Assembly: GCA_007131245.1 (NCBI GenBank)
Contig: SLQX01000013.1
Span: 1 to 48,379 of the forward strand
Direction: 5' to 3'
Length of the DNA stretch: 48,379 nt
Origin: Bacteroidales bacterium
GTDB lineage: Bacteria; Bacteroidota; Bacteroidia; Bacteroidales; UBA7960
Both the position numbers and the translations under genes were made by a program. The notes beneath the pieces are model-generated. The model ran no database searches. It was not told the DNA's origin and saw nothing but the letters and a program-made list of their open reading frames with translations. Positions 1 through 48,379 of the stretch are shown one piece after another (within the stretch, counting starts at the first letter, position 1; each line of letters opens with the position of its first letter).

Positions 1-74
1 AACATGAACAATCGTGGTAATGCTCCGTTTTTTTATTGAAAGTTGGTTTTTCTCACCCAAAAAAGAAAAGTCTT

Positions 75-578
75 ATGAAAAAGATAGTGGTTCTGTTGGA
101 AAAAATGGTAGAAGACTCAGAGTTTCTTTATCCCTATTTCAGGTTAAAAGAAGAGGGGCACGATGTTATTTCTGTGGCTCCCGAAAATAAAGTTTACCAG
201 GGAAAAGGAGGGATGAGCTTTAGCCCTGATAAGACATTTGCAGAGATCAAAAACCAGGAGTTTGATGCCGTGGTCATCCCCGGAGGATACGCACCCGATA
301 TTTGGAGGCGCGATGAAAGCATTGTAGCGTTCATAAAAAAACATGTTGATTCAGGAAAATTCATAGCCTCCATATGCCATGGCCCCTGGCTGATGATTTC
401 TGCCGGTATCGTCAAAGGGCGTAAAATAACCGCCTCTCATGCCATCAAAGACGACCTGGTTAATGCAGGTGCCCATTACGAGGGCAAAGATTGGGTTGAA
501 GACAACAACCTGATTACCAGCACCAACCCCAAGACCATGTTGCCAATGATGAAACGCCTTGTGGAAAAACTGAAGTGA
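75..578 (+). CDS. DJ-1/PfpI family protein (type 1 glutamine amidotransferase-like)
   Basis: Translation has VIPGGYAPD and the nucleophile-elbow motif SICHGPW typical of PfpI/DJ-1. The ATG at 75 (MKKIVVLLE) is more plausible than the TTG at 36. Confidence 0.9.
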   Translation: MKKIVVLLEKMVEDSEFLYPYFRLKEEGHDVISVAPENKVYQGKGGMSFSPDKTFAEIKNQEFDAVVIPGGYAPDIWRRDESIVAFIKKHVDSGKFIASICHGPWLMISAGIVKGRKITASHAIKDDLVNAGAHYEGKDWVEDNNLITSTNPKTMLPMMKRLVEKLK

Positions 579-607
579 TAAGGTTTGCTGTTTATTGCTT
601 CTTAAAG

Positions 608-640
608 AACAGGCCCGGCAATACTACCGGGCCTGTTTTT
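608..640. terminator. Intrinsic terminator between convergent genes
   Basis: Perfect 11-bp stem AACAGGCCCGG/CCGGGCCTGTT followed by a T-run; lies between the DJ-1 gene end and the gpmI end. Confidence 0.85.
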
Positions 641-683
641 CTTATAGGTACAAAGCAACTCCTTATGGTGCTTTAGCTTTTTG

Positions 684-2228
684 CTAATCCAACAAAACCT
701 TGCCTTCCATCTCTTCAGAAGTTTCCACCTGCATCAACTTAAGGATAGTGGGTGCCAGGTCGGCCAGTCGGCCTCCATCTTTCAGTTTTTTATAATCTTT
801 GTCAATCAACCACAATGGTACCGGATTGGTTGTATGTGCAGTATTGGGTGAGCCATCCTGATTGAAAGCAAAGTCAGCATTTCCATGATCGGAGGTAATA
901 AGCACACTGTATCCATTTTCCGCAGCGGCTTCTGTCACATCTTTCACACAGCCATCCACTGTTTCTACAGCTTTGACAATGGCATCATACACCCCGGTAT
1001 GTCCTACCATGTCGGCATTGGCAAAGTTAAGACAGATAAAGTCAAATTTTTGCTTCCGAATCTCATCCACCACAGCATCACGTACTTCCGGAGCACTCAT
1101 TTCGGGTTGCAAATCGTAGGTTGCAACCTTGGGAGAGGAAACCATGATCCGCTCTTCGCCATGAAATTCTTTTTCGCGTCCACCGCTAAAAAAGAAGGTA
1201 ACATGCGGATACTTCTCCGTTTCAGCTATCCGGAGCTGTTTTAAACCTTGTTTTTCCAACACTTCTCCCATGGTTCCTTTCAGGTCATCTTTTTCATAAA
1301 TGATGGTAACATCTTTGAAGGAATCATCATATTTGGTCATCGTAAGATAATGCAGAGGCAAAGTTTTCATATCATGCTCAGGCATATCCTGCTGTGAAAG
1401 CACCATGGTGATCTCACGAAGGCGATCGGTACGGAAGTTGAAACAAATCACCACATCTCCCTTTTGAATAGTTGCAGTGGGGTTTCCATCTTTCCCTGCA
1501 ATAATCCGGGGTTTGATAAACTCATCGGTAACTTCCTCATCATAAGAAGCATGAATAGCCGAACGGGCATCTTCAAACTTCTCACCTTCGCCTTTTACCA
1601 GCATATCATAAGCCAACTTGATCCGCTCCCATCGCTTATCCCGATCCATGGCATAATATCTTCCACAAACACTGGCGATGGTTCCTGCTGAGTTCTCCAG
1701 GTGCTTTTCCAGCTGATCAATGTAACCGGCTCCACTTTTAGGGTCGGTGTCTCTTCCATCGGTAAAGGCATGAATGTACAGTTGTTCGAAATCATGTTTT
1801 TGAGCTACATCGCACAACCCGAAAAGATGATCCATGGAAGAGTGTACACCCCCATCCGACACAAGGCCCAGTAAGTGAACTTTTTTATGCTCTTTTTTGG
1901 CGTACTCAATCGCCTGGGTTACCGCTTCATTTTTATGAAAAGAACCATCTTTTATGGCTTTGGAAATTTTTACAAGGTCCTGATAAACAATCCTTCCTGC
2001 CCCGATATTGAGGTGTCCTACTTCCGAGTTTCCCATTTGACCCTCAGGGAGCCCCACATCTTCACCTGAAGTTTTTAATGTGGCAAAAGCTGCTGATTGG
2101 TTCAATGATTGGGTATAAGGCACCCGGGCATTGGCAATAATATCAGATTTATCGCCTCTTCCCTGGCCCCAGCCATCCATAATTACTAGAATAACTTTTT
2201 TCTTTTCCATTTTTTCCATTCCAAACAA
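684..2228 (-). CDS. gpmI: 2,3-bisphosphoglycerate-independent phosphoglycerate mutase
   Basis: Motifs VILVIMDGWG, GNSEVGHLNIGAGR, HAFTDGRDT, SDHGNAD are typical of iPGM. Confidence 0.97.
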   Translation of the reverse strand: MFGMEKMEKKKVILVIMDGWGQGRGDKSDIIANARVPYTQSLNQSAAFATLKTSGEDVGLPEGQMGNSEVGHLNIGAGRIVYQDLVKISKAIKDGSFHKNEAVTQAIEYAKKEHKKVHLLGLVSDGGVHSSMDHLFGLCDVAQKHDFEQLYIHAFTDGRDTDPKSGAGYIDQLEKHLENSAGTIASVCGRYYAMDRDKRWERIKLAYDMLVKGEGEKFEDARSAIHASYDEEVTDEFIKPRIIAGKDGNPTATIQKGDVVICFNFRTDRLREITMVLSQQDMPEHDMKTLPLHYLTMTKYDDSFKDVTIIYEKDDLKGTMGEVLEKQGLKQLRIAETEKYPHVTFFFSGGREKEFHGEERIMVSSPKVATYDLQPEMSAPEVRDAVVDEIRKQKFDFICLNFANADMVGHTGVYDAIVKAVETVDGCVKDVTEAAAENGYSVLITSDHGNADFAFNQDGSPNTAHTTNPVPLWLIDKDYKKLKDGGRLADLAPTILKLMQVETSEEMEGKVLLD

Positions 2229-2256
2229 TACTATTTAAGGATTTAACAAATATTCA

Positions 2257-3507
2257 TCAGGTATTGGCCCTGATGGCATCAACGGGATTGAGCTGTGCAG
2301 CTGACCAGGCAGGTAGTATTCCGGCTATCAAACCAATGATAACCGAAACGTTTACTCCTCGCATAATGTTACTCATGCTCAGCAGCAAGTTCATGTCAAA
2401 AGCCATGGAAGCCATCCATGTGCCTGTAAACACTAACAGCAGGCCCAATAAACCTCCCATTAGACTGAGAATAACAGCCTCAGCCAAAAACTGTAACAAT
2501 ATAAAATAGTTTTTGGCACCCAGGGCTTTCTGGATACCAATAATAGTAGTTCTCTCCTTGACAGATACAAACATGATATTGGCTATACCAAAGCCTCCCA
2601 CCAAAATGGAAAACCCGCCAATAATCCATCCTGCAATTTTAATAATGGCAAATAAGCCATCAAACTGTGTAGAGAGCAAACTGGCCTGGTTCAGGGAGAA
2701 GTCATCATCTGCTGCTGGCTTAATACGTCTGATGGAGCGCATAGCCCCACGCAGTTCATCTGTAATTTCATCACTGCTGTATATATCTTTACCCCTGGCC
2801 AGGATGGCCGGATTATACCGATCGCTGTTTACGTTGATAAATGAATTGACAAAATTGACCGGCAACAAAACCGTTTCATCGTGGGAGTTTCCAAAAGTAT
2901 CCTCCCCTTCCCTGTCAAAAACACCTACCACTTCAATGTTTCTGCCAAATATTTTCAGGTTTTTCAAAAGGGGGTCCGCATCCTGGAACAAATTTTCAGC
3001 GATTTCAGCACCCAGGATGGCCACATTGCGACCTGCTGAAGACTCCGTGGGAGAAAAATACCTGCCACTTTCCAGTTCGAAAAAGCGCACCTTGTCATAA
3101 TCATGGCTAGCAGCCATTATGCTCACCCGGTCGATACTCCTGTTTTGATACTCCACCGTTCGATTGGTGAAAGCTGTAAATGTAGCTGCCTCCAAAACAT
3201 TGGTGCGTCGCATGATATCATCCATTTCAGATATGCGGGGAGTAGGTCGGTTCATGTATCGCCACCAGGCATAATCGGCAGAAAACTCCCAGGGCCATTT
3301 CTGAATATAGATGGTGTTTTCACCCAGGGATGCAATGGAAGTACGTATCTGTCTTTCCAGTGCATCAACGATACTGAAAACAGATATGATAGCAAAAATC
3401 CCAATGGTAATTCCCAAAAGGGTGAGAATAGTGCGCAGCTTGTTGGCAATCAAACTGGTCCATGCAAACATGGCACTTTCCCTAAAAAGCCTGATAAACA
3501 ATATCAT
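2257..3507 (-). CDS. ABC transporter permease, MacB/FtsX type
   Basis: N-terminal TM with LRTILTLLGITIGIFAIISV, a MacB-like periplasmic domain, three C-terminal TMs and the end PVDAIRANT. Confidence 0.9.
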   Translation of the reverse strand: MILFIRLFRESAMFAWTSLIANKLRTILTLLGITIGIFAIISVFSIVDALERQIRTSIASLGENTIYIQKWPWEFSADYAWWRYMNRPTPRISEMDDIMRRTNVLEAATFTAFTNRTVEYQNRSIDRVSIMAASHDYDKVRFFELESGRYFSPTESSAGRNVAILGAEIAENLFQDADPLLKNLKIFGRNIEVVGVFDREGEDTFGNSHDETVLLPVNFVNSFINVNSDRYNPAILARGKDIYSSDEITDELRGAMRSIRRIKPAADDDFSLNQASLLSTQFDGLFAIIKIAGWIIGGFSILVGGFGIANIMFVSVKERTTIIGIQKALGAKNYFILLQFLAEAVILSLMGGLLGLLLVFTGTWMASMAFDMNLLLSMSNIMRGVNVSVIIGLIAGILPAWSAAQLNPVDAIRANT

Positions 3508-3552
3508 ATAACAAGGGGTATTGGCTTTGCAAAATTAGCAAATAAAAAGCTA

Positions 3553-4317
3553 TCAAGAAGACCGTTTTGTGTTTTTGATTTTCATCATAAGCTCCGAAGC
3601 ATAAACAAAATGCTCTACTTCTTTGTTGCCACTGGTTAAAATTTCTTCAGCGGTTCCCTCCCACCAAAGGTTTCCCTTGTGCAGAAAAACAACATGCTGA
3701 CCAATTTCCATCACGCTGTTCATGTCATGGGTGTTAACAACAGTGGTCATTTGAAACTCCTCGGTAATCTCACTGATGAGTTTGTCGATGAGGATAGCAG
3801 TTTGTGGGTCCAGGCCTGAATTGGGTTCATCACAAAACAAATAATCGGGGCTGTTGGCAATAGCCCGGGCAATGGCAACTCTTTTTTTCATCCCTCCGCT
3901 GATTTCTGCCGGGTACAAATGATTGACATTGTGGATATTTACCCTGTCGAGGCAAAAATTGGCACGATCCAGCTTTTCTTTACGGCTCATATGCTTGTTG
4001 AACATCTCCAGGGGGAAAATAACGTTTTCTTCCACCGTCAGCGAATCGAACAGGGCGCTGCCCTGAAACAACATCCCCATCTTTTTTCGAATATCAGTAC
4101 GTTGATGTCCGGTAAGGGCTGTGAAGTTGGTGTCATCGTAAAGGATGCTACCACTATCGGGCTCAAGCAAACCCACCAGGCATTTCATAAATACCGTTTT
4201 ACCCGAGCCACTTTGCCCGATAATAAGGTTGGTTTTACCTTTATCAAAAACAGTATTTACCTTTTTGAGCACGGCTTCATCACCAAACGATTTAAATAAG
4301 TCAGTAATGCTGATCAT
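3553..4317 (-). CDS. mlaF: ABC transporter ATP-binding protein, MlaF-like
   Basis: Walker A GQSGSGKT, signature ISGGMKKRVAIARA, Walker B YLFCDEPNSGLDP; overlaps the MlaE-like gene by 4 bp. Confidence 0.88.
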   Translation of the reverse strand: MISITDLFKSFGDEAVLKKVNTVFDKGKTNLIIGQSGSGKTVFMKCLVGLLEPDSGSILYDDTNFTALTGHQRTDIRKKMGMLFQGSALFDSLTVEENVIFPLEMFNKHMSRKEKLDRANFCLDRVNIHNVNHLYPAEISGGMKKRVAIARAIANSPDYLFCDEPNSGLDPQTAILIDKLISEITEEFQMTTVVNTHDMNSVMEIGQHVVFLHKGNLWWEGTAEEILTSGNKEVEHFVYASELMMKIKNTKRSS

Positions 4318-5054
4318 ACCAGGAGAATTTGTGTCAGAATAAGGTTAAAAATAATAATGTATATACTGCTGAACACCACAGCCTTGGTGCTGGAATGCCC
4401 CACTTCGAGGGCTCCTCCCCGGGTATAAAATCCAAAATAACCTGAAATTGAGGTTATCAGAAAAGCAAAAACCACTGTTTTTATTAAAGCATAAAAGATA
4501 TCGAATTGCGAAAATTCGAATAAAATGCCATAGATATAATGGCTCAGGGGGATGACTCCGGTAAAAGCAGATGCAAGCCAGCCACCGAACACACCTAGAA
4601 ATATACTGATTATCACAAGCATGGGGTTGATAATCATACTGGCTAATACTTTGGGCAGGATAAGATAACCCGCCGAATTAATACCCATCACCTCCAGTGC
4701 ATCAATTTGTTCTGTTACTCGCATGGTGCCAATCTCAGAAGCAATACGTGAACCGACCTTACCGGCCAGGATAAGGCTGATAATTGTGGGAGAAAACTCA
4801 AGGATGATAGACTGACGCGTGGCGAAGCCTACTGCATATATGGGTAACAAGGGGTGATCGGTATTGAAAGCCGTTTGAATGGTAACCACCGCACCCATAA
4901 ACACTGAAATAATTGTAACAATACCCAGGCTCTCCAGTCCCAGGTTGTCCATTTCAACAATAATTTTTTGACGGTATATTTTTGCATTTTGCGGCCTGCG
5001 TAAAATGGTTACAAGAAGCAACATATACCGACCCAGATGATAGAACAACTTCAT
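4314..5054 (-). CDS. mlaE: ABC transporter permease, MlaE-like
   Basis: MlaE family pattern: MGAVVTIQTAF, GKVGSRIASEIGTMRVTEQIDALEVMGINS. Confidence 0.9.
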   Translation of the reverse strand: MKLFYHLGRYMLLLVTILRRPQNAKIYRQKIIVEMDNLGLESLGIVTIISVFMGAVVTIQTAFNTDHPLLPIYAVGFATRQSIILEFSPTIISLILAGKVGSRIASEIGTMRVTEQIDALEVMGINSAGYLILPKVLASMIINPMLVIISIFLGVFGGWLASAFTGVIPLSHYIYGILFEFSQFDIFYALIKTVVFAFLITSISGYFGFYTRGGALEVGHSSTKAVVFSSIYIIIFNLILTQILLV

Positions 5055-5297
5055 GAAGTGATGTTTGTTAAGAATGCGAATTTACATTTATTTTCCTTAA
5101 TGACATAAAGCTTACCTCTTTGAACATACCCATCATAGGATGATTTGTTCTTTTTCACAAAATTCTGGTGAAAAAAAAACCACGTCAATGTAATTCAACA
5201 TCAAATACAAACCAGCAGAGCAAAACTCACTGGTATGGCAAGTATGAATGACATTTGTGGCTGCAGGGTTTGTTCTTGCCATTTTAAAAAAAATACG

Positions 5298-5305
5298 TAG
5301 GTTTG
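5298..5305 (+). promoter_or_regulatory. Candidate Bacteroidetes -7 promoter box upstream of the small lipoprotein/sprT-like genes
   Basis: TAGGTTTG matches the TAnnTTTG consensus about 60 bp before the ATG at 5365. Confidence 0.4.
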
Positions 5306-5364
5306 TAATTAATTAGTCAAGCAGCAAAACATCAAAATTACACATAAAAAATATCCCTCCCCCG

Positions 5365-5529
5365 ATGAAGAAAGTACTCGAAATACGCTCCTTTTTGGTA
5401 TGTGTCTTTTTGTTGGGAATTTTTTCTTCCTGTTCCGTTTTCAGAAGTAGTTGTGATTGCCCGCAATGGAGCAAAGAGACAGATACTCACCACCTGGAAA
5501 TTACAGATTTTGATGAAAGCCAGATATAA
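5365..5529 (+). CDS. Small (54 aa) putative lipoprotein
   Basis: Manual translation: MKKVLEIRSFLVCVFLLGIFSSCSVFRSSCDCPQWSKETDTHHLEITDFDESQI*. It has a Lys-start hydrophobic signal with Cys after FSS and overlaps the next ORF's ATG (5513). It is below the ORF-track length cutoff. Confidence 0.7.
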   Translation: MKKVLEIRSFLVCVFLLGIFSSCSVFRSSCDCPQWSKETDTHHLEITDFDESQI

Positions 5530-6205
5530 AGAAGTACTCTCGGAATATTTCCCTGAAGGCACCATTCAGCAGGTGTCTTCATTTATTGAAACATATGCCA
5601 TTCAACTAAAACTAACCCGCAGTCGCATCACCAAACTGGGCGATTACAGGCCATCTGTAAATGGAAACCCACACCGGATTTCCATCAATGGCAGCCTCAA
5701 TCCTTTTGTGATTTATCTTGTATTTCTGCATGAGCTGGCCCATCTGAAAGTGTGGGTAAAATATAAAAACCAGGTATCGCCCCATGGCAAACAATGGAAA
5801 GAAGAGTTTTCGGGTTTGTTAAAATATGCCGTGTATCATAAGTTAGTACCCGAAGAACTCCACCAACCTCTTTTGGCTTTCAGCCAGAATATCAAGGCTA
5901 CCTTCGCCTCTGCACCCCAGCTATGGTCTTTGCTGAAAACCTATAATAAAGATGACCAGACAGAAATAACCCTGGAGCAAATCCCTGACAACACTTTTTT
6001 CCAGGCAGCAAACGGAAAAGTATTTAAAAAAGAAGAAAAGCTCAGAAAACGGTTCCGCTGTTATTGTCTAAACAACCACCGCAGGTATCTGTTCCACCCC
6101 ATGGCTGTGGTGGAGCCCCTGGGATTAGAAAACACTGAGCAATCTGACCCCCCCGGCTTGCAAAACAATAGTTCTGTTAGCAAAACCGAGTATAAATCAA
6201 ATTAG
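5513..6205 (+). CDS. SprT-like zinc metalloprotease domain protein
   Basis: SprT-like motif VFLHELAHLKVWVKYKNQVSPHGKQWKEEF. The start is likely the ATG at 5513 (MKARYKEVL), not 5402. Confidence 0.82.
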   Translation: MKARYKEVLSEYFPEGTIQQVSSFIETYAIQLKLTRSRITKLGDYRPSVNGNPHRISINGSLNPFVIYLVFLHELAHLKVWVKYKNQVSPHGKQWKEEFSGLLKYAVYHKLVPEELHQPLLAFSQNIKATFASAPQLWSLLKTYNKDDQTEITLEQIPDNTFFQAANGKVFKKEEKLRKRFRCYCLNNHRRYLFHPMAVVEPLGLENTEQSDPPGLQNNSSVSKTEYKSN

Positions 6206-6251
6206 AAATCAAAATAAAAACACCCATCAAAAAAAATTTAAACCTAAAGAT

Positions 6252-7343
6252 ATGGACAAGAACAATTATGTGGTAATTATGGCCGGTGGTGTTGGAGAAC
6301 GCTTCTGGCCTATGAGCAAGGTAGACCGTCCTAAGCAGTTTATCGATATTTTAGGCACCGGCAAAACTCTTATTCGTCAAACGTATGACCGATTTCTCCG
6401 GGTATGTCATCCTGAGAACATTTATGTGGTTACTAATGAAATGTACCGCGACCTGGTAATAGAGCAGCTGGAAGGGATAAAAGGGGAACAAGTAATAGGT
6501 GAACCCGCTCGCAAAAACACAGCCCCATGCATTGCCTATGCAGCCCACAAAATATACAACCTTAACCCCGAAGCCCGGATGGTTGTTGCCCCTTCCGACC
6601 ATATTATCCTGAAAGAAGATATCTTTTGTGACATTATCAGTTCGGCCATGGAGGCTGCCAAAGACAATGAAAACTTCTACACACTAGGGATAAAGCCGTC
6701 AAGACCCGATACGGGCTACGGCTACATACAATACGTGGCTGGAACCCGCTTTGAACATAGCGAGTTGCTGCGAAAAGTTAAAACATTTACAGAAAAACCC
6801 GATGAAGAGTTGGCACGTTCCTTTTTGAAAAGTGGTGACTTTCTTTGGAATTCAGGGATTTTTATTTGGTCCTGCAAAGCCATTATCAGTGCTTTCGATA
6901 AACACCAGCCCGAAATAAGCTATGTGTTCCAAAAAGCAAGCAACATTTACAATACCCCGGATGAAAAAGAATATATTGACCAGGTCTACCCTGCCTGCAA
7001 AAGTATTTCCATTGATTATGCCATCATGGAAAAAGCCGACAATGTATATGTATTTATTTCCGATTTTGGCTGGTCTGACCTGGGAACATGGGGCTCCTTG
7101 TATGATGCACGGGATAAGGATAAAAATAAAAATGCTATCATGGGTGAAAATGTTATGACCTATGAAACCCAAAACTGCATCGTCAATGTACCCGAAGACA
7201 AGCTTGTTGTTTTACAAGGGCTGGACGACTACATCGTTTCAGAATCAGACAATGCATTGCTTATTTGCCAAAAAAGCCAGGAGCAGCAAATCAGGAAGTT
7301 TGTAAACGACATTAAGTTGTTTAAAGGAGAAAAATTCACCTAG
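6252..7343 (+). CDS. manC: Mannose-1-phosphate guanylyltransferase
   Basis: VIMAGGVGERFWPMSKVDRPKQF, EPARKNTAPCIAYAA, VVAPSDHII, FTEKPDEELA, WNSGIFIW. Confidence 0.95.
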   Translation: MDKNNYVVIMAGGVGERFWPMSKVDRPKQFIDILGTGKTLIRQTYDRFLRVCHPENIYVVTNEMYRDLVIEQLEGIKGEQVIGEPARKNTAPCIAYAAHKIYNLNPEARMVVAPSDHIILKEDIFCDIISSAMEAAKDNENFYTLGIKPSRPDTGYGYIQYVAGTRFEHSELLRKVKTFTEKPDEELARSFLKSGDFLWNSGIFIWSCKAIISAFDKHQPEISYVFQKASNIYNTPDEKEYIDQVYPACKSISIDYAIMEKADNVYVFISDFGWSDLGTWGSLYDARDKDKNKNAIMGENVMTYETQNCIVNVPEDKLVVLQGLDDYIVSESDNALLICQKSQEQQIRKFVNDIKLFKGEKFT

Positions 7344-7391
7344 CACATACTATTTATTTTCAACACATTACAAACATTTACACCATTAAAT

Positions 7392-9548
7392 ATGAAAACA
7401 TACAAGATAATTGCCTTATTTGTGGTTTTGGTTTTGGGTTTCAACCACACAGCCAAAGCAGATGAAGGCATGTGGTTGCCTTTTATGATCAGCGAAGTGC
7501 TGCATGAGCAGATGCAGGAAAAAGGATTAAACCTGAGCCGGGAAGAGATATTTTCCCTGAAGGAGTCGAGCCTGAAAGACGCCATCGTGAGTTTTGGAGG
7601 TGGCTGTACGGGAGAAATTATTTCTGACCAGGGGCTGTTGCTTACCAATCACCACTGTGGATATGGACGTATACAAAGCCACAGCACTACGGAAAACGAT
7701 TACCTTTCAGATGGTTTCTGGGCTATGTCAATGGATGAAGAGCTTCCCAACCCCAACCTTTTTGTTAACTTCCTGGTGGATGTGGAAGAAGTAACCGATG
7801 ACATTTATGCTGAAATAGATGAATCCATGAGCAAAGAGGAGCGCACCACGGCCATCAGCAGGGTTAGCAACAGGCTGATCGATGAGGCAACCGAAGGTAC
7901 TCATTACCATGCCAATGTCCGTTCTATGTTTGCAGGAAATGAATTTTTTCTTTTTGTATACGAACGCTTTGATGATGTAAGATTGGTGGGAGCTCCCCCT
8001 TCCTCCATCGGGAAATTTGGAGGCGATACCGATAACTGGATGTGGCCCCGTCACACGGGCGATTTTGCACTTTTCAGGGTTTATACCGCCCCTGACGGCT
8101 CACCCGCTTCCTACCACGAAGAAAACATTCCTCTGAAGCCCAGGCATCACTTACCTGTTTCGGCAAAGGGTGTACAGGATGGTGACTTCACTATGATACT
8201 GGGATTCCCGGGTTCCACCCAAAGGTATCTTACATCCCATGGCATCAATTATAAACTTGAATATGAATATCCCGTACGAATTGACATACGCCGCAAAAAG
8301 CTGGATATCATTGAAGAGGCAATGGCTCAAAGTGATGAGATTCGTATCAAATATGCCTCTAAGCAATCGGGAATTGCCAATTACTGGAAAAACTTTATTG
8401 GGGTGAGTAATGCCCTGGAGCGGCTTAACGTGGCCCAGTCCAAAAAAGAGATTGAAGCAGAATTTGAAAACTGGGTCAATGAAGACGCCAACCGGATGGA
8501 AGAATACGCCCATGTGATGGATTTGTACAGTGAAGCTTATGAGGGTTATGAAAGTTTTCAGTCTCATCATTTTATTTTCTGGGAAGCCATCCTTACGGGT
8601 CCTGATGTAATAAGGAACGCCCTGGCATACCGCACCCTGGCAAACCTGATGCAGGAAGAAGCCGAAGATGAAAAAGTTGCTGAGGAAGTGGAAAAGCTGA
8701 GAGAAACCATCGAGGGGAGATACAATAATTATGACCGGGGTGTGGATCAGGAGCTTTGGGCAGCAATGATAAAAGTCTATAACCGCGATGTTCCGGAGGC
8801 TCACAAACCTGAAATTTTTGAAGACATCAACCAAACCTACCAGTCAGATTTTTCTGCCTTTGCCCATGATGTATACAACACATCTGTTTTTGCTACGGCT
8901 GATAACCTCCAGAACTTCCTTGATAAGCCTACTTATGAAACACTGGAAGATGATTGGGTTTTCAGGGTTGCTACCACATTGATGGATACCTATTCTGCTT
9001 TGCAAAATCAAATGTCGGAGTACGATGATATGCTGGCCACAGCCGAAAGGCTATTCATAAAAGGGCTGAAAGAAATGAACCCCGACAAGTTGTATTACCC
9101 TGATGCCAACTCCACCATGCGATTTACCTACGGAACTGTGGGAGGGTATGAGCCAGCCGATGCGGTGTATTACGACTATGTTACAACCTTATCGGGAGTT
9201 ATGGAAAAGGAAGACCCTGAACATCATGAGTTTATTGTTCCCCAGGAACTGAAAGACCTCTATGATGCCAGAGATTATTCCTGGTATGGAGAAGATGACA
9301 CCATGATAGTGAATTTTATTGCCAACAATGATATTACAGGTGGTAATTCAGGAAGCCCTGTTCTGGATGGTGACGGCAACCTCATTGGCCTGGCCTTTGA
9401 CGGCAACTGGGAAGCCATGAGCATGGATATCCTTTTTGAACACCAAATGCAAAAATGCATCAATGTGGATGCAAGGTATATTTTATTCATCATTGATAAG
9501 TTTGCCGGTGCTTCACACCTGATTGACGAAATGACCATTGTAAGGTAG
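7392..9548 (+). CDS. S46 family dipeptidyl-peptidase (DPP7/DPP11 family)
   Basis: Signal peptide; GLLLTNHHCGYGRIQ; serine motif ITGGNSGSPVLDGDGNLIGLAFDGNWEAMSMD; C-terminal VDARYILFIIDKFAGASHLIDEM. Confidence 0.95.
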   Translation: MKTYKIIALFVVLVLGFNHTAKADEGMWLPFMISEVLHEQMQEKGLNLSREEIFSLKESSLKDAIVSFGGGCTGEIISDQGLLLTNHHCGYGRIQSHSTTENDYLSDGFWAMSMDEELPNPNLFVNFLVDVEEVTDDIYAEIDESMSKEERTTAISRVSNRLIDEATEGTHYHANVRSMFAGNEFFLFVYERFDDVRLVGAPPSSIGKFGGDTDNWMWPRHTGDFALFRVYTAPDGSPASYHEENIPLKPRHHLPVSAKGVQDGDFTMILGFPGSTQRYLTSHGINYKLEYEYPVRIDIRRKKLDIIEEAMAQSDEIRIKYASKQSGIANYWKNFIGVSNALERLNVAQSKKEIEAEFENWVNEDANRMEEYAHVMDLYSEAYEGYESFQSHHFIFWEAILTGPDVIRNALAYRTLANLMQEEAEDEKVAEEVEKLRETIEGRYNNYDRGVDQELWAAMIKVYNRDVPEAHKPEIFEDINQTYQSDFSAFAHDVYNTSVFATADNLQNFLDKPTYETLEDDWVFRVATTLMDTYSALQNQMSEYDDMLATAERLFIKGLKEMNPDKLYYPDANSTMRFTYGTVGGYEPADAVYYDYVTTLSGVMEKEDPEHHEFIVPQELKDLYDARDYSWYGEDDTMIVNFIANNDITGGNSGSPVLDGDGNLIGLAFDGNWEAMSMDILFEHQMQKCINVDARYILFIIDKFAGASHLIDEMTIVR

Positions 9549-9570
9549 CTTTCTTTACCGGTTACCTGGA

Positions 9571-9608
9571 AAAAAGCTGCCCTGGTGTATTTACCAGGGC
9601 AGCTTTTT
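9571..9608. terminator. Bidirectional intrinsic terminator
   Basis: Perfect 16-bp inverted repeat AAAAAGCTGCCCTGGT/ACCAGGGCAGCTTTTT, 6-nt loop, between convergent peptidase genes. Confidence 0.93.
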
Positions 9609-9658
9609 ATATTAGAAATGGGTTTGTTCGGGAAAACGCATTCTTTTTAGTCCTCTTT

Positions 9659-11785
9659 CTAAAACTCCGGTTCCAATCCGGTATTGTAAAACATAAAGGA
9701 CCAAATGTCGGTATGCTCCTCAATAATTTTTGACATGGGCTTTCCAGCTCCATGCCCTGCATCAACTCCTACTCTTATAAGCACCGGGTTCTCACCTTCA
9801 TGCTTTCGTTGTAATTCAGCAATAAACTTAAAGCTGTGAGCAGGTACTACTCTGTCATCGTGATCGGCAGTGGTTACAAGTGTGGCGGGGTAGTGCACAC
9901 CTTCTTCAATATTATGCAGGGGTGAGTAGGAGTAAAGATTCCTAAAGTGCTCCTCATCTTCGCTGGTACCATAGTCATCGGCCCATGCCCATCCTATGGT
10001 AAACAAATGATACCGCAGCATATCAAGCACACCCACAGCTGGCAAAGCCACCTGGAACAGGTCGGGGCGTTGTGTCATGGCTGCCCCCACAAGCAAACCA
10101 CCATTGGATGCACCTGAAATAGCTAACTTTTCGGGGCTGGTATATCCCATTTCAATCAAGTTTTCAGCGGCAGCGATAAAGTCGTCAAATACGTTTTGCC
10201 GGTTAAGTTGTTTGCCTGCTTCATGCCATTCCGTGCCATATTCTCCACCACCACGCAAATTAGCCATCACATAAACACCTCCATTTTCAAGCAAGGGAAG
10301 ACGGGAGACGCTGAAACCAGGGGTCAAACTAGCATTAAATCCCCCATATCCATATAAAAAAGTGGGGTTTTGTCCATCCATCTCCAGTCCCTTTTTGTGC
10401 ACAATAAACATGGGTACTTGTGTGCCATCTTTACTTGAATAAAAAACCTGGCGTGTTTCATAATCCAAGGGCTCGAAATCAATATCCGGAGAAAAATACT
10501 CCTCCCAGGTGTTTTCCTGTACATCAAACTTAAAAATAGTGGTGGGTAAGGTAAAGGATGAAAAGGCGAAAAAGGCTGTATGGTCTTCTTTGTTACCCCT
10601 AAAACCTCTCAGGGAACCTAATTCGGGTAACTCAATTTCTGCCTCAACGTCACCGTCCATAGAGTGAATAAAGGCTGCACTATGAGCGTCCTGCAAATAC
10701 CTGGAGATTATTTTACCCCCTGCAAGGCTCACCCCCTGTAAAACATGCTCGCTTTCTGGTATGACCTCTTGCCAGTTGGAGGGAGCAGGGTTTAGAGGGT
10801 CGATGAGAACTACCCTGTAAAAAGGTGCTGAATGATTGGTTCTCACCAAAACCTTACCGTCAATATGATCAATCACACTATTGGAATAGTCAAACCCTTC
10901 AATAATTTTTATGAAGCCACGCTGGGGGTTTTGGTTGTCTTTTACAAATACCGCATTACCGCTGGTACTTTGGCTTTCGGTAAGTATCAAAAAACGTTCA
11001 TCGTCCGTAGTACCAGCGCCATAATTGCGACGGGGTTCATCGGGATTATAATAGATCAGTTCATCCTCATCCTGGGAGGTTCCCAGCTTGTGATAAAATA
11101 TCTTGTGGTATTCATTGGTACCGGAAAGCTCTTCACCGGGTTCGGGTTCATCATACCGGCTATAGTAAAAACCATCCCCTTCCCAGGCAATACCACTAAA
11201 TTTTACCCATTTAATATGATCATCCAACTCACGTCCGGTTTCAATCTCTTTTACAAAAATTTCGTTCCAGTCAGACCCACCATAAGAAAGGCTGTAAGCA
11301 ATATACCGGGCGTTGCTGCAAACACTTGTTCTGCCCAGAGATACGGTTCCATCCTCCGACAACTGGTTTGGATCAATCAGAACACGAGGCTCTCCCTCAA
11401 GGCCTTCTTTCACATAAAGTACGCTTTGATTTTGGGTTCCATCATTTTTAAAATAAAAGTAATAGTCTCCTTCACGCCATGGAGCTTGATAACGCTCATA
11501 AGTCCAGAGATCGGTCAGGCGCTCATTAAGTTTATCCCGGAAAGGAATATTCTCAAGATAATTAAACGTTACTTCATTTTGGGCTTCAACCCATGCTTTC
11601 GTTTCGTCGGATGTGTCATCTTCAAGCCAGCGAAAAGGGTCAGCAACTTCAACGCCAAAATACTCATCTACCACTTCACCCATTTTTGTCTCAGGATATT
11701 CCAGGGAGGAGTCCTGCTTACACTGCCACATAAAAAAAGGCAGTGTGATAATCATAAACAAAATAGTATTCTTTCTAATCCTCAT
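9659..11785 (-). CDS. Prolyl oligopeptidase family (S9A) serine peptidase, putative lipoprotein
   Basis: DPFRWLED, PTFLYGYGGFN, ANLRGGGEYGTEWHEAG, ISGASNGGLLVGA, GVDAGHGAGKP; N-terminal hydrophobic segment ending in Cys. Confidence 0.95.
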   Translation of the reverse strand: MRIRKNTILFMIITLPFFMWQCKQDSSLEYPETKMGEVVDEYFGVEVADPFRWLEDDTSDETKAWVEAQNEVTFNYLENIPFRDKLNERLTDLWTYERYQAPWREGDYYFYFKNDGTQNQSVLYVKEGLEGEPRVLIDPNQLSEDGTVSLGRTSVCSNARYIAYSLSYGGSDWNEIFVKEIETGRELDDHIKWVKFSGIAWEGDGFYYSRYDEPEPGEELSGTNEYHKIFYHKLGTSQDEDELIYYNPDEPRRNYGAGTTDDERFLILTESQSTSGNAVFVKDNQNPQRGFIKIIEGFDYSNSVIDHIDGKVLVRTNHSAPFYRVVLIDPLNPAPSNWQEVIPESEHVLQGVSLAGGKIISRYLQDAHSAAFIHSMDGDVEAEIELPELGSLRGFRGNKEDHTAFFAFSSFTLPTTIFKFDVQENTWEEYFSPDIDFEPLDYETRQVFYSSKDGTQVPMFIVHKKGLEMDGQNPTFLYGYGGFNASLTPGFSVSRLPLLENGGVYVMANLRGGGEYGTEWHEAGKQLNRQNVFDDFIAAAENLIEMGYTSPEKLAISGASNGGLLVGAAMTQRPDLFQVALPAVGVLDMLRYHLFTIGWAWADDYGTSEDEEHFRNLYSYSPLHNIEEGVHYPATLVTTADHDDRVVPAHSFKFIAELQRKHEGENPVLIRVGVDAGHGAGKPMSKIIEEHTDIWSFMFYNTGLEPEF

Positions 11786-11993
11786 TGTTCTTGGTTTTTA
11801 ATGAATAATAGGTATTAATTTATTTACGGGATTATATAAACAGAAAAAGTAAAAATATAATTATTTTCAGAATCCTTATCTTTGTTATTCGTAAAAAAAA
11901 GCTAATTCTATCTGATATACAACACCTAATAAAGGCAGCAGAAAAGCTTTGCAACCTAAACAAGACTGTTCCATCTAAAAAACAACATGTACT

Positions 11994-12899
11994 ATGTCAA
12001 AACCTCGAATAAAAGAAAGTTTGGTTTTTAAAAAGGATATTGTGTTAAAATCCACAGCAGAAAAGCAATTGGAGGAGCATGAATATCTTTTTTCCAAAAC
12101 CACATTCAATGAAGAGGGCAAAAAACTTTCAGAAAAGCAGTTCGACTCACAAGGCAACCTCATCCAGGAGTATGTTTATGAATACGACCCCAATGGGTTT
12201 TTAACCCTTGAACTTATGCGGGAAGGCGACGATTTCGTGGTGGAGAAAAAAACCTTTCTTCCCGATGAAAAGGGGAGAATACAGAAAGAGTACAGGCATT
12301 ACATGGATGAAAGCTATGATACCGTTAATTATCATTACAACCACGAAGGCTTGTTAATCAAAAAGGAAGTTTATGACCCTGACAATGAACTGGAAAACAT
12401 TGAAGAATATGAATATGAAGGGAAAAACCTGATCCGTTTTGTTTTAAAGGACGCCGATGAAGATATCCTGTCAGAAAAGAGGATGAAATACGACAGCAGT
12501 GGCAATATCCTGGAACTAACCGAGTACGATGAATCAGAGGATACTACCATCAAAAAAGTTTATGGTTATTATCCAGGTGGATCGAAGAAAGAGGTCCTCA
12601 CCTACAATGAAGCCGGCAAACTGGTTGAACATGTTTACCTGAAAGAAGATAATAAAGGTAAGGTTGTGCAGCTGATAGAGGAAACGGCTCACAAGAAAAA
12701 CACCACCAATTTTTCATATGACGACAAGGGTAATATTACAAATCAGGAGGAGTTTGACAAAAAGGGGGAAACTGTCAGCAGGGTAAACAGGAAATATAAC
12801 GAGCACAACATCCTTGAAAGCTCAGAGGTTTTCATTGATGGTGGAGGCAGGGGGGTTTCACGCAATTACACCATGCGGCAGGAGTATATTTTTTACTAA
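11994..12899 (+). CDS. YD/RHS-like imperfect-repeat protein of unknown function
   Basis: Repeated pattern such as YEYDPNGFL, YHYNHEGLL, YEYEGKNLI, MKYDSSGNIL, FSYDDKGNIT, RKYNEHNIL; no evident signal peptide. Confidence 0.75.
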   Translation: MSKPRIKESLVFKKDIVLKSTAEKQLEEHEYLFSKTTFNEEGKKLSEKQFDSQGNLIQEYVYEYDPNGFLTLELMREGDDFVVEKKTFLPDEKGRIQKEYRHYMDESYDTVNYHYNHEGLLIKKEVYDPDNELENIEEYEYEGKNLIRFVLKDADEDILSEKRMKYDSSGNILELTEYDESEDTTIKKVYGYYPGGSKKEVLTYNEAGKLVEHVYLKEDNKGKVVQLIEETAHKKNTTNFSYDDKGNITNQEEFDKKGETVSRVNRKYNEHNILESSEVFIDGGGRGVSRNYTMRQEYIFY

Positions 12900-13003
12900 C
12901 TTTTAAAAGTGGTACAACGACATTCCACCAACCCATAAAGCCAAATACAATATTTTAGTTTAAGTAACCCCCAAAGTACATCAACAGGAGTTTATGCTAT
13001 CCA

Positions 13004-13038
13004 AAAAAAGCCCTGCAACACAATTGCAGGGCTTTTTT
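13004..13038. terminator. Bidirectional intrinsic terminator
   Basis: Perfect 15-bp stem AAAAAAGCCCTGCAA/TTGCAGGGCTTTTTT, 5-nt loop; immediately downstream of the exbD operon. Confidence 0.92.
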
Positions 13039-13067
13039 CTTACATGAATCTATCTCATGGGCGGGAT

Positions 13068-13547
13068 TTACATGCCGGCTACTTCACCTCTAACGGTAGA
13101 GTAGCTAATGTTCAGGGCATTCACCAACCGGAGTTCTTGTTTCACATCCGACACAATACCCATTCTTGTTTCATGGTCAATTTTCAAAGATGTAACCATA
13201 ATGGGTCTTTCAGCTTCGGGTCTTGCCTGTCTTTCAGCCTCAATAAAAGAAGCAATTTCAGAAAGGCTGGCAAAAGTATCGTTGAGCTGAATTCGAGGTT
13301 CTGTACCAAAGACATGCTCCTGGAGAGGGGGTCCTATGTAAATAAAGCTTACCAGGGACTTTCTTTCCAGTTTTTGAATTTCAGTAGCTGAAGGGAGTTG
13401 ATTTCTCACAAAAAGTGTAGTCTCACGCATGGTAGTAGTTACCATGAAGAAAAACAGCAGCATAAAAATAATATCGGGCAAAGAAGCCGTATTAATTTTC
13501 TGTGATTTTTGTCCTGAGTCTTTTTTAAATCTTCCTTTTATCATCAT
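13068..13547 (-). CDS. exbD: ExbD/TolR biopolymer transport protein
   Basis: INTASLPDIIFMLLFFFMVTTTMR single-TM ExbD motif; overlaps the neighbouring ExbD gene by 4 bp. Confidence 0.92.
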   Translation of the reverse strand: MMIKGRFKKDSGQKSQKINTASLPDIIFMLLFFFMVTTTMRETTLFVRNQLPSATEIQKLERKSLVSFIYIGPPLQEHVFGTEPRIQLNDTFASLSEIASFIEAERQARPEAERPIMVTSLKIDHETRMGIVSDVKQELRLVNALNISYSTVRGEVAGM

Positions 13548-14122
13548 CTACCTCCTTCTATATCTTTTGGTTCAGCTTCAGAAATAGCCATGGGAACAGC
13601 CTCCCGGACAGCCCTAACGAGGTCCTCATCGGTAAGCTGGTCAAATCGCACTCCGAATTTATCGCGTGATACCTCGTCACGGATATCATTAATAGCAGCG
13701 GCAAGTTCATTTTGAACGGAAATATACATTTCGTAAGAGGTGCCCCTGTCATTTTGCAGGGAAATCACCCCCCGGGAAACATCTACTTCTCCGAGGTTAT
13801 CAATTTCACGTCTTTCGATGACGGGTAAATTGGGGTCGTTAAATGGATTCTGAAGCCATTCTTTGGTTTGTGATCTTAATTCACGTATATCACCCAGTTC
13901 ACCTTCCACAAGGAGTCTGTCGTTGCGGTCCACCAGGACCACAAACACATTTCGCTCTCTTACAGGGGGTGGCTCGGGAGCATTGGGATCAATGGGCGGG
14001 GGCAATAACCTTCTTATACCTGTGTCAACATCCATTGTAGTAGTTACAAGGAAGAAAATCAGGAGCAGAAAGGCAATGTCTGCCATAGAGCCAGCATTGA
14101 TTTCAGGGGTCATTCTAGCCAT
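13544..14122 (-). CDS. exbD: ExbD/TolR biopolymer transport protein (second copy)
   Basis: INAGSMADIAFLLLIFFLVTTTMDVDTGI motif. Confidence 0.92.
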   Translation of the reverse strand: MARMTPEINAGSMADIAFLLLIFFLVTTTMDVDTGIRRLLPPPIDPNAPEPPPVRERNVFVVLVDRNDRLLVEGELGDIRELRSQTKEWLQNPFNDPNLPVIERREIDNLGEVDVSRGVISLQNDRGTSYEMYISVQNELAAAINDIRDEVSRDKFGVRFDQLTDEDLVRAVREAVPMAISEAEPKDIEGGR

Positions 14123-14145
14123 AGAGTGTTCTCCTAATTTTTAGA

Positions 14146-14466
14146 TTATCTTACTAATTTTGACACTTCGGTGTAAATAGCTGCCACAATTCCTAATCCA
14201 ATAAGAATCATGGTAGCATTGATACCACCTCCAATCCACTGTGATGCATTGGGGCTCACGGCAAAGCCTTCGTAAACTTCATTGGTTGCCATGGAATAGC
14301 CTATCAACAGGACTATTATTAACACAGCGAATCCAATCAAAGCCCCTTTGGCTTTCTTAAACTGCATAATTAAGTGGTAAATGGAAAACAATACGGCAGA
14401 TAATGCTGCAAGCCCTAAAAGGACATACGTAACAATAATGCCGGTATCTATAATTGCTTCATTCAT
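14146..14466 (-). CDS. Small multi-pass membrane protein of the exbB-exbD operon
   Basis: 106 aa with three apparent hydrophobic helices, located between exbB and exbD on the same strand. Confidence 0.75.
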   Translation of the reverse strand: MNEAIIDTGIIVTYVLLGLAALSAVLFSIYHLIMQFKKAKGALIGFAVLIIVLLIGYSMATNEVYEGFAVSPNASQWIGGGINATMILIGLGIVAAIYTEVSKLVR

Positions 14467-14484
14467 AAGGCAAAGGGGTTTTTT

Positions 14485-15309
14485 TTACTTGTTATATTTA
14501 ATTAAAATATCCATGAAAGAAATGGTAGCATCTTCCATAGTATTGACGATGGAGTCGATTTTTGCAACTACATAATTGTAGAATACCTGCAATATTACCG
14601 CCACAATCAAACCAAACACGGTGGTCAAAAGTGCAACCTTAATACCGTCGGCAACAATAGTGGGTGAAATATCAGCAGCTTGTGCAATGGCATCGAAGGC
14701 GCCAATCATACCAATTACTGTACCCATAAACCCAAGCATAGGTGCAATGGCAATAAAGAGCGAGATCCATGTGAGGTTCATCTCTAATCTGCCCATCAAT
14801 ACGCTACCATAAGAAACAACGGATTTTTCAACCACTTCCATTCCTTCGTTGTAACGATCGAGCGCCTGGTAGTAGATACTGGCAACAGGGCCACGGGTAT
14901 TTTTGCAAATCTCTTTTGCTGCATCAACGCCGCCGCTTGCAAGAGCATCTTCTACTTTGTTCAACAATTTTTTGGTGTTGGTTGTGGCAAGATTCAGGTA
15001 AATAATCCTTTCAATGCTCAGGCCTAACCCGATAATTAAACATAGAAGAATTACACTCATAAAGCCAGCACCACCTTCAATAAATTGTTCTTTTAAGATG
15101 TAGTGGAAAGTCTGCTCCTCTTCTTCTTCGTCGACTTCAGCGTCCATCAATGCTGCCTCGGCAGGATCAATTTCTTCTTCTGGCTCAGCATCCATAGGCT
15201 CAGCTACTTCGGTTTCAGGCTCCTGGCCTTCTTCTTGTGCTTGAACTTTGGCATTGAGCCCGAAAGTAAGCATTACTGCTATGGTCAAAAAGACAAATAA
15301 TTTTTTCAT
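14485..15309 (-). CDS. exbB: MotA/TolQ/ExbB proton channel family protein with N-terminal signal and acidic linker
   Basis: C-terminal ExbB core (TWISLFIAIAPMLGFMGTVIGMIGAFDAI, VADGIKVALLTTVFGLIVAV). N-terminal signal MKKLFVFLTIAVMLTFGLNAKVQA then a Glu/Asp-rich stretch. ATG at 15309 preferred. Confidence 0.92.
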   Translation of the reverse strand: MKKLFVFLTIAVMLTFGLNAKVQAQEEGQEPETEVAEPMDAEPEEEIDPAEAALMDAEVDEEEEEQTFHYILKEQFIEGGAGFMSVILLCLIIGLGLSIERIIYLNLATTNTKKLLNKVEDALASGGVDAAKEICKNTRGPVASIYYQALDRYNEGMEVVEKSVVSYGSVLMGRLEMNLTWISLFIAIAPMLGFMGTVIGMIGAFDAIAQAADISPTIVADGIKVALLTTVFGLIVAVILQVFYNYVVAKIDSIVNTMEDATISFMDILIKYNK

Positions 15310-15389
15310 AGTAGATTCCATTGGTTTTGTTTTGACTGTAAATTTAATTAAAGCAAAAATTTAAATTGATGTTATGTTTGAAAATCTTG

Positions 15390-15477
15390 CGGAGAGAGAG
15401 GGATTCGAACCCTCGATACCCTTGTGAGGTATACACACTTTCCAGGCGTGCGCCTTCGACCACTCGGCCACCTCTCC
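15390..15477 (-). tRNA. tRNA-Ser (anticodon GGA)
   Basis: Minus strand reads GGAGAGGTGGCCGAGTGGTCGAAGGCGCACGCCTGGAAAGTGTGTATACC...GGTTCGAATCCCTCTCTCTCC: paired acceptor stem, anticodon stem CACGC/GTGTG with loop CTGGAAA, long variable arm, T-loop GTTCGAATC. Confidence 0.96.
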
Positions 15478-15953
15478 GTTAATTCTCTTGTATTTGCCTG
15501 ATTTTTTCAGGCTGCTAAAATACAAAAAAATTGAAACATAACTACCAAACCATAAATTTTTAGCCCTCCCGGACTTTTTTTATTTTAAGACATTTTATCG
15601 ACATTCGGGCTCACTTCCTTCATAGGTTTATTTGGCTCATGCACTTTTGCTTAAGCCGATATTAACAATCCGGGTTTAAAAATTTTTCTATATTAACGCA
15701 TTTTACGCTTTTTGTTGTATACCTTTATTATACAATTAGCCCCGGGTTTACAAATTTTTAATGCTTTGTTATACAGAAGCTTAAGCAATTTTTTATGGAT
15801 AACAAGTATTCTACAGTTTTCCGGTTATCATTCATAATCATCGGTTACTTATAAATGATGGTGTTTTATTTCAAGAGTAATATGTTATTGACCTAATCAT
15901 TGATTTTTTAATACTATCGATATAAATACTACTATCTTTAAAACAGTGTTGCC

Positions 15954-17366
15954 ATGACAAAAACTAAGCCTACCGACCCCGCCCAACAAAAAGGCCAGTC
16001 TAAAAACCAAAAAGCCAAAAGGGTATCCGAAAAAAAGGCCAAAAACAACCCCGTTTCCAAAATTTTCGTGATTGACACTTCCGTAATATTATACAATCAC
16101 GGAGCCATATTAAATTTTGAGGATAATGATGTAGCCATTCCTATAACTGTTCTTGAGGAACTGGATCAGTTTAAGAAGGGAAACGAGATAAAAAACTTTG
16201 AAGCCCGTGAGTTTTCCCGCACCCTGGATAAACTATCTCACACATCGCCATTGCAAGACTGGGTGCCCCTGGGTAATCCTGCCGGCGGGCGCATAAAAGT
16301 AATAATGAACAAGCCGAACGGGTTGGATGCCAGGGAAGTTTTTGGGGAAGACAAGCCAGACCACCGCATTCTTAATTCGGCCATCTCTCTTTCCAATGAA
16401 TATCCCGACAGAAAAGTGGTACTTGTTTCCAAAGATATCAACCTGCGCTTGAAAGCAAAATCGCTCAACCTGTCCTCCGAAGACTTTGAAACAGGGAAGA
16501 TAAAAAATCTGGATGAGCTATATACAGGTAAAAGCACGATAACCGGTGTGGATAACCATGTAGTGGAGCAGCTCTACTCATCAGGCGCCTGTACCCCTGA
16601 TGAATTAAACCTAACAGCCCCCATGGCCAATCAATATTATATCATCAAAAGCTCCAGTAATTCGGTGCTTGCATTTTACAACCCCAACAGCCAGCAAGTT
16701 GAGCGAATCGAAAAACGAACCATCCACAAGATTACCCCCCGCAACGCAGAGCAGGTTTTCGCTTTACATGCAATTCTTAACCCTGAAGTAAAGTTGGTTA
16801 CATTACAGGGAGTGGCGGGCACAGGAAAAACACTTCTGGCCCTGGCGGGCTGCCTTGAGCAGAGGAAAAGCTTCGAACAGCTGTTTGTGGCAAGGCCGGT
16901 AATCCCGCTGGCCAACCGCGACATAGGCTACCTGCCGGGCGATGTAAGCTCTAAGCTGAGCCCATACATGGAGCCCCTTTACGACAACCTGAAGTTTATT
17001 CATAGCCGCTACAAGGAGAAGGATAAAGAATTTAAAAACATTACCGAAGCCCTGGAAAATGAAAAAATTGTGGTTTCCCCCCTTGCTTATATCAGGGGAA
17101 GAAGTTTGTCAAACATAATATTCATCATTGATGAAGCACAGAATCTCACCCCTCATGAAGTAAAAACCATTATCACCCGGGCGGGGGAAAACACAAAAAT
17201 GATTTTTACCGGGGATATATTCCAGATTGACACCCCCTACCTCGACTCACAAAGTAATGGTTTTTCATACCTCATTGACCGCGTAAAAGGGAGTAATCAA
17301 TATGCCCATGTAAGGCTTGAAAAAGGAGAGCGCTCGGATCTGGCCAACCTGGCCAACAACCTTTAA
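15954..17366 (+). CDS. PhoH family ATPase with N-terminal PIN domain
   Basis: IFVIDTSVILYN PIN start; GVAGTGKTLLALA Walker A; FIIDEAQNLTPHEVKTIITRAGENTKMIFTGD PhoH core. Confidence 0.94.
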   Translation: MTKTKPTDPAQQKGQSKNQKAKRVSEKKAKNNPVSKIFVIDTSVILYNHGAILNFEDNDVAIPITVLEELDQFKKGNEIKNFEAREFSRTLDKLSHTSPLQDWVPLGNPAGGRIKVIMNKPNGLDAREVFGEDKPDHRILNSAISLSNEYPDRKVVLVSKDINLRLKAKSLNLSSEDFETGKIKNLDELYTGKSTITGVDNHVVEQLYSSGACTPDELNLTAPMANQYYIIKSSSNSVLAFYNPNSQQVERIEKRTIHKITPRNAEQVFALHAILNPEVKLVTLQGVAGTGKTLLALAGCLEQRKSFEQLFVARPVIPLANRDIGYLPGDVSSKLSPYMEPLYDNLKFIHSRYKEKDKEFKNITEALENEKIVVSPLAYIRGRSLSNIIFIIDEAQNLTPHEVKTIITRAGENTKMIFTGDIFQIDTPYLDSQSNGFSYLIDRVKGSNQYAHVRLEKGERSDLANLANNL

Positions 17367-17378
17367 GTAGCTGCCAAA

Positions 17379-18386
17379 TTACTCCCTGAAAATCACAGTG
17401 AGGACCGTTTGCCCCACCGCCTCAAGCGTTGCAGGATCAATAACATCCATATTATCCTGCATGGTATGCCAATGCTCAAAAAAGCCATGGGGAGTTCCAC
17501 TTCGTTGATCGATGATGTTGATGGTAGGTATATTACGGATTTCATTTACATAGTAATGGTCATCCATAATATACCCTCCTTCGCGGTTCAGAAAGAAATG
17601 ACCATACCCTATTCTTTGAGCAATTTCCCAAACCTTTCGTACCACGTGGGGTGCATACAGTAAAGAATAGCCCTCATGCAAAAATGTTGCTCCTTGTGCA
17701 CCCACCATATCCAGTAAAATACCAAACCTTGCGTCATAGTCAGACCTATGAGGGCTTTGGGCCCAGTGCTGGCTACCCAGAGCCCAGCTATCCCGGTCTG
17801 GTCCCTGCTCCTCCCTGTGAAGACCATAGTCTTCTGCATCAAAAAGTACAATATCCACCCCTACGTCGGGTGATGAGTGACTCAAAAGTCTGGCCAGTTC
17901 AAGCAAAACACCCACACCACTGGCACCATCATTGGCCCCGTCAAAGGGACTATAATGATTTTCCGGGTCCGGATCGTGGTCAGCCCATGGCCGGGTGTCC
18001 CAATGTGCAGCCAATAATATACGACTCCTCTTTTCGGGGGAAAAACTTCCGATGAAATTACTTATCTGCAGCACGGTACCATCATAGGCTCTTACCCTGG
18101 TATTTTGCACATAAACCGTATCAGCAAACCGCTCCAGGGTGCCTTGCAACCAATTTCCACACTCACGGTGAGCATTGGTATTGGGCACACGGGGTCCGAA
18201 TGAAACCTGCTTTTCAACATAATGATAGGCCGAATCAGCATTGAAGGATGGAATAACGCGGGGGGGATCAGCCTCCTCCTTTTCAGCTTTATCTCGTGCC
18301 TCTTCGTTTTTTTGCTCCCCTCCACAGGAAGTCAAAACAAACAATACTGATACTAGAAATAAACAGGGGGTAATGGCTTTAAACAT
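17379..18386 (-). CDS. M28-fold lipoprotein, type II glutaminyl-cyclase-like (PgQC-like)
   Basis: Lipobox LTSC; AAHWDTRPWAD, FDGANDGASGVGVLLELARLL, VLFDAEDYG, WALGSQHWA, HTMQDNMDVID. Preferred ATG at 18386 (MFKAITPCL). Confidence 0.85.
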   Translation of the reverse strand: MFKAITPCLFLVSVLFVLTSCGGEQKNEEARDKAEKEEADPPRVIPSFNADSAYHYVEKQVSFGPRVPNTNAHRECGNWLQGTLERFADTVYVQNTRVRAYDGTVLQISNFIGSFSPEKRSRILLAAHWDTRPWADHDPDPENHYSPFDGANDGASGVGVLLELARLLSHSSPDVGVDIVLFDAEDYGLHREEQGPDRDSWALGSQHWAQSPHRSDYDARFGILLDMVGAQGATFLHEGYSLLYAPHVVRKVWEIAQRIGYGHFFLNREGGYIMDDHYYVNEIRNIPTINIIDQRSGTPHGFFEHWHTMQDNMDVIDPATLEAVGQTVLTVIFRE

Positions 18387-18589
18387 GGCTTTAAAGATTA
18401 GTTTTGGGTTGAAAGAGAACCTGATAGCATTGCATCTTTGCACAAACCTATAAAAAATCCCAATACGATGGGATATCTTTTTTGTGAAAAACACTAGGAC
18501 AAGTAAAAGCATGAAACCCCACTGACCTTAATCTAAAAGTGCAACCTCTTACCAATATGCCTGGAAACCCCGAAAAACGGCAAAATGGA

Positions 18590-18967
18590 TTAAACCGTTT
18601 TCACCATTAAGTAACCACCATAGGTGGCCAAAAGCCCCAGGAAGACACTTAAACCGACATATAAGAAAAAGGACATGATATTTCCGGCCCTTAACAAATC
18701 GAGGTTTTCCATTGAAAAAGCAGAAAAAGTAGTGAAACCTCCGAAAATTCCAACAACAAAAAACAACTTCCATTCAGCGGCAACCTGATACCCTTTTACA
18801 GAAAAACCATAAAATATTCCAATCAACAAACACCCCAGCAAATTTATAATAAGCGTTCCCCAGGGAAATCCTCCCCCGGAAACAGACTGCACAAACCTGG
18901 AAATCACGAAACGAAGGATACCGCCCGCAAAGCTTCCCAATCCTACGATGATCAGCGTCTTCAACAT
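18590..18967 (-). CDS. crcB: Fluoride channel FluC/CrcB
   Basis: FPWGTLIINLLGCLLIGI and GIFGGFTTFSAFSMENLDLL signature; four TMs. Confidence 0.95.
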   Translation of the reverse strand: MLKTLIIVGLGSFAGGILRFVISRFVQSVSGGGFPWGTLIINLLGCLLIGIFYGFSVKGYQVAAEWKLFFVVGIFGGFTTFSAFSMENLDLLRAGNIMSFFLYVGLSVFLGLLATYGGYLMVKTV

Positions 18968-18973
18968 GTCATT

Positions 18974-19867
18974 TTATTCATTGGCTTTGTCATGATAATA
19001 CTGTGCCTTATTTTCATCATCAAACCGGAGGTAAATATTTCCGATGAAACGGGCATATTCAGCTTTTGGGTTAAGTTCGTACAATCGCAGGTAATAATTC
19101 AGGGAGGTGCGAAAATCTTCATTGAGAACATCGAAAGCCCTCAGCAACTGTGCATACTGACTATGGGTCCGGTTATTTTCATAAGCTTTCATTTCTTCCT
19201 GGTAGCGATTTTCAGCTTTCCAGAAATATTTTTGGGCCAAATACTCAAGTGCATCCACATTATCAGGGTTTTTCTCAATTAACTCGTGGGCCAGCGCATC
19301 CATTTCACTTTCATTATCCAGGGCACGATGTGTAACAAACAACAGATTAATCATAGACTCCTGTTCTTTTGCCTGGCCGCTTAAGTCAGGCCATAAATCC
19401 AGGGCTTTGTCGTAGTTTCTGCTTTCCACGTAGGTTTCAAACAACCTGTTGCGCATAGACTCAATGTGATCTCCCTCAGGGTGGTTGTTCACGTAAGTTT
19501 CCAGGGCCGTAATTTCACGGGAGAGGTTGTCAATTTCCCTGTTGGAAACTGCCAATGCATACTGGGCTTGCGCCCCGGCAGATTCTGAACTTCTAACAGG
19601 ATGCAAATAGTCAATAGCTTTGTCAGTTTGTCCCAATTCAAAGGCGGCCAAACCCGCCCCCAGATAAATGCTGTCAGGAATCGACATGGCATCATTGCCA
19701 AAATGATATATATACTCCTCATATAATGCCAGGGCTTGAGCATATTCCTGGTTTTTGTAGGCCTGGTTGGCGTCTTCTGTTAATTCAACAAGATGTCTTG
19801 AGCCAGAACAGGCAACTACAAATAATATTGAAACAATTATAATTAATGGACGGATTTTGTGTAGCAT
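18974..19867 (-). CDS. TPR-containing putative lipoprotein
   Basis: From the ATG at 19867: MLHKIRPLIIIVSILFVVACSGSRH (lipobox VVAC) followed by tetratricopeptide-like helices. Confidence 0.8.
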   Translation of the reverse strand: MLHKIRPLIIIVSILFVVACSGSRHLVELTEDANQAYKNQEYAQALALYEEYIYHFGNDAMSIPDSIYLGAGLAAFELGQTDKAIDYLHPVRSSESAGAQAQYALAVSNREIDNLSREITALETYVNNHPEGDHIESMRNRLFETYVESRNYDKALDLWPDLSGQAKEQESMINLLFVTHRALDNESEMDALAHELIEKNPDNVDALEYLAQKYFWKAENRYQEEMKAYENNRTHSQYAQLLRAFDVLNEDFRTSLNYYLRLYELNPKAEYARFIGNIYLRFDDENKAQYYHDKANE

Positions 19868-19977
19868 CTGATTTAAAATAAAAAGGGAATGCCATCTATA
19901 AGCATTTCCAGGTACAACTTTGAAATTTTTTGCAAAGGTAGGAATATTCAGATTTTTCAATCTGAAAAAAGCATAAA

Positions 19978-20004
19978 CCCTCTTGCAGTAAAACAGCAAG
20001 AGGG
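19978..20004 (-). terminator. Intrinsic terminator downstream of the esterase gene
   Basis: 9-bp stem CCCTCTTGC/GCAAGAGGG with a T-rich tract on the minus strand. Confidence 0.65.
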
Positions 20005-20059
20005 CATTAAGCAATAAGTTTATGCATTTTGAAAACTCAAAAAAAGATAAGGAGGATGG

Positions 20060-20683
20060 TTATTCCTGGCTGGTAAAAAACCACTCTTTGACTTTATTTA
20101 TTTCTTCCAGGTTAATGGTATGTGGTCTGCCGGGAAAAATTTCCTTCACCAAATCTGCGCCCATTTTCTTCATGATTTTTGCAGTTTCATCTGTCCTGGT
20201 CAAGGGGATATGAGGATCACTGTCGCCATTACTGATAAAAACTTTGGTCTGATCAAAGTCCCCTTTATATCTGGATGTGTCTGGCGCACTTCCGATAAGA
20301 CCGCCTGTAAAAACACCAATGCCTCCATACCTGCGTGCATTACGCGCAGTAACCTCAGCGGCCAGGCAGGCACCCTGAGAAAAACCCATGATGAAAATTT
20401 TTTCTGTTTGCAGATGTTGCTCGATATTTTGTACAAGCGTGGAAATATTTTCAAGTGCACTGTCGAGCCATGGTTGATTCTGTGCTGAGGGAACCATAAA
20501 ACTATAGGGATACCAGGTATATTCCTCAGCTTCGGGAGCGGCAAAATAGGTTTTGCCATCATCAAAAAAATCTGCCAACCCCAATATGTCTTCAGGGGGA
20601 GCTCCACGCCCATGAATCAATATAACGGCTTTGTCAGCCTGGTGCAACGGAGCCCCCTGTTGGGTAATTTTGTAGCTATGCAT
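20060..20683 (-). CDS. Alpha/beta-hydrolase, phospholipase/carboxylesterase family
   Basis: ILIHGRGAPPED, IMGFSQGACLAAEVTAR, SNGDSDPHIPL. Confidence 0.88.
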   Translation of the reverse strand: MHSYKITQQGAPLHQADKAVILIHGRGAPPEDILGLADFFDDGKTYFAAPEAEEYTWYPYSFMVPSAQNQPWLDSALENISTLVQNIEQHLQTEKIFIMGFSQGACLAAEVTARNARRYGGIGVFTGGLIGSAPDTSRYKGDFDQTKVFISNGDSDPHIPLTRTDETAKIMKKMGADLVKEIFPGRPHTINLEEINKVKEWFFTSQE

Positions 20684-21061
20684 GATTGTTATTTTTTGAA
20701 GGTTTTCAAGTTCTTATTTTATCCGTTTAAAGTAACCCACGTAAGGCTTTGATGCTTGACCAACACCCTATTACACTTTATTGTTTAGCAGTCTGTCTTC
20801 GCCTTTTGCAATCAACACCAAAACTAATTTTTTATGACTGTTTTTATTCCCTGGCGTAATTTGCCCCGACAGCCTCATACCAAAAGACTTTCCTAGCCTC
20901 AACAAAGCTCATCTTTGTATTTATTTTAATACAGGACATTAACAATATTTTAAGACATGTTAGCGTTTAATAACAAAGGCCTTTTTTTATTCAAATAGTT
21001 CTTTGTGCACAGAGTGTTTTATACGCATTTAACTTGATGTTGAACCTAAACATGTGATGCT

Positions 21062-21739
21062 ATGAACACAAAAAAAATATCAACAAAAGATCTTGAAAAC
21101 AAGAAAAGCTTGTTTTTTAAGACAGGATTGGCTTTATCTCTGGCATTTGTTCTGCTGGCTTTTCAATACCAGGTCACAGAACGTGTTATTACAGACCTGC
21201 CAGACATGCCGGTAGTAGTGGTGGAAGATGAGATAATTGAGATTACGATTCCGGAAAAGCCTGAACCCCCTCCCCCATTGGACAGCCAGGATTTCACGCT
21301 GGTGCCTGATGATATAGACATTGATGACGCTGCATTTCAAATTGATGTGGATGCCACAGCTGAGGTTCCTGAATTGAATTTCGACCCGGTGGTTTTTTCC
21401 CGGGAAGAAAAACCCGGGGATGATGAAATATTTGTCAGACCCGAGGTATTGCCTGAGTTTCCCGGAGGCATGGAAGCGATGTACGCCTACTTTGGGAAAA
21501 CGATCAACTACCCCCGCCTGGCCAGGGAGTTACATATCCAGGGCACTGTTTATATCGGTTTTGTGGTTGAGGCAGATGGCTCCATTAGCAATGTACATCT
21601 TATCAGAGGTATCGAAGCCGGATGTGATGAAGAAGCCATACAGGCAGTGGAAAATATGCCCAACTGGATACCCGGTCGCATGGGAACCCAGGCCGTGAGG
21701 GTCCGCTTTTCCGTACCGGTCCACTTCCGGCTGAATTGA
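21062..21739 (+). CDS. Energy transducer TonB
   Basis: N-terminal TM, Pro-rich EKPEPPPPL, C-terminal TonB domain LPEFPGGMEAMYAYFGKTINYPRLARE...GTVYIGFVVEADGSISNV. Confidence 0.92.
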   Translation: MNTKKISTKDLENKKSLFFKTGLALSLAFVLLAFQYQVTERVITDLPDMPVVVVEDEIIEITIPEKPEPPPPLDSQDFTLVPDDIDIDDAAFQIDVDATAEVPELNFDPVVFSREEKPGDDEIFVRPEVLPEFPGGMEAMYAYFGKTINYPRLARELHIQGTVYIGFVVEADGSISNVHLIRGIEAGCDEEAIQAVENMPNWIPGRMGTQAVRVRFSVPVHFRLN

Positions 21740-21795
21740 TTAAAAAAGATATCCATTGAAACATCAAATGTTTTGATGTAGCTGGCAAAAAGAAA

Positions 21796-21827
21796 AACCC
21801 GCAGGGAGTGGTGTTTCCCTGCGGGTT
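21796..21827. terminator. Intrinsic terminator between convergent genes
   Basis: 12-bp stem AACCCGCAGGGA/TCCCTGCGGGTT with flanking A-/T-rich tracts. Confidence 0.85.
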
Positions 21828-21857
21828 GTATTTTTCTGGTTGGTTTGTTGTGTTTTA

Positions 21858-23894
21858 TTATTTCAAATACCTTTCAAACCAGTTGTGTAACTCCTCATAC
21901 CAGTAAATGGAGTTTTGAGGAGTAAGAATCCAGTGATTTTCATCAGGGTAATATACCAATCTGGCATCCAGTCCCATTCCTTTGTAAATACCATACACCA
22001 AAAAACCGTGTGCTACGGGCACTCTGTAATCCAGTTCACCATGAATAATCAACATGGGAGTTTGAAAGTTATGGGCAAACTGGGAAGGGTTCTGTGAATT
22101 AAGCACATCATAATTATCCCATGGCGTACCTCCGTATTGATATCCACGGTTGCCTGCATAGTCAGAAGCAAACTGCAGGTGGAGGTCATATACCCCTGCA
22201 TGGTTAACAAGAGCTGCAAATCTGTCGGTATGCCCGGCTATCCAACTCACCATATACCCGCCATAACTTCCTCCGGTAGCAGCCATCCGGTCTTCATCAA
22301 TATAATCCTTTTCGGCCATATAATCGGCAGCTTTCATAATATCTTCAAAAGGCTTGTTGGCATGTTCTCCATGTATAGAAATGGCAAAATCCTGACCAAA
22401 GCTTGTACTACCGTGGAAGTTGGGCAAAGCCACAACATATCCCGGAGCTGCAAAAAGATGCGCATTCCAGCGATAGTGCCAGTTATCTCCAAAAATACCA
22501 TGGGGCCCACCGTGTATCATAAATACCATCGGATACACCTCGTTGGGGTCAAAGTCAGGTGGATAAACAATAAACATTTGAATATCTTCCCCCTCAGCAC
22601 CCTGGTAAGTGACATCATCAACGCGGCCAAAGTTGAGAGCCGCCATTTTTTCATTATTATAGCTGGTAAGCTGTTTCACATCACGTCCCCGGTTGTCCAT
22701 CTTAAAAATTTCTGTGGGGCTGTTCAAACTGTGGTTGGTAAAGAGGAGATCTCTGCCACGACGCCCGGCAATGCTTGCATTACCACTACTCCCTTCACCA
22801 TATAATAAAGTATACTCACCCCCACTGGCTGGAATTGAAAAAATAGCCGTACGTGCATTGCGCTGTGCATGGAAATAAATGGTTCTTCCGTTGGGTGACC
22901 ATAGCCAGTTTTGACATGAAAGGTCGATGTCAGAGGTGAGATTTTCTTTGCTTCCATCTTCCAGGTTGTATTTCACCATTTCAACTCTATCGGCATAAAA
23001 ATGGTAAATGTTTTTCTTTCCGTAAAGAATATAATCTCCATCAGGGCTGTAAACCGGAGACAGGTCATCAGCGGGGTTTTCTTCAGTTATATTGGTCAGT
23101 TCACCAGAACCATCGGTGGGTAACAAAAAGACATCGTAATTCAGATTATCGAATGGGGGCGGAGTGTTATTCATACTCACTGCAATCTGCTCTCCATCGG
23201 GTGATATATCGTAAGAAACCCCTCCCATCATGCTGAAATAGTTTTCACTATGAGGCATCAAATCAACCACCTCACTGGTTTGGATATCCACGCTGAAAAG
23301 GCGGGGAAAATGTCCGTCAGTAAGCCAGCGATCCCAAAAACGATACATGGTGTTTTCCGTGACTTTGGCTGTCACTTTGCTTTCCCGTTGCTCTTTCAAC
23401 AACTCTTCCAGCTTTTCAAAATCACCATTGTATTCGGGTAGAATATTGGCGCCAAATGCAATGCGTTCACCCGTGGGAAACCACTTGATGGAAAAAACAC
23501 CCACTGGCAAATCTGTAATTTTTTGCGCTTCGCCCCCGCTGAGATCGAGCACATATACCTGTCCCGGACCATCATGCCTACGGGAAACAAAAGCAATTTT
23601 CTCCCCGTCAGGGCTCCAGATCGGTGAGCTTTCTTTGCCTGTAAAAGTTAGCTGGCGGGTGGTTCCCTCTTCAATGTTGAGCAAATGTAAATCGGATGTT
23701 GAGCTGTTTTTCTCAATATCCCACCGCGTTAGAGCAAAAACGGCCCATTCACCATCAGGAGAGACATCAGGGGCACCTACGCGATCCATCTCCCACATTT
23801 TTTCTGCTGTAAAGACCTCAGTTCCATCCTGGGCATATACCAGGAAAAGGATACTGACGAATACCATAGTAAGTAAACTTTTCAGTGTGTTCAT
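21858..23894 (-). CDS. S9 family peptidase (DPP-IV/acylaminoacyl-peptidase-like, WD40-like propeller)
   Basis: Signal peptide ending VYA|QDG; repeated SPDGE propeller motifs; ATGGSYGGYMVSWIAGH nucleophile; HGELDYRVPVAHG, PDENHWI. Confidence 0.95.
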   Translation of the reverse strand: MNTLKSLLTMVFVSILFLVYAQDGTEVFTAEKMWEMDRVGAPDVSPDGEWAVFALTRWDIEKNSSTSDLHLLNIEEGTTRQLTFTGKESSPIWSPDGEKIAFVSRRHDGPGQVYVLDLSGGEAQKITDLPVGVFSIKWFPTGERIAFGANILPEYNGDFEKLEELLKEQRESKVTAKVTENTMYRFWDRWLTDGHFPRLFSVDIQTSEVVDLMPHSENYFSMMGGVSYDISPDGEQIAVSMNNTPPPFDNLNYDVFLLPTDGSGELTNITEENPADDLSPVYSPDGDYILYGKKNIYHFYADRVEMVKYNLEDGSKENLTSDIDLSCQNWLWSPNGRTIYFHAQRNARTAIFSIPASGGEYTLLYGEGSSGNASIAGRRGRDLLFTNHSLNSPTEIFKMDNRGRDVKQLTSYNNEKMAALNFGRVDDVTYQGAEGEDIQMFIVYPPDFDPNEVYPMVFMIHGGPHGIFGDNWHYRWNAHLFAAPGYVVALPNFHGSTSFGQDFAISIHGEHANKPFEDIMKAADYMAEKDYIDEDRMAATGGSYGGYMVSWIAGHTDRFAALVNHAGVYDLHLQFASDYAGNRGYQYGGTPWDNYDVLNSQNPSQFAHNFQTPMLIIHGELDYRVPVAHGFLVYGIYKGMGLDARLVYYPDENHWILTPQNSIYWYEELHNWFERYLK

Positions 23895-24146
23895 TTCGAT
23901 AGCTTTAGTTGTTTATAAATCACTTGCTGTTAAACTTTTTTAAGAACAAACAAAGAAAGCTTAAACATGTATTATTTCCAAAAAAACCGATAGTTGTTTT
24001 TAATTTTTAAGAAATAACCTTCCATCCGTTGTTGAACTGGGACGTTGGCGGATACTTGCCAGGGTATGATTGTGAAATGTATTCCTGGTTTTCCAGGGAT
24101 TGTTTTATCAAATGATGAATGGGTTATTCAGACTAAAAACCAATTT

Positions 24147-24172
24147 AAACCTGCCTCTGCCAGGTTTTTTTT
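24147..24172 (+). terminator. Orphan intrinsic terminator in a 690-bp intergenic region
   Basis: AAACCTG-CCTCTGC-CAGGTTT stem-loop followed by a T8 run on the + strand; no annotated + strand gene precedes it. Confidence 0.65.
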
Positions 24173-24519
24173 AGTAATTAGGGAGCACAAAAGTCTTGCA
24201 AGCTGATAGTTGTTTGTAGGTTGATTACCCATTGGATATTTTTCAGATCTCCGGTTACATATATTGTCATTATTATTTTAAGCAGGAAAGCTTAAGCAAA
24301 ACCCAGGCAGGATTTCAGAAAACCTGTTCGCCATCGGACAATAACCGTTCACATCCGCACAGCTCAATCTTTTAGTTCGCAACTAAAAAAACCTTATTTA
24401 TCTGTTTTTGGGCTTTTTATCATTATTGGCATAATTTTAGCTTCTCACAACAATGTTTTTTTAAATTACCATAAAAACTTTATTTAGTGTCCTTTGTATG
24501 TTTTTCAAAACATTTTTTT

Positions 24520-24578
24520 AGGTTCTTTTATTTTCGAACCTTTTATTTTTTTTATATCTTTGCAGAGAACCTAAAAAA
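24520..24578 (+). promoter_or_regulatory. Candidate autoregulated promoter/operator of the GbsR/MarR-type gene
   Basis: AGGTTC-N10-GAACCT palindrome at 24520-24541, -7-like TATCTTTG at 24555-24562, third half-site GAACCT at 24567-24572. Also TTTTTTAGGTTCT (24514-24526) pairs perfectly with AGAACCTAAAAAA (24566-24578). Confidence 0.65.
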
Positions 24579-24585
24579 CTAAATT

Positions 24586-25068
24586 ATGCCAGCAATGAAT
24601 GACAGAGCAAATTTTATTGAAGAGTCCGGTCTTTTTTTTGAAAGCATGGGCCTCACTCGAATGTCAGGCAGGATACTGGGATACCTTATGGTTACCGACA
24701 AAGAGAAAGTATCCTTTGAAGAGTTCACCCAGGTGCTGCAAGCTTCAAAAAGCTCTATCAGCACCAATCTTAAGGCCCTTACCGGCGTAATGTTCATCAA
24801 AACCGTGACCATCCCGGGAGACAGAAAAACCTATTATGAGTTGTCGCCTGATATTTGCTGGAGCGATATTTTAAAGAAACGAACCCATGACCTCAAGGTT
24901 ATGATTACCCTTTTCAAAAAGGGATACCATTTGCGATCCAACACAAAAGATCAGCCATCACAGTGGATAGAAAACGCCATATCCTTTTATGAATGGCTGC
25001 TGCAGGAAATGGGCAATCTGATTGAAAAATGGGAGAAAACCATAGAAAAGGACAAAAACAAAAATTGA
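24586..25068 (+). CDS. GbsR/MarR-type transcriptional regulator
   Basis: FFESMGLTRMSGRILGYLMVTDKEKVSFEEFTQVLQASKSSISTNLKALTGVMFIKTVTIPGDRKTYYEL winged-HTH pattern. Confidence 0.88.
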   Translation: MPAMNDRANFIEESGLFFESMGLTRMSGRILGYLMVTDKEKVSFEEFTQVLQASKSSISTNLKALTGVMFIKTVTIPGDRKTYYELSPDICWSDILKKRTHDLKVMITLFKKGYHLRSNTKDQPSQWIENAISFYEWLLQEMGNLIEKWEKTIEKDKNKN

Positions 25069-25084
25069 TTTTTTAAAAAAAATG

Positions 25085-25104
25085 GGTTCTTTAGTTTCCG
25101 AACC
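25085..25104 (+). promoter_or_regulatory. Second candidate operator upstream of the LolA-like gene
   Basis: GGTTCTTTAGTTTCCGAACC, 17/20 identical to GGTTCTTTTATTTTCGAACC at 24521-24540. Confidence 0.6.
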
Positions 25105-25149
25105 TGGTGAACTATTTTACAAAACAAATAAACACTAAACCCAACAAAA

Positions 25150-25896
25150 ATGAAAACCACAATTATCTTTTTTTGCTTAGCCGCCATTTACGCAGTAAAT
25201 GTCAACGCCCAGGACCCCAAAGCCATCATTGAGAAAATGGAGGAAAACTTGCGCGGAGAATCATCCTACAATGAAATGACCATGAAAACCGTCAGACCAC
25301 GCTACACAAGAGAAATAAGTATGAAAGCCTGGACCCTGGGTGATGATTATTCTCTTATCCTGGTAACCGCCCCCGCCCGGGACGAAGGCACCAGTTTTTT
25401 AAAAAGAAAAAATGAGATCTGGAACTATGTACCCAATATAGATCGCACCGTTAAAATGCCCCCAAGCATGATGTCGCAATCATGGATGGGTAGTGACTTT
25501 ACCAACGATGATTTGGTCCAGGGAAGCTCAACAGTTGAAGATTATGATCACCAGTTGCTGGGCAAAGAAACCATCGATGGCGTTGAATGTTACAAAGTTG
25601 AAATGATACCCCACCCCGAAACGCCTGTTGTGTATGAAAAAATCATCAGATGGGTAAGCACAGGTTATTATCTGCCGGTAAAAGTGGAGCATTACAATGA
25701 ATTTGGTGAGCTGGTAAGCACCATCGAGTTTAGTGAAGTAAAAAACCTGGGAGGTCGCGACTTCCCTACAGTTATGGAAATGACCCCACACGATAAAGAA
25801 GGTCACAAAACTATTATTACAACACACAAAGCCGATTTTGGTGTAGAACTCAATACCAACTTTTTCTCACAAAGAAATATGAGGGAGATAAGATAG
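25150..25896 (+). CDS. Outer membrane lipoprotein-sorting (LolA-like fold) periplasmic protein
   Basis: Signal peptide ending VNA|QDP; family pattern KRKNEIWNYVPNIDRTVKMPPSMMSQSWMGSDFTNDDLV. Confidence 0.88.
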   Translation: MKTTIIFFCLAAIYAVNVNAQDPKAIIEKMEENLRGESSYNEMTMKTVRPRYTREISMKAWTLGDDYSLILVTAPARDEGTSFLKRKNEIWNYVPNIDRTVKMPPSMMSQSWMGSDFTNDDLVQGSSTVEDYDHQLLGKETIDGVECYKVEMIPHPETPVVYEKIIRWVSTGYYLPVKVEHYNEFGELVSTIEFSEVKNLGGRDFPTVMEMTPHDKEGHKTIITTHKADFGVELNTNFFSQRNMREIR

Positions 25897-25979
25897 TCCA
25901 GGATGAAAACAGCTGGAGTCATAACCGGCCTCTGAATCTTATCAACCCCAAAACAACAACAAAACTAATTGTAATTAAA

Positions 25980-27224
25980 TTGCTTAAGCCTATCCACATG
26001 AAAATGTTAGTAACACTTGCCTGGAGAAACTTATGGCGAAAAAAAAGGAGAACCTTTATAACAGCCAGTTCGGTGATGTTTGCTACAATTTTGGCCATCA
26101 CGTTGATGTCAATGGTCAACGGGATGAAAGACCAGATGGTTGATTCTATTGTGCAAAACACAACCGGCCATTTACAAATACAAGATGTAATGTACAACGA
26201 TGAACCTACCATGGACCATGCGCTGGGTTATGAGCAAGAGGTAAAAGCAGCATTAGAAAAGTATTCTGCTGATATAGATTATATTGTACCTCGCATTCAT
26301 GGATTTTGCCTTGCTTCCAAAGGAATGAGCACCCGCGGGGTGAAAGTGATGGGGGTGGAGGCACAAAAAGAGGACCAGATGAACAGTCTCTCTTCCAGGC
26401 TTATAAAGGGCAGCATGTTTGAACCCCGGGATGACTTTGCGGTAATAGGCAAAGGTGTTGCGGAACAGCTTGATCTTTCTTTGGGTGACACCATAGTGCT
26501 ACTGGGCCGCGGATTCCAGGGAATGACGGCAGCAGGCAAATTCAAAATTGGAGGCGTGCTGGCGTTTCCCCTGCCGGAACAAAACAACACTTTGGTTTAC
26601 CTCCCCCTGGATATAGCACAAGGGTTCTTTGCAGCACCCCAGCGATTAACCAATCTTATCATCATGACAAAGCAAAAAGATTTGGTACCCGAACTTGCTG
26701 AAAAACTAAATGCAGAACTGGACGATGAGTGGTACAGAGTGCTTACCTGGGAAGAATTAATGCCCGACAAAGTGGCTGCTTTCGAAGCCCGGGATGCACA
26801 GGTAAGTGTATTTGCCTGGATTTTATATATTGTGGCAGGATTTGGCATCTTTGGAACAGTTATAACCATGATGTTTGAACGAGTGAGAGAGTTTGGCATC
26901 CTGCTTTCCATAGGATTAAAACGAATTCGATTGTCAATCATTTGTATCCTAGAAACAATTTTTGTCAGTTTCATAGGGGTTTTGGCAGGTATTGCCCTGG
27001 GGTTTCCAATCATGTTCTGGCTCTATAAACACCCCATACCCATGGCGGATGATTTGGGTGATGTAATGATAGACATGGGTATTGAGCCCGTAATGTCCTT
27101 CTCAATATCTCCCGATATCTTCATCTCACAAGCCATCAACATCTTTTTTATTGCCCTAATTGTTGGCATGTACCCCGTTTATAAAGTGTTCAGGTTAGAC
27201 ATGGGGTCCTCTTCGAGAAAATAA
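25980..27224 (+). CDS. FtsX/LolE-type ABC permease, paralog A1
   Basis: LAWRNLWRKKRRTFITASSVMFA start; FGIFGTVITMMFERVREFGILLSIGLKR. The ATG at 25998 (MKMLVTLAW) may be the true start. Confidence 0.9.
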   Translation: MLKPIHMKMLVTLAWRNLWRKKRRTFITASSVMFATILAITLMSMVNGMKDQMVDSIVQNTTGHLQIQDVMYNDEPTMDHALGYEQEVKAALEKYSADIDYIVPRIHGFCLASKGMSTRGVKVMGVEAQKEDQMNSLSSRLIKGSMFEPRDDFAVIGKGVAEQLDLSLGDTIVLLGRGFQGMTAAGKFKIGGVLAFPLPEQNNTLVYLPLDIAQGFFAAPQRLTNLIIMTKQKDLVPELAEKLNAELDDEWYRVLTWEELMPDKVAAFEARDAQVSVFAWILYIVAGFGIFGTVITMMFERVREFGILLSIGLKRIRLSIICILETIFVSFIGVLAGIALGFPIMFWLYKHPIPMADDLGDVMIDMGIEPVMSFSISPDIFISQAINIFFIALIVGMYPVYKVFRLDMGSSSRK

Positions 27225-27255
27225 AAGCAAAAAACAACTGAAAAGTGATAATTCA

Positions 27256-28482
27256 ATGCAAACACTTATAAAAATATCCTGGAGAAATATTTGGCGTAAC
27301 CCGACCCGAAGTATTGTAATCATAATTGCTATTGTCCTTGGACTGATGGGAGGAGTTTTTTCTGCTGGCATGCGATTGGGAGTAGAAACACAACAGTTTG
27401 AAGAAACCGTTGAAAACCAGATATCACACATTCAAATCCATCACCCCCGGTTTATAGCCAACCCCGAATCGCACTACCGTATCGAGGGAGGAGCTCAGAT
27501 GGCAAAGAAAATTCATCAAATGCCGGGTGTAGCACAAGTGGCTCATCGCACAGTATTCGACGGAATGATAGCCACAGCCAACATGAATACAGGAGTGCGA
27601 ATCAAAGGAATTGACCCTGTTAAAGAAGCATTAACAACACACCTTGACGACCTGATGGTTGATGGAACCTATTTTGAAGATAACGGCAGGCTCCCCTCGG
27701 TGATAATGGGGCATAAGTTGGCAGAAGAATTAAGAGCTGACCTGGGCTCAAGAGTAGTTCTCACCTTCCAGGATATCTCGGGTGAGATGGTGAGTGCTTC
27801 TTTCCGGGTTGAAGGACTCTATTCGGTAACATCACTGCGATTTGAAGAAAGAACGATTTTTGTAAAAGCCAATGAACTAAACCAGCTTATTGGTGACAAA
27901 ACCGCAGTTACCGAAATTGCTGTTGTCCTGGAAAACCTGGATCAATACAGGGAGGCCACCGATGAGCTTAAGAAACTATACCCCCATGCCGAGGTCCGCA
28001 ACTGGGCAGACATGGCGCCCTCGCTGTATTATTCGATGGAGTTTCTCCACCAAAATCTTGCATGGGTGGTGGGAATCATCATACTGGGGGTGTCTTTTGG
28101 TTTACTCAATACCATTCTCATGTCGGTTCTTGAGCGGGTTAATGAATTAGGTGTTTTAATGGCCATAGGAATGAAAAAAATCAGGGTATTCAGCATGGTG
28201 GTCCTGGAAACAACATTGCTGTCCATTGTAGGGGGAGCCGTAGGTTTGATCCTTTCATACACCATGGTAATGCTGCTCAACATCAGGGGAATCGACATGA
28301 GCGGTGCCGGGGGTGAAGGAATGGCTGATTTTGGATATGCATCGCACATATACCTTAAAGTTCCCCCTGCTCTATATTATGAAATTGGCATACTGGTCAT
28401 TGGATTTGCTGTCCTGGCAGCTATCTACCCTGCATGGAAAGCCATCAGGCTTCAACCGGCCGAAGCTGTAAGGCAGGAATAA
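27256..28482 (+). CDS. FtsX/LolC-type ABC permease, paralog B1
   Basis: ISWRNIWRNPTRSIVIIIAIVLGL; FGLLNTILMSVLERVNELGVLMAIGMKK; end LQPAEAVRQE. Confidence 0.92.
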   Translation: MQTLIKISWRNIWRNPTRSIVIIIAIVLGLMGGVFSAGMRLGVETQQFEETVENQISHIQIHHPRFIANPESHYRIEGGAQMAKKIHQMPGVAQVAHRTVFDGMIATANMNTGVRIKGIDPVKEALTTHLDDLMVDGTYFEDNGRLPSVIMGHKLAEELRADLGSRVVLTFQDISGEMVSASFRVEGLYSVTSLRFEERTIFVKANELNQLIGDKTAVTEIAVVLENLDQYREATDELKKLYPHAEVRNWADMAPSLYYSMEFLHQNLAWVVGIIILGVSFGLLNTILMSVLERVNELGVLMAIGMKKIRVFSMVVLETTLLSIVGGAVGLILSYTMVMLLNIRGIDMSGAGGEGMADFGYASHIYLKVPPALYYEIGILVIGFAVLAAIYPAWKAIRLQPAEAVRQE

Positions 28483-28572
28483 ATCAAAACAAACCTGGAG
28501 GGGTTTGCTCCATCAAACTAAAATATCAAAGTGTGTTGCCTATAAAAAAAATATCATTAAATACATAAAAAC

Positions 28573-29265
28573 ATGAAAACAGTTATTAAAACCACGAACC
28601 TCGAAAAAGTATACAACAGCTCTGTAGCACCCGTAAAAGCAGTAAATCAGGTTAACCTTGAGTTCAAAGAAGGGGAGTTTACAGCCATTGTAGGTCCTTC
28701 GGGAAGCGGGAAGACAACTTTTCTCAACTTAATAGGAGGCCTGGACAAACCCACACGGGGAAATGTAATAATTGACGATACCGACATTTCTTCCATGAAA
28801 GAGAGCCAGCTTTTTGATTTTCGCCTTAAACACATAGGTTTTGTTTTTCAGGCTTACAATCTGATTCCTGTGCTTACAGCAGTGGAAAACGTATCCTTTG
28901 TTATGCTTTTACAAAACAGGCCCAAAGAGGAGATGGAAAAACGTGCAAAGGAAATGCTGGAGCAAGTAGGACTTTCGGACAAAATCAATGTAAGACCCAA
29001 CAAGCTTTCCGGTGGACAACAACAACGGGTGGCAGTGGCCAGGGCACTGGCGTCCAAACCAGACTTTGTGTTGGCTGACGAACCTACCGCCAACCTGGAT
29101 ACCGAATCCGCCTTTAACCTGCTGGATATCATGTCAAAGCTAAACAAAGAAGAAAATATTACCCTAATTTTCTCCACACATGATCAAAGGGTCATTGACC
29201 GGGCCCGGCGGGTGATAACACTGGTGGATGGTGCTGTTAGCAAAGATGAATATTTTGACAAATAA
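28573..29265 (+). CDS. ABC transporter ATP-binding protein, LolD/MacB type
   Basis: GPSGSGKTTFLNLIGGLDKPTRG, LSGGQQQRVAVARALASKPDFVLADEPTANLD. Confidence 0.95.
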   Translation: MKTVIKTTNLEKVYNSSVAPVKAVNQVNLEFKEGEFTAIVGPSGSGKTTFLNLIGGLDKPTRGNVIIDDTDISSMKESQLFDFRLKHIGFVFQAYNLIPVLTAVENVSFVMLLQNRPKEEMEKRAKEMLEQVGLSDKINVRPNKLSGGQQQRVAVARALASKPDFVLADEPTANLDTESAFNLLDIMSKLNKEENITLIFSTHDQRVIDRARRVITLVDGAVSKDEYFDK

Positions 29266-29338
29266 GCTTTGGCGCAACAACAAGACATCGGCTTAACCCT
29301 GGTAAAATCAGGATAACGAACCACAAAACTGCAGCCCC

Positions 29339-30562
29339 ATGAAACTGACCATAAAACTAGCCTGGCGAAACCTCTGGCGTAACAAAAAAAGAACCCTGGT
29401 AACCATAAGCTCTGTATTGTTTGCGGTGTTGCTGGCCATCCTGTTTTTTTCCATGGAGCAGGGGTCCTATGATCGTATGATCGACACCATGGTAAGATAC
29501 AGCACCGGGTACATCCAGATACAGGATGTGTACTATGAGGATGAACCCTCCATTGATAACACCTTGCTGTTTGGTGAAGAAATACATACGCTGCTTGACA
29601 AACATCAGGATGCCATTTCTCATTATGTGCCACGTCTGCAATATTTCAGCTTGATTGCAAGCGAAAACACTACCCGGGGCGGCATGGTAACTGGCATAGA
29701 ACCGGAGCGGGAAGTCAAATTTAACGACCTGAGGGAGGATATGGTTGCCGGAGACTTCCTGGAAAAAGGTGATGGGGGAGTATTGATGGCAGAAGGCCTT
29801 TCTGACATTATGAATCTGGGGGTTGGAGATACCCTTGTGCTTTTAGGCCAGGGTTTTCATGGAACCACAGCAGCGGGGAAATACCCGGTAAAGGGGATTA
29901 TCGACCTTAAGATACCTGAATTGAATAACAATGTCATCTACATGTCCCTGGAGGCAGCACAGTGGTTTTTTGGGGCTGAAAACAGGCTTACAGCGCTCAT
30001 TATCATGCCCGAAAACCCAGGGCAAACGCAACAGTTGGCCAACTTATTTACCGGGGAACTGGATAGTCAATGGTACAATGTGCTCACATGGGAAGAGCTC
30101 CTGGAAGATTTACTAACACTCATGAAATTTGATATTGCAGGCACGATGGTACTAATGATGATCCTTTACCTGGTTATTGCATTTGGTTTGTTTGGCACCA
30201 TATTAATGATGATGCTGGAGCGGCAAAAAGAGTTTGGTTTGTTATTTTCCCTGGGCATGAAACGATCCCTGCTTGCCAGGGTATGCATGCTGGAGTCTCT
30301 GTTTATATCAGCCATAGGTGTAATTGCCGGAATTGTCTTGGCAATCCCCGTTGTTACATGGTTTACATACAACCCTATCCCCTTAACAGGCGATATGGCT
30401 GGTGCCATAGAAGATTTTGGCTTTGAGCCCGTACTCCCTTTTTCCTCTGATCCTTCTGTTTTTTACAGTCAGGGGTTGCTGGTAATGGCACTTTCAGTGC
30501 TGATAGGCTTATTCCCGGTATACAAAGTCTATCGTTTGAAAATTACAGACGTAAAGCATTAA
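29339..30562 (+). CDS. FtsX/LolE-type ABC permease, paralog A2
   Basis: LAWRNLWRNKKRTLVTISSVLFA; clear sequence relationship to A1 (GYIQIQDVYYEDEPSIDN versus GHLQIQDVMYNDEPTMDH). Confidence 0.92.
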   Translation: MKLTIKLAWRNLWRNKKRTLVTISSVLFAVLLAILFFSMEQGSYDRMIDTMVRYSTGYIQIQDVYYEDEPSIDNTLLFGEEIHTLLDKHQDAISHYVPRLQYFSLIASENTTRGGMVTGIEPEREVKFNDLREDMVAGDFLEKGDGGVLMAEGLSDIMNLGVGDTLVLLGQGFHGTTAAGKYPVKGIIDLKIPELNNNVIYMSLEAAQWFFGAENRLTALIIMPENPGQTQQLANLFTGELDSQWYNVLTWEELLEDLLTLMKFDIAGTMVLMMILYLVIAFGLFGTILMMMLERQKEFGLLFSLGMKRSLLARVCMLESLFISAIGVIAGIVLAIPVVTWFTYNPIPLTGDMAGAIEDFGFEPVLPFSSDPSVFYSQGLLVMALSVLIGLFPVYKVYRLKITDVKH

Positions 30563-30565
30563 GCA

Positions 30566-31789
30566 ATGAAGACACTCATAAAAATCTCGTGGAGAAATAT
30601 TTGGCGTAACCGCCAGCGAAGCCTTACAATGATACTGGCTATTACCGTTGGATTGTGGGGCGGCCTTTTTGCAGCATCCATCGCCACAGGACTCATGGAC
30701 CAACGATTCAAAACAGGTGTTGAACAGGAGTTTTCACACATCCAGGTGCATAACCCCGAGTTTTTACGTGAAAGCCATCCCAGGCATGGTATTGCAAACT
30801 GGGATACCCTTCAGAATGAGTTATCGGCCAACGATACCGTAGTGGCTTTTTCAGGACGTACACTGGTAAGCGGGATGATCGCATCAGCCAACATGACACA
30901 AGGTGTAAATCTGTTGGGTGTGAACCCTCAAATGGAAGCTCAAACAAGCTCCCTGAAAATAAACCTGAAGGAAGGAGAATACTTTAAGGAGGATATGCTC
31001 AATCCCTTATTGCTGGGCAAAAGCCTGGCAGACCAAATGAATGTCCGTATAGGGTCGCGCCTGGTAATCACATTCCAGGACCTAAACAATGAGCTGATTT
31101 CTACATCCTGCCGGGTCAGCGGTATTTATCAAACAGCTAATAGCGCTTTTGACCAACGTAACATCTATCTATTACAAACCGACCTGAACAACTACCTCGG
31201 CGATACAACCATCGTAACCCAGGCAGCTATGCTACTCAAAGATCACAAACTGTCGGATGATTTTTCAGACAGCTTACAGAAAAAACACCCGGAACTCAAT
31301 ATCCGAACATGGGCAGAGGTTTCTCCTCAGCTGGCTTTTTACAATGAAATGGGTATGACCATGTTTATGATCATACTGTTTATCATCTTGCTTGCTTTGG
31401 CCTTTGGTTTGCTCAACACCATGCTCATGTCAGTCTTTGAAAGGGTTAAAGAGCTGGGTATGCTAATGTCCATTGGGATGAATAAAAAAAGGGTTTTTGT
31501 AATGATCTTGCTGGAAACCATTTTTCTCAGTCTCAGCGGAGCTGCCTCAGGTATGGCGGCCAGCTATCTAACCCTGCTGTCATTAAAAGACAAAGGGATT
31601 AACCTTGCTCCCCTGGGTGCTGGCTCCCTCAGCGAGTTTGGTTTTGAACCAGTTGTATACCCACAACTGGAAGTTTCCTTTTTTATCTTTTTAACCATCA
31701 TGGTAGTAGCAGCAGCCATCCTAACCGGCATATACCCTGCGTTAAAAGCCCTGCGACTCAACCCGGCCGAAGCGGTAAAAGCAGATTAA
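30566..31789 (+). CDS. FtsX/LolC-type ABC permease, paralog B2
   Basis: ISWRNIWRNRQRSLTMILAITVGL; related to B1, with a shared 21-nt identical stretch TGGAGAAATATTTGGCGTAAC at the 5' end. Confidence 0.92.
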   Translation: MKTLIKISWRNIWRNRQRSLTMILAITVGLWGGLFAASIATGLMDQRFKTGVEQEFSHIQVHNPEFLRESHPRHGIANWDTLQNELSANDTVVAFSGRTLVSGMIASANMTQGVNLLGVNPQMEAQTSSLKINLKEGEYFKEDMLNPLLLGKSLADQMNVRIGSRLVITFQDLNNELISTSCRVSGIYQTANSAFDQRNIYLLQTDLNNYLGDTTIVTQAAMLLKDHKLSDDFSDSLQKKHPELNIRTWAEVSPQLAFYNEMGMTMFMIILFIILLALAFGLLNTMLMSVFERVKELGMLMSIGMNKKRVFVMILLETIFLSLSGAASGMAASYLTLLSLKDKGINLAPLGAGSLSEFGFEPVVYPQLEVSFFIFLTIMVVAAAILTGIYPALKALRLNPAEAVKAD

Positions 31790-31845
31790 CTCAATGCAAT
31801 AGCGTTATAATATCCAGTATCTGAACAACAATTTGATGTATAAAA

Positions 31846-33021
31846 ATGAAAAACAAAAATTTAACCCCCATACTACTAATTTTTATTATTACCAACACAG
31901 CTTTATTTGCTACCCAAGAGCAAGAAACCATTTTTGACAATATGTCGCTGCGCGGATATGTAAAAGGGTTGCCCGGTATGCGGCTCAATAAAGACTTTGC
32001 AAACCCTGAATTCGACAACCTCATCCATCATCGCCTTAACTTCCGTTGGAATATATCCGGAAGCTTCAGGTTTGTTGCAGAAGGGCGAAACCGTCTGTTT
32101 TACAACAGCCTGTTTGAAGACTTTCCGTTGTTTGCAGAGACTCTGGACCAGGATGACGGATTACTGGACCTTTCATGGGTTTATATGGATGAGGGAGCCT
32201 GGATAGGCCAATCAGAAATAGACCGGCTTTACCTGGATTACACATTCAACAATTGGCAGTTCAGGGCAGGGCGTCAAAGAATAAACTGGGGCATCAACCT
32301 GGTGTCCAACCCCAACGACCTTTTTAACACTTACTCATTTTTTGATTTCGACTATGAGGAACGTCCGGGGACTGATGCTGTGCGGGCCCAATACCACCTG
32401 GGATTTGCCAGCAGGCTTGAGATGGCATACAGCCCGGCAAAAGAATCCAAAAACAGTGTGGCTGCACTGCTGTATACTACCAACTACAAGGGATACGACC
32501 TACAGGCTCTGGGAGGTTATTATCAAAACCGGTCAGCTGTTGGACTGGGATGGGCAGGTAACATCGGGGGAGCGGGTTTCAAGGGCGAGGCAACCTGGTT
32601 TTACGACCTGGAAAAAACCCACGGTGAGCGCCAAAGCAACCTGGTGGCTGCTACTGGAGTGGATTATATGTTTGGCACCGGCACATTTGCTGTATTAGAA
32701 TTTCTTTACAACGGTGGATTTGAACCCTTCCATCAGATCGCACTGCTGATGGAACAACCCTTAACACCCGACAACATCATGTTCTCGGAATATGCCATCA
32801 CCACAAGCCTGCAGCATCCGTTCACACCCATTTTCAGCGGAACCATGGCGGTGATGGCTTTACCCGATCAGGATTCCTTTTTTATTTCTCCCCAAGCCAG
32901 CTGGTCGCTGATTACCAACCTCGACCTGGATATTTTGTCTCAGATCTTTGTGGGCGGGGATGAAAGCCTATTCCAAGAAGCAGGTTCAGCCTGGTATCTC
33001 TCCCTGAAATATTCGTTTTAA
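31846..33021 (+). CDS. Putative outer-membrane beta-barrel protein, DUF1302-like in appearance
   Basis: N-terminal signal, alternating aromatic beta-strand pattern, RAGRQRINWGINLVSNPNDLFNTYSFFD, C-terminal YLSLKYSF with terminal Phe. Confidence 0.75.
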   Translation: MKNKNLTPILLIFIITNTALFATQEQETIFDNMSLRGYVKGLPGMRLNKDFANPEFDNLIHHRLNFRWNISGSFRFVAEGRNRLFYNSLFEDFPLFAETLDQDDGLLDLSWVYMDEGAWIGQSEIDRLYLDYTFNNWQFRAGRQRINWGINLVSNPNDLFNTYSFFDFDYEERPGTDAVRAQYHLGFASRLEMAYSPAKESKNSVAALLYTTNYKGYDLQALGGYYQNRSAVGLGWAGNIGGAGFKGEATWFYDLEKTHGERQSNLVAATGVDYMFGTGTFAVLEFLYNGGFEPFHQIALLMEQPLTPDNIMFSEYAITTSLQHPFTPIFSGTMAVMALPDQDSFFISPQASWSLITNLDLDILSQIFVGGDESLFQEAGSAWYLSLKYSF

Positions 33022-33070
33022 AGCCCGACAAATATGACCAGGCCTTAAACCCAAATATTTCGCAAATCGG

Positions 33071-35797
33071 TTACCGGACTTTTTCAACCCTCACCGCCGA
33101 AAGTTTGAAGGGTGCTATTCGTGAGTATGGATCCAGCTCATCCCGGGTAAGGTTATTCACAGGTGCCTCGCTGTAGTGGAAGGGCATAAACAACTCTCCC
33201 CGTAACACATGGTTGCTCACCTTTATGACTGTTTGAAGCTCACCGCGTTTGGAGGTTATTTTCACCTTGTCGCCCTCCATGAACTGGTGTTTGCGGGCAT
33301 CTTCCTCATGCATCAGCACATAGGCCTGGTTGGCAAATTCATTGAGCGAATCGTTGCGTCGCGACATGGTGGATGAGTGATACTGATAGAGAATCCGTCC
33401 ACTGTTGAGCAAAAACGGAAAGTCAGCATTTGCCTTTTCTGACTGCTCTGCATAATGGACAGGGTGGAGCACTCCGAGTCCGTTGGGTGTATTAAACTTG
33501 TCCAGGAAAAGTGTAGCAGTTCCGGGGTGATTCTCATCAGGGCATGGCCATTGAATACCATGCTCCTCCAGCCGCTTGTAGTTAATCCCGGTAAAAATAG
33601 GAGCAGCCTTTCGTAGCTCTTCCCATATTTCCGACTCATCGTTATATTCACCAATGGAGCTATCCATTCTCCGGGCCACCTCAGTGATGATTTCCCAGTC
33701 CTGACGGGCTTGCCCGGGTGGGTTAACGGCCGGATGCATTCGCAACACCCGGCGGTCGCTGTTTACCACCGTGCCATTTTTCTCTGCGAAGCCTGCTGCA
33801 GGCAAAATCACGTCGGCATAGGGTGTGGTTTCCGTGTGGAAAATATCCTGCACCACCACAAATTCAAGTTTCTTAATGGCTTCAAGGGTATGATTCAGGT
33901 TAGGGTCGGTAACCATAGGGTTTTCTCCCATAATATACAAGCCTTTTACCTTGCCATCATAGGCAGCCTGCATAATCTCCACTGTAGACAGCCCTTTTTC
34001 GCCATCCAGGCTTTCATAAGGGACTCCCCAAATTTTGGCTACCCGTTGACGGTTTTCATCATCTGTTACAGGAATGTAGCCAGGGTAGGTGAAGGGTGAA
34101 GCACCCACATCAGAAGCTCCCTGCACATTGTTTTGACCCCGTGGTGGGTTCAGGCCGGCCCCTTCCTTCCCTATCTGGCCGGTAATCAAACACATATTAA
34201 TAAGGCTGAATACATTGTGTGTGCCTGTTACCTGCTGGCTGAATCCCATACCCGTAGCTATCAATGGTTTCTGTGCCTTTGCATAAATACGGGCGGCTTC
34301 CTGCATCAATTCACCAGGTACTCCTGTGATCTTTTCCACATAATCCGGGGTATATTGCTCCGTCAGTTCACTCAACGCCTTGAACGACTTCATACCTCCA
34401 TCCACACGCTTTTCAATAAAGTCTTTGTCTATAAGGTTTTCATGGATAATAGTGCGTATCATACCATTGAGCAATGCCACATCCGTTCCCAGCTTTGGCT
34501 GCAGCCAAATATCGGCATACTTCACCAGGGGGGTCCATTTGGGATCCATAATGATAATCCTGCCCCCTTTTCGCTTGCCAGTTTTCACAAAGGTGGCCGT
34601 TACAGGATGGGTTTCTATGATGTTGTTGCCTGTAAACAGCATACAATCGGAGTTCTCGTAATCTTCGATGGAGTTGCTACCCGCCCCGTCGCCCAGTGAC
34701 CTCAGCATAGCCGTAACTGTGGAAGCATGGCAAAGGCGGGTGCAATAATCCACATTATTGCTGCCAAAAGCAATTCGTACAAGCTTCGAAAACAAATAAT
34801 TATCCTCGTTGGTGGTTTTGGCTGAGCTGTAGCCGGCTAGTGCTGTGGGGCCGTGCTTTTCTTTTATCTCTTTAAATTTTCGGGCAATCAAATCGAGTGC
34901 TTCGTCCCAGCTGGCCTCTTCAAACTTTCCGTTTTTCTTAATCAAAGGGGTGGTAAGTCGATCCTTGTGTTGGTTGTATTCATAACCAAAACGCCCTTTT
35001 ACGCACAGCCTTCCATAGTTAGGACTTACATCCTCCACACCGTTGGAGCGTACAATTTTTCCGTTCTGAACCCAAAGTTCCAGCTGGCAACCCACGCCAC
35101 AATAAGGACAGGTGGTACGAACTTTTTCTATACCGTTTTCCACATTGATCTGCTTTGCATGGGGTTTTTCCACAATGGCCCCGGTAGGGCAGAGCTGGAT
35201 GCACTCCCCACACCCGTCACATTCCGATTCTTTCCAGTGGTCATAACCTCCAATAATGTAAGATGTGATTCCGCGCTGGGCAAAAGAGAGCACATTCTTT
35301 CCCTGCACCTCATCACACGCTTTGATACAACGGAAACACTTGATGCACTTGGAAGCATCGTACCTGAGTACCGGGGAAGTATCGTCCACCGGGTAGTTGA
35401 GCTCCTTCCAGATAGATGGGAACTTACGATTTTCGGGATTATCAAGGCCGTAACGAAGTTTCAAGTCCCTGAACTCGTCGTAATAATTACCATCGTATTG
35501 CTCATTGTGTTCCGACAACAGATAGTCAAGCAGATATTTGCGGGCTTCTTCCAGCTCGTCATCAAAAGCGGTCACATCCATTCCTTCTTCGGCTTTTATG
35601 GCGCAGGAAGCTACCATTCCACGCATCCCTTCCACCTTTACAACACAAAGACGGCAAGCACCAGTGGGAGTAAGTTTTTTGTGATAACACAAATGGGGAA
35701 TTTCAATGCCATTATCCTTGGCTACCTGCAGCAAGTTTGCCCCTTCAGGAGCCTGTATTTTTTGATTATCAATGGTCAGGTTGATGAGTTTACTCAT
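33071..35797 (-). CDS. NAD-linked formate dehydrogenase alpha subunit (molybdopterin oxidoreductase with N-terminal 2Fe-2S and 4Fe-4S domains)
   Basis: 2Fe-2S (HLCYHKKLTPTGACRLC), CIKCFRCIKACDEVQGKN, CDGCGECIQLCPTGAI, TCPYCGVGCQLEL, catalytic-region NVDYCTRLCHAST. Confidence 0.93.
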   Translation of the reverse strand: MSKLINLTIDNQKIQAPEGANLLQVAKDNGIEIPHLCYHKKLTPTGACRLCVVKVEGMRGMVASCAIKAEEGMDVTAFDDELEEARKYLLDYLLSEHNEQYDGNYYDEFRDLKLRYGLDNPENRKFPSIWKELNYPVDDTSPVLRYDASKCIKCFRCIKACDEVQGKNVLSFAQRGITSYIIGGYDHWKESECDGCGECIQLCPTGAIVEKPHAKQINVENGIEKVRTTCPYCGVGCQLELWVQNGKIVRSNGVEDVSPNYGRLCVKGRFGYEYNQHKDRLTTPLIKKNGKFEEASWDEALDLIARKFKEIKEKHGPTALAGYSSAKTTNEDNYLFSKLVRIAFGSNNVDYCTRLCHASTVTAMLRSLGDGAGSNSIEDYENSDCMLFTGNNIIETHPVTATFVKTGKRKGGRIIIMDPKWTPLVKYADIWLQPKLGTDVALLNGMIRTIIHENLIDKDFIEKRVDGGMKSFKALSELTEQYTPDYVEKITGVPGELMQEAARIYAKAQKPLIATGMGFSQQVTGTHNVFSLINMCLITGQIGKEGAGLNPPRGQNNVQGASDVGASPFTYPGYIPVTDDENRQRVAKIWGVPYESLDGEKGLSTVEIMQAAYDGKVKGLYIMGENPMVTDPNLNHTLEAIKKLEFVVVQDIFHTETTPYADVILPAAGFAEKNGTVVNSDRRVLRMHPAVNPPGQARQDWEIITEVARRMDSSIGEYNDESEIWEELRKAAPIFTGINYKRLEEHGIQWPCPDENHPGTATLFLDKFNTPNGLGVLHPVHYAEQSEKANADFPFLLNSGRILYQYHSSTMSRRNDSLNEFANQAYVLMHEEDARKHQFMEGDKVKITSKRGELQTVIKVSNHVLRGELFMPFHYSEAPVNNLTRDELDPYSRIAPFKLSAVRVEKVR

Positions 35798-36020
35798 AGG
35801 TATAAAATTTTGTAGTATTTTTTAATACTCGCCGGTTTTTTTAAGGGTTTTTAAACGGGTTCATTACCCGCTGTAAGGCTTAAACAGCCTCCTTTTACAA
35901 CACTGTATGGTTTATGATTCTTTGTAGCATCATGAGATTCAATTTGTGTGGTGTAAAATTCTGCTCTCTGCAAGTACCCGGTTTTAATCCTGTCATGTAT
36001 TGAACTATTGGCATCAATTT

Positions 36021-37274
36021 TTAATGTTCTTTTACCAGTTCATCTGTAAAAAACCGTGCTGCTGACTCCATGGGCAATATGGGTGACTGGCCCAACGGAC
36101 AAAGCGAGGTAGAGGCGATCATTTTGCTGTCTTTCACCAACTTCTCTATCAAGCTTTTTTTGTCGTTTACACCATTTTTGAGCTTTATCAAATCCCGGAC
36201 CATTTGAGTAGTCCCCACACGACAGGGTACACACTTACCGCACGACTCATGTTTGAAAAAGCGCAGACAGGAATGCAGCACTTCATATATGGAGTCTTTC
36301 TCAGCCATTACTATCACCGCCCCTGAGCCCAGGGTTGCTCCTTTCTCAGTGAGGTTGTCGTAGGTCATTCTTTCATCCAGCATACTTTGGTCCACAAAAG
36401 TACCGGCTGCCCCTCCCAGCAAGGCTGCCTTGAAAGGTTTGCCATCCTGCATGCCACCACACAAATCGTTGATAAGTTGGCGCAATGTGATTCCCATTTC
36501 CACCTCGTAGTGGCCCGGCTTATTCACCTGCCCGCTTACTGTAAAAATTTTGGTGCCTGCTGAACGCTCCGTTCCAAACTGGCGATACCACTCCTTGCCA
36601 TTTTTGGCAATCAGGGGCACATTGGCCAGGGTTTCCACATTATTTACAAGGGTGGGTGCACCAAAAACACCTTTTTCTGCAGGGAAAGGGGGCTTAATAC
36701 GCGGATTACCACGTTTACCTTCCAGCGACTCAAGCATAGTAAGCTCCTCGCCACAAAGGTAAGAGCCGGCGCCAAGCCGTATTTCCACATCAAAATCAAA
36801 ACCTGAACCCAAAATATTTTTCCCCAGGAAACCTCTTTCGTATGCACTTTCAATTGCCTTACGGGTTTTTAAAATGGAGTCATGATATTCACCACGCAGG
36901 TATATGTACCCTTTGGTGGCTTGTATGGAATAGGCGGCAATGATAGTACCCTCAAGGTATAGGTGTGGATCCTGCTCCATTATTACACGGTCTTTGAAAG
37001 TGCCCGGCTCTCCCTCGTCAGCATTTACAACAACATACCGCTGTGGACATTCCTGGCATGACTTACTGGTGAATTTTTGTTTCATCCCGGTGGAAAACCC
37101 TGCGCCTCCCCTGCCCCGGAGCCCTGCTTCCAGCATTTCATCAATTACACTAAAAGGCTCCATGGTGAGGGCTTTCTTTAAACCCTGGTAACCACCTACT
37201 GCAATATAGTCATCAATGCTCTCGGGGTTAATCTTACCAATATTTTTTAGTGTGATTCTGGTTTCTTTTATCAT
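36021..37274 (-). CDS. NuoF/FdsB-like NADH-binding flavoprotein subunit
   Basis: GLRGRGGAGFSTGMKQKF, NADEGEPGTFKDR, YLCGEELTMLESLEG, SCGKCVPCRVGT. Confidence 0.95.
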   Translation of the reverse strand: MIKETRITLKNIGKINPESIDDYIAVGGYQGLKKALTMEPFSVIDEMLEAGLRGRGGAGFSTGMKQKFTSKSCQECPQRYVVVNADEGEPGTFKDRVIMEQDPHLYLEGTIIAAYSIQATKGYIYLRGEYHDSILKTRKAIESAYERGFLGKNILGSGFDFDVEIRLGAGSYLCGEELTMLESLEGKRGNPRIKPPFPAEKGVFGAPTLVNNVETLANVPLIAKNGKEWYRQFGTERSAGTKIFTVSGQVNKPGHYEVEMGITLRQLINDLCGGMQDGKPFKAALLGGAAGTFVDQSMLDERMTYDNLTEKGATLGSGAVIVMAEKDSIYEVLHSCLRFFKHESCGKCVPCRVGTTQMVRDLIKLKNGVNDKKSLIEKLVKDSKMIASTSLCPLGQSPILPMESAARFFTDELVKEH

Positions 37275-37386
37275 GGCTGATGGTTTTCTGATTTGACCAT
37301 TTTTTGTTTTTTACCTGCTCCGAGTAATTGGTGCTGTTGTTGTTTCTGCACAAAAGTAGTTTTGGACTGGCAAAAACACCCTGAGC

Positions 37387-37836
37387 TTATTGGTAGCTTG
37401 CAATGATTTTTTCAATCCTCTTTTGGGTGAGGTTATTGTATACTTTTTCGTTGATCATCATGGCAGGAGCTTCCTGGCATTGTCCCAGGCATTCGGCCCC
37501 TTCCAGTGTAAATAATTTGTCAGTGGTGGTTTCCCCAACCCTAATATCCAGCTGTTTGCTTAGCACATCCATAATCCCGGGGGCATTTTTGATGTGGCAA
37601 ACAGGCGATATGCAAACCCGGATGATATACCTGCCTCTCGGCTTTACGCTTAACATAGAGTAATAGTCCACCACACCATATACAGCACTTTTGGTCATAT
37701 TTAAATAATCTGAAACCAAATCCATGAATTCAGCAGGGATGTAACTTTCCGAGTGATGGTTCTGTAAATCATGAAGGATGTTTAGCAGATTGTCCTGGGT
37801 GGGTTCGTGCTTACTGATAATCTCTTGTGGGTTCAT
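37387..37836 (-). CDS. NuoE/FdsG-like thioredoxin-fold 2Fe-2S subunit
   Basis: CISPVCHIKNAPGI...LEGAECLGQCQEAPAMMINEKVYNNLT. Confidence 0.93.
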   Translation of the reverse strand: MNPQEIISKHEPTQDNLLNILHDLQNHHSESYIPAEFMDLVSDYLNMTKSAVYGVVDYYSMLSVKPRGRYIIRVCISPVCHIKNAPGIMDVLSKQLDIRVGETTTDKLFTLEGAECLGQCQEAPAMMINEKVYNNLTQKRIEKIIASYQ

Positions 37837-38186
37837 GCTTTATGATTTTTAGATTTGTTTTGTTCAAACATGTGTGTTTGGGAAAATCCGTCTGGCGGAT
37901 TTATCATCAATACCTCTTACTGCCTCTTGTCCGGGTTGTTTCTGCAACAACCCTAACCGGCGATGCACAGGTCAAAAGAAACATCACCATGACTATTGAC
38001 TGTAACGGGAAATACATCAATGCAAGTTGGGTTGATACTGGATTTCAACCCACACTATAACAGTCCTTCCTCAAACCACTTAGCTTTTCCGCCCCGGATG
38101 TTCTTTTGGGCGGTTAAAGTACAAATAATTTCCTGATTAAACCTTCTAATGAACTGCCAAATTGTTTCAGGGAAGGTATTTTTAAT

Positions 38187-41100
38187 TTAGACCAATTCTA
38201 ATTTACATAAATCCAGATACACCAAATACCTTTCTATCTTCATATACCCCATATCTTGAAGAATCCTGCCATAGTTTTGAATTTGTTTTCTATGGGATGG
38301 GTGGGGGTGCCCGGTTTTAAAATCAATGATAACAACCCTGTCTTTTTCAAAAACCACACGGTCTGCCCTGAAAAATCTTCCTTGCCGGTCATACATACCA
38401 CATTCATTCTTAGCTTTTACGCCCCGGCGGTACAATGGTTTGAGGGGCTCCAGCTGCAAAACGGCAGCAATGGTTTCCTGCAATTTGTCCTTTTCCTTAT
38501 CGTCAACTTGTCCCTGGGTTTGCAATTGGTCAAGCACTTTGTTCACATCATCAAAAGCATGAATCCTTTCCATAACCTGGTGGATGAAAGAGCCTCTTTC
38601 GGTGGAAGCAGCTTCAGCCCCCCCCTGCTCAAGCTGCTTGGAGCGCACGGTAATTTTATCAGCCCATGACCTGGAAATGTAGGTATCATATTCCCCTGAC
38701 GAAGTTTCTCCGTTTGCAATGGCAGAAGACTTAGCGGGTTCCGTATTTTCGCCAAAATCAAATACCCGTTGCTGGTCATTCCACAAACCTTTTTCAACAA
38801 GATACTGTTGCAAAAAACCTGCAAAATTTTTGGATGAGAATTTTCCTGAACGGGGGTACTTGGTAAACACAAAAAGTTTTTGCACGGCTCGTGTAAATGC
38901 CACATATACAGTATTAAGCAAGTCCAGCAATGTTTTCCCCATCTCCTTTTCCCAAATCTCCTGGTAAGGGGTACCCTCCATGGCTTTGGATATACTCAGC
39001 CAGGCGATTTCCAGTTGACCAGTCCCTGGGACCCCTTCCAGTTTCACCCATTCTCCTTCTTTGCCGGGCCTGGAAAAGTCTTTATCGGCAAAGGGATAGA
39101 TCACCACCGGAAACTGTAAACCTTTGGATTTATGGATGGTCATCACCTGTACTGCATCTACACCCTCTGGTACTACCACCGAATATTTGCCCGCATTATC
39201 CTGCCACCACTCCAGGAAGTCAGAAACCGAATTCACATATTTATTACTGTAATCGAACAGCACATCCATGAAAAAAGCCAAAAACGGATCCGGGGGTCCC
39301 TGTCCAAAAAAACTGCGGATAATATTTTCTCCCAATTCATAAAGTCCCAGGTGCCCTGACTCTCCAAAAGAAAAATCAAAACCCTTCTTTTCCATATATT
39401 CACCAAGTTTCTCCAAAACCGTCCCTTTCTGAGGGGCATCCGGCCCCCCACTATGTTTCAACGTACAAAGCAGTTGGTGCATACTCTCTCCCGTCTTTTT
39501 CTCCTTAATCATAAAGTGTAAAAATGCCGTAAGGCTTACCTCATCATTGGGATCCATCATCAGGCGCATCACCGAAAGCATAAAACCAACCTTTGGTGAC
39601 TGGTTAAGCAGCAACGATTCGGAAGAAATCACATTCAGCCCTCTTTCTACCAGGAATCGGGCAACCTGGCTGGCTTCATGGTTCGAACGGCATAATATAC
39701 TAATGTCGCTCAGGGGGTGGTTGTTTTGTTTCAACTCATGAATAACCTGCAGAATGCGTGAATGTGTTTGTTCAACATACCCGTTTTCCTCTCCCTGGCT
39801 GGCCTCCACAAACTCTACACTTACATAGCCACCGGTTTTGTCTGGCAGCGTTTCCTGCCGCTGATCGTCGTAGATATGCGACAAGGTATCGGGAAGGTAG
39901 GTTTTGGCAAATTCAAAAAAGCTATTGTTGAAAGCAATAATTTCGGGTAGTGAACGCCAATTGGTTCTCAGCGGCTTTTCCTGGTAGTTCCTTTGCAGTG
40001 TTTGTTCCCATTGGGGCCGCGCATCTGCCTGGATACTTTGAGGAATTTGCGGCAAACTGGCAAACTGCTCCACGTCACCATTACGCCAGCGATAGATGGC
40101 CTGTTTGCCATCACCCACCACCAGGTTTTTATGGCCCGATGCCAGTGAGTTGTCAACCAGGGGCAACAGGTTCTGCCACTGGAGGCCCGATGTATCCTGG
40201 AACTCATCAATCATGAAATGGTAGTAACGCTCACCAATGCGCTCGTAAATAAAAGGGGCCGACTCTACTGCTACAATTTCTGATATTTTTTTATTGAAAT
40301 CCGAAATATGCAGGAGTGCATTTTCCGACTTGATTTCATCCATCACATTTTCCAGCTCACAAAGCACAGCCATGGGGAAAAGGTGTTTTTTGATAAGTTT
40401 TTGGACTTTGTAAGTGTCCAACCGCTCCTCGGCCACGCTTTGTATTTGCAAATAATATTCACGCAGCTTGCCACTGACAGCTTCGATGGCGCTCTTAGCA
40501 GAGGCATCAGCTTTGCCGGCTATCCATTTATCTTCGTCAATGGTTTTCTGAACATAGGAATTGGGAACGATTTTATCACTCACCATACCTTCAGTCAGGT
40601 TCTGAAAGTAGGCGGCAATACCTTGCTTACCACGGTAAAACATGTCGGGGGCTATACCCTCCTGCCTGATAAGCTGCATAGCATGGCTGGCAATGGTTCT
40701 AACATCTTCCTCAAAGGAGCCTATCCCCTGATTGAGATTGCGGTGTATTTCACTGAAGTCTTCAAGGCTGACTTCCCGCAAGCTGTCGATGTACAACGAC
40801 CCTTTTTCATCCATAAGCGTTTTGGCAAGCTGCGCCATGTCATATTCAATGTAATGGCTTTTTTCATCATCGGTCCGCGATTCAATATAGTCAACCAGCA
40901 AACGGGTCAGGGCAGCTTCACTGCCAGTGCGGCTCACAAGCAAATCGATGGATTGAGTCAGCAGTTGCGACTGGTCGAGCTCCACATCAAAATGGACCGG
41001 TAAACGCAAATCAAAGGCAAAACTTCTGATAATTTTATGAGCAAAACTGTCGATAGTGCTCACACTAAAATCACCATAATTATGTAGTATGATGGTAAGG

Positions 41101-41408
41101 GCATGCCGGGCATTGCGAATAATTTCAGTGGGTTTCATGGCTATCTCTCCCTGAATATTTTCAAGCAACTTCAGGCTTTGAGGGTCCTGGTTGTTCGGTG
41201 TCTTTCCGGCAAGGGCCGATAAGCGCCCCAGGGCTTCAATGATCCGCTCTTTCATCTCCGCTGCCGCAGCATTGGTAAAGGTTATGGCAAGGATGTTGCG
41301 AATTTTCTGAGGATCCTGTAAAATGATTTTCAGATACTCCTTTACCAAGGTGTAGGTTTTGCCACTACCGGCGGAGGATTTATAAACGACAAAGGGTTTT
41401 GGCTCCAT
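38187..41408 (-). CDS. UvrD-like helicase with C-terminal PD-(D/E)XK nuclease (AddA/RecB-like)
   Basis: KSSAGSGKTYTLVKEYL, NILAITFTNAAAAEMKERI, MIDEFQDTSGLQW, VMTIHKSKGLQFPVV, YVAFTRAVQKLFV, FRADRVVFEKDRVVIIDFKTG. Confidence 0.94.
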   Translation of the reverse strand: MEPKPFVVYKSSAGSGKTYTLVKEYLKIILQDPQKIRNILAITFTNAAAAEMKERIIEALGRLSALAGKTPNNQDPQSLKLLENIQGEIAMKPTEIIRNARHALTIILHNYGDFSVSTIDSFAHKIIRSFAFDLRLPVHFDVELDQSQLLTQSIDLLVSRTGSEAALTRLLVDYIESRTDDEKSHYIEYDMAQLAKTLMDEKGSLYIDSLREVSLEDFSEIHRNLNQGIGSFEEDVRTIASHAMQLIRQEGIAPDMFYRGKQGIAAYFQNLTEGMVSDKIVPNSYVQKTIDEDKWIAGKADASAKSAIEAVSGKLREYYLQIQSVAEERLDTYKVQKLIKKHLFPMAVLCELENVMDEIKSENALLHISDFNKKISEIVAVESAPFIYERIGERYYHFMIDEFQDTSGLQWQNLLPLVDNSLASGHKNLVVGDGKQAIYRWRNGDVEQFASLPQIPQSIQADARPQWEQTLQRNYQEKPLRTNWRSLPEIIAFNNSFFEFAKTYLPDTLSHIYDDQRQETLPDKTGGYVSVEFVEASQGEENGYVEQTHSRILQVIHELKQNNHPLSDISILCRSNHEASQVARFLVERGLNVISSESLLLNQSPKVGFMLSVMRLMMDPNDEVSLTAFLHFMIKEKKTGESMHQLLCTLKHSGGPDAPQKGTVLEKLGEYMEKKGFDFSFGESGHLGLYELGENIIRSFFGQGPPDPFLAFFMDVLFDYSNKYVNSVSDFLEWWQDNAGKYSVVVPEGVDAVQVMTIHKSKGLQFPVVIYPFADKDFSRPGKEGEWVKLEGVPGTGQLEIAWLSISKAMEGTPYQEIWEKEMGKTLLDLLNTVYVAFTRAVQKLFVFTKYPRSGKFSSKNFAGFLQQYLVEKGLWNDQQRVFDFGENTEPAKSSAIANGETSSGEYDTYISRSWADKITVRSKQLEQGGAEAASTERGSFIHQVMERIHAFDDVNKVLDQLQTQGQVDDKEKDKLQETIAAVLQLEPLKPLYRRGVKAKNECGMYDRQGRFFRADRVVFEKDRVVIIDFKTGHPHPSHRKQIQNYGRILQDMGYMKIERYLVYLDLCKLELV

Positions 41409-41679
41409 CTATTGGTTTTTTTAGCGAAGCTATGAATTTTTTCAAAAGACAGGGGGAGCTAAAGGGAAGATTTTTCTGCCTTCCCGCCAAACTATTAAAT
41501 ATGTATCAACTGTAAGCTGTTAACAGGAGCAGTCATCATGTTTGGGGTTTTATAACAGGGATTTATAAGCCTGTTAGTTTTCCCTGAAAAATTATATGCC
41601 TGCCTTTTACATTGCCTTGGTTTTTTATAATTTTGCAAAAGCTATGGCGTTACTCTTCAAAACTTTATTTTCTCTAAAC

Positions 41680-43422
41680 ATGCAAATTCTTCAAAGATAT
41701 TTTCCGATGGCCCTTGTTTCAGGGCTTGCAATCATTGGTGCTTTTTTATTCACAAATGCATGGGGGCAAACCCCGTCAGTTCGTCTCCAGGACGGCCAAT
41801 TCACTGGTCAGGGGCCCTATAGTGATGGCGAGAAACATGGCCAATGGGAGTACTTCGACCAGGACAACAACCTGCGCAAACAAGGCACTTATGATATGGG
41901 CACCCAAACAGGTATCTGGAGTTTTTTTGATGCGGATGAAGCCAAAGACTATGAAATTGATTTTGAGGAAGAGCGTTTTACCGGATTTTATGAAGATGGT
42001 ATTGTAAAAAAAGCCGGACCCTGGGACCAGGGTAGAAAAACCGGAGAATGGGAGTACTTTCACGAAAACGGCCAAAAGAAAGAAACCGGCAGCTATGAGA
42101 TGGATGACCGCGCAGGATTATGGAAGTTCTACGACACTGCAGGCCATCTTAAAGAAACCTATAATTACGAAACCTTTGCCTACGAAGCCTTTTATCCCAA
42201 CGGCCATTTACGGGAAAAGGGGTACAAGGAACAAGACTTAAAACACGGTGAGTACCAGTATTTTTATGAAAGCGGCCAGCTTTGGTCAAAAGGAATCTAT
42301 GAACACGATGAAAAAGCCGGGATGTGGGAGTTCTGGTTTGAGGATGGGCAAAAATGGGCAGAGATAGAACATGGTGATGGCACAAGTAAAACCTGGTACC
42401 CCAATGGTCAACTAGAGATGCAGGGAGGCATCCAGGGGGGCGAGAAACAGGGTGAGTGGATTTTTTACTATGAAGACGCAAGGGTAAAGGAAAAATCAGA
42501 ATACCGCAACGACAAGAGGAACGGAACTACGGTACAGTTTAATGAGGACGGGCAAAAAGAGTTTGAGGGCAGCTATAAAGACAACCGCCTGCATGGTTAT
42601 GCCACCTGGTGGTTTGAAAATGGCAACAAAGAGATGGAAGGGAAGTCGGTAGAAAGCCTTCAGCAGGGCACCTGGGTATTTTATTTTGAAAACGGAAACA
42701 AAGCCAGCAAGGGTGATTTTGAACAGGGTAAGCGGGAAGGCACCTGGACCTACTACTACACCACCGGCGAAAAGCTCAGAGAGGGTGTTTTTGAAAATGA
42801 TAAACGCACCGGAACATGGACCGTATGGTATGAATCAGGTGATAAAAGCCACCAAGGACCTTTTATGAACAACCTTGAGCACGGTGAGTGGGTTAGCTGG
42901 TATGAAAACGGAAGTAAAAAAGACAGGGGCTCCTTTAACAAGGCAAGAATGGATGGCAAATGGGAAGGCTGGCATGACAACGGCAATAAAAGATACGAGG
43001 TGCACTACAAAATTGTACCCGACACCACCGAAAGTGTCCGCCATGGAAAAGCTACACACTGGTTTGATGACGGGAACCTGCAACGGGTTGCCCACTATGA
43101 AAAAGGACTGCTGCACGGAGACTTTGCCCAGTATTATGCCAATGGTGAAATAATGGAAGAAGGCAGGTATGAAGACAACTTCAAGCAGGGAAGCTGGTTT
43201 TTCTACGATGAAAGAGGCCGAAAAATCAGGGAGCAAAGCTTTAAAGACAACCGGCTGCATGGCACTTTCACAGCCTTTTATGCCAATGGAAGGGTGCGTG
43301 AGAGGGGTGAATACGTGGATGGAGTAAAGCAGGGCCGCTGGACCATTTTTGACCAGGATGGTATTCGCATCAGGAGAATGACTTTCCAGGACGGAAGTAT
43401 TGTGGAAATGCATCACGACTAA
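41680..43422 (+). CDS. Secreted MORN-type (YwqK-like) repeat protein
   Basis: Signal peptide MQILQRYFPMALVSGLAIIGAFLFTNAWG|QTP, then roughly 20 repeats of the G.W.yYenG.k...G.y type. Start uncertain (41596, 41644 or 41680). Confidence 0.88.
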   Translation: MQILQRYFPMALVSGLAIIGAFLFTNAWGQTPSVRLQDGQFTGQGPYSDGEKHGQWEYFDQDNNLRKQGTYDMGTQTGIWSFFDADEAKDYEIDFEEERFTGFYEDGIVKKAGPWDQGRKTGEWEYFHENGQKKETGSYEMDDRAGLWKFYDTAGHLKETYNYETFAYEAFYPNGHLREKGYKEQDLKHGEYQYFYESGQLWSKGIYEHDEKAGMWEFWFEDGQKWAEIEHGDGTSKTWYPNGQLEMQGGIQGGEKQGEWIFYYEDARVKEKSEYRNDKRNGTTVQFNEDGQKEFEGSYKDNRLHGYATWWFENGNKEMEGKSVESLQQGTWVFYFENGNKASKGDFEQGKREGTWTYYYTTGEKLREGVFENDKRTGTWTVWYESGDKSHQGPFMNNLEHGEWVSWYENGSKKDRGSFNKARMDGKWEGWHDNGNKRYEVHYKIVPDTTESVRHGKATHWFDDGNLQRVAHYEKGLLHGDFAQYYANGEIMEEGRYEDNFKQGSWFFYDERGRKIREQSFKDNRLHGTFTAFYANGRVRERGEYVDGVKQGRWTIFDQDGIRIRRMTFQDGSIVEMHHD

Positions 43423-43446
43423 TGCATTTCAAAAGCCTGCCCCTTG

Positions 43447-43794
43447 TTAACCCCAAAATGCCCCATGTTCATCTTTACGAAGAACGTCAATAAACTCATT
43501 CAGGTTTTTAATATACATCTTTGGCTCATAACCATGCCATCTCAAATCAGATGGCATCCAGTATATTTTCCATCTTTTTTTTGATTTTTGCCAGGTTGTC
43601 CTGATGATGGGGGTCTTTTGGTATTTATCGGGCTGATTCCAGCGAGGACGAACCTCAAAAACAAAAATACTTTGCCCCTCGATTTCGTAGGTAATATCCA
43701 GCTCGTCACGCATCTCTTTAGGCGGACGGTCCTTTGCAAGAAAATTTTCCATTACCTCGATTACCTCTGTCATAAAAAGTGCATCCAAACCCAT
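43447..43794 (-). CDS. DUF3024-like conserved protein
   Basis: KSKKRWKIYWMPSDLRWHGYEP pattern resembling the DUF3024 family. Confidence 0.7.
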   Translation of the reverse strand: MGLDALFMTEVIEVMENFLAKDRPPKEMRDELDITYEIEGQSIFVFEVRPRWNQPDKYQKTPIIRTTWQKSKKRWKIYWMPSDLRWHGYEPKMYIKNLNEFIDVLRKDEHGAFWG

Positions 43795-43807
43795 AGTACT
43801 TGCTTTT

Positions 43808-44524
43808 TTAGTTGTCTTTTACAGCATGCTTCTCCGCATACAGCCGGATGATCTCTTCTGTTTTAGCAGCCATATCGTCTTTCACAGAAACAAATTGTAT
43901 ACGGGCAACATATTGATTATCTACCGGTGTTAACTCAATTTCAATTTTTGCGCTGGCCACCACCCAGGGAAGTTCCAGGATTTTTGCCTTTAACAGCTGT
44001 TGAATTTTTTGTGCTCCCTGGTGCTGTGGCAAACGCACACTCACCCGGTGACTTTTCCCATAACCTTTGTCGGGATTTTGGGCTAACATGTTCCTGTTTA
44101 CCTGGCTGTAAGGTATTTTTATTTTTTCTCCATCTTCTTTCTGAATTTCCAATGAAAGAAACCCCAGGGACGATATGGCTCCGGAATAATTGCCGGTCTT
44201 AATAAAAACACCTGGTTCAAGGGCATGCTCCGAACGCACTACCGCACCCAAAAGCCAGTCTCGCAATACCAGCCAACCAAACAGCAAAGTTATTACCACA
44301 GCAAGACTAATGATTACAAAGGGATAAACGGTGCTATGCAAAAAAAAGGACTGAAGGGTATAAAAAATAAAAGCCAACCATACAAAACGCTCAACCCACG
44401 GGAAAACCCTCAGGGTATAGTGGTGGTAGCTTTTGTTTCGGGTAGCCATACGCAGGAAATACCAGGCCCCACGCAGCAGCACAAAAAAAGAAACAGCGAG
44501 CAATAGTGCAACCACAACTTTCAT
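43808..44524 (-). CDS. MscS-family mechanosensitive ion channel-like protein
   Basis: Several TMs then a MscS-like beta domain (LEPGVFIKTGNYSGAISSLGFLSLEIQKEDGEKIKIPYSQVNRNML). ATG at 44524 preferred. Confidence 0.78.
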   Translation of the reverse strand: MKVVVALLLAVSFFVLLRGAWYFLRMATRNKSYHHYTLRVFPWVERFVWLAFIFYTLQSFFLHSTVYPFVIISLAVVITLLFGWLVLRDWLLGAVVRSEHALEPGVFIKTGNYSGAISSLGFLSLEIQKEDGEKIKIPYSQVNRNMLAQNPDKGYGKSHRVSVRLPQHQGAQKIQQLLKAKILELPWVVASAKIEIELTPVDNQYVARIQFVSVKDDMAAKTEEIIRLYAEKHAVKDN

Positions 44525-44706
44525 AAATGTTTTTTTTAAATGGCAGCCATGATACAGCAACCTGCTGCTCAAAGTTAATGATTATTACAACTTTTGAACA
44601 ACCTGCAAGGCAAAAATCCCATCTCCCGATTCAAAAACACCGGTTCATGGGCAGTAGCCGGAATCTTTCATGGCCGTTTTGCCACAACCTCCTCAACCAT
44701 AAAAAA

Positions 44707-44735
44707 ACCTCTGAAGCCGCATGGACTTCAGAGGT
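44707..44735 (-). terminator. Intrinsic terminator of the PLP-enzyme gene
   Basis: 10-bp stem ACCTCTGAAG/CTTCAGAGGT with a T7 tract on the minus strand. Confidence 0.75.
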
Positions 44736-44765
44736 GCGCAAGAAACGACCTTCAAAAAAGGCAGT

Positions 44766-45965
44766 TTAAACAAACCTTAATTCTTTCAAGCTCTCATGAA
44801 TCAAGTTAAAGGTTCTCTCAATATCATTGTCCAGGCCAACAGAAAAACGGATAAGCCCCTCTGACATGCCCATTTTCTTTTGCACCTCTTCAGGTACTTC
44901 GCTGGAGGTGCTTTTGCCAGAGTTGCTGAACAAAGTTTTAAAGTACCCAAGGCTCACGGCCAGGTAGCCCACCCCTTTTTCCTGCATCTTCTCCATCAGT
45001 TGACTGGCCCTCTCAGCAGTTTCCATATCTATGGCAATCATTCCGCCAAAGCCAAAGTCAGGATGCATGATTTTTTTGAACAAATCAAACTGGGGGTGTT
45101 CGGGCATACCGGGATAGTTGAACTTCAGACCAATCTCTTTGAATTTCTTGGCCAGGAACATAGCATTGTGGCTGTGCTGTTTCATGCGAATATGCAGCGT
45201 ATGTAAATTTTTGTGGATACTGGAAGAGCGCAGCGGGTCAAGCACAGGCCCCAGAAGCATGGCTGTTCCGGTGTTAACATCTGCCAGATCGTTGATAAAC
45301 TGCTCATCGGCACAAATGGCTCCGGCGACACAGTCGTTTTTACCATTGATAAATTTGGTCATACTGTAAACCACAATGTGCGCACCCAGCTTGGCAGGAG
45401 CCACAATCATGGGGGTAAAAGTATTATCAACCATCAGCTTGATACCATGATCATTAGCTATTTTGGCCAGACCTTCGATGTCGCAAATCTGCAACAGGGG
45501 GTTGGTCATGGTTTCGGTATAGATGAGCGTTGTTTCAGGGCGAATGGCCTCCTTTATTTGCTTATGATCGGTGGGATCAACAAAGGTAACATCAATCTGG
45601 AACTTTTTCAGATAGTTGGCCAAGAAAGCAAAGGTACCGCCATAAGTGGTAACCGACGACACTATGTGTGAGCCACATTGGCAAAGCTGCAAAATAGCAG
45701 AAGTGATGGCTGCCATTCCCGAGGCAGTTACCCATGCACTTTGGGTTCCTTCCATGGTGGCCAGTGCATCGGCCAGGTAGCGGTTGGATGGATTCCAGTG
45801 GCGAGAATACAAAAAGCAGCCCTCTTGCTCGCCATGGAAGGTATCCACCATGGTTTTGGCCTGCATAAAGGTGTAGGTTGCCGAATCGGTTATGGAGGGA
45901 TTTACGTCACCATGTTCTCCGAACTGGAGTAAATCCTGGATGTTGGATGCCGGGTCAAATTTCAT
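44766..45965 (-). CDS. Cys/Met metabolism PLP-dependent enzyme (methionine gamma-lyase / cystathionine gamma-synthase family)
   Basis: SRHWNPSNRYLADALATMEGTQSAWVTASGMAAITSAI, MVDNTFTPM, YSMTKFINGKNDCVAGA (PLP-lysine region). Confidence 0.9.
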   Translation of the reverse strand: MKFDPASNIQDLLQFGEHGDVNPSITDSATYTFMQAKTMVDTFHGEQEGCFLYSRHWNPSNRYLADALATMEGTQSAWVTASGMAAITSAILQLCQCGSHIVSSVTTYGGTFAFLANYLKKFQIDVTFVDPTDHKQIKEAIRPETTLIYTETMTNPLLQICDIEGLAKIANDHGIKLMVDNTFTPMIVAPAKLGAHIVVYSMTKFINGKNDCVAGAICADEQFINDLADVNTGTAMLLGPVLDPLRSSSIHKNLHTLHIRMKQHSHNAMFLAKKFKEIGLKFNYPGMPEHPQFDLFKKIMHPDFGFGGMIAIDMETAERASQLMEKMQEKGVGYLAVSLGYFKTLFSNSGKSTSSEVPEEVQKKMGMSEGLIRFSVGLDNDIERTFNLIHESLKELRFV

Positions 45966-46152
45966 AATGTTGTCTTTTATTTTTTATGTGAATCTAATCG
46001 TTTTGAAACCGTTCTGAATGCAGCAAAAATAATGATTTTGAATTATAACACCTAAAAAATAAATAATTACTCACCTTTTCATGTGATTTTGCTTACACTT
46101 TCGGCAAATTTGTATTACTTTTACAAAATATTATAATTAAACCCGGTTGAAA

Positions 46153-46644
46153 ATGAGTGGTAGCTTTCAGATTGACAAGACCGATCAGAAAATCCTGGAA
46201 ATACTAACCCGTAACGCACGTATGCCCTTCCTGGAGGTAGCACGCATTTGCGGAATCAGTGGTGCAGCTGTCCATCAGCGTGTGCAAAAACTTTTGGATG
46301 CAGGGGTTATCAAAGGGTCGCAATTTAACCTAAACCCCAAGGGACTTGGATACCAAACCTGTGCCTACATCGGCATCCAGGTTAATCTCAATGCCAATTC
46401 TACACACCAACAAGTGTTTCAAAAAATAAGGGAAATTCCTGAAATAGTGGAATGTCACCACATATCTGGTAAGTACTCCCTGTTTGTTAAAGTTTTAACC
46501 AAAAACAATGAGCACCTTAAAAAGGTCATTGTGGAAAACATTCAATCCATTGTGGAGGTGACCAGCACAGAAACATTCATATCACTGGAAGAGGGATTTA
46601 CAAGAATACTGCCTGTAAGAACCGGCAGCATAAGTAGTTTTTAG
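46153..46644 (+). CDS. Lrp/AsnC family transcriptional regulator
   Basis: IDKTDQKILEILTRNARMPFLEVARICGISGAAVHQRVQKLLDAGVIKGSQFNLNPKGLGY; RAM domain follows. Confidence 0.94.
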   Translation: MSGSFQIDKTDQKILEILTRNARMPFLEVARICGISGAAVHQRVQKLLDAGVIKGSQFNLNPKGLGYQTCAYIGIQVNLNANSTHQQVFQKIREIPEIVECHHISGKYSLFVKVLTKNNEHLKKVIVENIQSIVEVTSTETFISLEEGFTRILPVRTGSISSF

Positions 46645-46665
46645 TTGGTTTTGGTTTAATAATTG

Positions 46666-46699
46666 AAAAGGAGACACCCTTCGCGGGCTGTCTCCTTTT
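46666..46699. terminator. Bidirectional intrinsic terminator
   Basis: Stem AAAAGGAGACA/TGTCTCCTTTT with an inner CCC/GGG extension, followed by a T-run. Confidence 0.9.
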
Positions 46700-46738
46700 T
46701 TTAGTCACATATCTGCAGAAAGCTGATGCATACGGGTG

Positions 46739-48379
46739 CTACCACTCCGGAACCTGACGCATAAAGCTAATGGCTGCTCCCCCGCCGGGGGCAAGCCTGA
46801 GGGTTATTTCTGAATCGGGATCGGCATCCACTTCTTCAATAACATAGGCGGTAGGGTTGTCATCCCAATGTGCCTCTTCACCATCGGCATACAATACCAC
46901 ATCATATCGCTCACCGGGTTCCAGAAAATCGGTCTTCACAGTTATTTCGCGTGCATCTTCATTGGTGATGCTCCCCAGGAACCAGTTACCGGTTTCCCGC
47001 TCCTTGCGTGCAATGGTAACATACTCCCCCACTTCACCATTGAGCACAAGCGATTCCTCCCAGTCTACACCCACATCTTTAATAAACTGAAAAGCCGGGT
47101 GCCCGTCATAATACTCGGGTAAATCGGCCACCATCTGCATGGGACTGTAAATCACCACGTACAGCGCCAGCTGCTGGGCCAGTGTGGTGTTTACCTGGTT
47201 TTCATCGCGGTAGGGCTCCATCTTGATGTTGAAAATACCCGGTGTATAATCAATGGGGCCTGCCAGCATCCGTGTAAAAGCCACAATGGGTAAATGCTCA
47301 GGCGGATTGCCTCCATCGGTGGCCCAGGCATTAAACTCCTGCCCCCTAAGCCCTTCCCGGGTGGCATCGTTGGGGTAGGTGCGACGCAAACCTGAAGCCA
47401 TAATGGGCTCATGGGCATTGACCATAACTCTGTGTTCTGCAGCTTTTTCCACAACCCGCATATAGTGGTTTACCATCCACTGGCCATGATGGTACTCACC
47501 ACGTGGGATGATGGTACCCACATACCCGGTTTTTACCATATCATAACCATAGTGTTCCATTAAAGCATAAGCCGTATCCAGCTGTTCTTCATAGGTAGTG
47601 ACGGCTGATGAAGTTTCATGGTGCATTACCAGCCTCACCCCCTTTTCCTTGGCGTAATCAACCACTTCTTCAAGGTCAAAGTCGGGATAGGGGGTAACAA
47701 AATCAAAGATACCCTCCCGGTCTTCGGTACCTATCCAGTTTTCCCATCCGGTATACCAGCCTTCAATGAGTAGTGCCCCTATTCCATGTTCCGAAGCAAA
47801 ATCTATATATGCTTTGGCATTTTCGGTGGTTGCACCATGGTTACCGTGGGGTTCAGCCCCAATCCAGGTACTCATATCCTGGCTGGCAGAATAATCCCAG
47901 GTAGATTTGCCCAAATGCATCTCCCACCAAATGCCCATATATTTTGTGGGCTTAAGCCAGGAAACATCTCCAAGTCTGTTGGGCTCATTAAGGTTTACAA
48001 TCAGATTAGATTCAATCAGGTCGGTGGCTTGCCGGGCTATCTGGATTGTGCGCCAGGGGGTTTGGAAAGGAGTGTTTTGAATAACTTTGTAGTCTTCCCT
48101 TTCTGTACCTACCAGGTTGTTGCGCATCTGCAGGTTCTCGGCATCGATCTCAAGGGTAATACCTGCATAATCAATTAATGCAGCTTCATGAAAACTCAGA
48201 TGCAGCCCTTGTTGTGTTTGCATGGTAACAGGGGTGTTTACGGCATTTACCGGAATATAGGTTTGCGCCAGGTTAGGATGGTCACGTTTGGTGGTGGCAT
48301 CAATTTCTGAAAACAAAGTGGTGCTGTAAAGATGTTCATAAATATCCCAGTCACCGGGTGTCCACCATACTTTGTGATC
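46739..48379 (-). CDS. Glycoside hydrolase family 97 enzyme, 5' end truncated by the window edge
   Basis: LIEGWYTGWENW, VMHHETSSAVTTYEEQLDTAYALMEHYGYDMVKTGYVGTIIPRGEYHHGQWMVNHY, MVNAHEPIMASGLRRTYPN. The frame stays open to 48379; the listed start at 48316 is an internal TTG. Confidence 0.93.
   Translation of the reverse strand, partial: DHKVWWTPGDWDIYEHLYSTTLFSEIDATTKRDHPNLAQTYIPVNAVNTPVTMQTQQGLHLSFHEAALIDYAGITLEIDAENLQMRNNLVGTEREDYKVIQNTPFQTPWRTIQIARQATDLIESNLIVNLNEPNRLGDVSWLKPTKYMGIWWEMHLGKSTWDYSASQDMSTWIGAEPHGNHGATTENAKAYIDFASEHGIGALLIEGWYTGWENWIGTEDREGIFDFVTPYPDFDLEEVVDYAKEKGVRLVMHHETSSAVTTYEEQLDTAYALMEHYGYDMVKTGYVGTIIPRGEYHHGQWMVNHYMRVVEKAAEHRVMVNAHEPIMASGLRRTYPNDATREGLRGQEFNAWATDGGNPPEHLPIVAFTRMLAGPIDYTPGIFNIKMEPYRDENQVNTTLAQQLALYVVIYSPMQMVADLPEYYDGHPAFQFIKDVGVDWEESLVLNGEVGEYVTIARKERETGNWFLGSITNEDAREITVKTDFLEPGERYDVVLYADGEEAHWDDNPTAYVIEEVDADPDSEITLRLAPGGGAAISFMRQVPEW

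Follow-up and report, generated by a model that had tools for sequence, protein, structure and literature searches.

What do two near-identical palindromes do on the two sides of a regulator gene? The question arises from a 48,379-nt stretch of DNA (hereafter the window), in which a sequence-only reading had noticed two copies of GGTTC-N10-GAACC around a gene for a GbsR/MarR-type protein and had taken them for operators by which this protein controls its own gene and the following LolA-like/ABC operon. Both palindromes, designated here O1 and O2, lie at the coordinates given for them, have the same half-site spacing and are identical except at 3 of 20 positions, as had been claimed (Table 1).

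Table 1. Features of the locus, with coordinates in the window.
Feature	Coordinates	Strand	Basis
O1 operator (predicted), GGTTCTTTTATTTTCGAACC	24521..24540	+	over predicted -33 region of regulator promoter; GTTC-N10-GAAC kept in orthologs
-7 promoter box, TATCTTTG	24555..24562	+	fits TAnnTTTG; same box at like distance past O1 in 30/35 two-site loci
GbsR/MarR-type winged-helix regulator, 160 aa	24586..25068	+	Pfam/NCBIfam, profile, structure model, fold search
O2 operator (predicted), GGTTCTTTAGTTTCCGAACC	25085..25104	+	16 nt past regulator stop codon, 45 nt before LolA-like start codon; kept in orthologs and two other clades
LolA-like protein (PF17131), first transport gene past O2	25150..25896	+	PF17131, 1e-58
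LolC/E-like permease A (MacB_PCD + FtsX)	26001..27224	+	Pfam/NCBIfam, orthologous loci
LolC/E-like permease B	27256..28482	+	Pfam/NCBIfam, orthologous loci
LolD-like ABC ATPase	28573..29265	+	Pfam/NCBIfam, orthologous loci
LolC/E-like permease C	29339..30562	+	Pfam/NCBIfam, orthologous loci
LolC/E-like permease D (Pfam: FtsX only)	30566..31789	+	Pfam/NCBIfam, orthologous loci
Outer-membrane/porin-like protein (predicted)	31846..33021	+	by eye, without Pfam match; conserved in operon

O1 and O2 are the sole copies of GGTTC-N10-GAACC in the window; dinucleotide shuffles gave 0.05 copies on average, and two copies in 0 of 100. The looser GTTC-N10-GAAC again matched only O1 and O2. This pattern alone is not rare (0.46 copies expected per window, at least two copies in 6 of 100 shuffles), and therefore the case for operators rests on conservation. 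Throughout the 3.88-Mb genome GGTTC-N10-GAACC occurs five times, O1 and O2 included, and is thus not frequent by the genome scan that the earlier reading had proposed. Of the other three copies, two are intragenic, in a clpX-like and a rhomboid-like gene (both identified by eye from their sequences), and one lies 145 nt ahead of a YicC-like gene. With an extended pattern and one mismatch allowed, eight matches were found in this genome vs. 17 for the reversed control, and hence no excess pointing to a wider regulon. A motif model was built from 23 sites and used to scan 12 whole genomes; its top matches were the operators of the regulator locus, and O1 and O2 were the best two in the window's genome, but the sites used for building match the model by construction and therefore only the absence of other strong matches is informative. 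Those matches outside the locus that were inspected in the window's genome were mostly within genes. As no further site was found in this genome, the regulon looks local and appears confined to the regulator's own operon.

The assignment of the encoded protein to the GbsR/MarR type was supported by several approaches. The Pfam MarR_2 match was below the cut-off (22.2 vs. 27 bits); the profile of the regulator orthologs retrieved 4nb5 (E 3.3e-26) and MJ223, 1ku9 (E 3.7e-8), as the best solved structures. MJ223 is the structural template of the GbsR-type group. In the AlphaFold model (mean pLDDT 81), the N-terminal half shows the order of elements of a winged helix, and long C-terminal helices of the dimerisation type span residues 92–111 and 124–157. 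Foldseek with this model returned the same top two structures as the profile search, 4nb5 (E 4.5e-9) and 1ku9 (E 3.8e-7). The superpositions had a TM of just about 0.5 and an rmsd of about 7, which a different domain placement may explain. The regulator thus combines two features of the GbsR-type subgroup, a MarR-like winged helix and whole-chain likeness to MJ223-like structures. With the CudC/GbsR equivalog (NCBIfam NF047500) it scored 29.7 bits against a curated cut-off of 218, in the N-terminal part alone, which places it outside the choline-regulator equivalog, as a family relative. No hint of a choline link was found in its gene neighbourhood.

The LolA-like gene adjoins the regulator gene in all orthologous loci that extend far enough. 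In a comparison of the transport proteins with the LolCDE/LolA system of lipoprotein release and sorting, the LolA-like carrier matched PF17131 (1e-58), the ATPase of the window reached 237.5 bits with the LolD equivalog (cut-off 307.75), and the permeases 86–126 bits with LolCE (cut-off 362). The permease genes at 26001–31789 are arranged as two similar pairs, A/B and C/D, on either side of the single ATPase gene. Among relatives, the number of permease pairs is one or two, and the outer-membrane gene either precedes or follows the second pair.

Conservation of the sites was examined among close relatives in 19 upstream regions, the window counted in. GTTC-N10-GAAC was present upstream of the regulator gene in 11 of them exactly and in 15 with one mismatch (0.007 and 0.53 in shuffles, respectively). 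A scan of spacers from 2 to 20 found the exact arms at a spacer of 10 and nowhere else, save a single case at 19. Past the regulator stop codon, the same motif occurred in 8/19 loci exactly and in 11/19 with one mismatch.

The wide set extended from the family through the order and class to the phylum and comprised 147 GbsR-type loci. Of all 4-mer palindromes with spacers of 0 to 20, counted with no prior choice, GTTC-N10-GAAC ranked first (57 loci vs. 0.25 in shuffled sequences); the loci are phylogenetically related and therefore these counts are not independent. On the regulator tree, the clade of the window has 28 members (support 100/95), 24 of which have the O1 site with up to one mismatch. 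Its members head LolA-like operons, with the exception of one truncated contig, and include other classes of the phylum. The second group, whose root placement is weak, contains 47 regulators located mostly ahead of TolC or HlyD-type RND efflux genes; the upstream site with up to one mismatch was found in 45 of them. Phylogenetic footprinting, suggested with the initial proposal, thus came out in its favour for orthologous and distant regulators alike, at a single fixed spacing. In a third clade, TTTC-N10-GAAA is present upstream in 25/27 loci, with the geometry unchanged and the outer base swapped; the operator type therefore follows the regulator phylogeny. Operator labels required 27 changes on the tree vs. 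67 when shuffled. Residue 55 of the recognition helix is Lys in 75/75 rows of the GTTC clades and Arg in 27/27 rows of the TTTC clade, making it a candidate specificity residue, with the reservation that clade membership alone could account for the difference. Within the LolA-type regulators, a subclade of three loci (L056, L063, L064) has sites shifted upstream to -136 to -259 with altered inner bases (TTTGTTCAGTCTTGACCGAACCAA), and two aligned members of it have Glu in place of the wing Asp (PGERKTYY). A fourth group (clade IV) has as a rule neither the GTTC nor the TTTC site. It consists of 45 loci with distant GbsR-type genes (e.g., L205–L237), about half of which adjoin a FabG-like reductase gene. 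TTTGA-N6-TCAAA was found upstream in 12/45 clade IV loci and is perhaps the operator of these regulators.

LolA-like operons, detected in 128 of 295 genomes of the order and usually without this regulator, served as a control. Among 26 GbsR-free LolA loci examined, the GTTC-N10-GAAC pair was found in none and a single site in three, whereas all three LolA loci with GbsR in this comparison had the pair; the sites therefore go with the regulator and not with the operon. In 14 of the 26 loci the regulator slot was occupied by a TetR-type gene, assigned by sequence and checked with Pfam for three of these genes and for one LytTR neighbour. A replacement of TetR by GbsR was considered and set aside: TetR fills the slot in many other families of the order, yet the GbsR–LolA pair also occurs in other classes of the phylum, so that the exchange may have gone in either direction. 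In several of the TetR proteins encoded before LolA-like operons in other families (L124, L126, L130, L138), the ligand-binding part contains a canonical EF-hand loop for calcium, e.g., DINHDGVLTEEE; the Pfam EF-hand_1 match in L124 was just under the cut-off (E 1.3e-5), and that in L130 was weaker. Judging by this loop, the EF-hand TetR proteins are possible calcium-sensing repressors of envelope transport. L116 and L117 belong to the family whose LolA-like proteins are the closest among those outside the GbsR group; here a LytTR response regulator gene, and neither GbsR nor TetR, is located about 300 nt upstream of the operon, and L116 retains one GTTC-N10-GAAC at -227.

The -7-like box that had been reported downstream of the first palindrome matches TAnnTTTG, the consensus of the Bacteroidetes -7 element (PMC7366714, PMC9723704). 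If the box is taken as -12 to -5, transcription is predicted to start near 24567, which would place O1 between about -46 and -27 and hence on top of the -33 element. We read this arrangement, a site that covers the predicted -33 region and is followed by a TAnnTTTG box, as one of simple autorepression. The -33 region of the window is TTTTCG and not TTTG, which counts against the model. A further GAACCT at 24567, noted in the first reading, is indeed present and sits at the predicted start, but a second half-site to go with it at N10 spacing was not found; it is not conserved in the orthologs and was ruled out as part of an operator. It belongs to a perfect 13-nt inverted match between the left arm of O1 and the region of the predicted transcription start (24514–24526, TTTTTTAGGTTCT, and 24566–24578, AGAACCTAAAAAA), which was not seen in orthologs.

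Exact O2 sites were found in 8 loci of the LolA clade, 14 of the TolC/RND group and 16 of the TTTC clade, with 0.04 expected for the first two together. Only 8/27 LolA-clade and 14/47 TolC/RND loci have an exact O2, and therefore O2 is not obligatory. In 29 of 35 loci with both sites exact, O2 starts 13–26 nt past the regulator stop codon. Taken together, the positions, the constant gene neighbourhood and the conservation in orthologs make it very probable that O1 and O2 are operators of the regulator encoded between them, as originally proposed, with its own gene and the LolA-like/ABC operon as the targets.

The two sites differ with respect to promoters. Counted from the start of O1, TAnnTTTG lies 30–39 nt downstream in 30 of the 35 two-site loci; around O2, up to a distance of 80 nt, it was found in none of the 35, a count made with start codons picked by rule and promoters judged by consensus, so that promoters without TAnnTTTG would be missed. 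The absence of a box near O2 and the recurrence of the site past the stop codon favour a roadblock over a second promoter or a loop. The earlier assignment of targets fits; beyond it, O2 has no recognisable promoter of its own and is therefore more likely to block elongation than initiation.

From the sites, their conservation and fixed spacing, the co-variation with clade, the position of the promoter and the missing box at O2, we infer the following scheme of binding, repression, operon transcription, roadblock and ligand release. A regulator dimer would read two inverted NTTC half-sites across the 10-bp spacer. Bound at O1, it would occlude the -33 region of the only promoter that can be recognised and so, by steric hindrance, prevent expression of its own gene and of the operon transcribed with it. 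Bound at O2, in the transcribed gap past the regulator stop codon, it would most likely halt the elongating RNA polymerase, so that some regulator is made while the LolA-like, ABC and outer-membrane transport genes stay off; this step presupposes one transcript for the regulator and transport genes. Release would follow upon binding of a ligand, probably an envelope or lipid-like signal. We regard this model as a whole, autorepression at O1 and a roadblock at O2 by the GbsR/MarR-type repressor encoded between them, as probable. For its second part, the roadblock, we have a mild preference.

The main competitor is that O2 governs a separate promoter of the LolA operon without a standard -7 box, e.g., one for an alternative sigma factor, and that both promoters are repressed at initiation. 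In its favour, the 45 nt that separate O2 from the LolA-like gene are A/T-rich and contain, near 25114, TATTTTAC, which resembles a -7 box only poorly; some Bacteroidetes promoters also deviate from TAnnTTTG (PMC7366714). The counts of 0/35 and 30/35 speak against this explanation, as do those loci in which the start codon lies 0–3 nt past O2 and which therefore have no room for a promoter behind it; we consider it unlikely. Looping, in which regulators bound at O1 and O2 interact and close the promoter, would agree with the similar spacing of the two sites (525–648 bp in 35 loci). The O1–O2 distances show no helical phasing (Rayleigh test with 10 to 11 bp, p 0.3 to 0.7), however, and many relatives have O1 alone. 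MarR-type proteins, moreover, usually act as single dimers, and we find looping quite improbable. That O2 is an RNA hairpin, i.e., a terminator or processing site with only a secondary likeness to O1, could be supposed from its near-constant distance past the stop codon, where hairpins are common. Such a hairpin would have a stem of 5 bp, a 10-nt loop and no T run; its sequence is shared with O1, which precedes the predicted start and is thus untranscribed, and in the third clade O2 shifts to TTTC-N10-GAAA along with O1, which leaves this explanation very little probability. Hardly credible, too, is binding by some other regulator, or chance: the expected frequency of the four-base arms given above would allow it, but the position is conserved, the spacing is fixed, and the sites accompany the regulator, not the operon, and co-vary with the regulator clade.

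The roadblock model for O2 may extend further. Tentatively, many GbsR-type repressors across Bacteroidota might use a common operator code, in which GTTC or TTTC half-sites always have a 10-bp spacer, and the same two-gate layout, in which one operator lies on the promoter and another, past the regulator stop codon, acts as a roadblock under repressor control. This is a generalisation drawn from sequence comparison which we hold with less confidence than the model for the window. In any case, a testable operator is now proposed for two large clades, one heading LolA-like/ABC operons and the other mostly TolC/RND efflux operons, and the sites are mostly ahead of genes for envelope transport that had no established mode of control. 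If the model is true, the cell can produce the sensor and yet keep the transport genes under its guard silent. The practical interest lies in efflux control in gut and environmental Bacteroidetes.

A 2018 survey of GbsR proteins (PMC6207618) gave no consistent gene-neighbourhood picture for the members from Bacteroidetes. The clades described here belong to the same protein group and have consistent neighbours (LolA-like/ABC, TolC/RND) and a common operator. The regulator in the paper on a Flavobacterium TolC operon (PMC10197871) is a TetR protein and not GbsR. In the literature searched, which was not exhaustive, no report of such sites for Bacteroidetes GbsR proteins was found, earlier or later. 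As far as checked, what is new is the common operator, its association with two classes of transport genes and the recurrence of the second site; the parts are of known kinds. For the nearest solved structures by profile and fold, the operator of Methanocaldococcus jannaschii MJ223 is not known according to PMC7396694, and our literature search found none for the transcriptional regulator 4nb5. Bacillus subtilis GbsR, the repressor of gbsAB and opuB, belongs to the same extended family of MarR-type winged-helix proteins, has an A/T-rich inverted-repeat operator and is reported to act by a roadblock (PMC7396694). It differs in that its half-sites are reported 4 bp apart, whereas the core half-sites of O1 and O2 are 10 bp apart; in that it controls choline/glycine betaine genes and the regulator genes are divergent, whereas in the window the regulator gene has the same orientation as the LolA-like/ABC operon; and in that the regulator gene of the window is flanked by two predicted operators. 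Bacillus subtilis OpcR, a related repressor, resembles the regulator of the window with respect to O1, as its operator lies over the -35 region of target promoters; its operator and targets are different, and a second operator past its own gene is not described in the passages of PMC7396694 consulted. At the window locus, one protein seems to combine the two positions, that of the roadblock reported for B. subtilis GbsR and that of the -35 overlap reported for OpcR.
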